Below, in pieces: positions 1-50,135 of a stretch of 50,135 bases of DNA; positions within the stretch are counted from its first letter, which is position 1, and each line of letters begins with the position of its first letter. The position numbers and the translations under genes were made by a program. The notes under the pieces are model-generated. The model was not told the DNA's origin, did no database searches, and was given only the letters and a program-made list of their open reading frames with translations. Source of the DNA: a virus; IMG/VR virus record IMGVR_UViG_3300011128_000204, positions 1 to 50,135 of that record. One strand, given 5' to 3'.

Positions 1-933
1 AACGCTGCCGAGTGGGAGCCTTTATCTACAAACACGGCTGGCTCACTACGATGTTCTGCTGGATCTCAGATAATTGGCGGTCTTAGGGCTAGGCAAGAAA
101 CTTTAATCTGGACAGACGTTGCGCTGTATAGCCTACAGTTTATTGGCGCGCCACTGACGTTTGGTCTTACGCTTATCAATGAAGGCATAAGTTTAATTGG
201 GCCTAATGCGCCAGTGAACACACCTACTGGCATCTTCTGGATGGACAAGAAGGGTTTTTACGCATACCAAGGTTCGGTACAGCCCATCCCATGCAGCGTT
301 CACTCGTATGTATTTGATGACTTAAACGAAGATCAAGCATTCCAAGTGTTTGGGTTTCTCAATAAGCAGTTCAACGAGGTGGGTTGGTTCTATTGCTCCG
401 GTAGTTCAGAAACAATTGATCGTTATGTCACTTACAATTATGTAGACCAGACTTGGGCGATAGGCCAGTTAGCGCGTACTGCATGGCTTGATGAGGGCAT
501 TGCAAACGTGCCTAGAGCAGCAGGCTATGACGGCACAAACAACTACATCTATTCTCATGAGACTGGTTTTGATGATGACGGCTCCCCAATGGACAACGTG
601 TTTATTGAAAGTGCAGACTTTGATATTGGTGATGGCCAAGAGTTTCAGTTTATTAAAAGGGCCATCCCTGACGTTAAGTTTACAGGTAATGGTGGCACAG
701 ATCAGACCATTAACTTTGTTTTGAAGGCTAGAAATTATCCAGGGCAGTCTTTGACTACAGATCAAACATCTTCATTTACTGGCACAACAACCAAGATCGA
801 TACCCGTGCTAGGGGTCGGCAAGCGGTTGTGCGTTTTGAATCAGATGATGATGCATCCGCTGGCGTAAGGACGGGTGTAGGGTTTAGAATCGGTGCGACT
901 AGATTAGATCTTCAGCCAAATGGTAGAAGGTAA
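1..933 (+). CDS. Tail connector / DNA stabilisation protein, P22 gp10-like (5' end missing)
   Basis: The frame is open from base 1, so the gene begins outside the window; 310 residues are visible. The early part has the look of phage connector-hub proteins such as P22 gp10: a reactivity-type motif GSQIIGGLRARQETLIWT followed by YSLQFIG, then GIFWMDKKGFYAYQG. The rest is beta-rich with alternating aromatic and glycine residues, as in beta-propeller hub proteins. Such proteins close the portal-neck channel after DNA packaging. It leads a tightly spaced late operon. The family call is by pattern memory; another neck or tail-tube structural role is possible. A start at 214 would cut off the most conserved part and is rejected. 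Confidence 0.6.
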   Translation, partial: NAAEWEPLSTNTAGSLRCSAGSQIIGGLRARQETLIWTDVALYSLQFIGAPLTFGLTLINEGISLIGPNAPVNTPTGIFWMDKKGFYAYQGSVQPIPCSVHSYVFDDLNEDQAFQVFGFLNKQFNEVGWFYCSGSSETIDRYVTYNYVDQTWAIGQLARTAWLDEGIANVPRAAGYDGTNNYIYSHETGFDDDGSPMDNVFIESADFDIGDGQEFQFIKRAIPDVKFTGNGGTDQTINFVLKARNYPGQSLTTDQTSSFTGTTTKIDTRARGRQAVVRFESDDDASAGVRTGVGFRIGATRLDLQPNGRR

Positions 934-935
934 GC

Positions 936-1280
936 ATGAGCAAGTTGCTACAGGGCAGATTACCATTTGCGCCTATGGCTCAGAATGTAGATGGAAATAC
1001 TTTTAACAAAGCTATTCGTTTGTTAGAACTTAGTTTAGATTCTTTTGACCCAGATTCTACACCTCAGTTCAATAGATCTGATAGAGACAAGTTAAAATTT
1101 AATACTGGCGATATAATATGGAACACATCCATTAATACGCTGCAGGTGTATGATGGAGATCAGTGGATAAGTTTGTCACAAGAACTGCCGTATACAACTG
1201 ACCCCTTAGAAGCTACGGGTAGAATCGGAACTGTTCAGGTTATTAATAAAGGCGCAATAGTAGTGAGTGTTGGTAAATGA
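936..1280 (+). CDS. Small virion-associated protein, unknown
   Basis: A 114-residue protein starting 2 bases after the gp10-like gene and ending in an ATGA overlap with the next gene. It has no cysteine and no membrane segment. The C-terminal half (GDIIWNTSINTLQVYDGDQWISL) reads like a short beta-strand module common in phage fibre or head-fibre proteins, where YDGxxW repeats decorate the virion. I do not recognise a named family. Position inside the late operon suggests a structural or assembly protein. Confidence 0.6.
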   Translation: MSKLLQGRLPFAPMAQNVDGNTFNKAIRLLELSLDSFDPDSTPQFNRSDRDKLKFNTGDIIWNTSINTLQVYDGDQWISLSQELPYTTDPLEATGRIGTVQVINKGAIVVSVGK

Positions 1281-1561
1281 CTAAATTATGTGCAAGAGGA
1301 AAGGCTGCAGCTAAACGAAAGTTTGATGTGTATCCATCAGCGTACGCAAATGCGTATGCCAGCAAAATCTGTGCAGGTACAATTAAAGACCCATCTGGTA
1401 AAAAGAGAAAAGACTTCAAGGGTCCAAAGCCCAAGACTAGTGGCACATTATCTGCTGCTAAAAGAGTTCGCACATCTCCTGCTTCTGCAAGAGGTAGAAG
1501 AAGAAATTTTAATGGCGGTGGATTTGTTGCCAAACGCGCTAGAGTTGCAGGTATAAAATGA
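1277..1561 (+). CDS. Very basic small protein, DUF5872-like
   Basis: A 94-residue, strongly positive protein. The N-terminal block KLCARGKAAAKRKFDVYPSA followed by YANAYASKICAG matches a motif I associate with DUF5872 proteins of phages and large viruses (KFxVYPSAYAN, then a cysteine). The tail is a run of Lys/Arg/Ser/Gly (RGRRRNFNGGGFVAKRAR). It overlaps its neighbours on both sides by ATGA junctions, so it is translated with them. The function is unknown; charge and context suggest DNA binding or condensation in the virion. Family assignment is from memory. Confidence 0.7.
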   Translation: MTKLCARGKAAAKRKFDVYPSAYANAYASKICAGTIKDPSGKKRKDFKGPKPKTSGTLSAAKRVRTSPASARGRRRNFNGGGFVAKRARVAGIK

Positions 1562-1896
1562 GCCTTCAAGATTGGTTTGGTAAAGGCCCAAAAGGTGATT
1601 GGGTTGATATTGGAGCGCCAAAAGTAGACGGTAAGTTTCAAGCTTGCGGGCGCTCAAGTACCAAGGGATCAAAGCGCAAGTACCCTAAGTGCGTGCCTAG
1701 ATCTAAAGCAAAACAGATGACCGCTTCAGAAAAAACTAGCGCAGTAAAACGCAAGCGCGCAAAAGCACAAGGTGTAAGCGGCAAGCCTACCAATGTTAAA
1801 ACATTTGCCCGTGACGGTGGGTTGATTGAAAAAAGAAACCACCGTGGTTGTGGCGCAGTGATGTCTGACCGTAGAAAGCAGACAAGGTATTCCTGA
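1558..1896 (+). CDS. Very basic small protein, second DUF5872-like paralogue type
   Basis: A 112-residue basic protein with the motif GDWVDIGAPKVDGKFQACGR, then SSTKGSKRKYPKCVPRSKAKQMT. Two cysteines flank a Ser/Lys-rich stretch, as in a widespread group of small viral basic proteins. It starts in an ATGA overlap with the gene before and ends with TGATG shared with the next. With the genes on either side it forms a trio of consecutive basic proteins (1277-2252). The role is unknown; nucleoprotein or scaffold-like functions are guesses from charge alone. Confidence 0.7.
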   Translation: MSLQDWFGKGPKGDWVDIGAPKVDGKFQACGRSSTKGSKRKYPKCVPRSKAKQMTASEKTSAVKRKRAKAQGVSGKPTNVKTFARDGGLIEKRNHRGCGAVMSDRRKQTRYS

Positions 1897-2252
1897 TGTT
1901 TAAGCGATACGCAAAAGAGTTTAAGGATGGTGGCATCGTTGGTGGCAGATCTAGAGCCGCTAAACGTAAGCGCGACAAGCCAATACCAAAGACCACTACC
2001 GGCAAGTCTGCCAACTACCTGCCTACTAAATCAGGCGCAGGCATGACAGAAGCTGGTGTAAAAGCCTATCGCAAAGCAAATCCAGGTAGTAAACTCAAGA
2101 CTGCAGTAACAGAAGATAAGCCAACAGGCAAGAGAGCAAAGAGAAGAAAGTCTTTTTGTGCTAGATCTGCAGGCCAAATGAAGAAGTTTCCGAAAGCAGC
2201 GAAAGATCCTAACTCAAGATTGCGTCAGGCTAGACGCAGATGGAAGTGTTAA
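1896..2252 (+). CDS. Very basic small protein, DUF6321-like
   Basis: A 118-residue protein with the very recognisable block GMTEAGVKAYRKANPGSKLK, then KRRKSFCARSAGQMKKFPKA and a C-terminal LRQARRRWKC. I associate this block with DUF6321 proteins of phages and giant viruses. About one third of residues are Lys or Arg. It is the third basic protein in a row and starts at an overlapping TGATG. Biochemistry unknown; likely nucleic-acid contact in the particle, by inference. Confidence 0.75.
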   Translation: MFKRYAKEFKDGGIVGGRSRAAKRKRDKPIPKTTTGKSANYLPTKSGAGMTEAGVKAYRKANPGSKLKTAVTEDKPTGKRAKRRKSFCARSAGQMKKFPKAAKDPNSRLRQARRRWKC

Positions 2253-2253
2253 C

Positions 2254-3336
2254 ATGTCAAATGAATATCGAAACTTAAATGTGGGTCAACGCCAAGCCCT
2301 TGTGGGGCAAGGCGTAGAGCAAGCTTATAGGGACGCAGATTTTAGTCGGTTTGGCGGAGGAAGCCCTTTAGAGTCAGGCAAAGATTCCTCTCTTCTTGGA
2401 AGGGGTGGCGTAAATCCATTTGCAGGAATATTTAATCAACAACGCATGCCTGGAGCGCAATACGCAAACTACGAAAGGGCAGCGCCAAATGTTGGCGGCC
2501 CACTTCAAGCGCCACAAGTTCCAGCAGGCTTTGTTCCTCCAGGCACGCAGCCAGTAGTTCTTCCCAACCCAAACGCCCCCGCACCTACAACTTCAACAGA
2601 ACCAACCGACCCAGCCACTCAAGCTGAAGAACTCTTAGCCGACATAAATGAATTTCGTATTATAGAAGGACTAGAACCTTTTGAAACATTTGAGGAGTTT
2701 CAAAGAGATATTGGCATATTCGAGGGCATAGGCAACATAGGAATGGCTGACGGTGGCATTGCCTCTCTTGAGCCGCAGTACTTTGAGGGCGGTGGTCTTG
2801 CTGGGTTAATGAGCGGTATTGGCGGCGGTATCACAAGCGCCTTGGGCGGTATTGGTGGTGCTATGACCGGAGTGGGAGGCGCGATTCAAAACGCTTTTAA
2901 AAACTATCAAGACAATACCGCAAAGCAAGAAAAAGACATTGATCAAATGACTCGTGAAGAGCTTCTTGAATATATCAAGAGTGGCAAGAAATCTTCTGCG
3001 GGTGGTTTTAATGTTGAAGGTATTCAAAAACTATTTGGCGGTGGTGGAGGCGAGGCTGCAGGGGGAATAGCTTCAGCACCTCCAATAATGGCGGCTGATG
3101 GCGACTTTGTTGAATACCCTCGTATGAATGGACAAATATCAGGTCCAGGCACAGAGCGATCAGACGATATAAAAGCCATGCTTAGTGATGGTGAGTTTGT
3201 TGTAAATGCCAAGGCTGTGCGAGGCATTGGTAAGATGGATGGCGCTAATGGCAGCAAACAAGAGCAAAGACAAAAGGGTGCGCGTATGATGTACGCCATG
3301 CAGAAAGCTGGTGAACAAGCGATGAGGAATTCGTAA
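2254..3336 (+). CDS. Virion-associated protein with Gly-rich region and SDGEFVVNAKAV motif
   Basis: A 360-residue protein. The N-terminal half is Pro/Asn/Gln-rich, the middle (about 185-215) is a run of glycines broken by Ile/Ala/Met (GGIGGAMTGVGG), which looks membrane-active, and the C-terminus carries SDDIKAMLSDGEFVVNAKAV. That last motif recurs in structural proteins of aquatic phages, usually near tail or internal-protein genes. It overlaps the next gene at TAATG. Possible internal virion or ejection protein; I do not recognise a catalytic domain. Confidence 0.6.
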   Translation: MSNEYRNLNVGQRQALVGQGVEQAYRDADFSRFGGGSPLESGKDSSLLGRGGVNPFAGIFNQQRMPGAQYANYERAAPNVGGPLQAPQVPAGFVPPGTQPVVLPNPNAPAPTTSTEPTDPATQAEELLADINEFRIIEGLEPFETFEEFQRDIGIFEGIGNIGMADGGIASLEPQYFEGGGLAGLMSGIGGGITSALGGIGGAMTGVGGAIQNAFKNYQDNTAKQEKDIDQMTREELLEYIKSGKKSSAGGFNVEGIQKLFGGGGGEAAGGIASAPPIMAADGDFVEYPRMNGQISGPGTERSDDIKAMLSDGEFVVNAKAVRGIGKMDGANGSKQEQRQKGARMMYAMQKAGEQAMRNS

Positions 3337-5384
3337 TGGCTAATAAAAAACACCCTATGAAGAAACAGGCTGATAGGTTAGCCAAGCAAGGTCGTTACGG
3401 AGATTCAATGCTGGTTCACATGAACCCAGCAGAAGTTGATGCTTTAAGAAAAACTTCACCAATAGGTGATTTAACAATCAACCCTCAAACGGGTCACCCA
3501 GAAGCTTTTGTTCAGTTTATTCCTGCAGCTTTAGCTGCGGCTGGTGCATTTGCTGGTGGAAAATCTAAAACAAAGCAAACAGACGAATCAACCCCAACAG
3601 TTTCTCCGCAAGCTTCACAATCATATTCATCTGCCCCTATGGAGAGGCTTTCTAGGCAGTTGATGGATTCGTATTTCAATCCTGAATACGGAATGATTAA
3701 CCAGCAGATTCCCATCCCTGTTCAACAGATCGCTGGCCTATCACCACAAGAAATTCAAGCCCGTAACTTAGCGGGTGGTTTAGGCGGCTTTGGCGCACAA
3801 CTTGCTGAAGCTCAAGACATGTACCGTCAAGGCTCTCAGGCATTTGACCCTGGCTCTGCTGGATTGTTTGCAGACCCTCAAGCCCGTGCCTTATATGAAC
3901 AAAGCACTCGTGGCTATGACCCCAGCATGGGCCAACAGTTCATGGACCAAGATGCACGCCGCATGATGATGGGCGCTGCTGATGACATCCGTGGTGCAGG
4001 CCAAGGTATATCTGGAGAGGTAGGTTCTGCACAACAACAAGCCGCACAAGCCGCTGCCCGTGCTAGAGGCCAAACAGAAATGGCTGGCAGAGATCTTAGA
4101 TCTGCTGGTCAGATGGGTCAGTCTGCTGCAATGCAGGGCATAGCGGGACTAGCAGGTACTGGTGATCAGTACGATCCATCGTCTGCCAGCAGCTTCATGG
4201 ACCCATTCAATAGAGATGTAATTGACGCACAACAAGCAGAGATTGCGCGCCTAGGTGAGAAGCAAAAGATTGCTGCTCGTGATCAGGCTGTTAAATCAGG
4301 TGCATTTGGTGGCTCTCGCGGTGCTATTGCAGAGGCTGAGATAGGCCGCAACGTATTACAACAACAAGCTAAGACCGGCGCTGAGTTGCGCTCACAAGGC
4401 TTCCAGCAGGCCCAACAGCAGGCTCAACAATCGTTTGAGCAAGCGCAGGGACGTAGACAACAGGCAGCACAAATGACTGGCTCACTGGGTCAAGCAGGCG
4501 CTCAGACGGGTATATCTGCAGCACAACAGGCAGCTAACCTAGGCTTGTCTGCAGAGCAACTTGCTCAACGTGGCGCGCTTGAGGGTGGTCAACTTGGTCT
4601 TTCAGGGCAGCAAGGTATTGGTTCTTTAGCCGCTCAACGCGCAGGCATTGGCCAAAACTTAGGTAGTCAATTTCAGTCTGCACAGCAGCTTGGATCTAAT
4701 GTATTCGGCAATCAAATGAATCGAATGCAGGGCGCAGCATCTGGCATGGGTGGCTTGACCAACCAGCAGATGAGTAATGCCATGAATGCTTACCAAATGA
4801 CAGGCGCTAATCAAAGAGCAGGCGCGCAAGGTATTGCAGGTCTAGGTCAGCAAGGTCAGAACATGCTCACAAGCCAGATTGGTACGCTTGGTGGTCTTGG
4901 TCAAACAGGCAGAGGCATTCAACAGCGCGGACTTGATGCTCAGTACAAGGCTGGTACTCAAATGGCTGATGAGCCGTTCATGAGACTGCAGCGTGGCTTT
5001 AATGTTATGGGGCAGGGTGCTGCATACATGCCAACATACACTACAGGCTACGGAACTGGACAGCAGCAAGTTGCTACATCTCAAGTACCTGGCACTGCAG
5101 CTAGAGCAATGAACGCGCTTTCGTTTGGATCAAACTTCCTTCCTGCTTCTGACATTCGCTTGAAAGAAAACGTAGTCAAGGTAGATGAAGTTGAGCCAGG
5201 TGTGGGTTGGTACACATGGGATTGGAATGATACCGCTAAAGCCATGGGTATTGATGATCAGACTGAAGGTGTGATTGCACAAGAACTCAAGGAAATTAAA
5301 CCATCTGCTGTGGTAATGGCAGATGATGGTTATTATCGTGTAGATTATTCGCAAGTTAAGCGTAAAAGAACAGGGGTTCAGTAA
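3336..5384 (+). CDS. Gln/Ala/Gly-rich structural protein ending in a short S74 chaperone-like domain
   Basis: 682 residues. The middle (about 130-560) is dominated by Gln, Ala and Gly with repeating AQQAA, GIAGLG and QGIxxLG patterns that should form long helices or fibrous stretches. Residues 605-682 begin SDIRLKENV and continue GVIAQELKEIKPSAVV and YYRVDYSQV. This is the signature of Peptidase_S74 intramolecular chaperones, with candidate Ser605 and Lys610. The domain stops after about 78 residues, without the C-terminal helix seen in full-length examples, so self-cleavage is uncertain. It sits among internal-protein genes, not beside the main fibre at 45,429. Confidence 0.7.
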   Translation: MANKKHPMKKQADRLAKQGRYGDSMLVHMNPAEVDALRKTSPIGDLTINPQTGHPEAFVQFIPAALAAAGAFAGGKSKTKQTDESTPTVSPQASQSYSSAPMERLSRQLMDSYFNPEYGMINQQIPIPVQQIAGLSPQEIQARNLAGGLGGFGAQLAEAQDMYRQGSQAFDPGSAGLFADPQARALYEQSTRGYDPSMGQQFMDQDARRMMMGAADDIRGAGQGISGEVGSAQQQAAQAAARARGQTEMAGRDLRSAGQMGQSAAMQGIAGLAGTGDQYDPSSASSFMDPFNRDVIDAQQAEIARLGEKQKIAARDQAVKSGAFGGSRGAIAEAEIGRNVLQQQAKTGAELRSQGFQQAQQQAQQSFEQAQGRRQQAAQMTGSLGQAGAQTGISAAQQAANLGLSAEQLAQRGALEGGQLGLSGQQGIGSLAAQRAGIGQNLGSQFQSAQQLGSNVFGNQMNRMQGAASGMGGLTNQQMSNAMNAYQMTGANQRAGAQGIAGLGQQGQNMLTSQIGTLGGLGQTGRGIQQRGLDAQYKAGTQMADEPFMRLQRGFNVMGQGAAYMPTYTTGYGTGQQQVATSQVPGTAARAMNALSFGSNFLPASDIRLKENVVKVDEVEPGVGWYTWDWNDTAKAMGIDDQTEGVIAQELKEIKPSAVVMADDGYYRVDYSQVKRKRTGVQ

Positions 5385-6565
5385 TGTACGATGAGATTAT
5401 GAACAGACCAATGTTTCAAACGCCACAGCAGCGTCAAGGCGCTGGCATCATGGCAGGCGTTGCGCCTATCCGTGGGTATGCAGATGGCGATTTGGTTGAA
5501 GACGATGACTCTATGATCGCATCTCTTTTGGCTCAAGCCGAAGAACTTCCAGAATCTTTGTCAAACTTAACCATGGAAGATGCTGTTGGTTATGTTAAAG
5601 AGAACCCAGAAATATTGCTTGCGGCAATTCCTGGTCTCGGTGTAGCGGGTGGGGTTGCGATTAAGTTTGGCCCAGGGGCTGCGCGAGGCGCTGTTTCTCT
5701 TGGCAGAAGATTGCTTGCTAAGAAAAAGCCAGGCAAGGATTTGGTTCCATATGCAAGCAAACTTGATAAAGCAAAAGATGTTGGCAAGCAGGCTGGTAGC
5801 GGTATATCTAAAGTAATTAGAAATCCAATTAAATCTACTATTGCTGGTACAGGAATTTATGCGTTAGCAGAACAATTTCCAGACCTAGAACTAGATAAAT
5901 TAATGGATCAACCAGAGGTTAGAGCTTTATACGAAACGCTTCCAGAAGGTCTTAGGGATGTTATTTCGCCTGACGTTGGAGAGCGAGTAGAACTTACAGG
6001 CTCTGCTGCCAAGCGATTAGATGCGGCAAAAAAAGCTAAAGCTGCAGGGTTTCCTGATGAAAAACCTGTAGTCCAGCAAGGTCCACCGCCACCACCCCCA
6101 GAACCTCCTTCAATGTACGAAAGAGCAAAAGGTTTCTTGCAAGATCCTGCGAACCAATATGCTTTTGCTAAGGCTGCTGCGCCATCTGAAGGCGCTACAC
6201 CCCGTAACTTCGCTAGTGATTTTGTTTTAGGCAAAGAAGAATATAAAACCATAGAAGCTGCTAGGGGTGATGAGACAGCATTGGAGCAAAACCTTGCCCT
6301 CTTAAGAAGAGAGAAGCCAGAAGCAAGTGTTGATGAGTTGCTTAACTTGCTGTTAAGTAAAGATACTGCAAGTGAACTTGCTCAACAGGTGCGAACTCAA
6401 ACATTGTCATTGTTCGGAGAACTGCGCGGTGATGATATGAATACAAAAGTTAGTGATGCTGAATTGATGGCTAGAGCGCAAAACATAGTTTTTGGAACAA
6501 TGACTGGAGGCGCTCCTGCAGCAGCAAGCCAAGGCGAAACAATAGATCTTGAAGTTTCTGAATAA
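5384..6565 (+). CDS. Putative internal virion protein with hydrophobic segment
   Basis: 393 residues, starting in a TAATG overlap and sharing the last base of its stop with the ATG of the next gene (6565). The N-terminus is Met/Gln-rich and ends in DLVEDDDSMI. Residues about 70-105 are hydrophobic and Gly/Ala-rich (LLAAIPGLGVAGGVAIKFG), a possible membrane-inserting segment, followed by basic residues. A proline run (GPPPPPPEPP) at about 228 separates a helical C-terminal part. Its place directly before the 1354-residue protein suggests a partner in DNA ejection. No known family recognised. Confidence 0.55.
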   Translation: MYDEIMNRPMFQTPQQRQGAGIMAGVAPIRGYADGDLVEDDDSMIASLLAQAEELPESLSNLTMEDAVGYVKENPEILLAAIPGLGVAGGVAIKFGPGAARGAVSLGRRLLAKKKPGKDLVPYASKLDKAKDVGKQAGSGISKVIRNPIKSTIAGTGIYALAEQFPDLELDKLMDQPEVRALYETLPEGLRDVISPDVGERVELTGSAAKRLDAAKKAKAAGFPDEKPVVQQGPPPPPPEPPSMYERAKGFLQDPANQYAFAKAAAPSEGATPRNFASDFVLGKEEYKTIEAARGDETALEQNLALLRREKPEASVDELLNLLLSKDTASELAQQVRTQTLSLFGELRGDDMNTKVSDAELMARAQNIVFGTMTGGAPAAASQGETIDLEVSE

Positions 6566-9500
6566 TGATCACTGTAAGGTTGCCTGATGGCAGATCTGTA
6601 AATGTAAATACAGATGATCAAGATGCGGCTAGAAGAACCGCCCAAAAATACTTAAATGAAAACCCACTGGTTGAGCGTGGCGCAGAGTTAGCTGAAGAAG
6701 ATATCTCAGCAGTAGGCGATGTTGCTAGAGGCTTAGGTGCCAGTGTTGTAAGCGCGGCTGAAGGTATTGCCACGCTACCTATGGAATTAGCAGGCTCTGA
6801 TGAAGAAAACATTCAGACAGTCAGAGACTTTTTCAACAAGTACAAGCCAGAGACTCAAACTGAATTAGGCAAAGCTGTAAGATTTATTGGGCAGTTTGCC
6901 ATTCCAGGTGGGGCTGCTATGAAGTTGGCCAAGGGGCTAGGTACTTCAGGCAAGATAGGCGCTGCAATAGCTACAGACATAGCTGTAACCACACCTGATG
7001 TTGAGACTCTAGGCGACTTCTTCGATGCTGGCCCAACCAAAAGGATTGATACATCCGATTTAGCGGGGGCAGAACTTGCTGCAGCTAACTTATCAAACCG
7101 ACTTCGTGTAGGTGCAGAGGGCGCGGCTGTGGTCCTTGGCGTTCCAGCTATTGCAAAGCTTGGCGCTAAAGCTGTTGGCGCTGGAGCAGATGCTCTAGCC
7201 GGTACAGACTTTATTAAAGCAGCAGCGCAAGCCATTAAAGACCCAAATACACCCTTTAGTAATGTTGGTGTTAGGCCAGATCTTGAAGATCCTACATTCC
7301 TGCAACGAAACTTTGAACGTTTAGGTAAGGTTGGGAGAAAGTATTTTTCTCAACAAGGAGAGTTGCCCGATAGGTTTACAGCCATGTATGACGCTATACG
7401 GGTATCACATATAGCGGCGAAGAACTCAAAGGCAAGACAAGCTGTTGAGAAGATGGAGAACGCTTTGTCTTTTGCCAACAAGAATGAAGGTATATTCAAC
7501 GGGCAAAACAAATCAGAAATTCTTGATACGTTAAACAATTATCTTTTTGCAGAAACCACAGGCATGAAGGCTGGGGTATCAAGGGATACCATAAGAAACA
7601 ACGCCGAAAGACAGCTTAGAGAAGTTGACGATATCATTGCCAAGAACGCGCCTAAAAGCTTGTTTGGCGGCAAGAAAAACTTAAGTCTTTTTGATGGCGC
7701 AAAAGAACTGCGTGATCATATTGATGGGTTGAGCGGTTCTGTAAGAAGCATTTTAGATGATTCACTTCTTCCTGAAGAATCAAAGCAAGCCTTGATCGAT
7801 ACCATTGGTAATAACGAAACATTCTACGGAATGCGTTTGTATCGAGCTTTAGATGATGTGAATTACAAACCAACAGTTGAACAAGAAGCTTTAGCTGTTG
7901 ATGAACTGGTTAAGTCTAGCGCAGGACTTGATGAAGCTTCTAAGTTAAATTCTAATCAAGCAAAAGAATTGCTAAACAGTATGATGCAAAGCGATTTTAA
8001 CAACGCTGCCATGAAGCCTAAAGATGTTGTTGATCCACCAACTTTGAATGGTGTATCTCAAGGCATGCTTAAAAATAGGCGGTTAGATACTTTACCTGCA
8101 GTTAGAGACTTTTTAGGTGAGTACACTGGCGCTAAAGATGTGGTCGCTAGGTTCAAGCCTGAACGCATAAGAGCACGAGATGTTGCAGAGCAAGAAGCGG
8201 GTCTTCGCACCAAGATGATTGAGACTGTTGATGTTATGTCAAAGCACATAGCTAAAGCCGACTATTACAAAAACCTTATTAATTACAACAACAAGCTTGG
8301 AGATCGTAAGTTTATCTTTGATAGCTTGCCTCCCAATGCTCGTGTCGGGGAATACTCCAAGATAGGATCAGAATCTTCTAACCCTTTAAGTGAAATATCA
8401 GAGGGTCAGATATCTAGGTTTGGTCCGCTTGCTGGCAAATATATAAAGAACGAGTACAAAGCTGCCCTTGAAGGTGGTGCTGATATTTTTGATTTAGCCA
8501 AAGGGGGCATACCGCTTTACTCGACGTTCCTAGGCTTGAAGGGTTTGTCTCAAATAGCTAAAACAGTTTACAGCCCAATCACCCAGATAAGAAACGCGAC
8601 AACAGCCAGCTTCTTCGCATTGGCTAATGGTAATGTCGGCAACTCAAAAGCTTTGGCAAATTCTGTATCAACTGTATTCAGTAATTTAAACCAAAGATTG
8701 ACTGGGCCAGGTAAAAGCAACGCCACTCTTGCGGAAAGACAAGATTATTACAATGACCTTATTGATTTGGGTGTTGTTAATACTAACGCCAAAATTGGCG
8801 AGTTTGAATCGCTCATGAGTGATGCGGCAGAGGGTACTGGAATTGGTTCTGGGCTTGGCAAAGCCATGTTCAAAAAAACCCAAGGGTTACAAAACAGTTT
8901 TGCTGCAAAGCTTTATCAAGCATCTGATGATGTGTGGAAAACATACAGTTATGAAATGGAACTTGGTCGGCTTGAAAATGTGTTTGGTAAAAACCCTAAT
9001 GCATCAATAGCTGTATCTGACCCAAGAAACTTTACAGAGTTTGGGCCGGTCATAAGGGCTTCTGAATTAACTGAAGAGCAACTAAAGCTTGCGATGAAAC
9101 GTGAAGCTGCAGAGATTGTCAAAGACACCGTGCCTAACTACTCTCGCGTTCCAGAGTACATTAAAAGGCTAAGGCAAATGCCGTTTGGTAACTTCGTTGC
9201 CTTCCCTGCTGAGATGATCAGGACCAGCGGGAACATTCTTGGTCGAAGCATTAAGGAGTTAGCAAGCGAGTCTCCAGAGATTCGTGAAATAGGTATGAGG
9301 CGCTTAATGGGCCTCACATCTGTGAACGTAGCAATACCAACTTCTTTGGTTAAAGCAGGAACAATTTTAACTGGCGCGGATCAAGAACAGATAGATGCTT
9401 ACAAGCGTTCTATGGCCGCTGATTGGGATAGAAACTCTACGTTAATACCTGTGGCTACAGATAAAAATGGCAAGGTTACCGACTTCTATAACTTCTCGTA

Positions 9501-10629
9501 CACCAACCCTTATGACTACATTGCCCGTCCAGCAGCGGCTGTGTTTAACGCTGTAAACAACGGAATTGCGAAAGAAGAAGACCTAACAACAATAGCTTTT
9601 AAAGCCAGCTTGGGAGAAGGCGGTGCTGCTAGAGAGTTTTTCTCGCCATTCATGAGCGAGGCGATTGTCACTGAGAAGGCTCTCGACCTGCTTAGAAACA
9701 ACACTACCTTTAATAGGCCAATCTACAATGAAAGCGATACTTTGGGGACAAAGTTTGGCAAAGGCTTTGCTCATCTAGCAGATGGTATTATGCCTGGAGT
9801 TAGTCCAGTAGATATAACAACGGGGTCAGATTCGTTTTTGCCTTTTTCTTTAGATGTTAGAATGAGAGACTTTCCTAGAGCAGTTGCTTCTGCCGCTTTA
9901 GGGGATGAACGCCTTGGCGTAAGCAAGCAGGGCTATAGATTAGATGCAGCCCAAGAATTTACAGAGGCTTTGACGGGCGTTAAAAGCATAAAGCCAAGAG
10001 TTGATAGAGTCCTTTATTATCGCGCTCTTGAGGCTGGAAGAAATGTAAGGGATGCGGCTGGCATATTTAACCAAGTGGCGAAGCAGCGAGGAAGTGTTGA
10101 TGCGGAGGCAACGACTCAAGCATTTATAACGTCAAACGAGCAGCGTTTTAAGTCCTTGCGTGATTTAAACATGGCCATTGAAGATGCCAAAACCCTTGGG
10201 CTTTCTACAAAAGACATTGTTGTTTCTTTAAAAAAAGCAAAGACACCCAATCTTGGGATGGTTATGGCGGGAAAGTTTAATGCATTCTTTCCAAGCAGCG
10301 AAACCATTGCAGAAGCTTTGAGAGGCAATGAAAACAAGCTTGCTAATCCTTTAGACTTTGAATCAATTGGCCAACAATTTGGTGAGTTTCAAGGTAAAGA
10401 TTTCAGACCAGAAGCTGCAGCCGAAGCACAAGCCGCACAACAATCTGCGGCTCAACCCCCTGCACAGGCACAGCCTGCGGCTCCAATGCCCCCAGCACAA
10501 GCTAGCACGCCCCCTGGACCACCTCAAGCAGGCGCTCCTGTACCACCGGCACCGCCTCAGTCACTCTTTGACCGTGGCATAGATGCCTTGAAGCAGGTAG
10601 AGTTAAACAAACTCATGGGCATAGATTAA
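6565..10629 (+). CDS. Large internal virion / DNA-ejection protein (putative)
   Basis: The largest gene of the window, 1354 residues. It opens with MITVRLPDGRSVNVNTDDQD, a short module found at the start of many large phage internal proteins. Next come amphipathic and Gly/Ala-rich stretches (about 50-220), a long mainly helical body, and a Pro/Ala/Gln linker (about 1285-1335) before a short C-terminal helix. No tape-measure repeats and no lysozyme or peptidase motif were seen. Large helical proteins at this place in podovirus genomes are usually injected with the DNA (compare T7 gp16 or P22 gp16/gp20); that role is inferred from size and context. Confidence 0.55.
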   Translation: MITVRLPDGRSVNVNTDDQDAARRTAQKYLNENPLVERGAELAEEDISAVGDVARGLGASVVSAAEGIATLPMELAGSDEENIQTVRDFFNKYKPETQTELGKAVRFIGQFAIPGGAAMKLAKGLGTSGKIGAAIATDIAVTTPDVETLGDFFDAGPTKRIDTSDLAGAELAAANLSNRLRVGAEGAAVVLGVPAIAKLGAKAVGAGADALAGTDFIKAAAQAIKDPNTPFSNVGVRPDLEDPTFLQRNFERLGKVGRKYFSQQGELPDRFTAMYDAIRVSHIAAKNSKARQAVEKMENALSFANKNEGIFNGQNKSEILDTLNNYLFAETTGMKAGVSRDTIRNNAERQLREVDDIIAKNAPKSLFGGKKNLSLFDGAKELRDHIDGLSGSVRSILDDSLLPEESKQALIDTIGNNETFYGMRLYRALDDVNYKPTVEQEALAVDELVKSSAGLDEASKLNSNQAKELLNSMMQSDFNNAAMKPKDVVDPPTLNGVSQGMLKNRRLDTLPAVRDFLGEYTGAKDVVARFKPERIRARDVAEQEAGLRTKMIETVDVMSKHIAKADYYKNLINYNNKLGDRKFIFDSLPPNARVGEYSKIGSESSNPLSEISEGQISRFGPLAGKYIKNEYKAALEGGADIFDLAKGGIPLYSTFLGLKGLSQIAKTVYSPITQIRNATTASFFALANGNVGNSKALANSVSTVFSNLNQRLTGPGKSNATLAERQDYYNDLIDLGVVNTNAKIGEFESLMSDAAEGTGIGSGLGKAMFKKTQGLQNSFAAKLYQASDDVWKTYSYEMELGRLENVFGKNPNASIAVSDPRNFTEFGPVIRASELTEEQLKLAMKREAAEIVKDTVPNYSRVPEYIKRLRQMPFGNFVAFPAEMIRTSGNILGRSIKELASESPEIREIGMRRLMGLTSVNVAIPTSLVKAGTILTGADQEQIDAYKRSMAADWDRNSTLIPVATDKNGKVTDFYNFSYTNPYDYIARPAAAVFNAVNNGIAKEEDLTTIAFKASLGEGGAAREFFSPFMSEAIVTEKALDLLRNNTTFNRPIYNESDTLGTKFGKGFAHLADGIMPGVSPVDITTGSDSFLPFSLDVRMRDFPRAVASAALGDERLGVSKQGYRLDAAQEFTEALTGVKSIKPRVDRVLYYRALEAGRNVRDAAGIFNQVAKQRGSVDAEATTQAFITSNEQRFKSLRDLNMAIEDAKTLGLSTKDIVVSLKKAKTPNLGMVMAGKFNAFFPSSETIAEALRGNENKLANPLDFESIGQQFGEFQGKDFRPEAAAEAQAAQQSAAQPPAQAQPAAPMPPAQASTPPGPPQAGAPVPPAPPQSLFDRGIDALKQVELNKLMGID

Positions 10630-10630
10630 T

Positions 10631-10996
10631 TTGATCCCTCAACGCGCACCGAAAAAGAGTAAGTACTTCGCCAAGAAGACTGAGTACGATGGCATCATGT
10701 TCGACTCAAAGCTTGAGGCGGCACGCTATAAAATACTTAGGCGTTACGAAGATGCCGGTGAGATCTCTGATCTAGAGGTACAGGTAGACTTTCCCTGCAT
10801 AGTCACAGTAGATGGTGAAGACAAAAAGATCTGCTCATACGTTGCAGACTTCCGCTACAAGCGCGATGGTGAGGTGGTGGTAGAGGATACTAAGGGTGTG
10901 ATCACCCAGGTATTCACGCTCAAGAAGAAGCTTGTTGAGGCGCTATACCCAGGGACCAAGATACTGATTGTTAAAGACCCACGCGCTTGGGACTAA
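10631..10996 (+). CDS. DUF1064-type PD-(D/E)XK nuclease
   Basis: 121 residues from a TTG start, chosen because the conserved N-terminus (KYFAKKTEYDGIMFDSKLEA) would be lost from the next ATG. The order FDSKLEAARY, EISDLEVQVDF, ADFRYKRDGEVVVEDTKG matches DUF1064, a phage nuclease family with a restriction-endonuclease fold; the Asp of ADFRY and the Asp-Thr-Lys of VEDTKG fit the PD-(D/E)XK metal site. Phage members are thought to process recombination or replication intermediates. It is the last plus-strand gene of the left block, and its stop codon overlaps that of the convergent nuclease gene. Confidence 0.8.
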   Translation: MIPQRAPKKSKYFAKKTEYDGIMFDSKLEAARYKILRRYEDAGEISDLEVQVDFPCIVTVDGEDKKICSYVADFRYKRDGEVVVEDTKGVITQVFTLKKKLVEALYPGTKILIVKDPRAWD

Positions 10997-12084
10997 AAAC
11001 CAGGCGTGCTCTCATCCATGTTGTCATAGTAGCTCCCTGGAAACTCAGCCCTAATCTTCTCGCCCTCGATCATCATCTGGGTATTGAAGTTAGTCTTAGA
11101 TAGCTCCCGCATCTCTGCGCTACTGTACTCATACTCAGCCCCCTCTGGGCCTTTGCCATTGAAGAACTCCAAGATGCCTGCTCGATAAGCCATGCCATCA
11201 GGCGTGCTTCTCTCAGGCATATGGTCTGCGTTGACCAGTGCGGGTATCCACATATGGTCCTTACAGCCCAGCGGCTGCTCCTCAATTGGTATGGATCTAT
11301 TGCTACGGCTACAGTACCAAACCGCGCCATTGGAGTTAGTAAGTGGCTTCACATGCACACAGTTCCTGCAGTTGACTGACTCAGGTAGCCGCCGACCATA
11401 GTAGATGTCCTTGTACACACTAGGCTCATTCTTCATACGCCAATCTTTCTCTGAGCGGCGAGTGCCAATGTCTGGCCTATCGCTGCAGATGATGCGTTCA
11501 GCTTTCTCTTGAGCACGCTCCCAGATTTGTGGCTTGTAATCGATGATTTCAGAGTATATCTCGCTGTTGTTTTTGTTCATCACTACAGCCATACACTTGG
11601 TCAGACCAAGCGCGCCCATGTAAGCATGGATCTGCACACGATATGAATCGCTCCAGTCCTCGTAGCTTTGTAGCTTAACCAGTTCTTTAAACCGCTTGTC
11701 GTTGGCGCTCTTGACTTCCATGAGAAGAACAACCTCTTCATCAGGGGGTGGCAGTACGCCCTTGAGAAGGCCATCACAGGAGCCTGCGAAGTGACCGCCA
11801 AGGAACGATGCTCTGAACTGATTGCCATCTGCATCATGTGAGGCAATAGATATAATCCCAGTGTCGCGGATGTTATCTACGATCTGGTCCTCGATGCGGT
11901 TGCCCAAGTCAAACAAGCGCAGCATCCTGCCGCCGAATGTAGATGGTAAGCACCAGCGGAATCCCATCCACTGCCGGTACTCATCATCATCCCCTATGCC
12001 GCTGAACCCTAGGTGTCCACGGTTACGGCCTTCCTTTGCGGCAATGGCTTCATCAATCTTTTCAAAAATGGACGCTGATAACAT
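10993..12084 (-). CDS. Cas4/RecB-like PD-(D/E)XK exonuclease
   Basis: 363 residues. The nuclease core is visible: GSCDGLLKGV (Asp ligand), VVLLMEVKSAN (the ExK pair) and a following helix with QIHAYMGALGL (the Q-x(6-8)-Y type motif IV of RecB/Cas4 nucleases). A C-terminal cysteine set, CRNC, WYC and GCKDH, resembles the iron-sulphur or zinc cluster of Cas4-like enzymes. It probably resects DNA ends for phage recombination together with the helicase that overlaps its start by 23 bases. The stop codon (TAG, read from CTA) overlaps the stop of the convergent DUF1064 gene. Confidence 0.8.
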   Translation of the reverse strand: MLSASIFEKIDEAIAAKEGRNRGHLGFSGIGDDDEYRQWMGFRWCLPSTFGGRMLRLFDLGNRIEDQIVDNIRDTGIISIASHDADGNQFRASFLGGHFAGSCDGLLKGVLPPPDEEVVLLMEVKSANDKRFKELVKLQSYEDWSDSYRVQIHAYMGALGLTKCMAVVMNKNNSEIYSEIIDYKPQIWERAQEKAERIICSDRPDIGTRRSEKDWRMKNEPSVYKDIYYGRRLPESVNCRNCVHVKPLTNSNGAVWYCSRSNRSIPIEEQPLGCKDHMWIPALVNADHMPERSTPDGMAYRAGILEFFNGKGPEGAEYEYSSAEMRELSKTNFNTQMMIEGEKIRAEFPGSYYDNMDESTPGF

Positions 12085-13741
12085 TCCAGTATTTCCCCTC
12101 TTTTCTTACGGTTATTTGTTTGATGTGATTCATATTGTTCTGCACGTTTACTTGGTGTACAGCCCAGTCAATGTCTGCAGGGCATTTGTATTGCTTGGTC
12201 AACGCCCTCCACTTCTTCTCAGCCATCATCCCAGCCTTACCCTTCATGCCCAGCATGATAGGCATGTTCTGTGGCCAGTAATCGCCTGGACTTGAGAACA
12301 TGACGTTCAGGTATTCATTACCACTCTTCGATACCTTCTTCTCAGCAGTCACATAGTCAATGTCTTTAATCTTCTCTAGCTTCTCAGCAGGATCTTCCAA
12401 CTCATCTGATAGAACAGAACCTGCGGCTGCTTGCCTAGATGTGGCGGCATCCTTCTCCTCTTGCATCGCGCCTAGTATTAATTGCTGCTCTTTGACCATC
12501 TGCTTAACGCGGTCAGCGCCACACTCAACGCAGGTATATACATCGTTGTCGTTTACCCCTACGCACTCATCGCAGATCCAGATCTTAGGAGTCTTGCTCT
12601 CTTCCTTTTCAGGTGCTGGTGGCTTGGCAGTATCGATACACCCGTGACGCTGCATATTCTCGCCATAGTCCAGTAGCATGCAGTCTTTCTTATCTCCCCA
12701 TGTACGCATACCTCGACCACAGATCTGAACGTACAAGCCAAGCGACTTGGTGGGCCTGAGCAGTGCTATGCAGTCAGTTCGCGGGGCATCCCAGCCTTCA
12801 GTTAGAACAGCTACGTTACATAGTGCGTTGATCTTGCCATCCTCAAAACGCTCAAGGATATCTTCTCGCTCTGCTTGTGGGGTTTCCCCCGTCACTACTG
12901 CCGCATTAATCCCTGCTTGCTGCAGGTACATGCACATCTTGTTCGCGTGATCTACTGTGATACAGAAAAACACACTGCTCAGTCTGCCCTTGCTGTAGGC
13001 TTTGTCGATCCAGTCATTGATGATAGCCAGCATGGTCTGATCTTCCATGGCAAGCTTTGCAATGTCGGACTCGCGGTAGTCACCACCCTTGAACTTGACT
13101 CTGGCGGTAGACGCATCGATCACGGCATCATCTGCTACCTGAAATGCAGACAATCGACACAGATAACCCTGCTTGATCATCTCAGGTATGCCTACCTTGT
13201 ACGCGACACCAGAAAAGAACTGATCATCTAGGCCATAGATAAAGCCTTGGCCCATACGATACGGTGTGGCAGTTACGCCTAGAATTTTAGGCTCAGTCCA
13301 TTGCTCATCATCAAAGTGTTGAAAGATCTTGCGGTAGCGTGTTTTTGGATCTGGCGCAACGTGGTGGGCTTCATCAACAATGATGTAATCGAAGTGACCA
13401 CTAGAACCCAAACGCTTTGGTGTGGCTAAGGTGTCACGGCTGGCGATAACAATACGGGCATCTACTTCAAACTGGTTAAGCCCAGCAGCCACAATGCCTG
13501 ACGGGGCGCATGACCAAACTTTCTTAAGCTTGTCATCTGCCTGTGACACAAGCTCCTGCCGGTGTGCCAAGATTAAAACCCTGCAATCAGGCTCTCGCTC
13601 AAACAACTGCTTGATCAGGTTAGCAAAGACTACAGTCTTGCCAGCGCCTGTAGGGAGAACGATCAGTGGGTGCGTGTCTTGGGTTTTAAACCAGTGCAGC
13701 GCAGCATCAATTGCTTCTTCTTGATAGTATCTTAACTTCAT
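12062..13741 (-). CDS. Superfamily 2 DEAH-box helicase (UvsW/type III restriction-like)
   Basis: 559 residues. Motifs in order: Q-type start LRYYQEEA, Walker A PTGAGKT (30-36), Ia AHRQELVSQ, DEAH (122-125), III GVTATPYR, then the second RecA-like half with TEGWDAPRTD and QICGRGMR (motifs V and VI). A CDEC...CVECG zinc-ribbon-like segment follows. Such enzymes remodel replication forks and recombination joints in phages. I use the ATG that overlaps the upstream stop in TAATG; a start three codons earlier (13,750) is possible. It overlaps the exonuclease gene downstream, suggesting coupled production. Confidence 0.88.
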   Translation of the reverse strand: MKLRYYQEEAIDAALHWFKTQDTHPLIVLPTGAGKTVVFANLIKQLFEREPDCRVLILAHRQELVSQADDKLKKVWSCAPSGIVAAGLNQFEVDARIVIASRDTLATPKRLGSSGHFDYIIVDEAHHVAPDPKTRYRKIFQHFDDEQWTEPKILGVTATPYRMGQGFIYGLDDQFFSGVAYKVGIPEMIKQGYLCRLSAFQVADDAVIDASTARVKFKGGDYRESDIAKLAMEDQTMLAIINDWIDKAYSKGRLSSVFFCITVDHANKMCMYLQQAGINAAVVTGETPQAEREDILERFEDGKINALCNVAVLTEGWDAPRTDCIALLRPTKSLGLYVQICGRGMRTWGDKKDCMLLDYGENMQRHGCIDTAKPPAPEKEESKTPKIWICDECVGVNDNDVYTCVECGADRVKQMVKEQQLILGAMQEEKDAATSRQAAAGSVLSDELEDPAEKLEKIKDIDYVTAEKKVSKSGNEYLNVMFSSPGDYWPQNMPIMLGMKGKAGMMAEKKWRALTKQYKCPADIDWAVHQVNVQNNMNHIKQITVRKEGKYWNVISVHF

Positions 13742-13983
13742 TAGTGACATACCACTGGTTCTAATTGATCTTCAATTTGCTTCAGGGTTGTTAATAAAAA
13801 AGGGCTTAAGAACTCAATGCGCTCATTAGCTATGAGGTAAGTGGCTGCATAGATCATCATGGTTTCTGCAAATACATCTGGATCTAAATCATCCGCAACA
13901 CCTGCCATGTTCTTAATAAGCTCAAGAGCATACTGGTATTCTTCGTTTGCACCAGGCATTTCAATTTCAAATTCTTCATTCAT
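13741..13983 (-). CDS. Small acidic protein, unknown
   Basis: 80 residues, acidic N-terminus (MNEEFEIEMPGANEEY), then a mostly helical hydrophobic part. Start and stop both overlap neighbours (ATGA upstream, TAATG with the helicase), so it is part of the replication operon. No family recognised. Confidence 0.6.
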   Translation of the reverse strand: MNEEFEIEMPGANEEYQYALELIKNMAGVADDLDPDVFAETMMIYAATYLIANERIEFLSPFLLTTLKQIEDQLEPVVCH

Positions 13984-14306
13984 TTTACAATAGCTCCATG
14001 AGTATTAACGCCTTCGGCATACTCTTCACAATTTAAACAATAAAACCCTTCGCCTAGATCGTACTCAAGGTCGGGCTTGTAACAGTCTGTGCAATACAAC
14101 TGCCCCTCATTTAGGTGAGCAAGCGCCTCGCACACTGGGCAAGATTCATGGGTAGACCATCCAGTTGGTGAGTCACAGTCTTCATACTCATCAGACTCCA
14201 TCTCTACATCAGGATGCTTATCACAGAACTCTGCGTCCTTTACGTTCCACGGGGCGCAAGGGTTACTTGCCTCCGACTTTCTTCTGACTTCATCTATGTC
14301 AGTCAT
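13980..14306 (-). CDS. Cysteine-rich zinc-ribbon-like protein
   Basis: 108 residues with many paired cysteines: CPVC, CTDC and CLNC, plus CAPW and FCDKH, enough for at least two zinc sites. Acidic overall. The start is the ATG at 14,306, which has AAGGAG five bases upstream; the longer frame would need a GTG at 14,312. Function unknown; small multi-zinc proteins in replication blocks often bind nucleic acid or protein partners. Confidence 0.65.
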   Translation of the reverse strand: MTDIDEVRRKSEASNPCAPWNVKDAEFCDKHPDVEMESDEYEDCDSPTGWSTHESCPVCEALAHLNEGQLYCTDCYKPDLEYDLGEGFYCLNCEEYAEGVNTHGAIVK

Positions 14307-14308
14307 TA

Positions 14309-14509
14309 TCACTCCTTCTTTGCAAAGCCCTCACTTCTTCTTTGGTAGCAAGATTGACACTTCAAGCGGCCCTTGAACTGAGTAAACTCAGACGCTGGCT
14401 TAAGCTTCCCGCAATTGATGCACGGCCTAGTCTTACCAACCGTTGCATCATCTGGGAGTTGAGTTGGCTTGTTACCTTTAGCAAGCCATTCTTGGTAAGC
14501 GTCATTCAT
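14309..14509 (-). CDS. Small zinc-ribbon protein
   Basis: 66 residues with a single clear four-cysteine ribbon, CINCGK...KCQSCYQRR, where the two CxxC knuckles are 16 residues apart and followed by basic residues. The pattern RPCINCGKLKPASEF resembles small HNH-less zinc-ribbon proteins of phages. The ATG directly follows the stop of the upstream gene. Likely nucleic-acid binding, by motif only. Confidence 0.65.
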   Translation of the reverse strand: MNDAYQEWLAKGNKPTQLPDDATVGKTRPCINCGKLKPASEFTQFKGRLKCQSCYQRRSEGFAKKE

Positions 14510-14938
14510 CTAGCAGTTCACACCATTTTCAGCCATGAAAATCTCCACCCCAATGTGTTCATCAGGGAAAGACTCGTAGGCTTCAGACAAAAGCTTCTGC
14601 AACTTCACCAAGATTTCTATCTTGCTCTGCGTATCCGCTTCGCCGTGGTAGTTAGTAAAAAGGGGTATCCTAGTCAGCAATTGCTTGCTGTCATCATGGT
14701 CATCCCCATGCGTGTAGATCCGCAGACCGTGGTCAGCATATCGGTGCCAAAATAAATTGGCAGGGTGCGAAACCTGAAAGGCATCAGTGCCTTTGGTTAA
14801 CTGCTCAAGCTCTTCGATGCGCTTCTCTGCTGCGCGAAGTTGCTTCACAGTGTTGATGTGATGCTCTTGATCCAAGCTGCGTGACCTGATCTCTTCTTTT
14901 AACTGCTCTGTTACTTCTTTTTTTGTTGGTGCTTTCAT
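14510..14938 (-). CDS. Coiled-coil protein, unknown
   Basis: 142 residues. The N-terminal 50 residues are a charged coiled coil (LKEEIRSRSLDQEHHINTVK then LRAAEKRIEELEQL). The remainder includes LFWHRYADHGLRIYTHGDDHDD, rich in His and Asp, which could bind metal. No recognised family. It is the upstream neighbour of the zinc-ribbon gene, with stop and start abutting. Confidence 0.55.
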   Translation of the reverse strand: MKAPTKKEVTEQLKEEIRSRSLDQEHHINTVKQLRAAEKRIEELEQLTKGTDAFQVSHPANLFWHRYADHGLRIYTHGDDHDDSKQLLTRIPLFTNYHGEADTQSKIEILVKLQKLLSEAYESFPDEHIGVEIFMAENGVNC

Positions 14939-14976
14939 ATCTATCTCTTGTTGCTTTGGTTTTTAATTGATACCGC

Positions 14977-15138
14977 CTAATGGCGTTCATCTTCCATTGA
15001 AGACTCCATCAAGAGTTCTTCTACTGTAGTTGGGTTTAACCTGCCCGACAGCGTCATAGATAAAGTTGCTATCAAAGATATCAACTCATCATTTTCTAAG
15101 TTGTATAGGGCTACCATTTGCTCGGCTGTTAATTTCAT
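14977..15138 (-). CDS. Small protein, 53 residues
   Basis: An uninterrupted 53-codon frame starting MKLTAEQMVALYNLENDELI and ending MEDERH. It begins at the base directly after the stop codon of the gene upstream (TAA then ATG), the arrangement typical of this operon. Mainly helical and acidic, no cysteines. Function unknown. Confidence 0.55.
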   Translation of the reverse strand: MKLTAEQMVALYNLENDELISLIATLSMTLSGRLNPTTVEELLMESSMEDERH

Positions 15139-15306
15139 TTACTTGTGACCTATCTTCTTTGAAGGACGATTGTTTATTTCTTTCCAATGACTACGCAATT
15201 GTTCGTCATAGAAAGTGTCTCTGGACCCGCTTTCGTTTGCAGGTAATGCTTTGCGAAACGATTTGGTGTTTCGCTTAAGTCGTTTCTTTTGTTTATTTGT
15301 TTGCAT
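15139..15306 (-). CDS. Small basic protein, 55 residues
   Basis: A 55-codon frame with one of the best ribosome-binding sites of the region: GGAGG six bases upstream of the ATG at 15,306. The protein is strongly basic at both ends (MQTNKQKKRLKRNTKSFRKA; final RPSKKIGHK). Its stop abuts the ATG of the next gene. Another longer frame overlapping here on the same strand lacks a comparable start and is a shadow. Function unknown; charge suggests RNA or DNA contact. Confidence 0.6.
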   Translation of the reverse strand: MQTNKQKKRLKRNTKSFRKALPANESGSRDTFYDEQLRSHWKEINNRPSKKIGHK

Positions 15307-15320
15307 AATACCTCCTTAAT

Positions 15321-15384
15321 TAGTCCCGTCTTCGGCCACACTGACGGGCAAGTGCTACTAGGAAGTAGGATTCTCCCTTGGCCT
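15321..15384 (-). promoter_or_regulatory. Structured 5' UTR element, copy 1
   Basis: Intergenic stretch just upstream of the 55-residue gene. Read on the minus strand it has AGGCCAAGGG, a variable 19 bases, GCAC, then a hairpin with stem CCCGTC/GACGGG enclosing a 12-base loop that contains GTGTGGCC, then TCTA-like sequence. A close relative lies at 15,629-15,689. The GCAC before the stem and the GGCC at the 5' end could pair with GTGT and GGCC in the loop, a possible pseudoknot. It resembles no riboswitch I can name. Confidence 0.5.
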
Positions 15385-15388
15385 ATTA

Positions 15389-15592
15389 TTAGAAATACCA
15401 AGCGTTTCTATTAAAAAACGCCACGATGCCTTCTTTTGTCGCAGGAAACTCACAAGTATGCTTTTCAATGTCACACCATGATTGATCCTTCACCTTAGCG
15501 ATGTATTCTTTTCGCTCCTTGGCCGTAGCAAAGACCTTTACTTCGTTGTCGCCGCCTTCGTTGTCCATTGCCCGTGCTAAAAATAGCTTCAT
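15389..15592 (-). CDS. Small protein, unknown
   Basis: 67 residues (MKLFLARAMDNEGGDNEVKV...). A good ribosome-binding site, AGGAG, lies eight bases upstream. It is flanked on both sides by the two similar structured intergenic elements, so it may be controlled separately from its neighbours. One or two cysteines, no membrane segment; looks like a small alpha/beta protein. No family recognised. Confidence 0.55.
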   Translation of the reverse strand: MKLFLARAMDNEGGDNEVKVFATAKERKEYIAKVKDQSWCDIEKHTCEFPATKEGIVAFFNRNAWYF

Positions 15593-15628
15593 AAATTTCT
15601 CCTATAAAGGTACGTCTTGCGCCCAAAC

Positions 15629-15689
15629 TAGCCCCGCCTGCGGCCACACGGACGGGAACGTGCAAAAGAGGGGTGTTAACCCTTGGCCT
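15629..15689 (-). promoter_or_regulatory. Structured 5' UTR element, copy 2
   Basis: Second copy of the element seen at 15,321-15,384, located between the DUF669 gene and the 67-residue gene. The 35-base core matches copy 1 at 28 positions. On the minus strand the stem reads CCCGTC/GGCGGG, so one A-U/T pair of copy 1 becomes a G-U wobble here and the helix is kept. AGGCCAAGGG, GCAC and GTGTGGCCG are shared; the 16 bases between are not conserved. Confidence 0.5.
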
Positions 15690-15699
15690 TACTGCTTAG

Positions 15700-16191
15700 T
15701 TAAGACCAGCTTGCAGTCTCTAGGCCAGCGGCTGGTGTAGCCTGTGCCTGTTGTGGCTGCTCAGTCTGAGAGTGTGGTTGTGCAGGGCCAGCGCCAGACT
15801 TGTACCCAGCAATCTTGTTGCTTGGTCCATACTGGCCAGAGCCAGGCTCAACCTTAATGCTTGCAGTGAACTGCTTACCCATCGCAGCGCGCAGCATGTC
15901 AGTGTTCAAAGTCTGTGATACATCCTGCCCAGTGGCTCCAATGAATCCCTTCAGGCGAGACACGCCCACTTGGTTGTTGAGCACGAAGTAATCCCAGATC
16001 TTACGACCTGCATAGCTTGGCCCAACTACATTGAACTCAATCTTGATCATGTCGTTGCCAGCCTTGGACTGCTGCTCTTCGTACATAGCCGCCGACAAAG
16101 TGTAATCACCTGCTGGGAACGGCTCAGAACCACCGCCACCTGTACTTGCTTCGATGTTACTTACATCGATCCCTTGATCTAATAGACCCAT
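15700..16191 (-). CDS. DUF669-like single-strand binding / recombination accessory protein
   Basis: 163 residues. The body FPAGDYTLSAAMYEEQQSKA, GNDMIKIEFNVVGPSYAGRKIWDYF and the later KQFTASIKVEPGSGQYGPSN follow the DUF669 layout, a family found beside phage recombination ATPases and thought to bind single-stranded DNA. The C-terminus is a Gln/Pro/Ala-rich tail, as in many SSB-like proteins. AAGGAG sits well placed before the start. It is directly downstream of the RecA-like ATPase gene, its usual partner. Confidence 0.8.
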   Translation of the reverse strand: MGLLDQGIDVSNIEASTGGGGSEPFPAGDYTLSAAMYEEQQSKAGNDMIKIEFNVVGPSYAGRKIWDYFVLNNQVGVSRLKGFIGATGQDVSQTLNTDMLRAAMGKQFTASIKVEPGSGQYGPSNKIAGYKSGAGPAQPHSQTEQPQQAQATPAAGLETASWS

Positions 16192-16202
16192 AATGCTGCT
16201 CC

Positions 16203-16976
16203 TTAAGCTGCTTCTTCGTTTTTATTTGCAGACAATGCTGCGGTGTAGGAATCCATAAAGGATTGCCATGAGAACTCAATCTTCTGTGGAAGATCTATGC
16301 GAGACTTCGCGTCATATGCTGCTGCGAACTTTGTAAACAAACTGCGGTTACCGTAGCTCACGCCACGCGCCTTCTGATTATCCTTAATTAAGGTGGTTTC
16401 ATAGTTAGCGAACAAATTGAAATCAACCCAGTCCTTTATCAGGGCGTTGACCTTTTTGTTGCAGCGCATCTCCCAGCGATCATAAGGTTCCAACTCTGGA
16501 TCTTTGTACGCCTTAGATGCAACGTGGCTTAACAGAATGATGTTCATGTTCTTCGATGAGTGAGCTACGTTCAGCCCATTCAAAAGATGAACCCATGCAT
16601 TCTCTTCAGCTACATAGAACGCGCCGTACCCCGCCTTGGGATCTGCCGCACTTGACCAGCCATTCTTAGTACACACATATGCTTCGCCCAACTTGGCGGC
16701 AGCATCAGTCGTATCCAAAACAACAGTTTTGTACGGATGGTCTTCAGTCACAAGCGTCTTCACCTGCTCAAGAAGATCTTCCCAAGTGTTAGCTTGGGGG
16801 AACCTTGGCGCATCAATGAAAGACAGACCGTCCTCCGCTTGAATGAAGATCGATTGGTCTGCGTTAGCACCAAACGTACTCTTGCCTATACCATCTGTGC
16901 CTTGGATGTTAATCCGCACTGGGGGTATTGGCCCACCGCTTTCGCGGGTAGTTGTTACCTGCTGAAGTAAAGACAT
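16203..16976 (-). CDS. RecA-like P-loop ATPase of phage recombination (AAA_24/Sak4-like)
   Basis: 257 residues with Walker A GTDGIGKST (26-34), SIFIQAEDGLSFID, a Walker B-like KTVVLDTTDA and a sensor-like MNIILLSHV. This order is typical of AAA_24 phage ATPases related to Sak4 single-strand annealing/recombination proteins. An AAGGAGG ribosome-binding site precedes the ATG by 7 bases. With DUF669, the Cas4-like nuclease and the helicase it forms a plausible phage recombination set. Confidence 0.85.
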   Translation of the reverse strand: MSLLQQVTTTRESGGPIPPVRINIQGTDGIGKSTFGANADQSIFIQAEDGLSFIDAPRFPQANTWEDLLEQVKTLVTEDHPYKTVVLDTTDAAAKLGEAYVCTKNGWSSAADPKAGYGAFYVAEENAWVHLLNGLNVAHSSKNMNIILLSHVASKAYKDPELEPYDRWEMRCNKKVNALIKDWVDFNLFANYETTLIKDNQKARGVSYGNRSLFTKFAAAYDAKSRIDLPQKIEFSWQSFMDSYTAALSANKNEEAA

Positions 16977-16993
16977 ATTAGTCCTCCTTTTTA

Positions 16994-17215
16994 TTACAGC
17001 GTTTTCAATTCATTCAAATCTAAGCTGGCAACATTACAATCATGTCGCACACACCAAATTTGAATACCATTTTTAGTCGGACCTATATTTAGTCTTGCGT
17101 ACTCTGCTGGTGACTGATCCGGTAAATGCTCTACTTCCTCAGAACATTTACTGCAGTGCCAGTAGAACTCAATCTCATTGAGAGCTTTAGAAAACAGGTA
17201 GGTGACATTACTCAT
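16994..17215 (-). CDS. Small zinc-binding protein
   Basis: 73 residues from the ATG at 17,215, which lies seven bases after AGGAG; a neighbouring ATG at 17,218 and a longer frame from 17,242 are less well placed. Contains CSKC and, 30 residues on, WCVRHDC, a plausible Cys3His or Cys4 zinc site. The start overlaps the end of the upstream gene. Function unknown. Confidence 0.55.
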   Translation of the reverse strand: MSNVTYLFSKALNEIEFYWHCSKCSEEVEHLPDQSPAEYARLNIGPTKNGIQIWCVRHDCNVASLDLNELKTL

Positions 17216-17636
17216 CATCTTGCTCCTGTAGCTTCTCGACATTGATTGATTTTACTCTAGGGTCGGCTAACTTAATTGAATGTGCGTCATGCCATTTCTT
17301 AGCTTCGGCTGGATGAGCCAATGCATAATCTTTGAATGCACGCATATCAACTTTGTATGTAGTTTGCTGAGTTAAAAAGGAGGGCCAGTTTTGCTTTGGG
17401 ATTGCTTCAGATACTTCATCGAGGATGACTTGATCCCAGATGTGATCTCTCTTCATCTCTACAGTAATACCATTTACTGTTCTTTCCCCACCCTCATTAT
17501 GGATCGGAGCAAGCATTGCACTTACTTCTTTCGTATCCAATAGTTCACGATTCAACTTCTTAATCGTTCTATCTATCTCTGCCTTTTTGCTTTTTGCACC
17601 CACTAATTGCAGCGCCAAACACTTTATGCTTGTCAT
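17208..17636 (-). CDS. Conserved phage protein, unknown (first gene of leftward operon)
   Basis: 142 residues. An N-terminal helix with QLVGAKSKKAEIDRTIKKLN followed by a region with GITVEMKRDHIWDQ and a C-terminal helical part. The arrangement, a short coiled segment plus a small beta domain beside a Sak4-like ATPase, resembles phage proteins of the DUF7173 type; I am not sure of that name. It is the promoter-proximal gene of the minus-strand replication operon. Confidence 0.55.
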   Translation of the reverse strand: MTSIKCLALQLVGAKSKKAEIDRTIKKLNRELLDTKEVSAMLAPIHNEGGERTVNGITVEMKRDHIWDQVILDEVSEAIPKQNWPSFLTQQTTYKVDMRAFKDYALAHPAEAKKWHDAHSIKLADPRVKSINVEKLQEQDDE

Positions 17637-17787
17637 GCTTCTTTCCTTTCTTCTGTCTAACTCATCTCTCTACGAAACTGATAGTGCACCAAAGTCCACC
17701 AAGGTGCAATACCTTTTTATAAAATAATTTTACAAACGGATATTACATGAGTAGTATGAGGCAACTTAGCTAACAAAAAGAAGTGTC
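17637..17787. promoter_or_regulatory. Divergent control region with operator-like inverted repeat
   Basis: 150 bases between the leftward replication operon and the rightward primase operon. It holds an inverted repeat TGCACC (17,685-17,690) / GGTGCA (17,703-17,708) with a 12-base spacer that itself contains further CACC steps, then an AT-rich stretch with TTTTTATAAAATAATTTTAC, a likely promoter core. A shared operator here could balance the two divergent operons. No regulator gene is adjacent; the HTH-like protein at 20,985 is a candidate. Confidence 0.45.
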
Positions 17788-18009
17788 ATGGAATTTATGA
17801 TTGAGCAAAACGTGCCGAAGCCAAGTCATCCTACGAAGGGTCAAGGCAAATGGCAAAAGCTTTTGAAGAAGATGGCTATAGGTGACAGCGTGTTCTTGAA
17901 CAGTGAAGAAGAAGTCAGGTGTATTAGGGCGGCAGCATACAAGTTAGGCATGACTATTGAATCATCTCGTGGTGATGACCAGAGGTATTGGGTCGGACGG
18001 AAATCTTGA
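17788..18009 (+). CDS. Small phage protein, DUF7303-like
   Basis: 73 residues: GQGKWQKLLKKMAIGDSVFL, then a stretch ending RCIRAAAYKLGMTIESSRGD and RYWVGRK. The order 'K-M-x-x-G-D-S-V-F', helix, 'R-x-x-A-x-x-x-G', then a short strand is common in small phage proteins placed beside replication genes (DUF7303-like). The stop overlaps the start of the primase gene in TGATG. Role unknown. Confidence 0.6.
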   Translation: MEFMIEQNVPKPSHPTKGQGKWQKLLKKMAIGDSVFLNSEEEVRCIRAAAYKLGMTIESSRGDDQRYWVGRKS

Positions 18010-20051
18010 TGATGCCTTTTCTAGCTAGTAGCTATGACGGGCCTATGTCGCCCGAAGCAAAGGAAGAACTGCTCTTTGATATGTGGGAGCAGGGTATGCA
18101 CATCATCCCTTGTGGTTCACCAACTGAAGTGGTGCCGCAATACTTCCGCACCAGACATCCATTTGATTCAGAGGATGAGCTTAAATCTAAGTGGGCCAAG
18201 ACACCACGGGTGAAGTGGCAGCACTACCAAAAGATCCAGCCATCTCAAGATGAGATCAAGCAGTGGCACAGTCAATACCCACTGGCAAACTGGGCGGCGA
18301 TCACCGGCATTACCTTCGCGGTAGTGGACGCAGACAGTGATGATGCAATCAATTGGATCAATGCTGGTGCAATAACAAGAACACCATTGAAGCAGACAAC
18401 CCCAAGGGGTGGTGCTCACTACTTCTATTCACTTGGCCCTACTGTTATTCGCAACAGTGCAGGCAAGAACAAGCTCGATGTTCGTGGTGATGGCGGGTAT
18501 GTAATGGTCGCACCTTCGCATGGATATACCATGACATGTGATGACACCTACGGGGTGGTTGGGTCAATGGATGATCTCCCCGCTCTGGTGGATAACGATC
18601 TGCAAATGATGCATGTGTTCAACACGGGCAACAAAGTTGAATCGATCCGCGACAAACTGACTGAAGCTCCACAGGAGCAGGGTACTCGCAACGATACCTT
18701 GGCAAGACTTATCGGCAAGTGGGTGAAAGAAGGCTGGGGCATGCGCGAGGTATTGATCAAGGCGCAGGACTGGAACCAAACATGCTTCCCGCCTATGGAC
18801 CTGATCGAGGTCACCCGTACAGCCATCAGCATAATCAACGGGCATATCAAACGACACCCAGATGATGTCAATGCAGGAGTCATGGGGTGGGAGACATCCA
18901 AGTGGCAGACTGATATCAATGAAGACCTCAAGGTCATTCAGTCACAAGAAGATCCGATAGAAGAAAAGAAACGTGAGGGTGAAGAGGATAAGTCATCAGG
19001 CCCACTAGGGTTAAAGCCGTTCAGCGATACTGAATGGGTGGACATGAACGATGATGGCATCGAGCAGTTTTGGGGTGATGCATTCATATTCCAGAAGAGT
19101 CGGGTGTTACTGCTTGGTAAACCAAAGATAGGTAAGTCCAATTGGCTGGGTGCATTTGCAGCAGGAGCTACCACCGGCACAGACTTCATGGATGTAGAGT
19201 TCAGTAGGCCATTGAAGGTGATGTGGTTCCAAGCAGAGATCATTGCAGAGTTTCTCAAGCGCAGAATAGATACCTACTACAAGCGGTTTGAGTTTGATGA
19301 TGACCTGCGAAGGATGGGTCACAACAACCTGATCATCAGTGGGCGGCTTAGAAAGAACCTGATGCGCGACCAAGACATAGAGCAGTTCAGTCAAGAGATT
19401 GAGTTTCACAAGCCAGACATCGTGATGATTGACCCCATCATTAACTTCTTTGACGGGGAAGAGAACAGCAACACAGAGATACGCAAGCTGCTGGATCGCG
19501 TAGACATGCTGATGGATATGCACAACGTGACAGTGATCATAGCCCACCATACAGGTAAGGAACGGGCAGATGATAAGACGTTTATGTCAGCGCGTGGTGG
19601 GTCTGTGTTCGCCGGTTGGTTTGATAGTGGCATCAAGCTGGGTGGTGAGAAATCAAACGTGTCGGTCTTCTATGAAGCGCGTAATGCTATGGAACCCAAG
19701 GAACACTTAGCAAGCTTCGACTTTGATGATGGCATGTGGAAGGTGTCAGACTTAATGCAGCGCAACATCAAGCCCCAACTAACAGAGGATGATGAGGTAG
19801 CCATTGCCAATGTGGTGGTGGATGCAATGAGTAGCACCACATTTTATAAGAGAAAAGAATTAGAACTACTGGCTAAAGAGGCTTTGAGTAAGGCCAAGAT
19901 GTCCAGTGGGGATAAGGCTGGTCAGAAGGCGGTGTCTTATGTTCAGAAATATAAAGGTAGCGTAGTCAAGACGCATGCCGTTCCAGGCAAAGCGGTCTGG
20001 CATTACCTTGAAGCAAATGAAATGACAAGACCATGGGAGTCTGAAGAATGA
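18009..20051 (+). CDS. Primase-polymerase / RepA-like ATPase fusion
   Basis: 680 residues. The N-terminal primase-polymerase domain shows the catalytic acidic pair in AVVDADS (Asp107, Asp109), TPRGGAHYFY (131-140) and LDVRGDGGYVMVAPS (157-170), all standard for bifunctional primase-polymerase (prim-pol) domains. The C-terminal half is a RecA-fold ATPase with Walker A GKPKIGKS (370-377), Walker B DIVMIDP (Asp about 475) and VTVIIAHHTGK. It probably primes and unwinds during phage replication. The ATG at 18,009 is chosen because it overlaps the upstream stop (TGATG); the longer frame from 17,988 begins with GTG inside that gene. Confidence 0.88.
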   Translation: MMPFLASSYDGPMSPEAKEELLFDMWEQGMHIIPCGSPTEVVPQYFRTRHPFDSEDELKSKWAKTPRVKWQHYQKIQPSQDEIKQWHSQYPLANWAAITGITFAVVDADSDDAINWINAGAITRTPLKQTTPRGGAHYFYSLGPTVIRNSAGKNKLDVRGDGGYVMVAPSHGYTMTCDDTYGVVGSMDDLPALVDNDLQMMHVFNTGNKVESIRDKLTEAPQEQGTRNDTLARLIGKWVKEGWGMREVLIKAQDWNQTCFPPMDLIEVTRTAISIINGHIKRHPDDVNAGVMGWETSKWQTDINEDLKVIQSQEDPIEEKKREGEEDKSSGPLGLKPFSDTEWVDMNDDGIEQFWGDAFIFQKSRVLLLGKPKIGKSNWLGAFAAGATTGTDFMDVEFSRPLKVMWFQAEIIAEFLKRRIDTYYKRFEFDDDLRRMGHNNLIISGRLRKNLMRDQDIEQFSQEIEFHKPDIVMIDPIINFFDGEENSNTEIRKLLDRVDMLMDMHNVTVIIAHHTGKERADDKTFMSARGGSVFAGWFDSGIKLGGEKSNVSVFYEARNAMEPKEHLASFDFDDGMWKVSDLMQRNIKPQLTEDDEVAIANVVVDAMSSTTFYKRKELELLAKEALSKAKMSSGDKAGQKAVSYVQKYKGSVVKTHAVPGKAVWHYLEANEMTRPWESEE

Positions 20052-20323
20052 ATACAGCGGCTTTGGAAAATATAGAAAGACATATCCTTAGTATTAAAGT
20101 GAGAACAGAGAGCGCATCTGAACATCTTGCTGCAGGGATGTACGATAGAATTGAAGGTGGTATAGATAAATCTGGGGAGAGAACAGCTATCGGAGCCAAC
20201 TCAAAAGTAATCTCATATTTTCTTGAAGGTTATGGTTCGCAAAGTAGTGTGCCAGAACTAGCAGATAGAATTCTTAGACTTGTGCGGGAGGAGTTAAACA
20301 AAAGAGAGGATCGAAGCGCATGA
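20048..20323 (+). CDS. Small protein, unknown
   Basis: 91 residues, mostly helical and charged (ENIERHILSIKVRTESASEH..., ending LRLVREELNKREDRSA). Starts in an ATGA overlap with the primase gene and ends in an ATGA overlap with the next gene, so it belongs to the same transcription and translation unit. No motif recognised. Confidence 0.6.
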   Translation: MNTAALENIERHILSIKVRTESASEHLAAGMYDRIEGGIDKSGERTAIGANSKVISYFLEGYGSQSSVPELADRILRLVREELNKREDRSA

Positions 20324-20580
20324 AAGGAAACACTCAAATAAAATCAACAGGCCAAGTCGGGTGGGTTGTTCTGTTTATTGGCACGCCGTTTATGGATGGT
20401 CGGTACAGAAATAAAGAGCACGCCGTACAGGTGAAAGATAGAATGAAAGATCGATACCCAAACTTACGCTTTGAGGTTGCTCAAGTGGGAGGAAAGTTCC
20501 TAGTGAGTGATGACATCTTCTGGGCGAATCATTATGAAGAACTTGATCTATTAAGCAGCGGCAGGACTTATTCAGCATGA
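20320..20580 (+). CDS. Small protein, unknown
   Basis: 86 residues. A compact alpha/beta pattern: strand VGWVVLFIG, a basic helix HAVQVKDRMKDRYPNLRFEV, strand VGGKFLVSDD. No cysteines. Coupled to its neighbours by ATGA overlaps on both sides. The function is unknown; it may be an early host-interaction protein as is common for small genes after the replication proteins. Confidence 0.58.
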   Translation: MKGNTQIKSTGQVGWVVLFIGTPFMDGRYRNKEHAVQVKDRMKDRYPNLRFEVAQVGGKFLVSDDIFWANHYEELDLLSSGRTYSA

Positions 20581-20690
20581 GCAAGTGTGCGGAGTATAAA
20601 AAACCCCGCAAGAGGTGCGTGTCAAAGTGGGTGAGGAAGGCACACACATTACGGGGAACCCAAAGCAACAAGGGTCAAAACGGACTCTAA
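20577..20690 (+). CDS. Tiny basic protein, 37 residues
   Basis: A 37-codon frame starting in an ATGA overlap with the gene before (MSKCAEYKKPRKRCVSKWVR...). Thirteen or so of the residues are Lys, Arg or His, and there are two cysteines. The overlap and the absence of any competing frame support it as a real small gene. Function unknown. Confidence 0.45.
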   Translation: MSKCAEYKKPRKRCVSKWVRKAHTLRGTQSNKGQNGL

Positions 20691-20727
20691 CAGATGATAA
20701 ATAAATACGCGAGTGGAGCAGTACGAT

Positions 20728-20946
20728 ATGGCAAAGGTAACCTTGGAAGCAGAGGTGGAAGAGAATCTTGTTGAGGAGTTCATTGGCACTATGAAAGAGT
20801 TGAGTGCATTGAGCAGGGCAAACGAGGATCTCAGTGAGTCAATGGAGTTCTTAGCCAAGAACATAGGCAAGAACACTGCGGACATACGCAAGCTCACAAA
20901 GTCTGTAGAGGGATTGATGTTAGTAATACAATCAACAGGTAAGTAA
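20728..20946 (+). CDS. Small acidic coiled-coil protein
   Basis: 72 residues from the ATG at 20,728, which has GGAG nine bases upstream; a GTG at 20,713 would extend it by five residues but lacks a ribosome site. The sequence (VEENLVEEFIGTMKELSALS..., SMEFLAKNIGKNTADIRKL) is predicted to be nearly all helix with heptad-like spacing. Unknown function. Confidence 0.6.
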   Translation: MAKVTLEAEVEENLVEEFIGTMKELSALSRANEDLSESMEFLAKNIGKNTADIRKLTKSVEGLMLVIQSTGK

Positions 20947-20984
20947 CAAAACAACAAGTAAGTAAAGCAACGGAGAAGTATAAG

Positions 20985-21242
20985 GTGAGTAATGGTTTAG
21001 CAAGTAACATGTTCATGTCAGCAATACGGGCGCAGGAAGTGGCGCACGAGAACTACATATCATATAAGCTGAAGACGGTGGTGACGGATGAGTTCACCGA
21101 AGCTCAGAAGCGAGAGATCTTGAGCATGCAGTACAGTGGTGTGGTCTGCTCAAAGATCGCACAGCGCATGGGAACAACGCCATTAGTGGTGACTAGGTTG
21201 ATCAACAGAACGTCTTGGCCTGGCCCTAGGCAGTCGGGTTAA
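20985..21242 (+). CDS. Small helix-turn-helix-like protein
   Basis: 85 residues from GTG, preceded by GGAG at nine bases. Residues about 38-75 (FTEAQKREILSMQYSGVVCS then KIAQRMGTTPLVVTRLINR) read as a helix-turn-helix of the sigma-70 region 4/homeodomain kind: helix, turn with small residues, recognition helix. It is a candidate regulator for the divergent control region at 17.7 kb or the repeat array at 21.5 kb. Assignment is by pattern only. Confidence 0.6.
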   Translation: MSNGLASNMFMSAIRAQEVAHENYISYKLKTVVTDEFTEAQKREILSMQYSGVVCSKIAQRMGTTPLVVTRLINRTSWPGPRQSG

Positions 21243-21260
21243 GTCGGGTTAGGAGGTCGT

Positions 21261-21485
21261 ATGAAGGTAGTAGTGAACAACGAATGGCACATTGAATGCA
21301 TCTCGTGTGAGGCCCAATACTATGTGGCTGAGTACCCTGGAATAGACTACAGCGGGTGCCGTCACTGTGGCAAAAACGTACTGTATGTGACCGATCATAG
21401 GGTGAAGGTTGAGCCTGTGAAGGGGTCGGATGGTAGAGATGGGCATAACGAAACTGTTGGGCGTGGTGACACACTTAGACCCTAA
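21261..21485 (+). CDS. Small zinc-ribbon protein
   Basis: 74 residues with a clean four-cysteine ribbon: HIECISC ... GCRHCGKNVLY, knuckles about 20 residues apart. A strong AGGAGG lies five bases before the ATG. The C-terminus is charged and low in hydrophobics. It is the last gene before the GGGTCA repeat array. Likely binds nucleic acid or protein; no named family. Confidence 0.62.
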   Translation: MKVVVNNEWHIECISCEAQYYVAEYPGIDYSGCRHCGKNVLYVTDHRVKVEPVKGSDGRDGHNETVGRGDTLRP

Positions 21486-21537
21486 AGTTAATGTAGTTTC
21501 GAGGTTTGCGCGGGGGGCTGAATACCCTAAAAGCGTA

Positions 21538-21702
21538 GGGTCACGGGGGGTTTTTGAAATTGACCCTACACCCCCTCAAAATGACGTAAGTCATTGATTT
21601 ATATAGTAGGGTCACGGTGGGTCATAGGGTCAGCGTGACCCTGCCTGACCCTTGACCCTACCCCTACCTAAGTCCTTGATTTATAAGGGTGGGTCATAGG
21701 GT
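21538..21702. repeat. GGGTCA iteron array upstream of the small terminase gene
   Basis: Eleven copies of GGGTCA or its complement TGACCC in 165 bases: forward near 21,538, 21,609, 21,619, 21,627, 21,681, 21,689 and 21,697; reverse near 21,561, 21,636, 21,646 and 21,653. Several are spaced exactly 8 bases as GGGTCATA octamers. Two copies form GGGTCA-gcg-TGACCC. A second, longer direct repeat (AAGTCATTGATTTATA / AAGTCCTTGATTTATA) precedes each forward cluster, and AATGAC-gtaa-GTCATT is a perfect inverted repeat. Iterons like these mark replication origins, operators or packaging-recognition sites; which applies cannot be told from sequence alone. Confidence 0.7.
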
Positions 21703-21722
21703 CATAGGGTCACTTCTAAAGA

Positions 21723-21791
21723 AGGGGAGAGAGATATAAATATCTCCCCTACGGGACACCCCCTTACTCCCTTCTTTGAAGAGGGGGTAAG
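21723..21791 (+). promoter_or_regulatory. Two strong hairpins in the leader of the small terminase gene
   Basis: The first hairpin pairs GGGGAGA with TCTCCCC around an AT-rich loop (about 21,724-21,750). The second pairs CTTACTCCC with GGGGGTAAG around CTTCTTTGAA-type loop sequence (about 21,763-21,791). A run of A then T and TTGGAG follow, the latter being the ribosome site of the gene at 21,821. They could be a terminator/antiterminator pair or part of the packaging or origin site; neither has a clean terminal T tract on the plus strand. Confidence 0.4.
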
Positions 21792-21820
21792 AAAGGAAAA
21801 AAAATTTTGGAGTTTTAATT

Positions 21821-22582
21821 ATGAGTAGTGATTTGTTGGGCGCAGAACAGGTGAGTGAGGATGAGTATGATGCTGACACTGACATACTCAATAGTCCAAA
21901 GCGGCATGCGATTGCAAAGTTTAAGGAACGTCCGTTTACAAAAAAACAACAGGCGTTTATCCAGGCATTTGTTTATCAAGATCTGACCAACACAGAGTGT
22001 GCGTTTCGTGCAGGCTACTCAGTGCCAACTCAGTCGGCATCTATGCTGCTTAATGATCCCAGATACACGCATGTGCAGAATAAGATTAGGGAGCTACAAG
22101 AATCTAACCAGAAGAAGTATGAGATTACTTTTGAGAAGGTTGCGCGTGATCTTCAGATGATCAGGGATGCAGCAGTCGAGGATGGTTCGTATGGGGCGGC
22201 AGTAACTGCTGAGTTAGGCAGAGCAAAACTTGCAGGGCTGATGGTCGATAAGAAAGAGATCAAGCATGGGCGTATCGATCAGATGGATAGGTCAGAGGTT
22301 GAGTCAAGACTCAAGGCGTTGATCGATAAGAATCAACTTGCGCCTGTGCTCATGGAGAAGGTGGTGAGCGAGGAGGAAGTGCCAGAGGAGGTTGAGGAGG
22401 TGGTTGAAGAAGATTTCTCTGATATCACAGATGAGGAGGCTGAGATCATGGAGCAACAGGCTGATGCCATGGCAGAGGTTGAAGCGATTGATGGCTTTGA
22501 AGAATGGGATGATGAAGATGGTGATGATGGGGAGGATGAGATCCTCGACTCCGAAGAGCGCGAGGATGGTGAGGAGGACTAG
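21821..22582 (+). CDS. terS: Terminase small subunit
   Basis: 253 residues. The conserved N-terminal DNA-recognition part KKQQAFIQAFVYQDLTNTEC then AFRAGYS with a following helix and the later ITFEKVARDLQMIRDAA and AGLMVDKKEI match terminase_2-type small subunits that bind the packaging start site. The C-terminal 80 residues are extremely acidic (EEVEEVVEEDF, DDEDGDDGEDEI), unusual in degree. It lies 5.8 kb from the large subunit gene, with an opposite-strand block between them. Its stop codon shares the palindrome CTAG with the stop of the convergent gene. Confidence 0.85.
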   Translation: MSSDLLGAEQVSEDEYDADTDILNSPKRHAIAKFKERPFTKKQQAFIQAFVYQDLTNTECAFRAGYSVPTQSASMLLNDPRYTHVQNKIRELQESNQKKYEITFEKVARDLQMIRDAAVEDGSYGAAVTAELGRAKLAGLMVDKKEIKHGRIDQMDRSEVESRLKALIDKNQLAPVLMEKVVSEEEVPEEVEEVVEEDFSDITDEEAEIMEQQADAMAEVEAIDGFEEWDDEDGDDGEDEILDSEEREDGEED

Positions 22583-22911
22583 ACAAGGTGCCTAGGTGGT
22601 CTGAACATCTTGCCCTTACGCATCAGTTCAGTAAGTCGCTTAGGCTTGGGTATCTTCACAGCCTGTTGTGATCTGAATGCCTTGAGCCTATGGCTTGCAC
22701 TACAGAATCTAGACAGTGGGTGGTGAGCCTTGAATGGTTCACCGCACCACTCACACTTGAAGTCACGCAGAACACGGTGCTTGTGTATCTCAGCAGAGTT
22801 CTCACGCAGCCCACCCCATTCAGCCTCATCTCGAGAGGGTGAGGTAGGTGAGGTGAGTGAGGTGGGTGATGTAGGTTTATCAGTATAGTTCGACTGCATT
22901 GGGTAGCTCAT
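22579..22911 (-). CDS. FCS/HNH-like zinc-finger protein with Thr-Ser-Pro linker
   Basis: 110 residues. After a low-complexity TSPTSLTSPTSPS linker (about 14-26) comes a zinc finger of the pattern CEWCGEPF ... RFCSASHR, common in small phage DNA-binding proteins. A basic tail (KIPKPKRLTELMRKGKMFRP) follows. The gene ends on the CTAG it shares with the small terminase stop and overlaps the upstream gene by 32 bases. Function unknown, probably nucleic-acid binding. Confidence 0.6.
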   Translation of the reverse strand: MSYPMQSNYTDKPTSPTSLTSPTSPSRDEAEWGGLRENSAEIHKHRVLRDFKCEWCGEPFKAHHPLSRFCSASHRLKAFRSQQAVKIPKPKRLTELMRKGKMFRPPRHLV

Positions 22912-23116
22912 TAACCTTTTTTTGAAGTGATGTCCATGCGGACTTGAGTGCGCCCTCTTCTTCTTTTGTGTAGGCTTGCGACCAGAAGCATGTGCCTATC
23001 AAGCCATGGATGCGCGGGTCATCGGTTGATGAACTCATCATGCGTAACAGTAACTCACGCTCAATGATGGTCAGGTTGATCAGAAAAATGGGATCGGTAG
23101 TGTTCGTATCACTCAT
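22880..23116 (-). CDS. Small protein, unknown
   Basis: 78 residues, helical. IFLINLTIIERELLLRMMSS gives a short hydrophobic helix, too broken by charges to be a confident membrane segment. Its start lies inside the end of the methyltransferase gene (8-base overlap). Similar small proteins with 'TIxExELLLxML' occur as unknowns in phage accessory regions. No function proposed. Confidence 0.55.
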   Translation of the reverse strand: MSDTNTTDPIFLINLTIIERELLLRMMSSSTDDPRIHGLIGTCFWSQAYTKEEEGALKSAWTSLQKKVNELPNAVELY

Positions 23117-23849
23117 GGTTCATTTCCTTGTCTGCGGCAAGCACAAGCTCACCTATTATTTGAATTAGTTGAGGTACAACAGCGTTGCCTAGGGATTTAA
23201 TTCTGTCCACCCTATTGGGAACCCCATCAGCCACTCGACCCACTGCGGGTTCAGTTGGCCAGTCACCGCCTGTCTCCCACCCAAGTCGTTGATCACCTTC
23301 GTGGTCAAGCTTTCTTGTGTGCCTTTCTTTCCCCGACTCCTGTCTTGATAGCCCAGCCTCGCCTCGTGAGCTAGTGGCGTAGGCCACAATGAATACCCTG
23401 TCTCTGCGGTGCTTCGCGTCAACGGCACAAGCTGGTAGTACAAACGTCCTGACGGTGTAGCCTTCGTTTTCCAAGTCAAGCGACACATCGTCGAGTGCCA
23501 TGCGGACGAAGCCAGAAACATTTTCTCCAATGACCCATCTTGGCTTGGACTCACTGATGACTCGTAACATTTCAGGCCAGAGGTGACGGTCATCGTCTTT
23601 GCCTCGCTGCTGTCCTGCAACTGAAAATGGTTGGCAAGGGAATCCCCCGCAAACAACGTCAATTGACCCTGCGTATTTTGTTCCATCTAATTTCCTCACA
23701 TCGCTATGCACAGGCACATCAGGCCAATGCTTGTTTAGTATCTTGGTACAGAATTCATCACGCTCACAGAAGGCAGTGGTAGTCATACCACACGCCTCCA
23801 ACCCAAGCGAGAACCCGCCTATGCCTGAGAAGAGATCAAGGACTCTCAT
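23109..23849 (-). CDS. DNA cytosine-5 methyltransferase (compact phage Dcm type)
   Basis: 246 residues from the ATG at 23,849, which overlaps the upstream stop in ATGA (a GTG at 23,864 would add five residues). Motifs: I DLFSGIGGFSLG, IV GGFPCQPFS with catalytic Cys72, VI GENV (Glu109 region), VIII HRRDRVFIVA, X LGNAVVPQL. Only about 65 residues separate motifs VIII and X, so the target-recognition domain is minimal compared with the usual 300-400-residue enzymes. It would methylate phage DNA, most likely to evade host restriction. A second long reading frame on the same strand lies inside it (23,189-23,686). Confidence 0.92.
   Translation of the reverse strand: MRVLDLFSGIGGFSLGLEACGMTTTAFCERDEFCTKILNKHWPDVPVHSDVRKLDGTKYAGSIDVVCGGFPCQPFSVAGQQRGKDDDRHLWPEMLRVISESKPRWVIGENVSGFVRMALDDVSLDLENEGYTVRTFVLPACAVDAKHRRDRVFIVAYATSSRGEAGLSRQESGKERHTRKLDHEGDQRLGWETGGDWPTEPAVGRVADGVPNRVDRIKSLGNAVVPQLIQIIGELVLAADKEMNHE
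23189..23686 (-). CDS. Overlapping reading frame inside the methyltransferase gene, phage 'WVEWLMGFP' family
   Basis: A 165-codon frame on the same strand as the methyltransferase but in another phase. It starts with ATG seven bases after AGGA. Its product has the marks of a protein family I know from many phages as separate genes: QLTLFAGDS near the start, LTWKTKATPSGRLYYQLVPL, SLWPTPLAHEA, and LNPQWVEWLMGFPIGWTEL at the end. In phase one the same bases read GGFPCQPFS, HRRDRVFIVA and VGRVADGVPNRVDR, all methyltransferase motifs. Either it is a true overlapping gene or the free-standing family arose from this frame. Expression is unproven. Confidence 0.5.
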   Translation of the reverse strand: MEQNTQGQLTLFAGDSLANHFQLQDSSEAKTMTVTSGLKCYESSVSPSQDGSLEKMFLASSAWHSTMCRLTWKTKATPSGRLYYQLVPLTRSTAETGYSLWPTPLAHEARLGYQDRSRGKKGTQESLTTKVINDLGGRQAVTGQLNPQWVEWLMGFPIGWTELNP

Positions 23850-24109
23850 TGCAGGTGCGCACACCGTATTGGTGCGCCATCATCATCGACCTCATCAGTG
23901 TCATAGAAGTCTTCACCTTCTTTTGATCGGTAAGGCTTGATATCGCCCTGCTGCACAATATCTTCTGCAGCCTCCCAATCTTCAGCCTCGACAAGGAAGC
24001 TTTCAGTTATGGTTCTGGTCACTCTTACTTCAAACTTAGAGGTAGCCCTATCAGATGCTGGCTTTTTTGAAGGAATGTCATCTTGGAATATAACGAAATC
24101 AGGACACAT
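23846..24109 (-). CDS. Small protein, unknown
   Basis: 87 residues. The middle (KFEVRVTRTITESFLVEAED...EAAEDIVQQGD) has the strand-helix layout of small phage proteins in which a beta strand with xFxVxVTRTxxxxxxVxVxA is followed by a helix. Acidic C-terminus. It overlaps the methyltransferase start (ATGA) and has GAGG before its own ATG. No function known. Confidence 0.58.
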   Translation of the reverse strand: MCPDFVIFQDDIPSKKPASDRATSKFEVRVTRTITESFLVEAEDWEAAEDIVQQGDIKPYRSKEGEDFYDTDEVDDDGAPIRCAHLQ

Positions 24110-24111
24110 GG

Positions 24112-24501
24112 TTAGCCCTCCTCTTGGTTTAGTAGTGTGGATAAAGGTTTGATTGTCTCTTGTGATTCACGCCATTCGATTACATCAGCGAGTAAGTCAT
24201 CAAGGCTTTGGGTGAATGGGTAGTCTTTGGCTACGCGGTTGTTGAATTCCTCTTCATCAACTTCGCACATCTCAGCGAGATTCATCAGTGCGTGCTCAAG
24301 CATCATGATGTTCTGAACCACGGCATCTTCTTCGACTACCAGTGTTGACATGCTCTTAGGTAATCGAGTTACCCAGCCATCGCCAGCCAATGCTTGGGCG
24401 TTAGCTTCCCGATGGTTAGAGGCAAGTACGCGCACCTCATGGCGTACAAGTTCGTGGGTGGTGACAACAAAGTGCTCTAGGTTTGGGTGTAGGTCAGTCA
24501 T
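24112..24501 (-). CDS. Acidic helical protein, unknown
   Basis: 129 residues from the ATG at 24,501, which overlaps the stop of the gene upstream (ATGA) and has GGAGG nine bases before it; a longer frame to 24,516 is not supported. The N-terminal third has a strand/helix pattern (HFVVTTHELVRHEVRVLASN), the rest is acidic helix (NLAEMCEVDEEEFNNRVAKD). No recognised domain. Confidence 0.58.
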   Translation of the reverse strand: MTDLHPNLEHFVVTTHELVRHEVRVLASNHREANAQALAGDGWVTRLPKSMSTLVVEEDAVVQNIMMLEHALMNLAEMCEVDEEEFNNRVAKDYPFTQSLDDLLADVIEWRESQETIKPLSTLLNQEEG

Positions 24502-25109
24502 TCTGCATTCCTCCAATGCTTAAGGGCTTTTGATTCGGACAGTTCGTTGAGCCAAACGTATGGCTTTTTTTCATGGTATTTTTTGAGCGGATCAATGTTT
24601 GATTCCACAGGAGTGGTTTTCCAGAAATCTATTTCACGGGTGCGTGTGTTGTACGCGCAAACATATTTCTTCAAGTGCTTACGCATCTCTTTCAAGAGTT
24701 CAATCTCATTGATCAGGTCAGCGATCAACCAATCGATTAACTCATCATGATCAGCGAAGCGGTCAATAGCCCAATCGTAATCCTCACCCTTAGCCTCAAT
24801 GTAACGCACAGCTTCTTTGCGTGCTTCAGACATAGCGTTCTTGAAGTCGGAGAGTTGAGCGTTACGCTTTTCTCCAGCTTTTTGCGTCTTGCCATAGGGG
24901 TAGTAGTTGTTCGGCCCACCACGGCCTTCGTTCTCTGCGGAGAAGGCACGCTTGCCATCGATGTAGACGGTTGCAGTAAAGCAATGTGTTTCTTGGCTAA
25001 AGTGCGTGTTGAGCTTTAGGTTCTTAATCTCAATGCTGTTAGCTCTGCCGTACTCCTCAAGAGTCGGGTCGCTCGATGGCTGGAATGGGTTGGGGTTTCT
25101 CTGCGTCAT
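24498..25109 (-). CDS. Conserved phage protein, unknown
   Basis: 203 residues. I place the start at the ATG at 25,109, preceded by ATTAAACAAAAGGAGTCAGA, the leader shared by the whole block; the longer frame to 25,148 would translate through that leader. The pattern SIEIKNLKLNTHFSQETHCF, TATVYIDGKRAFSAENEGRG, GGPNNYYPYG matches a family I have seen in many phage genomes without known function. The C-terminal half is helical. Confidence 0.65.
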   Translation of the reverse strand: MTQRNPNPFQPSSDPTLEEYGRANSIEIKNLKLNTHFSQETHCFTATVYIDGKRAFSAENEGRGGPNNYYPYGKTQKAGEKRNAQLSDFKNAMSEARKEAVRYIEAKGEDYDWAIDRFADHDELIDWLIADLINEIELLKEMRKHLKKYVCAYNTRTREIDFWKTTPVESNIDPLKKYHEKKPYVWLNELSESKALKHWRNAE

Positions 25110-25130
25110 TTCTGACTCCTTTTGTTTAAT
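25110..25130 (-). promoter_or_regulatory. Conserved leader with ribosome-binding site
   Basis: Minus-strand ATTAAACAAAAGGAGTCAGAA directly before the ATG at 25,109. The core TTAAACAAAAGGAG corresponds to the leader in front of every minus-strand gene from here to 27,986. It decides the start of this gene. Confidence 0.6.
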
Positions 25131-25278
25131 GTTTGAGAACCGTATCATGCATTAGTGTTGCGAGACAAGCGGATTATAAAAATAAATTATTAAAGTGTGT
25201 GTATTTGTGGGTATTTCGGGGGGAGAGTCGCACCCACCCCTCCCACAAGGGGTGTAGCGTTTGATTTGGGGGCGATTC

Positions 25279-25458
25279 CTTGCGGCCTTGAGTGATCGGG
25301 TGGGGTAGGGCTTGCGCCCTTGAGAGCGCCCCTGCTTGCGGCCTAGGGGCATGTATATATATACATGTTTTTGGGGGAGTGCTTGCGCCCTTTCTTGCGG
25401 CCTAGCTTGCGGCCTTCATGATTATATATATTTTGCGCGTGCTTGCGGTTCGCGGCCT
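25279..25458. repeat. CTTGCGGCCT decamer cluster, block 1
   Basis: In the gene-free stretch 25,131-25,532 there are exact or near copies of CTTGCGGCCT at 25,279, 25,311 (CTTGCGCCCT), 25,335, 25,382 (CTTGCGCCCT), 25,394, 25,406 and a degenerate pair at 25,442-25,458. Between them lie AT-rich self-complementary tracts (ATGTATATATATACAT, ATTATATATATT). All copies point the same way. The rest of the stretch holds no credible gene; open frames through it run across the repeats and lack ribosome sites. Confidence 0.75.
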
Positions 25459-25532
25459 TCCCTTTTTCCAGGGATCGCAAACTCCTGCCTAAGCGTAAGC
25501 CTAGGCGCTGAGTTGGTTGGTGGTCGCGCAAA

Positions 25533-26261
25533 CTACGCGACCTCAAATAGTGGGATAATATTGGTATCGACTACAAAGCCATTGGTGTTTTGCTTTGCTG
25601 GGCCTTTGGCTGTTAGCCCGATGATCACTTCACCAGAGTAGACATTGTCTAGGTCGGATTTGTCGCCGTCGATTACTTGGCGGCCTAGGAATATGTCTGG
25701 CATTGGGCCGCGAAATACTACGGCAATCGGTACGCCATAGCACAAAGCTTCTAATACTTGCTTGCGATATTGTGCGCGCCCACTATACGAGAACATTAGC
25801 TTATAATTTTCTGGCGTTTTGCCTAAGCGTTTTGCGCGCTTGGTGTAGTCATAGAAGAATAGTTCGGGAAATTGTTGCGGTATCCTGTAACCTTCCCAAT
25901 CTATATCAGACAAAACATTGAGGCGAACTACGCCTTTCACGCCTTGCTTGTCGCATAACTTGGAAAAGTTTGTCAGCTCTCTTGTGAGTTGGGTTAAGAA
26001 TCCTACCTTGTCATCGTGCCAGTAATCGGTGCGCGCTTGGCGTGCTATGTTCACGCTCTTATAAACTGATGCTAGTCCAGCTTCCTTAAGGCAGTCTTCC
26101 ATACACCCCGCCGCTTTGCTGCCAGCGCAAATTAAAAAGTCTGGCATCATAGACAATGAAGCCATTCTAACCTTGCCGCCAAATGGCAAACCTTTTTTGC
26201 CAGTCTTGGCAACTTTTGTGTTCCCGCTTTTCTTTGCGGTATCTAATAGTTTTTTAACCAT
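25533..26261 (-). CDS. GP88/DUF7227-like phage protein
   Basis: 242 residues. The layout MPDFLICAGSKAAGCMEDCL, VNIARQARTDYW, VRLNVLSDIDWEG, FYDYTKRAKRL and LMFSYSGR matches a phage family I know as GP88 or DUF7227, with conserved Cys in the first block and an Asp/Tyr-rich core. Its function is unknown; members occur in very different phages. Here it sits alone between two stretches of CTTGCGGCCT repeats. Its leader (TTAAACAAAGGAATATATAA) matches the other genes of the block. A GGTCGCG/CGCGACC hairpin overlaps its stop codon. Confidence 0.7.
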   Translation of the reverse strand: MVKKLLDTAKKSGNTKVAKTGKKGLPFGGKVRMASLSMMPDFLICAGSKAAGCMEDCLKEAGLASVYKSVNIARQARTDYWHDDKVGFLTQLTRELTNFSKLCDKQGVKGVVRLNVLSDIDWEGYRIPQQFPELFFYDYTKRAKRLGKTPENYKLMFSYSGRAQYRKQVLEALCYGVPIAVVFRGPMPDIFLGRQVIDGDKSDLDNVYSGEVIIGLTAKGPAKQNTNGFVVDTNIIPLFEVA

Positions 26262-26356
26262 GATTATATATTCCTTTGTTTAAGTTGCATTAGTGTATCA
26301 AAAAATCCAGGAATAAAACACTTTTTTTTGTGGCGTGTAATCGGTGATTTAAAACA

Positions 26357-26464
26357 CTTGCGGCCTTGCGGCCTTCGTGCTTTCAAAAAAAATGGCCGCT
26401 TGCGGCCTCGATTCTTTTTTATATATTAGTGCAAGTCGCTTGCGACCTTGCGGCCTTGCGGCCT
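26357..26464. repeat. CTTGCGGCCT decamer cluster, block 2
   Basis: Second block of the decamer, in the gene-free stretch 26,285-26,496. Exact copies at 26,357, 26,365, 26,399, 26,447 and 26,455 and one CTTGCGACCT at 26,439; neighbours overlap by two bases to give CTTGCGGCCTTGCGGCCT. AT-only runs (ATATATTTATATATATAT) follow. Same orientation as block 1, and the two blocks bracket the GP88-like gene. No protein is predicted here. Confidence 0.75.
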
Positions 26465-26496
26465 TCATATATTTATATATATATTTATTGCCAGGC

Positions 26497-26522
26497 AAAA
26501 AAATGGAGGGCTACTGCCCTCC
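26497..26522 (-). terminator. Intrinsic terminator of the small-gene cassette
   Basis: On the minus strand: GGAGGGC-AGTA-GCCCTCC, a 7-bp perfect stem with a four-base loop, followed by ATTTTTTT. It lies ten bases after the stop of the 72-residue gene, so transcription of 26,532-28,007 probably ends here and the GP88-like gene needs its own promoter. Confidence 0.85.
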
Positions 26523-26531
26523 CCATTCTGA

Positions 26532-26750
26532 TTAACTGTGAGTGTACCCGTCTGGCTCAATGCCTAGCATCATATTGGGTACTGCGACCATGATGCAGTC
26601 GGAAAATGCTGGGTGAACATCGCGTGTAACCCAATCGATAAAGCCTAGGTTCTTAAAATCCCCATGGTCGCTGTCGCGTACATGGCGCTCGAACACTCTG
26701 ACTAATGCATCTTTTTGCAGTTTGGTCGCTTCGTTATTGATCATATCCAT
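26532..26750 (-). CDS. Small protein, unknown
   Basis: 72 residues from the ATG at 26,750 (MDMINNEATKLQKDALVRVF...). The longer frame to 26,792 would read through a hairpin and the shared leader ACTAAACCAAGAGGAAATA, so the shorter start is chosen. The product looks like a small alpha/beta protein ending AVPNMMLGIEPDGYTHS. Similar small unknowns are common in phage accessory regions. A terminator follows directly. Confidence 0.6.
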   Translation of the reverse strand: MDMINNEATKLQKDALVRVFERHVRDSDHGDFKNLGFIDWVTRDVHPAFSDCIMVAVPNMMLGIEPDGYTHS

Positions 26751-26790
26751 TGTTATTTCCTCTTGGTTTAGTGTGGGGGATTTCTCCCCC
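26751..26790 (-). promoter_or_regulatory. Hairpin-plus-leader module
   Basis: Minus strand: GGGGGA-GAAA-TCCCCC (26,775-26,790), a 6-bp stem closed by a GAAA tetraloop, then ACACTAAACCAAGAGGAAATAACA and the ATG at 26,750. The same geometry with different stem bases occurs before the genes at 27,413 and 27,724. Confidence 0.65.
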
Positions 26791-26797
26791 ATGTTGG

Positions 26798-27118
26798 TTA
26801 TTGATTAAGACCTAGTGATTGATGGCGCAAGAACATCGCGGCTTCATCATCATGGGCACCATATAGCGCCTCCCATTCTGGCGTGGCCTCTACCAGATAC
26901 CCATGCTGCAAAACATCGCGAGCATATGTATCTCCCATTTCAAAACTGCCGCCATGCATCAATGGTGAAGTAGCAGCGACAAACCAGCGAGAATAATCGT
27001 GCTCGTTTTCTTTATGCTTGTACGTTTTTAGTACGCGCCATTCCCAGCCATTGGTGCTTTTATATATTGCATATGGCTTATCTTGCGTTGTAGTTTTTCC
27101 GAATGTTGTTCTAGGCAT
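26798..27118 (-). CDS. Small protein, unknown
   Basis: 106 residues. Rich in aromatics (YAIYKSTNGWEWRVLKTYKH, YSRWFVAATSPLMHGGSFEM), consistent with a small beta-sheet protein. The C-terminal part (EWEALYGAHDDEAAMFLRHQ) is helical. The start is preceded by TTAAACAATAGGAGCATTAA, the block's leader. Similar unknown proteins occur in phage accessory blocks. No function proposed. Confidence 0.6.
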   Translation of the reverse strand: MPRTTFGKTTTQDKPYAIYKSTNGWEWRVLKTYKHKENEHDYSRWFVAATSPLMHGGSFEMGDTYARDVLQHGYLVEATPEWEALYGAHDDEAAMFLRHQSLGLNQ

Positions 27119-27190
27119 GTTAATGCTCCTATTGTTTAAGTAATGATATCAATCGATATCGCAATACCCGCCGCCAATGTGACGGGTATT
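27119..27190 (-). promoter_or_regulatory. Leader with two inverted repeats
   Basis: Between the gene at 27,204 and the ATG at 27,118: an inverted repeat AATACCCG (27,163-27,170)/CGGGTATT (27,183-27,190), then GATATC-AATC-GATATC (27,145-27,160), then TTAAACAATAGGAG. Stem-loop plus leader again, but here without the GAAA tetraloop. No T tract, so not an obvious terminator. Confidence 0.5.
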
Positions 27191-27203
27191 ACGCTATGGA
27201 TTA

Positions 27204-27413
27204 TTAGCACGCAGTCATTTGAATCAGCGTTGTGCCTTCACCTTTAGCGTATGCGGTAACAATCTCGACTGCTTCTTCCCATGAATTCGCACCATCCGCA
27301 AAAAATCCATCTAAGTACTCGTTGTCGAATATGCATTCCGCATTGGTATCTTCGTGCCATTCGCCATAACACTCTACTTCCTGATCGTTTTTTATAATTA
27401 TTTGCTTATCCAT
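27204..27413 (-). CDS. Small acidic protein, unknown
   Basis: 69 residues (MDKQIIIKNDQEVECYGEWH..., DGFFADGANSWEEAVEIVTA). Strand-helix pattern, acidic, two or three cysteines. Small proteins with 'ANSWEEAVEIV' near the C-terminus are frequent in phage genomes but uncharacterised. It is preceded by the hairpin and the leader AACTAAACCAAAAGGAAATA. Confidence 0.6.
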   Translation of the reverse strand: MDKQIIIKNDQEVECYGEWHEDTNAECIFDNEYLDGFFADGANSWEEAVEIVTAYAKGEGTTLIQMTAC

Positions 27414-27454
27414 TGTTCTATTTCCTTTTGGTTTAGTTCGGGCCTTTCGGCCCG
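27414..27454 (-). promoter_or_regulatory. Hairpin-plus-leader module
   Basis: Minus strand: CGGGCC-GAAA-GGCCCG (27,439-27,454), then AACTAAACCAAAAGGAAATA and GAACA before the ATG at 27,413. Six-bp stem, GAAA tetraloop, same distance to the leader as in the other copies. CTAAACCAAA also occurs just upstream of the hairpin, overlapping the stop codon of the preceding gene. Confidence 0.68.
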
Positions 27455-27460
27455 TTTGGT

Positions 27461-27724
27461 TTAGATTGCCGTGATTTTTACAGTCGTTCGGGTATGAGCC
27501 TTAACGTCTGACATGGCGACTGACCATGCTACTGTTTCATTGTCGATCTTAAACTTGCCAGAATCGCGTCCCGTGTTTGCGCTTACTTTCTTGGCGCGCT
27601 CTTTTGCTGGCGTTAACTTTTGCGCTATCGCCTTCTCAATTGTCGCCAATTGCTTTGCGCGTTTCGTTTGAGATATCTCAAACTTCAAAAGCTTTTGCTG
27701 TGCGAATAACTCTTTTAATTCCAT
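27461..27724 (-). CDS. Small basic protein, H-NS-like layout
   Basis: 87 residues. An N-terminal helix with heptad spacing (LKELFAQQKLLKFEISQTKR, AKQLATIEKAIAQKL), a basic linker, then a short strand-rich C-terminus (GKFKIDNETVAWSVAMSDVK). The layout, coiled dimerisation helix plus small basic domain, resembles short nucleoid-type or H-NS-like proteins, but I do not see the diagnostic DNA-binding loop. Unknown function. Has the block's hairpin and leader. Confidence 0.55.
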   Translation of the reverse strand: MELKELFAQQKLLKFEISQTKRAKQLATIEKAIAQKLTPAKERAKKVSANTGRDSGKFKIDNETVAWSVAMSDVKAHTRTTVKITAI

Positions 27725-27764
27725 TGTTCGATCCCTTTGGTTTAGTGTGGGGCCTTTCGGCCCC
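27725..27764 (-). promoter_or_regulatory. Hairpin-plus-leader module
   Basis: Minus strand: GGGGCC-GAAA-GGCCCC (27,749-27,764), then ACACTAAACCAAAGGGATCG and the ATG at 27,724. Third hairpin of identical geometry. Confidence 0.68.
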
Positions 27765-27770
27765 GTTTGA

Positions 27771-27986
27771 TTATAGTTCGGTGTTGAGATCTTCAGTCTC
27801 AGCCATTTGAATTAGAACCTCGCGCAATGTTTTGTCTCCGACCATGGAGTTAAATGCAGCGCGTCCATTCAAATCCAATTGGCAATATGCAGAGTGCAAT
27901 GCCACCATTGCTACTTTTAGGCTGGCTGTTCTGCTATCGGCAATGCCGTATTGAATCAGTAGTTCGCGGTATCTTATTCTATCCAT
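27771..27986 (-). CDS. Small protein, unknown (first gene of the cassette)
   Basis: 71 residues from the ATG at 27,986 (MDRIRYRELLIQYGIADSRT...), which follows the leader ACACTAAACAAAAGGAATAG. A longer frame to 28,031 would translate the leader and is rejected. Mainly helical with LKVAMVALHSAYCQLDLNGR. No family recognised. It is the first gene after the likely promoter of the minus-strand cassette. Confidence 0.58.
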   Translation of the reverse strand: MDRIRYRELLIQYGIADSRTASLKVAMVALHSAYCQLDLNGRAAFNSMVGDKTLREVLIQMAETEDLNTEL

Positions 27987-28007
27987 CTTACTATTCCTTT
28001 TGTTTAG
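27987..28007 (-). promoter_or_regulatory. Conserved leader with ribosome-binding site
   Basis: Minus-strand ACTAAACAAAAGGAATAGTA and AG before the ATG at 27,986. Shares the core TAAACAAAAGGAATA with the leaders of the other minus-strand genes. A weak hairpin with a GAAA-type loop lies just upstream (around 28,015-28,033). Confidence 0.55.
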
Positions 28008-28043
28008 TGTTTTGCTATGCCGTTTCGCCATAACATGGATGTT

Positions 28044-28071
28044 ATGTTAGCAGGTTGACCGATCATTGCAA
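28044..28071 (-). promoter_or_regulatory. Candidate promoter for the minus-strand cassette
   Basis: On the minus strand TTGCAA (28,066-28,071) and TAACAT (28,044-28,049) are 16 bases apart, close to sigma-70 -35 and -10 boxes, with an AT-rich stretch upstream. A CATAAC/GTTATG inverted repeat overlaps the -10 side. It is the first plausible promoter before the gene at 27,986. Confidence 0.35.
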
Positions 28072-28147
28072 TAACGTTTCACGAATAATTGTAATCTTTT
28101 TTATCTTTTTTTCTTTTTTTGCCGCAATCGTCTGCCTGATTAACCTC

Positions 28148-28267
28148 TGGCGACCACTGCATTGCAGCCTCGATAGGGTAGGGTAGTCGCCCGCACAGCT
28201 TCGCAGGCGCGACAGCCTGCGCTGCGGACTAGGTACCCTAGGACGCAGACCCAAAAAAAGAGTCCGC
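28148..28267. other. GC-rich structured stretch before the large terminase gene
   Basis: The gene-free interval 28,072-28,360 contains dense inverted repeats: CTGCATTGCAG near 28,157, CGCAGGC/GCCTGCG (28,202-28,221), CTAGG-TAC-CCTAG (28,229-28,241) and GCGGACT/AGTCCGC (28,224-28,230 and 28,261-28,267), the last enclosing the previous one and an A tract. It is far richer in G and C than its flanks. No tRNA fold is seen. It could be a packaging site, a structured RNA or a transcription stop between converging and diverging units. Confidence 0.45.
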
Positions 28268-28360
28268 GATTTATCGCACCCTCACCCCCCTAATGTAGGC
28301 AACTGTATAGTCTTAGTGTATATATAACGTTCGCCACCCATAATTATATGAAAATTACAA

Positions 28361-29824
28361 ATGACTAACTTGAGCCACTTGTCTGAGGGCGAGATGAAGG
28401 AGATCCTAATGTTGCAAGAGCGTTTATCGCTTTTGGAAACGCAGGACAAGTCCAAGGACTCTTTTATGGAGTACATCCGGTACATTTGGCCTGGGTTCAT
28501 TGAGGGTGATCACCACCGTATTATTGCTGATGCGTTGACCCGTGTTGCTAAGGGTGAGTTAAAGCGGTTGATTGTGAACATGCCGCCCCGTCATACGAAG
28601 TCTGAGTTCGCTTCTATTTACTTTCCTTCATGGGTCATGGGTTTGAAGCCTGACATGAAGATCATGCAGACCACCCACACGGCTGACTTGTCTATTAACT
28701 TTGGCCGCAAGGTCAGAAATTTAATGGATTCTGACGAGTATGCAAAATTATTCTCGAATGTGTCTTTGGCCAGTGACTCAAAATCTGCGGGAAAGTGGCA
28801 AACGAATAAGGGGGGGGAATATTTCGCTGCTGGTGTAGGAGGCGCGATTGCGGGTCGCGGTGCTGACTTGTTGATCATTGACGATCCGCACTCTGAGCAG
28901 GACGCAATGTCTATTAATCTGCTTGATTCTTGTTATGAGTGGTATACGTCTGGTCCCCGCCAGCGTTTACAGCCTAATGGTGCGATTGTAATTGTGATGA
29001 CTAGGTGGAGCACGGCAGACTTGACGGGTCGGTTGTTGAGTCGGCAGGTTGAGAGTCGCTCTGACCAGTGGGAGGTCATTGAGTTACCGGCTATTTTTGA
29101 GGATTCTGGCAACGTACTGTGGCCTGAGTTCTGGAAGGAGGAGGAGCTTCTTTCTGTTAAGGCATCTATTCCTGTAGCTAAGTGGAACGCTCAGTACCAG
29201 CAGAACCCTACGTCTGAGGAGGGTGCGATCATTAAGCGCGACTGGTGGCAGTTGTGGGATAAGGATGACCCGCCGCCTTGTTCGTACATTATTCAGTCTT
29301 ATGATACTGCCTTCAGTAAGAAAGAAACCGCCGACTATTCGGCCATTACTACTTGGGGTGTATTTAAGCCGAAGGAGGGCATGGGTGATGCTTTGATCCT
29401 GTTGGACGCGATTAAGGGTAGGTGGGACTTCCCTGAGTTAAAGGCGGTTGCACAGGAGCAGTATGCTGAGTATGAGCCTGATATGGTTTTGATTGAGGCG
29501 CAGGCGAGTGGTACGCCGCTTACGCATGAGCTTCGTGCTATGGGAATCCCTGTGGTGAACTATCGGCCATCTAGGGGTAACGACAAGATGACGCGGGTTC
29601 ACTCTGTGAGTCCTGTGTTTGAGGCGGGGATGGTGTATGCGCCTGATCAGGGATTTGCTGATGAGGTGATTGAGGAGTGCGCTGCATTTCCGTTTGCACA
29701 GAACGATGACTATGTGGATACTACGACACAGGCCATATTAAGATTTAGGCAGGGTAACTTTATTAATCTTTATTCTGACGAGGAAGAAGAGGAAGTTTAC
29801 CGACAACAGATATCATATTATTAA
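28361..29824 (+). CDS. terL: Terminase large subunit
   Basis: 487 residues. The ATPase half has the Walker A variant MPPRHTKSE (74-82), an adenine-region motif before it, and Walker B LLIIDDPHSE (Asp174-Asp175). The nuclease half has SYDTAFSKKETADYSA, VLIEAQASGTPL and NDDYVDTTTQ, the three acidic clusters of the RNase H-like nuclease. It cuts and pumps concatemeric DNA into the prohead through the portal encoded at 33,282. Length is normal for the family. Confidence 0.95.
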   Translation: MTNLSHLSEGEMKEILMLQERLSLLETQDKSKDSFMEYIRYIWPGFIEGDHHRIIADALTRVAKGELKRLIVNMPPRHTKSEFASIYFPSWVMGLKPDMKIMQTTHTADLSINFGRKVRNLMDSDEYAKLFSNVSLASDSKSAGKWQTNKGGEYFAAGVGGAIAGRGADLLIIDDPHSEQDAMSINLLDSCYEWYTSGPRQRLQPNGAIVIVMTRWSTADLTGRLLSRQVESRSDQWEVIELPAIFEDSGNVLWPEFWKEEELLSVKASIPVAKWNAQYQQNPTSEEGAIIKRDWWQLWDKDDPPPCSYIIQSYDTAFSKKETADYSAITTWGVFKPKEGMGDALILLDAIKGRWDFPELKAVAQEQYAEYEPDMVLIEAQASGTPLTHELRAMGIPVVNYRPSRGNDKMTRVHSVSPVFEAGMVYAPDQGFADEVIEECAAFPFAQNDDYVDTTTQAILRFRQGNFINLYSDEEEEEVYRQQISYY

Positions 29825-29869
29825 TCAGCGCCGTTCACTGATCAGTCTGGCGTAAAGGAGATCTCCCCC

Positions 29870-31303
29870 ATGGCAACTCAAACCGAACGTGACAATGCTA
29901 GAGCCAGAGCTAAAGCTAAAGAGGCTAATAAGCGAAACGAAGAATTTGACAGAAGAGCGCGCAGGCGCGGCGTTCAAGAGAGAACAATAAGGTCGCTTCA
30001 GGATAAGGGCAAGCTTGCCACGTTGTTTGACAGAGCCTCCACCAGCCCTTCTGAGCGAGAGGCTAGAGAGGATAAGCGGGTTTCTGATCTTAAGACGGGT
30101 CGTACTCGCGCTGGCGAAAGGATCTTAGCTGAACGTGGTAAGAAGCGTGATGCTGAGACTAAGGCGCGTGTGGCTAGGGCGGCTCAAGCTGATATTGATA
30201 GAAGATCTGCTGCATCTGGGGCAAGGCTTGAGGCCAAGATGAAAAAAGACGCAGAGAATGCGCGTAAATTAAAGGAAGCAAAGAAGACCCAGAAGGTTGT
30301 TGCTGACTTTACTGGTGAGTCTGGTAAGCGTGCAAGACTTTCTGATGCGAAAAGAAGGGCTGATGCCAACAAGACAATTACCATGTCTCCAGAGGATTTC
30401 GCTAAGGTTCCTTCTGTTCCTCCCGCGAAGAAAAAGCCGGTCACCAAGAGAATGACTGAGGCTGAAGTTAGGGCTATGAAGAGCAGTCCTTTAAACACTA
30501 AGAAGAAGGCCAAGTCTCAAGGCGGCACTGCTCCAGGGATCATGACAAAAAACGCTGGTGTAAAGCCTAAAGCTGCAGCCAAGCCTGCTGCTAAAGCCGA
30601 TTCTAAAAGCACCACCAAGACTTGGAGGGACGTTAAGTCTGTAGCTGCTGCTAAAGCTGCTGGTCTTAAGAATTACACTGGCAGAGATGGCAAGAAGAAA
30701 GCTGCTATTGATGCATCTGAGATTAAGAAGGGCGAGTCTATGACTCAGGCTTTTAATCGCATTCAGGGCAAAACTGCTCGTAAGCCTTCATCCAAAACCA
30801 CCAAGTCCACTACCAACACCACCACCACCACCAAGACACCCAAGAAGGTCGGCGGCATTCGCAGGTTCTTGCTAGGTGATGATGGTAAGTTTGGCGGCGC
30901 TCGTGGCGCGATTGATTTCTTGCCTGGTAAGTCTCGCAAGAAGAAAGAAGACAAGCCTGTCAAGAAGAACATGGGCGGTATGATGAAATCCAAGATGTCA
31001 TCCAAGGGTGGCGCACGCGGTGGACGTAATCCTATGGGCATGAAGAATGGTGGTTTCCCTGACCTAAACAAGGATGGCAAGGTCACACAGGCTGATATTC
31101 TGCAGGGTCGAGGAGTCGTCAAGAAGAAAGCTGGCGGTATGGCCAAGAAGGGTTACGCTAAGGGCGGCATGACCAAAAAGGGATATGCAAATGGTGGTGC
31201 TGTACGATCCAAGATGGCATCCAAGGGTGGTGCATCACGCAAACCCACTAAGCCTCGTGGTGTAGGTGTAGCGAAGCGTGGCTACGGCAAGGCGATGCGA
31301 TAA
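29870..31303 (+). CDS. Lys/Ala-rich virion-associated protein with EF-hand-like loop
   Basis: 477 residues, extremely rich in Lys, Ala, Arg, Ser and Thr, with little hydrophobic core. Low-complexity tracts include a Thr/Lys run (KTTKSTTNTTTTTKTPKK) at about 307-325. Near the C-terminus FPDLNKDGKVTQADIL has the DxNxDGxxxxxD spacing of an EF-hand or dockerin calcium loop, and KKGYAKGG/KKGYANGG repeats follow. AAGGAGAT precedes the start. Such proteins sit between terminase and portal in aquatic phages; function unknown, perhaps internal and DNA-associated. Confidence 0.65.
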   Translation: MATQTERDNARARAKAKEANKRNEEFDRRARRRGVQERTIRSLQDKGKLATLFDRASTSPSEREAREDKRVSDLKTGRTRAGERILAERGKKRDAETKARVARAAQADIDRRSAASGARLEAKMKKDAENARKLKEAKKTQKVVADFTGESGKRARLSDAKRRADANKTITMSPEDFAKVPSVPPAKKKPVTKRMTEAEVRAMKSSPLNTKKKAKSQGGTAPGIMTKNAGVKPKAAAKPAAKADSKSTTKTWRDVKSVAAAKAAGLKNYTGRDGKKKAAIDASEIKKGESMTQAFNRIQGKTARKPSSKTTKSTTNTTTTTKTPKKVGGIRRFLLGDDGKFGGARGAIDFLPGKSRKKKEDKPVKKNMGGMMKSKMSSKGGARGGRNPMGMKNGGFPDLNKDGKVTQADILQGRGVVKKKAGGMAKKGYAKGGMTKKGYANGGAVRSKMASKGGASRKPTKPRGVGVAKRGYGKAMR

Positions 31304-31758
31304 TGCCTGCTCCTCTTGCGCTTTTCCCTATAATCACGTTTATCGCCAAGAAAGGTGTTGAGGCTGCGGTCAAGAAGTACGGCAAGACTGCGGTTAAGAA
31401 GGCGCAAGATGCGTCTAAGAACCAGCCTACGCCCAAGTACATGAAGGATCAGAAGGGTCCGTCTATTGCTGAAAAAGAGAAGGCTGCTACTGTTGCACGC
31501 AAAACTCGCAACCGTGTTGGCGCTGGCACAGTGGCTGTTGGTGCTGGTCTTTACGGTATTGACAAACTTGCACGGGCTGCTGGTAACTATGAGCGTGAAA
31601 GGCAGAAGACTAATAAGGCTAATAGTGAAAAACCTGTCAATAAATCTAATGGCGGTATGCTAAACTCCCCCGCCGCTGTTAAACGCCGCTCTGGTGCTGC
31701 AGTAAAGGGTTTTAATAAAGGTGGTATGGCCACAAAATGGGAATCTAAGTGGGGATAG
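31303..31758 (+). CDS. Small basic protein with hydrophobic segment
   Basis: 151 residues. The N-terminus (MPAPLALFPIITFIAKKGVE) and residues about 72-88 (VGAGTVAVGAGLYGID) are hydrophobic; the rest is basic. The C-terminal NGGM, KGFNKGGMATKWESKWG resembles the glycine-lysine repeats of the gene before. It shares its first base with the stop of the previous gene and overlaps the next. Structural or membrane-active role inferred. Confidence 0.58.
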   Translation: MPAPLALFPIITFIAKKGVEAAVKKYGKTAVKKAQDASKNQPTPKYMKDQKGPSIAEKEKAATVARKTRNRVGAGTVAVGAGLYGIDKLARAAGNYERERQKTNKANSEKPVNKSNGGMLNSPAAVKRRSGAAVKGFNKGGMATKWESKWG

Positions 31759-32588
31759 AAGACTTACTAGACGATATCTCTGCCGAAGAAGCCCGTGCCG
31801 CATCTGAGGCTATGGCTGATATTGAGTTTGATAATGAAATTCAAACTCGCCTGCCTGAAGATCTTCGTTATGGCGGTCTTTACGGTCTAATTCCTTATCT
31901 TGGCATGCAAGGCCAAGGTGATCAGGAAGGGTCACAAGGTCGCCGTGCCGTTATCAAACCCAAAGGTATGCCGCGCCGTGGCGAGAAACAAAAGATATCA
32001 ACAACTGCTGGTTCGTATTATTTGCCATACGCAGATGCTGATAGCATTGCTAATAGTATAGATCAATACATGGGTCTTGATTTCTATCAAGGCTCTTACC
32101 CCCAACCTGATGAGATTAGATACTTTCAAGGAGCATCACCAATATTAGAAGAGTTGGAGTTATTGGATGGATATTTTGGTTTAGATAATACGGCAACCAC
32201 CATCAATCATGAACTTTTTCATAGAGGCCAAAATTTGCCTTTTTTGGAAGATATGCTTAAAGATATAAATGCAAAAATGAATCTCGCTGACCGCAACTCT
32301 TTTGAGGGTGGTCTTGAGTACAACAAACTAGAAGACGAAGAATTTAGGCTCAACGATCTTATTAATTTGGCTAGAGGCCACTACTACTTGGATGCTTTGG
32401 ATGAAAGGCGACCAGAACTTGACCGAAGACGTTTAATGGAGCTTGAGACTCTACAGGATGACATTAAAAATTATTTAACACCAGAGAAGCAAGAAGAATT
32501 AGGTGTTAGACTCCCCACTCCTGCAGCAAAGCCAAGAACTCCAGGGTTGATGGAAAGGCTTGAGGATTACGCAAAGGACATTTTTTAA
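31749..32588 (+). CDS. Putative zinc metallopeptidase (HExxH)
   Basis: 279 residues from a GTG that overlaps the previous gene by 10 bases. The sequence TTINHELFHRGQNL contains His154-Glu155-Leu-Phe-His158, an HExxH zinc-binding motif in a helix preceded by a strand, the layout of zincin peptidases. A third ligand is not certain; candidates lie in the helix with NRDSFEGGLEYNKLEDEE-type residues downstream. Its place between terminase and portal would suit a protease for head maturation or virion-associated cleavage. The motif is short and chance is possible. Confidence 0.5.
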   Translation: MGIEDLLDDISAEEARAASEAMADIEFDNEIQTRLPEDLRYGGLYGLIPYLGMQGQGDQEGSQGRRAVIKPKGMPRRGEKQKISTTAGSYYLPYADADSIANSIDQYMGLDFYQGSYPQPDEIRYFQGASPILEELELLDGYFGLDNTATTINHELFHRGQNLPFLEDMLKDINAKMNLADRNSFEGGLEYNKLEDEEFRLNDLINLARGHYYLDALDERRPELDRRRLMELETLQDDIKNYLTPEKQEELGVRLPTPAAKPRTPGLMERLEDYAKDIF

Positions 32589-32600
32589 AAGGAAAAGCAA

Positions 32601-33278
32601 ATGCCTTACCTTCAAAGCAACATCCCACACTTTAAGTGTTGGATAAGAAGGGAATACACAACCAATCACGAGCGATACCATGGAGAGTTTCTACACGCCA
32701 TGGTCATTGCTGTCACTACAATGCCTACCAGGTGTCTGAGTTTTCAGGTTATCTTCACTGGGTGTGAATCGGATGACGATGAGAACGAACCAAATATCCA
32801 CGGCGGTGCAATGTGGGCGAGAATGCCTATCACCGCTCTTGTTGGCGACACGCCGTTTGAGGAATGGCCAGAGCCTATGGCGGTACATGATGCCCAGCCT
32901 TGGGATTGTTCTTCTCGCACTCACTCCGTTTATGTTCTAGATCGAGCAACGCCATGTCCATGGCTGGCGAAGATTGATGGTAATTTTTACCCCGCCAAGT
33001 ATATGTTCACGGTAGATTATACTGACAATGAGATAGCAGATGATCCTGCACAGCACAAGCAGTCGCATGTGATGGAGTTACTTGATGCTGGCGAGTGGAC
33101 TGGAAATATAGTAGCGTTGCCAAATAACAGGGTAAGGGTTACACATCCAGCTTGGTTTGAGACAGGAGAGGGCGCACCTGACTTTAAGCCATCTCAGCAT
33201 GTTCATTACAGCAAGTCTGATTTAGATTACACTTTGGATGTTAATCGCATATTTAATAATCTGTACGCAGAAGAGTAA
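32601..33278 (+). CDS. Conserved aquatic-phage protein, unknown
   Basis: 225 residues. Distinctive blocks: MPYLQSNIPHFKCWIRREY, NIHGGAMWARMPITAL, AQPWDCSSRTHSVYVL, KYMFTVDYTDNEIADDPAQH and ALPNNRVRVTHPAWF. I know this family from cyanophage-like and other aquatic phage genomes, where it lies near terminase or portal genes; no biochemical role is known to me. Many conserved Trp, His and Cys residues suggest a folded enzyme or metal-binding protein rather than a scaffold. Confidence 0.7.
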   Translation: MPYLQSNIPHFKCWIRREYTTNHERYHGEFLHAMVIAVTTMPTRCLSFQVIFTGCESDDDENEPNIHGGAMWARMPITALVGDTPFEEWPEPMAVHDAQPWDCSSRTHSVYVLDRATPCPWLAKIDGNFYPAKYMFTVDYTDNEIADDPAQHKQSHVMELLDAGEWTGNIVALPNNRVRVTHPAWFETGEGAPDFKPSQHVHYSKSDLDYTLDVNRIFNNLYAEE

Positions 33279-33281
33279 GTT

Positions 33282-35837
33282 ATGGCAATTGAACGTGGCG
33301 TAGATGACATAGACATCGATGAGTTGGATATTGAAGACAACTCAAAAGAAATCCTTATATCAGATGAGTCTGAAGATGATTTAATCCCATCACTGTTTGA
33401 CGGCATAGAGGATGGCGATGAGTCAATTCTAGAAGACGGCACTATGGTCTTTGGCGAAGGCGATCTTGGTGAAGATATGCCGCTTCCATTTACTGCAAAC
33501 CTTGCTGATGAACTTGATAAGCAGGAGCTTGGAGAAATCTACAGCGACTGTATGAGCGCAATTGAGGACGATAAGTCTTCTCGTAAAGAGTGGATGGACC
33601 AGTACACTGAGGGATTGAAGTTCCTTGGCATGAAGTTTGAGAACCGTACTGAGCCATTTGATGGCGCTTCTGGTGTTGTACACCCCCTTCTTGCTGAGTC
33701 TGTCACACAGTTCCAAGCCCAAGCTTACAAAGAGATGTTACCGTCTGGCGGTCCCGTTAAGACCATGGTTATTGGTATGGGTACGCCGCAGACTGATCTA
33801 CAGGCTGCTCGTGTGCAAGAGTACATGAACTACATGATCACTCAGGAGATGAAGGAATACGATCCTGAGACTGACCAGATGCTTTTCTATTTACCCTTGT
33901 CTGGTAGTGCGTTCCGCAAAGTACACTTTGACCCTGCGCTAGGCCGTCCTGTCTCGCGCTTTATCCCATCTGAGAAGTTGATTGTGCCTTATGGTACAAC
34001 CAGTTTAGACAGCGCAGTTCGTATCACGCATGTAATTGACATGTCGATGAACGATGTACGCAAGCTTCAAGAGTCTGGCTTTTACAGAAAGACTAATAAG
34101 GGCATGAGCGATGACAGTGGCTCATATGGTTCTTCAGATGAAGTAGAGGAAGAGATTGATGAGTTACAGGGCGTTAAGCCTTCTGGCAGTTCAAGCGACT
34201 ACGAGTGTGAGTTGTTTGAAATGCACGTTGAGATGGACATCGCAGGTTATGAAGACCTGAATGCTCAAGGTGAAGAGACAGGCATTAAGCTTCCTTACAT
34301 CGTCACTCTTTCGCCTAAGCACTCTACGATTCTTTCTATTCGTAGGAATTATGCACAAGCCGATATGATGCGTAAGCGCATCGATTACTTTGTGCATTAC
34401 AAGTTTTTACCAGGTGTAGGTTTCTACGGCTTTGGTTTGACCCATATGATTGGTGGGTTGTCACAAGCTTCTACTTCTATTCTGCGTCAGTTAATCGATG
34501 CAGGCACGCTGGCTAACTTACCTGCAGGATTTAAGGCCAGAGGCATACGGATTCGTGATAACGATGTACCGTTACAGCCTGGTGAGTTTAGAGACATGGA
34601 TGCACCTGGCGGGTCACTGCGTGATGCGTTGATGCCATTGCCGTTCAAAGAGCCAAGCCAGACGCTACTACAGCTACTGGGTATGTTGGTTGAGGCTGGT
34701 CGCAGGTTTGCTTCTGTTGGTGATATGCAGGTTGGTGATGGTAACCAACAAGCGCCGGTAGGCACCACGATTGCTCTTCTTGAGAAGGGTAGCCGTGTTA
34801 TGAGTTCTATTCACAAGCGCATGCACTACAGCCAGCGAATTGAGTTTAACTTGTTGGCGCAGGTCATCAAAAACTCTCCTGTCAAAGCCTACCCATACAT
34901 GATTGCCAGTGGGCAACAACAGTTGATGGCACAGGACTTTGATGATCGTATTGATATCATTCCTGTATCTGATCCCAATATCTTCTCTATGAGCCAGCGC
35001 GTCATGCTTGCCCAAGAGATGATGCAGATGGTTCAGACAAACCCGCAAATACACGGCCCACAGGGTATGTATGAGGCGTATCGCCGTATGTATGAGGCTA
35101 TGGGTGTACAGCAAATTGAACAGCTTTTACCACCTCCTCCGCAGCCACAACCTGTATCTGCAGCTATGGAGAACTCTGGTTTCTTGCAGGGACAGCCTGC
35201 ACAGGCGTTTGCCGATCAAGATCATGATGCACACATTAAGTCTCACTTGTTATTGCTTAAGTCGCCCATTGTTGCCATGGCTCCTCCTGGTCAGCAGCAA
35301 GCTTTAGCTATGATTCAAGCTCACATCTACCAGCACATTGACTTCAAGGCGCGTGAGATGGCACAGCAAGATCCTGAAGTAATGCAGATGCAGCAACAGA
35401 TTCAGCAGATTCAGCAACAGGCCCAGATTGACCCAATGATGCAGCAGCAAGTTCAAATGCAGGTACAGCAGATGCAGCAGCAGATGCAGGCGATTATGGA
35501 AGATAAGGTTGCTCAAACTACGGTTGAGTTGCTTAATGAGCTTGAAGAAGAATTGCAAATTGGTCAGGAAGAAGATCCTTTAGTTGATCTTCGTAGAGAA
35601 GAGCTTGGCTTGAAGGACAAGGACATTGACCGCAAGGCTCAAGAGGCCCAGCAGCGTATCAAGCTAGAGGGCGATAGGATTGATAATAATGTTGATTTGG
35701 GCCAAGATCGCTTGGCTCTGCAAGAGCAGACTGCCAATATGAAGGATGATGTTGCCAGAGAGCGTATTGATTTACAGCGTTCTGCACAGATGGCAAAGAC
35801 GGCAGAAAATATGGCCAAAAACTTCTTTGGCAATTAG
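33282..35837 (+). CDS. Portal protein
   Basis: 851 residues, in the size range of P22-type portals. After an acidic N-terminus, EWMDQYTEGLKFLGMKFENR, PFDGASGVVHPLLAESVTQF and QAYKEMLP are typical portal wing motifs; DYFVHYKFLPGVGFYGFGL and GTTIALLEKGSRVMSSIHKR are likewise characteristic. The C-terminal 150 residues are rich in Gln and Met (QQIQQIQQQAQ), forming a long helix, the barrel seen in P22 portal. Twelve copies would form the DNA channel at the capsid vertex and dock terminase. Confidence 0.92.
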   Translation: MAIERGVDDIDIDELDIEDNSKEILISDESEDDLIPSLFDGIEDGDESILEDGTMVFGEGDLGEDMPLPFTANLADELDKQELGEIYSDCMSAIEDDKSSRKEWMDQYTEGLKFLGMKFENRTEPFDGASGVVHPLLAESVTQFQAQAYKEMLPSGGPVKTMVIGMGTPQTDLQAARVQEYMNYMITQEMKEYDPETDQMLFYLPLSGSAFRKVHFDPALGRPVSRFIPSEKLIVPYGTTSLDSAVRITHVIDMSMNDVRKLQESGFYRKTNKGMSDDSGSYGSSDEVEEEIDELQGVKPSGSSSDYECELFEMHVEMDIAGYEDLNAQGEETGIKLPYIVTLSPKHSTILSIRRNYAQADMMRKRIDYFVHYKFLPGVGFYGFGLTHMIGGLSQASTSILRQLIDAGTLANLPAGFKARGIRIRDNDVPLQPGEFRDMDAPGGSLRDALMPLPFKEPSQTLLQLLGMLVEAGRRFASVGDMQVGDGNQQAPVGTTIALLEKGSRVMSSIHKRMHYSQRIEFNLLAQVIKNSPVKAYPYMIASGQQQLMAQDFDDRIDIIPVSDPNIFSMSQRVMLAQEMMQMVQTNPQIHGPQGMYEAYRRMYEAMGVQQIEQLLPPPPQPQPVSAAMENSGFLQGQPAQAFADQDHDAHIKSHLLLLKSPIVAMAPPGQQQALAMIQAHIYQHIDFKAREMAQQDPEVMQMQQQIQQIQQQAQIDPMMQQQVQMQVQQMQQQMQAIMEDKVAQTTVELLNELEEELQIGQEEDPLVDLRREELGLKDKDIDRKAQEAQQRIKLEGDRIDNNVDLGQDRLALQEQTANMKDDVARERIDLQRSAQMAKTAENMAKNFFGN

Positions 35838-35848
35838 GAGAAACACTT

Positions 35849-36103
35849 ATGAGTTCAGTAAGACAAAAGATGGCTGCGGTACAGAAAGCGCAGAACAAAC
35901 AGTTTGAAGCAGACAAGCGTGGGTTCCTACCCCTTCAAGAGCCTACAGCAACGCTTAAGCCTTTGGTTGAAGAGGTTGAAGAGGTTGCGCCAGAGGTTGA
36001 AGAAACCACCCCAGCCCCTGAAAAGCCAAAAACTACAAAAACTGCAAAAACTACAAAAACTGCAAAAACTAAAAAACCAGCACCTAAAGGTAAGAAGTCA
36101 TGA
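35849..36103 (+). CDS. Small Lys/Thr-Pro protein
   Basis: 84 residues: a helical basic N-terminus (MSSVRQKMAAVQKAQNKQFE), an acidic middle (EEVEEVAPEVEE) and a C-terminus of KTTKTA repeats encoded by a 9-base tandem repeat. GGAG precedes the start. Such low-complexity tails suggest a disordered protein that contacts nucleic acid or a partner. No family recognised. Confidence 0.58.
   Translation: MSSVRQKMAAVQKAQNKQFEADKRGFLPLQEPTATLKPLVEEVEEVAPEVEETTPAPEKPKTTKTAKTTKTAKTKKPAPKGKKS
36029..36070 (+). repeat. 9-base coding tandem repeat
   Basis: Four and two-thirds units of AAAACTRCA in frame (AAA-ACT-ACA alternating with AAA-ACT-GCA), giving the Lys-Thr-Thr/Lys-Thr-Ala tail of the 84-residue protein. 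Copy number could vary between related phages. Confidence 0.8.
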
Positions 36104-36294
36104 TTAAGCGACAAACAAGTTTTCCACAGCCTAAAGTAACCGACAGCCAAGTATCTTATAAAGATCAAGGCACTGTTAAGTACGCTAAGGCTGAGACTAT
36201 TGCTACTCCAGGCAAGCCTGCTCCTTATGGTGCTGGTGAAATGCGTGGCACTGGCGCAGCACTGCGCGGCAAGAAGTTCTCAGGCATCAGTTAG
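36100..36294 (+). CDS. Small protein, MRGTGAALRGKKF type
   Basis: 64 residues ending GEMRGTGAALRGKKFSGIS. The C-terminal motif M-R-G-x-G-A-A-x-x-G-x-x-F is common to small proteins between portal and scaffold genes of aquatic phages. The start overlaps the previous stop in an ATGA. Unknown role, possibly a minor head protein. Confidence 0.6.
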   Translation: MIKRQTSFPQPKVTDSQVSYKDQGTVKYAKAETIATPGKPAPYGAGEMRGTGAALRGKKFSGIS

Positions 36295-36314
36295 GCGCGT
36301 ATCAAGGATTAGTT

Positions 36315-37658
36315 ATGGAAATTAATTTAGGTGACTTAGGCATATCCCCAGAAATGCTGCGTAAATTTCAAGAGAATTACGGAAAAGGAATAGCTGCGCC
36401 AAAGAAAGTAAAGAAGACAAAAAAGGCTGCGCCGAAAAAACCTGCTGGCAGAAGACGGGGTCAGCCTGTTGGTGGTAGGGGTATTGATGTTAAAGCGCCT
36501 AAGCCTGTAGCGGCTATAAAACCTCCCAAGCCTAAGCCTGGTCGCAGAAGAACTAGGGTGGAGATAGAAGCGCCCGAAACTGTTCGCTTTGGTCGCAAGG
36601 GAACAAAAAGCGCCCGTCCTGTAGGCAAAGCGCCTGTAGCACCCAAAGCACCTGTAGTTGCTAAAAAAACTGTAGCGCCCAAGGCACCTAAGCTTCCTAC
36701 GTCTGGCGGCAGTGGTGGAATTGTGGCTTCTCAAGAATCCCGTGACTGGACGGCAGCTATTGAAGCAAGCGATTTATATCCTGAAATACAATCCGCCAAC
36801 CAAGCCTTGAACAAATATGTAAAAGAAAAACATGGTAACAGTCAAAACTCCGCACAGTCTGATCCAGCCTATCAAAAGATGGTAAAAGACTTGTTTGCGC
36901 TTCAAGATCAAGCGGCAGGCGGTGGCAGCATGCCTAGAACAGGACAGCCTGGAGGCCCACAACCTGGAACAGGCACGGTTCCAGATGATTATGATTATGG
37001 CAGTGGTGGCGGATCTTTCGAGTCGGCTTATATCGATTGGATGGAGTCTGAGCCGAAAGCGCCACCAGTACGAAGAGGAATGTCATCAGCCTCTAAATCA
37101 TATAAAGAACAGAAAAAACAATACGCAACAGATCTTGAAGCATGGAAAGCAAGTAAGCCAGCAAGGGCAACGTACAGCGCACCTGCGCCAACTGCGCCAA
37201 CTGCACCTGCGCCAACTACTGCCCCAATAGCGCCTCCGCAACCCCCTATGCCAGACAAGTTTGAGGGAAGGTATGTTCCACAAGCATCAATACTTGGTAC
37301 GCCAGACATGTCGATATCAAGTAACATCGTTGGTCAGTCATATGACCCAAGCTTTGCTGAAAGTTTTAAACAACCACCACAACCACCTGGCAGTACTTTT
37401 GGTGGGTATGGGGGGCAAGCGCCTATGCAGGCATTGAATCCATACGCAGGTATGGCTCAAAACAATCCGCAGCCTACTGACTTCTTCCCAACATACATCC
37501 CAAGACCTGCGCCTGTTTATGAGCCGCTTCCAGATCAAGGCAATACTCAATCAGACGCTCAACCTGTAATGGATCAACAAAGCCAAAAACCTTTGCTTAG
37601 TCAGAATCCAGGTAGCAGCAGGTACGGTGCCGATGGGATTAGGACGTATAGAAGATAA
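36315..37658 (+). CDS. Pro/Ala/Lys-rich disordered virion-associated protein
   Basis: 447 residues. The first 120 are basic with repeated PKK, PKP and RRR segments; a short ordered part (about 135-190) with DWTAAIEASDLYPEIQSANQ follows; the rest is Pro/Gln/Ala-rich (APTAPTAPAPTTAPIAPPQP). No catalytic motif. It resembles the other low-complexity proteins near the portal and is probably an internal or minor structural component. A long antisense open frame overlaps it but lacks a ribosome site. Confidence 0.58.
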   Translation: MEINLGDLGISPEMLRKFQENYGKGIAAPKKVKKTKKAAPKKPAGRRRGQPVGGRGIDVKAPKPVAAIKPPKPKPGRRRTRVEIEAPETVRFGRKGTKSARPVGKAPVAPKAPVVAKKTVAPKAPKLPTSGGSGGIVASQESRDWTAAIEASDLYPEIQSANQALNKYVKEKHGNSQNSAQSDPAYQKMVKDLFALQDQAAGGGSMPRTGQPGGPQPGTGTVPDDYDYGSGGGSFESAYIDWMESEPKAPPVRRGMSSASKSYKEQKKQYATDLEAWKASKPARATYSAPAPTAPTAPAPTTAPIAPPQPPMPDKFEGRYVPQASILGTPDMSISSNIVGQSYDPSFAESFKQPPQPPGSTFGGYGGQAPMQALNPYAGMAQNNPQPTDFFPTYIPRPAPVYEPLPDQGNTQSDAQPVMDQQSQKPLLSQNPGSSRYGADGIRTYRR

Positions 37659-37859
37659 ATGGATTCAATATCTTTAGCGGCATACATATACAAAAAGCTT
37701 AATCAATTTGAGGAAGCTCACGTTGACTACATAACATCTGGCCATGTTAAGGACATGGAGGACTACAAGTTTGCAATGGGTGAATTATCGATGCTTCGCA
37801 CCCTGCGTGATGAACTAAAAGAAGCGTTGCAGATTGAAGGAGATTCCCTCGATGAGTGA
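37659..37859 (+). CDS. Small helical protein, unknown
   Basis: 66 residues, helical (LAAYIYKKLNQFEEAHVDYI..., LSMLRTLRDELKEALQIEGD). The start directly follows the previous stop (TAAATG) and the end overlaps the co-chaperonin start by 8 bases. Short helical proteins of this kind precede capsid genes in several aquatic phages; role unknown. Confidence 0.6.
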   Translation: MDSISLAAYIYKKLNQFEEAHVDYITSGHVKDMEDYKFAMGELSMLRTLRDELKEALQIEGDSLDE

Positions 37860-38292
37860 TCTATTATTAGATACCGTCGCAAAACCGTCCGTATTGGGCG
37901 CATATGTGAGTGAAGAAGAGAAGGTATTAGACCCTTCTGTGCTAGACAAGTCCTTGGTTGAAAGAATGCCAAACCCTTCTGGGTATCGTTTATTGGTCCT
38001 CCCTTACAAAGGTAAAGGTACGACTGATGGTGGTATTCAATTAATCCAATCTACGTTAGATAAAGAAAATCTAGCTACATCTGTTTGTTATGTAATGAAA
38101 ATGGGGCCATTGGCTTACAAAGATTACGACAAGTTTGGTGATGAGCCTTGGTGTAAAAAAGGCGATTGGGTTCTTATTGGTCGTTATGCAGGCTCAAGAT
38201 TCTCTTTAGAAGATGATCATGAAGTCCGCATCATTAACGACGATGAAGTTATTGGAACTATTCTTAATCCAGATGACATTAAGTCTGCATAG
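37852..38292 (+). CDS. GroES-like co-chaperonin
   Basis: 146 residues from the ATG at 37,852, which follows GAAGGAG by eight bases; a longer frame from a TTG at 37,834 would include the ribosome site itself. After an N-terminal extension of about 35 residues, PSGYRLLVLPYKGKGTTDGG, IQLI (the GroES mobile loop with its GGI), VMKMGPLAYKD, WCKKGDWVLIGRYAGSRF and VRIINDDEVIGTI follow the Cpn10 fold. Phage co-chaperonins (T4 gp31 in function) help the host chaperonin fold the capsid protein. It lies two genes upstream of the scaffold-capsid set, which fits. Confidence 0.85.
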   Translation: MSDLLLDTVAKPSVLGAYVSEEEKVLDPSVLDKSLVERMPNPSGYRLLVLPYKGKGTTDGGIQLIQSTLDKENLATSVCYVMKMGPLAYKDYDKFGDEPWCKKGDWVLIGRYAGSRFSLEDDHEVRIINDDEVIGTILNPDDIKSA

Positions 38293-38299
38293 GTGAAAT

Positions 38300-39382
38300 A
38301 TGAGCGAAGAAACATTAACAGAGGCATTGTCTAAGCTAGACGATGATAGCTCTGTAAGTAAGGCTGCAGTGCCTTCAGGCCGCAGAGTTGAGGAAGAACT
38401 TCAAGAGGGAGACGCAATAATTGAGTTTTCTGAAGAGGAAGCGGAGGAGATTGCTCCTGTAACAGAAGATTCTGTTAAAGAAGAGTTTGATGCCCCGTAT
38501 GAAAACCCTGAAGAAGAACTTTCAGAAGCTGAAGTAAAGGCAAAAACTGCACAAAGCAGAATTAACCAAGCGGTTAAACAAGCTAAAGAATATCAACGCA
38601 GGGAACTACAAGCCTTGCAGTTTGCAAAAGAGTTGCGGGATCAGAACCAACAACTGTCTGATCAATTGCAAAGCACTCAAGCGTCTGGCGCTGAACAAAA
38701 CCTTAAGATTCAAGAAAGCTACGGTAATGAGTTTGCTACCCGCGTAGACACTCAAGCTGAATCTGCTAAAAGAAATCTTAAGTCTGCGTATGAATCAGGC
38801 GACCCTGAAGCTATGGCTGACGCACAGCAACTTCTCGCAAGAGCAGAAGCGGATAGAAGTGCTTTAGCAAAGTATCAGCAGGAACTTGAAGAGTACAAGG
38901 TGCAGTATTCAGATTGGCAAGATCAGCAGCGTCACGCTCAAGAGCAAGCGCAGCAATATGTTGAGCCTGAATACCAGCAACAGTATCAAGAGCCTCAATA
39001 CCAAGAACCTTCAAACAAGTCTCAGGATTGGGCTACGAAGAATGAATGGTTCGGTAAAGATAAAGTAATGACCAATGTAGCATTTGCTATTCATCAAGAT
39101 CTTGTTGATCAAGGTGTTGACTTAGAGTCGGATGAATACTACGCTCAAATTGATTCTCGTATGAGATCTGAGTTACCTCAGAAATTTAACGAGCAAAATT
39201 TCGCGGGAGGCAATCAACAAACCGTCCAAACGGTTGTCTCTGGATCGCGCACGACTGGAAGTGGACGCAATCAAAACTCTCGTAGAGTTGCACTGAACCC
39301 AAGTGAACAAGCATTAGCAAGGAAACTTGGAGTTCCGTACAAAGAATACGCAAAACAGAAAATGAGGTTACAACGATCATGA
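38300..39382 (+). CDS. Capsid scaffolding protein
   Basis: 360 residues. Acidic N-terminal third, a long coiled coil (AKTAQSRINQAVKQAKEYQR..., Gln/Glu/Ala-rich to about 210) and a small ordered C-terminal part with a basic end (NPSEQALARKLGVPYKEYAK). This layout, and the position between portal and capsid, is that of P22/T7-type scaffolds that guide prohead assembly and then leave. The last residues are the likely capsid-binding tail. It overlaps the next gene by ATGA. Confidence 0.8.
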   Translation: MSEETLTEALSKLDDDSSVSKAAVPSGRRVEEELQEGDAIIEFSEEEAEEIAPVTEDSVKEEFDAPYENPEEELSEAEVKAKTAQSRINQAVKQAKEYQRRELQALQFAKELRDQNQQLSDQLQSTQASGAEQNLKIQESYGNEFATRVDTQAESAKRNLKSAYESGDPEAMADAQQLLARAEADRSALAKYQQELEEYKVQYSDWQDQQRHAQEQAQQYVEPEYQQQYQEPQYQEPSNKSQDWATKNEWFGKDKVMTNVAFAIHQDLVDQGVDLESDEYYAQIDSRMRSELPQKFNEQNFAGGNQQTVQTVVSGSRTTGSGRNQNSRRVALNPSEQALARKLGVPYKEYAKQKMRLQRS

Positions 39383-39849
39383 GTGACGAGCAAAAGGCAG
39401 GCTCTAATAGAGCACCCAGAGGTAGCGGCGGAAGAACAGCTACTGAAGCTAGAAAGCCATGGCGTAGACCTCAAGCATTGGAAACACCAGAACCGCCTCC
39501 AGGCATGAAGTATCGTTGGGTGAGAACCCACATGCGCGGTGAAGCAGATAAGACCAATGTCCACATGAGACTTCGTGAGGGGTACGAACCTGTACATCCT
39601 AGCGAGATCGAAGGCTACGATCTCCCCGTCTTAGACGAAGGAAGTCATGCTGGTACTGTGGGTGTAGGTGGTCTGATGCTTACCAAGATACCTGAAGAAA
39701 CGGTGAACGAAAGAAATGCTCACTTTGAGCAGCAAACTAATCAACAGATGAATGCTGTTGACAATGATTTGATGCGCGATGAGCACCCTGCAATGCCAAT
39801 CTCTAACGAGAGAAAGACGCAGGTTTCATTTGGTCGAGGCAGAAAGTAG
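39379..39849 (+). CDS. Conserved phage head-region protein
   Basis: 156 residues: RKPWRRPQALETPEPPPGMKYRWVR, NVHMRLREGYEPVHPSEIEG and VGVGGLMLTKIPEETVNERN. This family occurs between scaffold and capsid genes of many aquatic podovirus-like phages; I know it by pattern but no function. A mostly extended N-terminus and a C-terminal helix with QQTNQQMNAVDNDLMRDE suggest a small head accessory protein. Confidence 0.68.
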   Translation: MSDEQKAGSNRAPRGSGGRTATEARKPWRRPQALETPEPPPGMKYRWVRTHMRGEADKTNVHMRLREGYEPVHPSEIEGYDLPVLDEGSHAGTVGVGGLMLTKIPEETVNERNAHFEQQTNQQMNAVDNDLMRDEHPAMPISNERKTQVSFGRGRK

Positions 39850-39888
39850 CCTCGTTTTGATTGTGTTTATTAATTAGGAGATTCCAAA

Positions 39889-40473
39889 ATGGCAAATCAA
39901 GATGCCGCATTTGGCATGCGTCCAGCACGAATGATAGGGGGAGCACCCTACACTGGCGGACAAAGCCGATATAGAATCGCCGCTAACTATGGCACTGCTA
40001 TATTCCAAGGGGATATGGTCATGCAAGTTACTGGTGGTACAGTAGAAGTTCACGCTGACGCAGGCACTGTGCCTATCGTTGGTGTATTTAACGGTTGCAC
40101 CTATACCGATCCAACAACCAAGAAGACTGTATTCAGTAACTTCTATCCAGCAAGCACCAATGCTTCTGACTTAATTGCGTTCATCATTGATGATCCAATG
40201 GTTGTGTTTGAAATCCAAGCTACTATTGCGTTCCCGATTGCAGACTTGTTCGGCAACTTCGATATCGTTTATACGACAGCAGGAAGCACGGTAACTGGTA
40301 TTTCTGGTGCTGAGTTACAGGTAACAGATGGCGGCACTGCCACTTCACTTGCTCTTAAGGCAATTGACATATCTGAAGATCCTGAAAACTCAGATGTAAG
40401 CGCAGCACATACCAATGTGTTGGTAACTATTCAAAACCACTTGTTCGGCGTTAAAGGCGCTGGTCTAGCTTAA
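39889..40473 (+). CDS. Capsid decoration / head stabilising protein (putative)
   Basis: 194 residues. The start MANQDAAFGMRPARMIGGAP then YTGGQSRYRIAANYGTAIFQ and GDMVMQVTGG matches a family found directly before the capsid gene in aquatic phages. Beta-rich, no cysteine clusters, no signal. Decoration proteins such as lambda gpD have this position; the role is inferred. A TTAGGAGAT ribosome site precedes it. Confidence 0.68.
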   Translation: MANQDAAFGMRPARMIGGAPYTGGQSRYRIAANYGTAIFQGDMVMQVTGGTVEVHADAGTVPIVGVFNGCTYTDPTTKKTVFSNFYPASTNASDLIAFIIDDPMVVFEIQATIAFPIADLFGNFDIVYTTAGSTVTGISGAELQVTDGGTATSLALKAIDISEDPENSDVSAAHTNVLVTIQNHLFGVKGAGLA

Positions 40474-40485
40474 GGGAGTTAATTC

Positions 40486-41394
40486 ATGGCTATTTCAAGA
40501 GCACAATTAGCCAAAGAGCTAGAGCCTGGCCTCAATGCTTTATTTGGTATGGAATATGCGCGTTATGAAAACGAGCACGCTGAGATCTTTGAAACTGAAT
40601 CTTCTGACCGAGCGTTTGAAGAAGAGGTTCTGATCGTAGGCTTTGGTAATGCACGGGACAAGTCTGAAGGTCAAGGTGTCGGTTACGACTCTGCGTCTGA
40701 AGGTTTCACCGCTCGTTACACACACGAAACTGTTGCACTGGCTTTCGCTTTGACGGAAGAAGCAGTAGAAGATAATTTGTATGACCGCCTTGGCGCACGT
40801 TATACAAAGGCTCTTGCACGCAGCATGGCACACACCAAGCAAGTTAAAGCTGCTAACGTCTTGAACAATGCGTTCAATTCTAGCTTTGCTGGCGGTGACG
40901 GTGTTGAGTTGATTGATGATGCACACCCCTTAGCTGGTGGTGGTACATTCTCAAATCGTCCTTCAGCGTACTCAGATTTGAACGAAACATCTCTAGAAGA
41001 TGCTTTGATCAACATCTCTACGTTTGTTGATGATCGAAACATGATCTTGGCTCTGCAAGGAACCAAGCTTATTGTTCCACCTCAACTTCAGTTTGTTGCT
41101 GATCGTCTATTGGAAACACCAGGGCGTGTAGCTACAGCAGACAACGACATCAATGCTATTAGGAACATGGGACTGTTGCCACAAGGCTACGCAGTAAACC
41201 ATTTCTTAACAGACACTGATGCTTGGTTTGTCTTGACTGACTGCCCAGATGGTCTAAAGCACTTTGAACGTAGCCCGATTTCAACTTCTATGGAAGGTGA
41301 CTTCGACACAGGCAACGTGCGATACAAGGCTCGTGAACGCTACAGCTTCGGCTTTAGTAACCCACGCGCAGTGTTCGGATCGCAAGGTGCGTAA
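40486..41394 (+). CDS. Major capsid protein (HK97-fold, Mu gpT-like)
   Basis: 302 residues. AKELEPGLNALFGMEYARYE at the start, GVGYDSASEGFTARYTHETV, FALTEEAVEDNLYDRLGARY and the end YKARERYSFGFSNPRAVFGS follow the pattern of Mu gpT-like major head subunits (HK97 fold: N-arm, E-loop, P- and A-domains). It is the structural shell protein, made in several hundred copies. GGGAG precedes the start, and an intrinsic terminator plus a long palindrome follow the stop, as for the most highly expressed gene. Confidence 0.88.
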   Translation: MAISRAQLAKELEPGLNALFGMEYARYENEHAEIFETESSDRAFEEEVLIVGFGNARDKSEGQGVGYDSASEGFTARYTHETVALAFALTEEAVEDNLYDRLGARYTKALARSMAHTKQVKAANVLNNAFNSSFAGGDGVELIDDAHPLAGGGTFSNRPSAYSDLNETSLEDALINISTFVDDRNMILALQGTKLIVPPQLQFVADRLLETPGRVATADNDINAIRNMGLLPQGYAVNHFLTDTDAWFVLTDCPDGLKHFERSPISTSMEGDFDTGNVRYKARERYSFGFSNPRAVFGSQGA

Positions 41395-41413
41395 TTGTTT
41401 CATGTGAAACAAT
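41394..41413. repeat. 20-base palindrome resembling a parS site
   Basis: ATTGTTTCATGTGAAACAAT starts on the last base of the capsid stop codon: arms of nine bases with a TG centre. The inner 16 bases, TGTTTCATGTGAAACA (41,396-41,411), differ at one position from the ParB-binding parS consensus TGTTTCACGTGAAACA. It could equally be a plain hairpin that protects the capsid mRNA end; a terminator stands 6 bases on. Confidence 0.6.
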
Positions 41414-41418
41414 AAAGG

Positions 41419-41445
41419 AAGGGGCATTTGTTGCCCCTTTTCTTT
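41419..41445 (+). terminator. Intrinsic terminator behind the capsid gene
   Basis: GGGGCA-TTTGT-TGCCCC stem followed by TTTTCTTT, 27 bases after the capsid stop. Classic intrinsic terminator, likely partial so that downstream head-neck genes are made in smaller amounts. Confidence 0.9.
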
Positions 41446-41516
41446 ATGTGTGATATAAAAAGTTATTCCTGACAGGCGCATACCGTGCCTGACACTAGCC
41501 ACGACAGGAGATCCTC

Positions 41517-42065
41517 ATGGCGAATACAACCTTCAATGGTGCAGTCCGTTCCGAGAACGGTTTTAAAGTTATTTCTAAAAGCTCAACAACTGGTGCAGTT
41601 ACTGACGTAGTCGATATTGCTTCTACTGGTATCGTAACCGCTAAGTATCTTAAGCACGTTGGGTACGCGACTGGTGTTACTGTAAACAGTACTGCTGGCG
41701 ATAGCCCGACTATAGGTGAGTTTACTCAGCCTGCTAACACAATTATCACTGACATCAAGATTTTTTGTGATACCGCTCCTGTTATTGGAACAGGCGACAT
41801 TGGTTATGAAGTTGGTACTTCTAGCTCTGGCGCACAAATCGTAGCGGCGGTGACTGATGAGATTCTTGATGGCGGCACCACTGTTGTTGTACACAATGTG
41901 ACTTTGACTACTTTGGTTGTTCAGACTCAAAGCGGTACTACGGCTCCTGCTTCTGTTCAATACACAGACACTGCAAGAACTATCTTCTGCAACATCACTA
42001 ATACAGTTGATGCTACAACAGCGGGATCGTTTACGTTCATCATTGAATACGTTCAGATAGCGTAA
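41517..42065 (+). CDS. Beta-rich virion protein
   Basis: 182 residues. FNGAVRSENGFKVISKSSTTG, then many Thr/Ile/Val/Gly strands (PANTIITDIKIFCDT, VVVHNVTLTTLVVQTQSGTT) consistent with a beta-barrel head or head-fibre protein. ACAGGAG precedes the start. Its own leader (41,446-41,516) contains an AT-rich possible promoter and a CAGGC/GCCTG hairpin. Similar proteins follow the capsid gene in aquatic phages; function inferred as structural. Confidence 0.65.
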   Translation: MANTTFNGAVRSENGFKVISKSSTTGAVTDVVDIASTGIVTAKYLKHVGYATGVTVNSTAGDSPTIGEFTQPANTIITDIKIFCDTAPVIGTGDIGYEVGTSSSGAQIVAAVTDEILDGGTTVVVHNVTLTTLVVQTQSGTTAPASVQYTDTARTIFCNITNTVDATTAGSFTFIIEYVQIA

Positions 42066-42077
42066 TAGGGGATTGTT

Positions 42078-42479
42078 ATGGCTGACGCAGTTACCTCTCA
42101 AACCATCCAAGATGGTGAACGAAAAGCTGTTTTAAAGTTTACAAACATTAGTGATGGCAGCGGCGAAGCCGCAGTCAAGAAAATTGATGTAAGCGCCCTT
42201 TCAGCTAACAGTGCTGGCGCAGCTTGCACTGAAGTCGCCGTAGCAAAAATTTGGTGGCAGTGTGTTGGCATGGGTGTTGAGCTTTTAAATGATGCTTCAA
42301 CAGACACACTGATCATTGGTTTGTCGCCTGACTCAAACGGCTTTCATGATTACTCAGACTTCTCAGGCATTCCAAACGATGCTGGAGATGGAAAAACTGG
42401 CGATGTCATGTTCACAACGATTGGCGCAAGTAATACCGATACTTATACTGTCATTGTTGAAGTTCTAAAGAGTTATTAA
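42078..42479 (+). CDS. Beta-rich virion protein
   Basis: 133 residues with SQTIQDGERKAVLKFTNISD, GSGEAAVKKIDVSAL and MFTTIGASNTDTYTVIVEVL. All beta strands with short loops; this family is found between capsid and neck genes in many aquatic phages and is regarded as structural. No catalytic residues visible. Its stop overlaps the ATG of the gp4-like gene (TAATG). Confidence 0.65.
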   Translation: MADAVTSQTIQDGERKAVLKFTNISDGSGEAAVKKIDVSALSANSAGAACTEVAVAKIWWQCVGMGVELLNDASTDTLIIGLSPDSNGFHDYSDFSGIPNDAGDGKTGDVMFTTIGASNTDTYTVIVEVLKSY

Positions 42480-43156
42480 TGGCTACTTCAGGAAGTAGGG
42501 ACTTTGAGCCAGATGTCGCGGAATACATTGAGGAAGCATTTGAAAGATGCGGTCTTGAATTCCGCACAGGCTACGATGGTGTAACAGCTAGGCGTTCGCT
42601 CAACCTGCTTTTTGCTGACTGGGCAAACAGAGGGCTAAACCAGTGGACGGTAACCAATACAGCAACAACCCTTACTCAGGGTGCTGAGTTTATTGAGTTA
42701 TCTGGCAGCACCATTGATGTTCTTGATGTTGTCATTAGGCGAACTGATGGCACAACAACCACTGACATAAGCATGGATCAAATTGGTAGATCTGAGTATT
42801 GGAACCTTCCAAATAAATCTACCCAGTCTAGACCAACACAGTTCTTTTTAGACAAGCAAATAACACCCAAGCTTTACATTTGGCCTGCATCTGAAAATGC
42901 TACTGACCAGTTGATTATTAATCGACTTGTTCGCATAGAAGATGCTGACGCAAGCGTTAATACCGTAGGCGTGCCATTTAGATTCTACCCATGTCTAGCT
43001 GCTGGATTGGCGTATTACATTGCGCTTAAGAAAGCCCCAGACCGCGTACAGATGCTTAAGGGCTTGTATGACGAAGAGTTTGCCAGGGCTGCAGACCAAG
43101 ATCAAAGTAGGGCTTCATTAACAATCTCACCTGGTCTTAGGTCTAGGATAGCGTAA
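42479..43156 (+). CDS. Head-completion / tail accessory protein, P22 gp4-like
   Basis: 225 residues. EYIEEAFERCGLEFRTGYDG, LLFADWANRGLNQWTV, RSEYWNLPNKSTQSRPTQFF with KLYIWPASENATDQLIINRL, and VPFRFYPCLAAGLAYYIALK are the usual sequence blocks of P22 gp4-like connectors. Twelve copies would form a ring under the portal. Some P22-type members also carry peptidoglycan activity; I see no such site here. It shares its first base with the previous stop. Confidence 0.82.
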   Translation: MATSGSRDFEPDVAEYIEEAFERCGLEFRTGYDGVTARRSLNLLFADWANRGLNQWTVTNTATTLTQGAEFIELSGSTIDVLDVVIRRTDGTTTTDISMDQIGRSEYWNLPNKSTQSRPTQFFLDKQITPKLYIWPASENATDQLIINRLVRIEDADASVNTVGVPFRFYPCLAAGLAYYIALKKAPDRVQMLKGLYDEEFARAADQDQSRASLTISPGLRSRIA

Positions 43157-43497
43157 TGTCTTTTGCGTCTGGCAAATACGCTCTTGCCATCTGCGACAGG
43201 TGTGGCTTTGAGTACAAATACACTAGCTTAAAAAAAGAGTGGACTGGCTTTAGAGTTTGCAACGAGTGCTTTGAAGTAAAACATCCACAGCTTGAGCCTG
43301 TTAATCATATTGCTGATGCTGAAGCTTTGCAGCACCCAAGACCGGCAGTAAATTCGGCAGATGTTGCTGGTGCCGGTGTGGTTAGGACCATAGATGCAAA
43401 CAAAGTCATGTCGGTAACTGATGACGTTATTGGTACAGAGTTTAGTCAGGATGCTTCTACAGGCGAAATTGGTACGGTAACGGTGGTTATAACATGA
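43156..43497 (+). CDS. Zinc-ribbon head/neck protein
   Basis: 113 residues. The N-terminus KYALAICDRCGFEYKYTSLK, KEWTGFRVCNECFEVKHPQL has two CxxC knuckles about 20 residues apart, a zinc ribbon found in a recurring phage protein between neck genes. The C-terminal half is beta-rich and acidic. It starts in TAATG and overlaps the next gene by ATGA. Structural role by position. Confidence 0.75.
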   Translation: MSFASGKYALAICDRCGFEYKYTSLKKEWTGFRVCNECFEVKHPQLEPVNHIADAEALQHPRPAVNSADVAGAGVVRTIDANKVMSVTDDVIGTEFSQDASTGEIGTVTVVIT

Positions 43498-44129
43498 GTT
43501 TTACATTAGCGACATTGAAGTCAGCGGTACAAGATTACTGCGAAACTGCAGAAACTACCTTTGTATCTGACCTAGATATATTTATAAAAGAAGCTGAAGA
43601 GCGGATCTTAAAGAATGTAGAACTGCCTGTGTTTAGAAAAAACGTCACGGGTACTGCAACCACAAGCAACCCATACGTTTCTACGCCATCTGACTTCTTG
43701 GCTCCTTATAGCTTTGCTGTAATCTCAAGCAGCATATATTCGTACCCACTTCTTAAGCACGTTTCTTTTATAAGAGACTACACGCCAAACGCATCTACTA
43801 CAGGCTTGCCAAAGTATTATGCATTGTTTGATGACACCACATTCTTGGTAGCGCCTACCCCTGACGCTGATTACACCATAGAATTACACTACAAGTTTAG
43901 GCCAGCATCACTAACCACAACTTCAGGGTCCGAAACCACTTGGCTTTCTGACAATGCACCAGATGCGCTTTTGTACGGTACACTTGTAGAAGCGGCAACC
44001 TTTCTAAAGGTTCCAGAAGAGATTGGCCAGTACGAGCAAAGATTTATTGCGGCTACCGCTGCGCTTAAGAAGCTTGGCGAAGGTTATGGCGCTCGTGATG
44101 AATTTAGATACGATATTTCTAGGGGATAA
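43494..44129 (+). CDS. Phage adaptor (head-to-tail) protein
   Basis: 211 residues. TLATLKSAVQDYCETAETTF, IDIFIKEAEERILKNVELPV-type start with a following beta core (LPKYYALFDDTTFLVAPTPD, IELHYKFRPASLT) and the helix LLYGTLVEAATFLKVPEEIG: the standard layout of the phage adaptor proteins that sit next to gp4-like connectors. It likely forms part of the neck. Length normal. Confidence 0.75.
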   Translation: MSFTLATLKSAVQDYCETAETTFVSDLDIFIKEAEERILKNVELPVFRKNVTGTATTSNPYVSTPSDFLAPYSFAVISSSIYSYPLLKHVSFIRDYTPNASTTGLPKYYALFDDTTFLVAPTPDADYTIELHYKFRPASLTTTSGSETTWLSDNAPDALLYGTLVEAATFLKVPEEIGQYEQRFIAATAALKKLGEGYGARDEFRYDISRG

Positions 44130-44131
44130 CA

Positions 44132-44425
44132 TTGGCATTTTTTGAAGCTCCAAAACTTGAGATTGGTAATGTATTAGTAACGACTACAACCAATAAAGGG
44201 CATGACCCTGAGTTTTGGGCGCAAACAATAGCTGACAGAGTTGTAAGCGTTGGCGGTAATTGTCATCCTGCTATTGCTCAACAAGCAGAAGAGTTTAAAG
44301 AGGCGGTTAAGGCTACGGCTTTACACTATATTAAAGAAGCAATTAAGAGCGATAGGACTACACTTACCGCTGAATTTGAACGTCAAGGTCATAAAGACAT
44401 GGCTGATATAATTAGGAGGCTATAA
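44132..44425 (+). CDS. Small conserved phage protein, unknown
   Basis: 97 residues from a TTG start, with AGGGG eight bases before it and no ATG nearby. NKGHDPEFWAQTIADRVVSV, HPAIAQQAEEFKEAVKATAL and IKSDRTTLTAEFERQGHKDM form a compact helical family found between neck and fibre genes of many phages. Probably a small tail-assembly protein. Stop overlaps the next ATG (TAATG). Confidence 0.68.
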   Translation: MAFFEAPKLEIGNVLVTTTTNKGHDPEFWAQTIADRVVSVGGNCHPAIAQQAEEFKEAVKATALHYIKEAIKSDRTTLTAEFERQGHKDMADIIRRL

Positions 44426-44853
44426 TGGCTATTAGCACTGCAATGTGTACTTCGTTTAAGGTTGAGATTTTAAAAGGTGTTCATAATTTCACCGCTGCGG
44501 GAGATCAGTATAAACTTGCGCTTTACACAAGCTCCGCAACATTGGGCGCAGCTACAACTGCTTACACAAGCTCTAATGAAGCCAGTGGTACAAACTACAC
44601 TGCAAAGGGTGCGTTCTTAACGTCTATAACTCCAGTGGCTAGTGGTACAACTGCTCTTGCTGACTTTGCCGACCTTACATTTTCAAATGTAACAATCACT
44701 GCAAATGGGGCGTTAATTTACGGTGAAGCTTTATCTGGCGATCCTAGCGTATGCTCGTTGGCTTTTGGTGGAGATAAGACTTCTACCGCTGGTGACTTTA
44801 CTATCCAGTTTCCTACCGCTGACGCATCCAACGCGATTATTCGCATCGCATAG
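44425..44853 (+). CDS. Minor tail / fibre-associated protein
   Basis: 142 residues behind a strong AGGAGG. FKVEILKGVHNFTAAGDQYK, LALYTSSATLGAATTAYTSS, then LTFSNVTITANGALIYGEAL and AFGGDKTSTAGDFTIQFPTA: the repeating beta pattern of a very common phage fibre-associated protein. Its usual place is just upstream of the distal fibre gene, as here. Function structural, details unknown. Confidence 0.72.
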   Translation: MAISTAMCTSFKVEILKGVHNFTAAGDQYKLALYTSSATLGAATTAYTSSNEASGTNYTAKGAFLTSITPVASGTTALADFADLTFSNVTITANGALIYGEALSGDPSVCSLAFGGDKTSTAGDFTIQFPTADASNAIIRIA

Positions 44854-44863
44854 GGCATAACGT

Positions 44864-45427
44864 GTGGCAGCTATTAGCGGATGGGGCAGAGGTACTTGGG
44901 GCGAAGCTGGATGGGGTGAAACAATCCCAGTCACTGTCACGGGTGTCGCAGGCACTTCGGCTATCGGGTCTGTCACAGTTTCGGCAGCGGCTGATGTTAC
45001 CCCTACAGGCGTTGTCGGTACGGGCGCGGTCACTACAGTCACGGTTGATGCCGAAGCAAATGTTGCCGTCACGGGAGTTGTTGGCACGGGCGCGGTCACT
45101 ACCGTCACTGTGGATGCTGCGGCTAATGTTTCGGTTACAGGCGTTGCGGGGACAGGTGCAATTGGCACAGTCATTCCCGTATCAAACAACACTCTGGCTG
45201 TCACAGGGGTACAAGGAGTCGGTGGAGTCGGTACGGTATCGACTACAGCCGATGCGAACGTTGACGTTATTGGCGTTAGTGGTACTGGCGCAAGTGGTCC
45301 GTCAAATGTATGGGGTCTTATCATCCCTGGTCAAACAACAACTTGGTCGGCTGTCTCAGACAGTCAAACGCCAAACTGGTCGGCTGTTTCAGACAGTCAG
45401 ACTCCTAATTGGGAAGAGGTAGCATAA
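44864..45427 (+). CDS. Repeat-rich tail protein (GTGAVTTVTVDA repeats)
   Basis: 187 residues from a GTG. Four to five copies of a 20-odd-residue repeat with core VTGVVGTGAVTTVTVDA, predicted to build a beta solenoid, followed by two copies of SDSQTPNWS/E. The C-terminal TPNW repeats are typical of phage fibre-linked proteins. Long open frames in the other phases here (44,862-45,422 and on the minus strand) reflect the repetitive, stop-poor sequence, not extra genes. Confidence 0.62.
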   Translation: MAAISGWGRGTWGEAGWGETIPVTVTGVAGTSAIGSVTVSAAADVTPTGVVGTGAVTTVTVDAEANVAVTGVVGTGAVTTVTVDAAANVSVTGVAGTGAIGTVIPVSNNTLAVTGVQGVGGVGTVSTTADANVDVIGVSGTGASGPSNVWGLIIPGQTTTWSAVSDSQTPNWSAVSDSQTPNWEEVA

Positions 45428-45428
45428 A

Positions 45429-48050
45429 ATGGCAACTTACGTTAATGATTTACGCTTAAAAGAGATTGCCACTGGCGATGAAGCGGGTACTTGGGGAACG
45501 AGTACAAACACAAACCTAGAGCTTATTGCAGAGGCAATGGGTGTCGGTGCAGAAGCTGTAGCTGACGCTAGTACGCATACCATCACAATGGCAGACGGCG
45601 CGACTGACCAGTTTAGAAGCACCTTCTTACGCCTAACAGGTGGTGGTCAGGCTTGTACGGTAACACTGGCCCCCAATACGCTATCTCATACATGGATCAT
45701 GCGTAACGAAACTGCTGCCGCTTTAACGCTTACACAAGGCTCTGGCGCAAACGTGGTTATTGCTGCTGGTCAAACTAAGATTGTAGCTACCGATGGTGCA
45801 GGATCAGGCGCAGTTGTCTATGAGATGGACGATCTTGAGTTAGCGGGTAATCTTATTGTTGCAGGAACTGTTGCAGCAGACATGACCTTTGCAGACGGTG
45901 CAGACATCATCACCGCGTCAGCAGGAACGTCTAACACCCGTATAGGTGTCAACGCAGGTAACAGCATTGAGTCTGGCGGCAACTACAACGTGGTCGTGGG
46001 CGATGAAGCAGGTACGGCTTTGACTACGGGTGATTCAAATACATTTGTAGGTTATGCCGCAGGAGATGCTACTACAACAGCGGGTAATAACACAGCAGTT
46101 GGTGGCTCGGCTTTAACAACAAACACCACGGGTGTTGATAACAACGCTTTTGGACAAGGAGCTTTGACTGCAAATACAACAGGTACAAATAATGTTGCTA
46201 TGGGACGCTTGGCGGGAACTACAAACACAACTGGAGCTAATAATGTTGCGGTGGGACATGTAGCATTACGAATGAACACTACAGGTGCTTCAAACGTAGC
46301 TATAGGTTCTCTAGCTTTAGACGCAAACACCACCGCAGATAATAACACAGCAGTTGGTTACGCTGCTGGAACCGCAGTCACCACGGGAGAGCAGAACACT
46401 CTCCTCGGTGCTCTTGCAGGTGATGCCCTAACTGACGCAGATAAAAATATTGCTATTGGCTACAACGCACTAACGGCAGATACTTTGGGGTCAAGAAGTG
46501 TTGCTATTGGCGTAAGCGCTTTAGGAGCGCAAAACTTTACTACGGCAACCTCCACTTACAATGTTGGTGTTGGGCATAACGCAGGTGCTCTAATCACCAC
46601 GGGAGTCCATAACACCTTGATTGGAGCCACTGCTGGTGATGCTCTTACTGCTGGGGGAAGCAATACCGTTTTAGGTAGGGATGCGCTTAGTGCAGACACT
46701 CTTGGAAGCAGAGCCGTTGCTATTGGTGAAGCAGCTTTACAATCACAAAACTTCACTACTGCGACTGAACACTACAATGTAGCTGTTGGCTACGCAGCAG
46801 GTGCGTCAGTCACCACGGGAACACTTAACACCTTAATTGGCGGTCTTGCAGGCGATGCTCTGACTGATGCAGACCGAAACACGGCTTTAGGGCGTTCAGC
46901 ACTAACTACAGACACTCTTGGTTCAAGGTCAGTTGCGGTAGGCTATGGTGTTTTACAGGATCAAAATTTCACTACGGCTACGAATTCTTACAACACCGCT
47001 GTGGGATACGATGCAGGTGCGTCAGTCACCACGGGAACACTTAACACGTTCATTGGTGGTTTGGCAGGTGATGCTTTTACAGATGCTGATGCTAACATAG
47101 CAGTAGGTCATCAGAGTTTAACTTCAGATACTTTGGGTAGTCACTCAATTGGTATAGGATTTCAAGCATTAACAACTCAAAACTTTACTACGGCTACAAA
47201 TGTTTACAACACCGCAGTTGGCTCTTTTGCAGGGAGGCTAATCACTACGGGCGTAGAAAATACTATTATTGGTGGCCTTGCAGGTGATGCTCTTACGGAT
47301 GCTGATTACAATGTTGCTATGGGCAGTTCAGCATTGAGTTCAGATACTAAAGGGGGCAGTTCAACTGCTATTGGTTATCAAGCCTTATTGACTCAAAACT
47401 TCACTACGACTACAGACGCTTACAACGTGGCGGTTGGACGTAATGCAGGTGTATCAGTCACCACGGGCGTTAACAACACCCTAATCGGTGGTAAAGCTGG
47501 TGGCTCTATTACATCTGGCGCTAATAATTTATGCCTTGGTAAAGACGCAGGTCTTACAGGAAGTCCCGGCGGCAACATTACTACGCACAGTAATAATGTA
47601 ATTCTTGGTGATGAAAATATTGCTGCTATTTATGCTCAAGTACAGACTATTTCAGCATCTGACGAGCGGGATAAAACTGACTTCACAGACCTAGACCTTG
47701 GCCTAGACTTTGTAAAAGCCCTAGCACCTGTTACCTATAAGTGGGACAAGCGATCTAAGTACGGCGATAAGGCTGCTGATGATTATGATTTATTAGCTCA
47801 AACTCCAGACGGTACTCACAAAGAAGATTGGTTGGACATTGGTTTTAAAGCACAAGAAGTTATAGCTCTTGAAGAAGCTGCTGGATATAAAATTTCTGAC
47901 AAGACAAACCTTGTATCAAATCTAACTGAGGACGGTAAACAGTACGGGTTACAGTATGAAAATTTTGTACCAATCCTTGTCAAAGCCATCCAAGAACAAA
48001 GCGCACTAATCACAGCACTAACAGACCGTATAACGGCACTAGAAGGATAA
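45429..48050 (+). CDS. Tail fibre with YadA-like head repeats and S74 intramolecular chaperone
   Basis: 873 residues. A conserved N-terminal attachment part (ATYVNDLRLKEIATGDEAGT then WGTSTNTNLELIAEAMG) is typical of phage fibres. From about 190 come left-handed beta-roll repeats of the adhesin-head kind (NTAVGYAAG, NVAIGSLAL), first in 22-residue units, then in five 72-residue units. The C-terminus is a full Peptidase_S74 chaperone: Ser744-Asp-Glu-Arg-Asp-Lys749, GFKAQEV and the final helix. The chaperone trimerises the fibre and is then released by self-cleavage. It is the likely host-binding protein. Confidence 0.85.
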   Translation: MATYVNDLRLKEIATGDEAGTWGTSTNTNLELIAEAMGVGAEAVADASTHTITMADGATDQFRSTFLRLTGGGQACTVTLAPNTLSHTWIMRNETAAALTLTQGSGANVVIAAGQTKIVATDGAGSGAVVYEMDDLELAGNLIVAGTVAADMTFADGADIITASAGTSNTRIGVNAGNSIESGGNYNVVVGDEAGTALTTGDSNTFVGYAAGDATTTAGNNTAVGGSALTTNTTGVDNNAFGQGALTANTTGTNNVAMGRLAGTTNTTGANNVAVGHVALRMNTTGASNVAIGSLALDANTTADNNTAVGYAAGTAVTTGEQNTLLGALAGDALTDADKNIAIGYNALTADTLGSRSVAIGVSALGAQNFTTATSTYNVGVGHNAGALITTGVHNTLIGATAGDALTAGGSNTVLGRDALSADTLGSRAVAIGEAALQSQNFTTATEHYNVAVGYAAGASVTTGTLNTLIGGLAGDALTDADRNTALGRSALTTDTLGSRSVAVGYGVLQDQNFTTATNSYNTAVGYDAGASVTTGTLNTFIGGLAGDAFTDADANIAVGHQSLTSDTLGSHSIGIGFQALTTQNFTTATNVYNTAVGSFAGRLITTGVENTIIGGLAGDALTDADYNVAMGSSALSSDTKGGSSTAIGYQALLTQNFTTTTDAYNVAVGRNAGVSVTTGVNNTLIGGKAGGSITSGANNLCLGKDAGLTGSPGGNITTHSNNVILGDENIAAIYAQVQTISASDERDKTDFTDLDLGLDFVKALAPVTYKWDKRSKYGDKAADDYDLLAQTPDGTHKEDWLDIGFKAQEVIALEEAAGYKISDKTNLVSNLTEDGKQYGLQYENFVPILVKAIQEQSALITALTDRITALEG
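46419..47498 (+). repeat. Five 216-base tandem units in the fibre gene
   Basis: Units start at 46,419, 46,635, 46,851, 47,067 and 47,283, each marked by GGTGATGC-type sequence (Gly-Asp-Ala). The spacing is exactly 216 bases every time. Each encodes GDALTDAD..., DTLGS, QNFTTAT and VTTG..NTLIGGLA segments. DNA identity is only moderate, so the copies are old or diversifying. Confidence 0.88.
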
Positions 48051-48054
48051 ACCA

Positions 48055-48306
48055 ATGACCAGAGAAGCAGATCAAATCGCACAAGACTACTCAGCAATGC
48101 TAGGTAGCGTAAACGTAATTGAAAGCGTTCTGGATGCAAACAATGAGTTTGGCAACGACTTGACCAACACTGAAAAGCAGGAACGTATTCTGCGTAGCTG
48201 TGGTTATCTTGAGCAGATGGTAGCCTTAGATGATTGGGGTTCTGAGGATATGTCTACAGTCAACGCAGCCATAAAAACTGCAAACGCATACGACCCTGCT
48301 GCCTAA
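48055..48306 (+). CDS. Small protein, unknown
   Basis: 83 residues, helical and acidic (ADQIAQDYSAMLGSVNVIES..., RILRSCGYLEQMVALDDWGS). Its stop overlaps the start of the dioxygenase gene by one base. Small proteins of this kind often follow S74 fibre genes and may assist fibre assembly; no motif supports that here. Confidence 0.58.
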   Translation: MTREADQIAQDYSAMLGSVNVIESVLDANNEFGNDLTNTEKQERILRSCGYLEQMVALDDWGSEDMSTVNAAIKTANAYDPAA

Positions 48307-49007
48307 TGGATGAAGTCCAGTACCGTATGATGCCGTTACCGTCATTGTTTTTGATGGAAACGACTGTGCCTGACTATATGGTTACAAGCATCAATGACTA
48401 CTTAGATGAGTTAATGCACCAGAATGACCGTATTTCTGCTGCACATACTCTGGTAGGCCAGATCGGTAATGGCGAACAGCTTGTAATGGATCACGAAGAT
48501 GGTCGTTTAGCAGAGTTTTCCCAGTTCTTAACGAGCATGGGTGCCGAGTACGTCAGTGCGTTTATGGCTAACACGGGTCAGCAATTAGATGGTAACCGTA
48601 ACGTAGAAATGGATGAGCTTTGGTCAGTGCATTCTTATGCTGGCGATTACAATCCGATCCACGATCACGGCACCAAAACCATTATGGGCGTTAGCTGTAC
48701 AACGTGGACTAAGGTGCCAGAACAGATCCTAGCTCAACCTGCGGCGGGTAGTGAGTCATACAATTTATACAACGCCTCTGGCGCGTCTGACGGGTATCTT
48801 TGCTTTAACTACGGGCAAAGTGCCACATGGGACAAAGAACGCCTTAAACCTACGCAGAACGTGGTTATGAAGCCCGAAGTAGGTAAGTTATTATTCTTTC
48901 CGAGTTGGCTGCAACACATGGTCTATCCCTTTCAAGGTGAAGGTGAGCGCCGTACCGTAGCAGCTAACTTAAACTGCTGGCCCGTGCAGCAAGAGCAACC
49001 ACACTAA
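48306..49007 (+). CDS. 2-oxoglutarate/Fe(II) dioxygenase-like protein
   Basis: 233 residues. The double-stranded beta-helix signs are SVHSYAGDYNPIHDHGTKTI (His119-x-His121 instead of the common HxD), the distal LFFPSWLQHMVYPF with the second metal His, and GERRTVAANLNCW with the Arg that binds 2-oxoglutarate. This is the TIGR02466-like group often encoded near fibre genes of aquatic phages. Substrate unknown; hydroxylation of a virion protein is a common suggestion. Whether HxH supports activity must be tested. Confidence 0.75.
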   Translation: MDEVQYRMMPLPSLFLMETTVPDYMVTSINDYLDELMHQNDRISAAHTLVGQIGNGEQLVMDHEDGRLAEFSQFLTSMGAEYVSAFMANTGQQLDGNRNVEMDELWSVHSYAGDYNPIHDHGTKTIMGVSCTTWTKVPEQILAQPAAGSESYNLYNASGASDGYLCFNYGQSATWDKERLKPTQNVVMKPEVGKLLFFPSWLQHMVYPFQGEGERRTVAANLNCWPVQQEQPH

Positions 49008-49015
49008 GGATTAAC

Positions 49016-49237
49016 ATGAGCGAAGAAAACACAGTAACAATCAATGACGAGCAGTATGACTTTGAAGGTCTGGCTGTAGAGACTCAGGCAAACATAGCCC
49101 GTGTAAACGAGTTACGCCGTGAAGTAGCTTCGCTACAGATGCAGATTAGTGAGCGCCAAGCATTGCTTCAAATGTACATTGCCGCGATTACTGAGTCTGT
49201 TAAGCCCGTAGAAGAATCTGAAGAAGAGGCAAGCTAA
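49016..49237 (+). CDS. Small coiled-coil protein, DUF6447-like
   Basis: 73 residues: TITINDEQYDF-type start (VTINDEQYDFEGLAVETQAN) and a helix with RVNELRREVASLQMQISERQ. This layout, a short strand pair then a coiled coil, matches DUF6447-like phage proteins; name from memory. The stop overlaps the next ATG (TAATG). Function unknown. Confidence 0.62.
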   Translation: MSEENTVTINDEQYDFEGLAVETQANIARVNELRREVASLQMQISERQALLQMYIAAITESVKPVEESEEEAS

Positions 49238-49398
49238 TGGAATTAATTGAAGTTATAACAACTCTGACTACATTGTCGGTAATAGCCAGTGCCATTTGTG
49301 CTGCTACACCTACACCCAAAGATGATGCCTTCTTTGCTAAATGGATATACCCCGTAGTTGAAGCACTAGCTTTAAATATCGGTAAGGCCAAGGAATAG
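49237..49398 (+). CDS. Small membrane protein, 53 residues
   Basis: A 53-codon frame starting in a TAATG overlap and ending in a TAG that shares its last base with the next GTG. Residues 4-25 (IEVITTLTTLSVIASAICAA) are one hydrophobic helix, followed by TPTPKDDAFFAKWIYPVVEA. I have seen similar short proteins next to holin-like genes in phages. With the next two genes it may form the lysis set; no endolysin is adjacent. Confidence 0.6.
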   Translation: MELIEVITTLTTLSVIASAICAATPTPKDDAFFAKWIYPVVEALALNIGKAKE

Positions 49399-49601
49399 TG
49401 ACGGCACAGCGACCTACGGTAAAAGATGCTCTCGCTGAGATTGGCGCACACGAAAGAGAATGCGCGATCAGATATGAAAACATTGAAAAGCGTTTGGAGT
49501 CTGGGTCTAAGAGGTTCGACAGGATCGAACACTTAATTTACGGTATTTACATTCTTGTTCTAGGGTCGGTTTTAGTGCCGATATTGCTATCTATGAGGTA
49601 G
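49398..49601 (+). CDS. XhlA-like small membrane protein
   Basis: 67 residues from GTG. A charged helix with heptad spacing (ERECAIRYENIEKRLESGSK) precedes one C-terminal membrane helix (IYGIYILVLGSVLVPILLSM). Coiled coil plus C-terminal anchor is the layout of XhlA/hemolysin-type phage proteins that assist holins. The call rests on architecture only. Confidence 0.6.
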   Translation: MTAQRPTVKDALAEIGAHERECAIRYENIEKRLESGSKRFDRIEHLIYGIYILVLGSVLVPILLSMR

Positions 49602-49604
49602 AAA

Positions 49605-50044
49605 ATGATTGCAGAAATCTCCGCGATTGTGGCTGGGGTCAACATGGCGACATCCGCAATCAAAAAAGCAGCAAGTACAGCGGATGATTTAAGCACCATA
49701 GGAACCTTTCTCAGCAAGCTGGGTGGGGCTGAAGTAGAACTGGCTAAGGCTCAGAACGCTGGCGGTTTGTCAGAAGCTGACGCGGTTAAGGCTGCGCTGG
49801 CGCGTAAGCAAATTGCAGAGACAATGCAGGAAGTTAAAGACCTGTTTGTTATGAGCGGCAATGGTCATTTGTATCAGCAGTGTATGCAGGAAATGGCTAA
49901 TGCTCGAAAGGCAAAGCAAGAAGAGTTAGCTAGGGCTACGGCAAAGAATAAAAAGTTCTGGAAAGATATGCGCCAGATTGGGATGCTTGTCTTGCTGGTT
50001 CTTGTCTTAGTACCCGCTGCTGTAGGCGCATTATTGGCTTATTT
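49605..50044 (+). CDS. Membrane-anchored helical protein, 3' end lost
   Basis: About 147 genuine residues. Helical body with KKAASTADDLSTIGTFLSKL and EMANARKAKQEELARATAKN, then one membrane helix (IGMLVLLVLVLVPAAVGALL) near the break. Similar proteins are common unknowns in the lysis region of aquatic phages. The frame continues to 50,123 only because sequencing adapter is joined at 50,045; the residues from DRKSTRLNSSH onward are artefact. The true stop is missing. Confidence 0.7.
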
Positions 50045-50135
50045 AGATCGGAAGAGCACACGTCTGAACTCCAGTCACCTTGTAATCTCGTATGCCGTCT
50101 TCTGCTTGAAAAAAAAACATTAATCGTGACATTAT
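50045..50135 (+). other. Illumina TruSeq adapter and unplaced tail (not biological)
   Basis: 50,045 begins AGATCGGAAGAGC, the TruSeq read-through sequence. It continues through the standard adapter with index CTTGTA (about 50,079-50,084) to ...TCTGCTTG at 50,108, followed by nine A. The final 18 bases (50,118-50,135) are of unknown origin. This segment should be trimmed. Confidence 0.98.

Follow-up and report, generated by a model that had tools for sequence, protein, structure and literature searches.

The multispecific C5 cytosine methyltransferases of Bacillus phages, reportedly described by Trautner in 1996, are said to be single chains in which several target-recognition domains (TRDs) of ~40 residues follow one another between motifs VIII and IX. 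In M.EcoHK31I, the gene for the small subunit lies inside the gene for the large subunit and is read in the other frame. This enzyme and M.AquI are the known natural C5 methyltransferases made of two polypeptides (PMC3404938). M.AquI (CYCGRG) is split in the variable region, and its small subunit has motif IX, motif X and half of the variable region (PMC3404938). For M.EcoHK31I (YGGCCR; Lee, Kam and Shaw 1995, as cited in PMC3404938), motifs I-VIII and X are placed in the large subunit and motif IX in the small subunit, the TRD is ascribed to the large subunit, and activity in vitro needs both proteins.

The locus investigated here lies in a window (the whole stretch of 50,135 nucleotides that was analysed, IMG/VR virus record IMGVR_UViG_3300011128_000204) that belongs to a phage, with identified genes for terminase subunits, portal, primase and annealing protein. 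The locus very probably encodes, in one stretch of DNA, both subunits of a C5 cytosine methyltransferase that is split in the manner of M.EcoHK31I. Its features are the following:

23109..23864, minus strand: alpha, a C5 cytosine methyltransferase of 251 aa with a GTG start and motifs I, IV (PCQ), VI (ENV), VIII (HRRDR) and X (LGNAVVP)
23189..23686, minus strand: beta, an ORF of 165 aa nested in relative phase +1 inside alpha, from ATG to TAG
23693..23696, minus strand: Shine-Dalgarno (SD) word AGGA of beta, seen in the sequence within alpha codons and ending 6 bases before the ATG (GTGAGGAAATTAG-ATG)
23662-23639, minus strand: beta LTLFAGDS, over alpha VVCGGFP
23423..23479, minus strand: conserved beta hairpin LTWKTKATPSGRLYYQLVP, from the alignment of relatives; an AlphaFold block with pLDDT 86-90 and strands at 69-76 and 82-89
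23389-23375, minus strand: beta LWPTP, just beyond alpha HRRDRVF and over FIVAYAT
23258..23389, minus strand: the single WPTP cassette of beta, at the TRD place between motifs VIII and IX, from the module catalogue and the nested codon-position rhythm
23204..23257, minus strand: C-terminal motif IX-like segment of beta, QLNPQWVEWLMGFPIGWT, from hhalign to canonical C5 methyltransferases
23172..23192, minus strand: alpha motif X, LGNAVVP, seen in the sequence, spanning the beta stop codon and back in frame 0

Along the DNA, the motifs follow each other as in an ordinary C5 methyltransferase, with motif VIII in frame 0, the variable region and motif IX in frame +1, and motif X again in frame 0. 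As in the description of M.EcoHK31I, motif IX appears, from its sequence, to lie on a second polypeptide, here beta, and as in that system the second polypeptide belongs to an overlapping gene, here the conserved nested +1 frame. In contrast to M.EcoHK31I, whose TRD is ascribed to the large subunit, the TRD slot is here under selection in the nested frame only, or mainly so, and cassettes can be arrayed in it. The small subunit of M.AquI likewise has motif IX, but it also has motif X, which at this locus returns to alpha. What is shared with the multispecific Bacillus phage enzymes is the presence, between motifs VIII and IX, of several exchangeable units of ~40 aa (a single one in the window copy); the difference is that their TRDs are in the same frame, whereas the cassettes here are in the overlapping frame.

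The initial annotation had reported a 165-codon frame in another phase of the same strand inside the methyltransferase gene, and this is confirmed, the phase being +1. The AGGA and ATG that it gave for this frame are also present, although they are separated by 6 bases and not by seven. All of the nested peptides that it named occur, but the statement that each lies exactly over a methyltransferase motif is only partly correct: LWPTP falls just past HRRDRVF, and LTWKTKATPSGRLYYQLVP overlies alpha DLENEGYTVRTFVLPACAVD, a place with no named methyltransferase motif. The beta peptide NPQWVEWLMGFPIGWT overlies alpha PAVGRVADGVPNRVDR. Two further minus-strand ORFs (22880-23116 and 23846-24109) flank alpha, each overlapping it by a few bases in the manner of a tightly coupled operon; the alpha stop and the start of the next ORF overlap by 8 bases, and the alpha start lies inside the end of the previous ORF.

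The nested frame is retained throughout the relatives of this locus. Loci were drawn from IMG/VR separately by the nested protein and by the methyltransferase, and in this first set (n=162, window included; 77 of the 162 fetched with alpha only) both frames are present in every locus, with the overlapping pairs in the same relative phase. A profile of the nested protein found 336 relatives from many phyla in GTDB genomes, and the methyltransferase overlap is in phase +1 in all 82 of the GTDB loci examined, 2 of them from the window's own record. A third set comprises 159 IMG/VR loci retrieved with the C-terminal motif and the K1H-type protein; phase +1 holds in 155-156 of them, and the exceptions are three near-identical contigs in which the frame is broken and one locus where two such genes stand in tandem. 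In sum, the nested frame is open, homologous and in the same phase in 403 loci, a total in which the sets have some contigs in common, and the few exceptions are loci with frame switches. The beta start codon is ATG in 102 of 116 relatives and is preceded by an SD-like word in 108 of them, mostly by 6-10 bases; these counts are descriptive because the beta start was chosen partly by its SD. Searches of IMG/VR and GTDB by nested protein, profile and motif pattern found no copy of beta without an overlapping methyltransferase among the 403 loci. The description of the family as free-standing in the initial annotation is not supported by these loci; its other suggestion, that what has been annotated as a widespread family is in fact the second frame of compact Dcm genes, agrees with these results.

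Both frames are conserved and selected. Among 49 independent pairs, four-fold degenerate sites of alpha differ at 0.337 and 0.326 in the two flanks, 0.177 in the overlap core, 0.134 in the C-terminal motif and 0.032 in the cassettes; the ratio to the flank is 0.52 (0.41-0.68) for the overlap and 0.10 (0.05-0.17) for the cassette region. The flanks and the core exhibit the codon rhythm of alpha, with the third position the most variable (0.309 and 0.338 in the flanks versus 0.203 in the core). In the cassettes it is alpha position 1, the nested wobble position, that varies (0.156), while positions 2 and 3 vary at 0.063 and 0.070. The four-fold rates and this rhythm together indicate double coding in the core, where selection acts on both frames, and a mainly beta reading of the cassette region. 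At four-fold sites of the nested frame, the cassettes differ at 0.174, under the alpha flank rate (~0.33), which indicates that either some alpha constraint or recent cassette exchange remains; alpha may therefore constrain the cassette region too. The initial annotation had proposed that one piece of DNA is read as two protein families, and had warned of a chance shadow should relatives show stop codons or loss of the ATG together with unconstrained methyltransferase synonymous sites. The open frame and its ATG are in fact conserved and homologous in the relatives, the Dcm synonymous sites are constrained, and the two-family proposal is upheld.

Alpha by itself has the catalytic part of the enzyme. 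It matches PF00145 in Pfam (4.8e-47), only over profile positions 1-168 of 324, and phrog_363 in PHROGs (1.4e-79), and its predicted model matches the M.HhaI fold over ~163 residues. The catalytic residues (PCQ, EN, RxR) are invariant in 37 relatives. Motif IX is absent from its frame, both in the window copy and in the compact type generally. Over the cassette region the alpha frame is of low complexity, with a hydrophobic fraction of 0.146 against 0.326 in the alpha core, and the model falls below pLDDT 50 at residues 168-201; the predicted peptide looks like a disordered linker. With a Pfam match ending at 168 of 324 and an unstructured stretch at 168-201, alpha has no recognisable TRD or motif IX in its own chain.

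These missing parts appear to have counterparts in beta. C5 methyltransferases were compared in ten bacterial genomes that also bear the compact type. A full-length nested frame is absent from those that match almost the whole Pfam profile, although one such enzyme (L253) gives a 62-residue nested fragment match at 28 bits, and those with a recognisable in-frame motif IX have no nested frame at all. In the truncated type, whose Pfam match stops after ~140-230 positions, the nested frame is present in 12 loci; the other loci with such coverage are either fragments at contig edges or canonical enzymes that were matched separately. When the beta profile was aligned by hhalign with canonical enzymes, a set that included an M.HhaI sequence entered by hand, the first-ranked alignment placed QLNPQWVEWLMGFPIGWT on motif IX (KLHPRECARVMGYPDSYK), a short match with P 0.007 for the whole beta profile and E 3e-5 for the segment. 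The beta C-terminus, NPQWVEWLMGFPIGWT, thus matches motif IX. Searches of the whole PDB with the same beta and motif IX profiles were not significant, and the best matches of the motif IX profile were unrelated.

The variable region of beta, in the slot where TRDs belong and ahead of the motif IX-like C-terminus, consists of 1-8 cassettes with a median of 42 residues, each starting with WPTP. The 450 cassettes form 98 clusters, and a given cassette can be found in different slots, in different hosts and in betas with very different N-termini; WPTP cassettes are also found in the K1H-type beta and in the betas of E. coli prophages. These cassettes, as putative TRDs, probably choose the sequence that is methylated. 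Long betas such as L131:3170-4900 and L155:3170-4606 carry an insert of ~100 residues (TTMKELAEKTDLKKTTIEHWFRKDKAGFSHPSVEDWE) between WPTP cassettes, with weak helix-turn-helix matches below the Pfam cut-offs; from its sequence it is possibly a different type of recognition unit. In L051, L119 and L202, some cassettes of the form GGTGxxxxMxxLxxKGxITxEExxxxxxGNGG...NPEWxEWLMGY hold or precede a second motif IX-like copy, which sits inside the array or just before its end.

Beta matches phrog_1008 (4.8e-30), a family labelled DNA methyltransferase, and its C-terminus matches phrog_26627; beta matches phrog_31772 and phrog_27243 as well, and these families are labelled 'DNA methyltransferase' or unknown. 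Despite that label, Pfam finds no methyltransferase domain in beta, and there is no significant match in Pfam, NCBIfam, PDB sequences or PDB folds. The predicted model of beta, at pLDDT 58, is poor and resembles no structure in the PDB, so that it shows no TRD fold. The first ~100 residues overlie motifs IV-VIII, have no counterpart in canonical C5 methyltransferases and look like an overprinted extension. The hairpin LTWKxKxTPxGRLLFQL is modelled with confidence and is perhaps used for docking on alpha.

Four other explanations of the nested frame deserve consideration. When codons were shuffled with the methyltransferase protein and codon usage held fixed, the permuted genes still scored a median of 69 bits against the nested-family profile, so alpha residues partly shape the nested sequence; to this extent the frame might be a shadow, held open by conserved alpha residues and codon bias. 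However, real nested frames score 234 bits, and that of the window 239 bits versus 61-98 for its permuted versions, with a profile that includes the window sequence. Only 10 nested stops occur in total in 116 real genes, whereas 7.2 per gene are expected under permutation; the window gene acquires 6.4 on average and stayed open in 0 of 200 permutations. The cassettes also show the nested codon rhythm, and both frames are open over 479-619 codons in L131, L136 and L155. A chance shadow is refuted by these permutation, profile-score, codon-rhythm and long-overlap tests, its remaining probability being negligible, and the nested frame is not chance. A constraint on the DNA or RNA, for example from sites of cassette recombination, would suit the recurrence of cassettes in different contexts, but it would not make the cassettes differ by nested-frame codon position as they do, and is scarcely credible.

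The two other alternatives concern what is made from the second frame. Beta could be a real protein with a separate job, anti-restriction or regulatory, that arose by overprinting and is simply linked to the methyltransferase gene, and both its lack of a significant PDB match and its N-terminal residues foreign to canonical enzymes fit this idea. Yet beta is never found without alpha in the 403 loci, it is present where alpha has no motif IX and absent from full-length enzymes, its C-terminus is collinear with motif IX, and its cassettes occupy the TRD slot; a separate job is accordingly unlikely. It is also conceivable that there is no internal start and that ribosomal frameshifting joins motifs I-VIII, the TRD and motif IX in one alpha-beta chain, in the way that the catalytic half is joined in frame to the beta C-terminus in L198, L228 and L059. 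Such a fusion would drop the ~100 N-terminal residues of beta, which are nevertheless conserved and constrain alpha synonymous sites, and the SD-like words and ATG codons at the beta start argue against it further, making it very unlikely. Beta as a partner protein of the methyltransferase, an idea already raised in the initial annotation, is the best-supported explanation; the motif IX-like beta C-terminus and the nested-frame selection in the cassettes had not been noted there.

Several loci depart from the usual arrangement. Frame switches within the overlap occur in L198:2702-3751, L228:2516-3571, L202:2792-3759, L059:1123-2058 and L349-L352, in which a single frame joins either the catalytic half to the beta C-terminus or the beta N-terminus to alpha motif X. 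L198 and L228, with the catalytic half and motif IX in one frame, imply that such switches occur or that the sequences contain errors; for the group as a whole, errors in the sequence, decay or a return towards a single-chain enzyme may be the cause. In L392:132-1952, two methyltransferase ORFs lie head to tail and the second has the nested frame. Five loci with identical match scores (L236-L240) are in one Roseovarius chromosome record (OX638333.1), suggesting near-identical prophage copies. The alpha of an E. coli prophage (L440:2363-3532) is given in RefSeq as two incomplete pseudogene pieces, and the nested beta frame continues over the gap between them.

In a split enzyme of this kind, alpha in frame 0 would provide the catalytic large domain, with motifs I-VIII and X and the catalytic Cys, ENV and RxR. 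Beta, presumably translated in frame +1 from the internal start with its own SD, would supply motif IX and, at the TRD place, one or more WPTP cassettes acting as candidate TRDs. The two would assemble into one active enzyme by analogy with M.EcoHK31I, and copies with many cassettes would be multispecific. A likely use would be the shielding of phage DNA from host restriction, and the arrangement may plausibly have arisen when the TRD-IX segment of a single-chain enzyme shifted frame and was rescued through internal initiation. More broadly, and with somewhat less assurance than for the single locus, the relatives seem to constitute a very large, mostly unannotated class of split C5 methyltransferases with specificity in the second frame, through swappable arrays of TRD cassettes in beta, double coding over overlaps of up to ~620 codons, and a variable region in alpha that is only a linker.

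Nested genes of the beta family have been annotated as the 'g62 internal gene' of Paenibacillus phage Lily and as ORF28 of Escherichia phage K1H, where 'DNA methyltransferase' is all that is said of function or mechanism. In the E. coli RefSeq records examined, alpha is annotated alone or as pseudogene pieces, and the four E. coli genome regions examined held only prophage copies and no EcoHK31I-like restriction system. The open-access literature, with subscription papers outside its scope, yielded no earlier description of nested phage methyltransferase genes as a split enzyme with out-of-frame recognition cassettes. The two-subunit C5 methyltransferase is known already, while its breadth and the out-of-frame specificity arrays appear to be undescribed.

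Hundreds of phages and prophages preserve this double coding, which annotations mostly omit. In annotations, hundreds of 'cytosine methyltransferases' of phages and prophages stand as single genes, while half of the enzyme seems to be in the other frame; if only the annotated gene is recoded and expressed, the product could appear dead or without specificity. These loci are among the clearest long overlapping gene pairs in double-stranded DNA phages, and their overlap has a testable reason, in that the two products would be subunits of one enzyme. The cassette arrays would form a natural store of C5 methylation specificities.

Follow-up and report, generated by a model that had tools for sequence, protein, structure and literature searches.

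Stop-locked RNA folds punctuate a small-gene operon beside the terminase gene of uncultivated marine phages

The DNA analysed here (the window) is the whole of a 50,135-base uncultivated viral record with a G+C content of 46.6%, which carries genes for the terminase large subunit, the portal, the capsid and the tail. Genes were called with a simple custom caller, and the small open reading frames are predictions. Because of its structural genes and a terminase that is 57-62% identical to those of the phages 023Pt_psg01 and DSL-LC04 and of the Pelagibacter phages HTVC027P and HTVC023P, we place the virus near this group; a DNA-level BLAST of the region against named phages gave no matches. Relatives were collected as 80 loci via the terminase and 49 via the GP88-like protein encoded at 25533-26261, with near full-length contigs for several of them, and since these contigs are phylogenetically non-independent, the counts given below are not counts of events.

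In the neighbourhood of the major capsid gene (40486-41394), the palindrome TGTTTCATGTGAAACA, which we take to be close to the bacterial parS consensus, lies directly past the stop codon at 41396-41411. Similar palindromes accompany a 909-base gene, equal in length to the capsid gene, in four long relatives (G001, G002, G003 and G009), and perfect GTTCCACGTGGAAC sites occur elsewhere in G006. A scan of the window against Rfam at the gathering threshold yielded a single match, the Mu-gpT-DE RNA (RF03012, 71.5 bits) at 41467-41519 on the plus strand, past the capsid gene and ahead of the following one, and none at the hairpins described in the following.

Next to the terminase gene, five small genes form a leftward operon on the minus strand, and every junction among them holds an RNA fold that starts 6-9 nt past the stop codon (folds are given here in the direction of that strand). 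The first gene (27771-27986, 71 aa, family 15), an open reading frame behind the leader ACACTAAACAAAAGGA with homologues in relatives, is followed by the hairpin GGGGCC-GAAA-GGCCCC (27764-27749; fold z-score -3.06) and by a leader with ribosome site, CACTAAACCAAAGGGA (27725-27748). The second gene (27461-27724, 87 aa, family 8) is succeeded by CGGGCC-GAAA-GGCCCG (27454-27439; z-score -3.10) and the leader ACTAAACCAAAAGGAAATA (27414-27438), and the third (27204-27413, 69 aa, family 25) by a two-hairpin element (27194-27145; model R1, 52 bits), in which a 12-bp stem with the conserved base RCGTR..YTGC precedes GATATC-GATT-GATATC. The leader AAACAATAGGAG (27119-27144) then introduces a gene of 106 aa (26798-27118, family 4). 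Behind it stand the hairpin TGGGGGA-GAAA-TCCCCCA (26791-26774; 7 bp including an outer T-A pair, z-score -2.34), the leader CACTAAACCAAGAGGAAATA (26751-26773) and the last gene of the hairpin-punctuated group (26532-26750, 72 aa, family 14). These leaders and their ribosome sites were assigned by sequence and consensus match, and the genes of 69 and 72 aa as open reading frames with a family assignment. The operon ends with GGAGGGC-AGTA-GCCCTCC followed by ATTTTTTT (together 26522-26497).

Two further features of the leftward strand may be recorded. The motif CACTAAT/CACTAAG, seen by eye upstream of several leftward genes (at about 28,310, 26,430, 26,290 and 25,155), is possibly a promoter element. 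Nine copies of GGCCGCAAG, with a GGCC stem arm and a GCAA loop, are packed on the minus strand into the two long non-coding gaps that flank the GP88-like gene (25279-25414 and 26357-26463), and similar GGCCGCA pieces also lie 3' of genes in the contigs L010 and L007.

The three GAAA-loop hairpins are present where an earlier note on this DNA had located them. Each starts 6 nt past the preceding stop codon and lies 24, 25 and 23 nt, respectively, from the next ATG, in gaps of 46-47 nt. No other hairpin in the whole window satisfies a strict definition (at least six Watson-Crick pairs, at least five G-C pairs and a loop of the GNRA or UNCG type), and all three fall into gaps between co-directional genes. 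In the 2,339 nt of such gaps, three hairpins compare with 0.0045 expected, and none of 2,000 dinucleotide shuffles reached this number.

The near-identical leader that had been described behind these hairpins is equally real. Compared with a 21-nt consensus extended from the sequence originally proposed (ACACTAAACCAAAAGGAAATA), the three leaders match at 20, 19 and 17 positions; the related leaders before the genes at 25,109, 26,261, 27,118 and 27,986 are genuine and weaker (12-15 of 21), and a further one, overlooked at first, precedes the gene at 24,109 (ACTAAACCAAGAGGA). Overall, the A-rich leader stands upstream of most minus-strand genes from 24,109 to 27,986, with or without a hairpin, and a consensus comparison within the window did not find it upstream of the structural genes. 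Since most genes of the leftward group share it irrespective of a hairpin, we regard the leader as the ribosome site of this group; the idea that it is a fixed partner of the hairpin was rejected, as it also stands without one. The leader before 27,118 stands without a GAAA hairpin, and its gap contains the longer two-hairpin structure instead (fold z-score -4.15). On contig 3300035501_000068 (L105), which was retrieved by a DNA pattern alone, GCGCTC-GAAA-GAGCGC at 8418 on the plus strand stands immediately ahead of ACTAAACCAAAAGGA and an ATG, and so repeats the pairing of hairpin and leader.

Related marine phages carry equivalent units in the same terminase-adjacent operon, and in the contigs examined, U-poor units of stop codon, hairpin and start codon sit mainly in the small-gene operon. 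A covariance model of the three window hairpins alone, as had been suggested, would be too poor in information. As covariation on short hairpins that had been selected for pairing would be circular, the evidence was drawn from orthologous junctions and from 3' ends defined by protein homology. Among 43 U-poor junctions of this type in the relatives, the hairpin lies 5-8 nt past the stop codon in 39, whereas its distance to the next start ranges from 14 to 50 nt. The earlier reading of the units as 5' UTR cassettes is therefore not supported: with a position locked to the stop and not to the start, the hairpins are intercistronic or 3'-end elements. The stop codon is TAA in 42 of these 43 junctions, compared to 40 of all 71 genes in the window, and the spacer between stop and hairpin consists of 44% A, 40% C and 1% G. 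Homologues of the upstream genes provided 84 distinct 3' ends, of which 64 had a hairpin no more than 16 nt past the stop (a U-rich tail being absent in 51 and present in 13), so that the hairpin belongs to the 3' end of the upstream gene at least as much as to the leader downstream; it is not an essential element, given that 20 of the 84 ends have none within that distance. A role in stop-codon read-through or frameshifting was rejected, because the next gene has no consistent frame (counts of 19, 15 and 9 modulo 3).

The proposal that structure rather than DNA sequence is conserved finds support in these junctions, since stems and loops differ at orthologous positions and the stable loops lie nearly all on the mRNA strand. 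The loops of the 43 U-poor junctions are UUCG (25), GAAA (9), UCCG (4), GCAA (3), GUGA (1) and UACG (1), and for one and the same combination of neighbouring gene families, the GGGGGC/GCCCCC stem is closed by GAAA in L006 and L009 and by UCCG in L010, L011 and L022. In RNA, the stability of a UNCG loop requires a C-G closing pair, which is found in 49 of 56 cases. On the strand of the small genes, the commonest four-nucleotide loops are UUCG (40), GAAA (13), UCCG (7), GUAA (6) and UGCG (5), and CGAA, the form that UUCG takes on the opposite strand, is not among the 24 commonest; among longer loops, the sole comparable excess concerns six-nucleotide loops of the CTTCGG type, i.e., UUCG loops counted with their closing pair. 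This near confinement of stable loops to the coding strand implies that selection acts on the RNA. A DNA-level operator or a bidirectional terminator was rejected on the same strand bias, since the two strands would be equivalent for a function of the DNA.

Intrinsic termination normally requires a U-run, and the presence of such a run varies with where in the operon a hairpin stands. With a gene start at most 60 nt away, 38 hairpins were without a run of at least five U and 5 had one, compared to 8 without and 11 with such a run where no gene start lay within 60 nt (Fisher p = 0.0003). Genes of family 4 illustrate this, being followed by a U-less hairpin where they are internal (in the window, L128, L071 and L344) and by a terminator where they are the last of their group (L010, L011 and L027). 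Accordingly, the operon-end hairpin of the window possesses the U-run of an intrinsic terminator, which is absent directly 3' of the stems of all three GAAA hairpins.

In view of these data, the question arises whether the hairpins are weak or factor-dependent terminators, namely attenuators that would produce a falling expression gradient along the operon. Like intrinsic terminators, they are GC-rich hairpins just past a stop codon, with the same stop spacing and stem type as the true terminators of the same operons, and the relatives alternate both forms behind the same gene family. Some internal hairpins moreover retain 4-5 U in the first nine nucleotides, and identical AGGGGC-UUCG-GCCCCT stem-loops are trailed by seven T in L132 and by five in L140. 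However, each of the three hairpins in the window has only one T within the nine nucleotides 3' of its stem, and the U-run is mostly missing internally and often present at operon ends, from which we consider attenuation an unlikely general explanation. For some internal hairpins, five of the 43 near a start having at least five U, it may still apply.

A main effect on translation and not on decay, by which the hairpins would block coupling of termination and reinitiation or keep the ribosome site unpaired, appears quite unlikely as well. Genes at hairpin junctions are 46-47 nt apart and each possess a ribosome site of their own, while overlaps occur between neighbours farther along this strand (e.g., 24112-24501 and 24498-25109), and a hairpin that ends 23-25 nt upstream of the ATG would stand approximately at the edge of the 30S footprint. 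Nevertheless, a near-fixed distance to the stop combined with a variable distance to the start is the opposite of what would be expected of a purely 5'-acting element.

The two-hairpin element represents a second type of fold. It follows the pattern RCGTR-stem-YTGCGATGC-N-GCATC, begins 6 nt past the stop in the relatives and 9 nt in the window and L128, and was found in the window, L006 (two copies), L009-L011, L021, L022, L024, L027, L128, L344, L034 and L045. In 12 distinct copies, 99% of the cells contain standard pairs, a percentage that is inflated because the copies were partly found by requiring pairing, and both sides have changed at 8 of the 17 pairs. The covariation score of these copies was unmatched by any shuffle, and pairing fell to 23-55% when the partner was shifted by 1-3 columns. 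Copies located 3' of homologues of gene 27461-27724 were found independently, by protein similarity, and the covariance model recovers them together with two remote copies (L034 and L045). The broad pattern TTGCGATGC-N-GCATC was discarded as too loose, its matches being mostly unrelated; the stricter pattern occurs in 18 viral stretches, and the 12 bacterial or archaeal genome stretches that contain it gave no covariance-model match at an E-value of 0.01. Since no Rfam family was found for the element in the window (gathering threshold) or in four relatives (permissive threshold), the fold looks new.

The two-hairpin element stands before several different genes, and the gene at 27461-27724, which a GAAA hairpin follows in the window, has homologues in L011, L014, L016 and L344 that are followed by the two-hairpin element. 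As the same gene family thus precedes either one, the two element types replace each other. One could speculate that the element is a new marine-phage RNA family whose base, RCGUR..YUGCGAU, is bound or cut by a specific protein or nuclease, and which serves, in exchange for stable-tetraloop hairpins, as another kind of cistron boundary; we put this forward tentatively, as a possibility that is less probable than its converse.

The units look interchangeable, as had been suspected, in that one upstream gene family precedes different downstream families and what stands at the 3' end of the same gene may be a terminator, a two-hairpin element or a hairpin without U-run, depending on the phage. 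Gene order around the hairpin units varies among the relatives. At non-homologous junctions, spacer and leader resemble each other more within a genome (0.40) than between genomes (0.24; p = 0.0009), and the loop is the same in 94% of within-genome unit pairs compared to 39% between genomes, both comparisons including clade effects. The PeSL (promoter early stem-loop) cassettes, which are known from T4-type phages, are described as small intergenic stem-loops associated with accessory genes and gene shuffling (Arbiol et al., 2010; Comeau et al., 2014; cited in PMC4503421), and to that extent stem-loop units between exchangeable small accessory genes are a feature of the present operon too. The within-genome resemblance would agree with units that were copied from or recombined with one another, which is also the proposal for the PeSL cassettes (cited in PMC4503421). 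This resemblance and the variable gene order would both agree with recombination joints that shuffle small genes in a PeSL-like manner, with any RNA function being secondary. Yet the strand specificity of the stable loops and the compensatory changes in the stems indicate selection at the RNA level, and homogenisation could be a by-product, which renders this explanation highly improbable. A promoter-like (sigma-70-type) site, searched for with a pattern that may not be that of the host, was not detected on the minus strand of 22500-29000, and the 23-25 nt between hairpin and ATG leave no room for a promoter and its own start site. Lastly, an artefact of chance or base composition is refuted, for although loosely defined hairpins (at least five pairs, G-U allowed, GNRA or UUCG tetraloop) are unenriched across the window (29, compared to 22-43 in ten shuffles), the gaps show a strong excess of GC-rich hairpins of at least six Watson-Crick pairs, which recur in relatives.

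From our point of view, the hairpins are probably genuine mRNA control elements of a kind that is already known from phage T4. The CUUCGG hairpins of T4 (Tuerk et al., 1988, as described in PMC8948821) have extra-stable tetraloops and are mostly intergenic and on the coding strand, and their known roles include stabilisation of the gene 32 mRNA (PMC8948821). In three 50-kb pieces of T4 that served as a positive control, the order of stop codon, 2-6 nt, hairpin, ribosome site and start codon, without a long U-run, was found in several places. The hairpins of the window likewise combine a GC-rich stem with an extra-stable tetraloop between genes on the coding strand. In contrast to T4, their loops are GAAA, with GNRA and UNCG exchanged among the relatives; every junction of one operon is punctuated, at a near-fixed distance from the stop, and the hairpin can be replaced by a second type of element. 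In the relatives, UUCG is the most frequent loop; because the window itself has GAAA loops and no C(UUCG)G, we assign its hairpins to the wider stable-tetraloop kind and not to the strict CUUCGG class. In a scan of viral contigs for a UUCG hairpin followed by a ribosome site, in which the pattern itself did not require an upstream stop codon, 111 of the 117 distinct matches listed had a stop 1-14 nt upstream. The general kind is thus widespread in phages. In HTVC027P and HTVC023P, the closest named isolates with a known host species (TerL 57-58% identical over the full length), a punctuated operon is missing next to the terminase gene and the G+C content of the regions is 35-36%; a single UUCG hairpin precedes a ribosome site in HTVC023P.

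Regarding their function, it seems fairly probable that the hairpins act as mRNA segment boundaries which combine read-through by the polymerase, a block to exonucleases and translational insulation of each cistron. The main rivals of this reading are attenuation and a purely translational insulation. RNA polymerase would pass the U-less hairpins without terminating. Inside the operon, the fold at a junction is either a short GC-rich stem, closed by GNRA or UNCG and free of a U-run, or the two-hairpin element, and the operon end is marked by an intrinsic terminator, in which a U-run follows the hairpin. Each hairpin could stop 3'-to-5' exonucleases, so that the upstream cistron would outlive cleavage in the unpaired leader. 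It could further keep upstream sequence, as well as ribosomes fresh from termination, away from the next ribosome site, and the A-rich leader behind each fold, as the next gene's own Shine-Dalgarno site, would then permit independent translation of every small gene. The read-through, the protection and the insulation are predicted here from sequence comparison.

Overall, the small-gene operon of these uncultivated marine phages is divided by stop-locked folds into cistron-sized RNA units. If the proposed role is true, the story of the stable T4 hairpins would reach a distant phage group, and it would come with a testable rule, namely a U-run at the operon end and none inside, as well as with one undescribed covarying RNA motif. 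It would also call for caution in annotation, as some of the 'terminators' between phage genes may not terminate.
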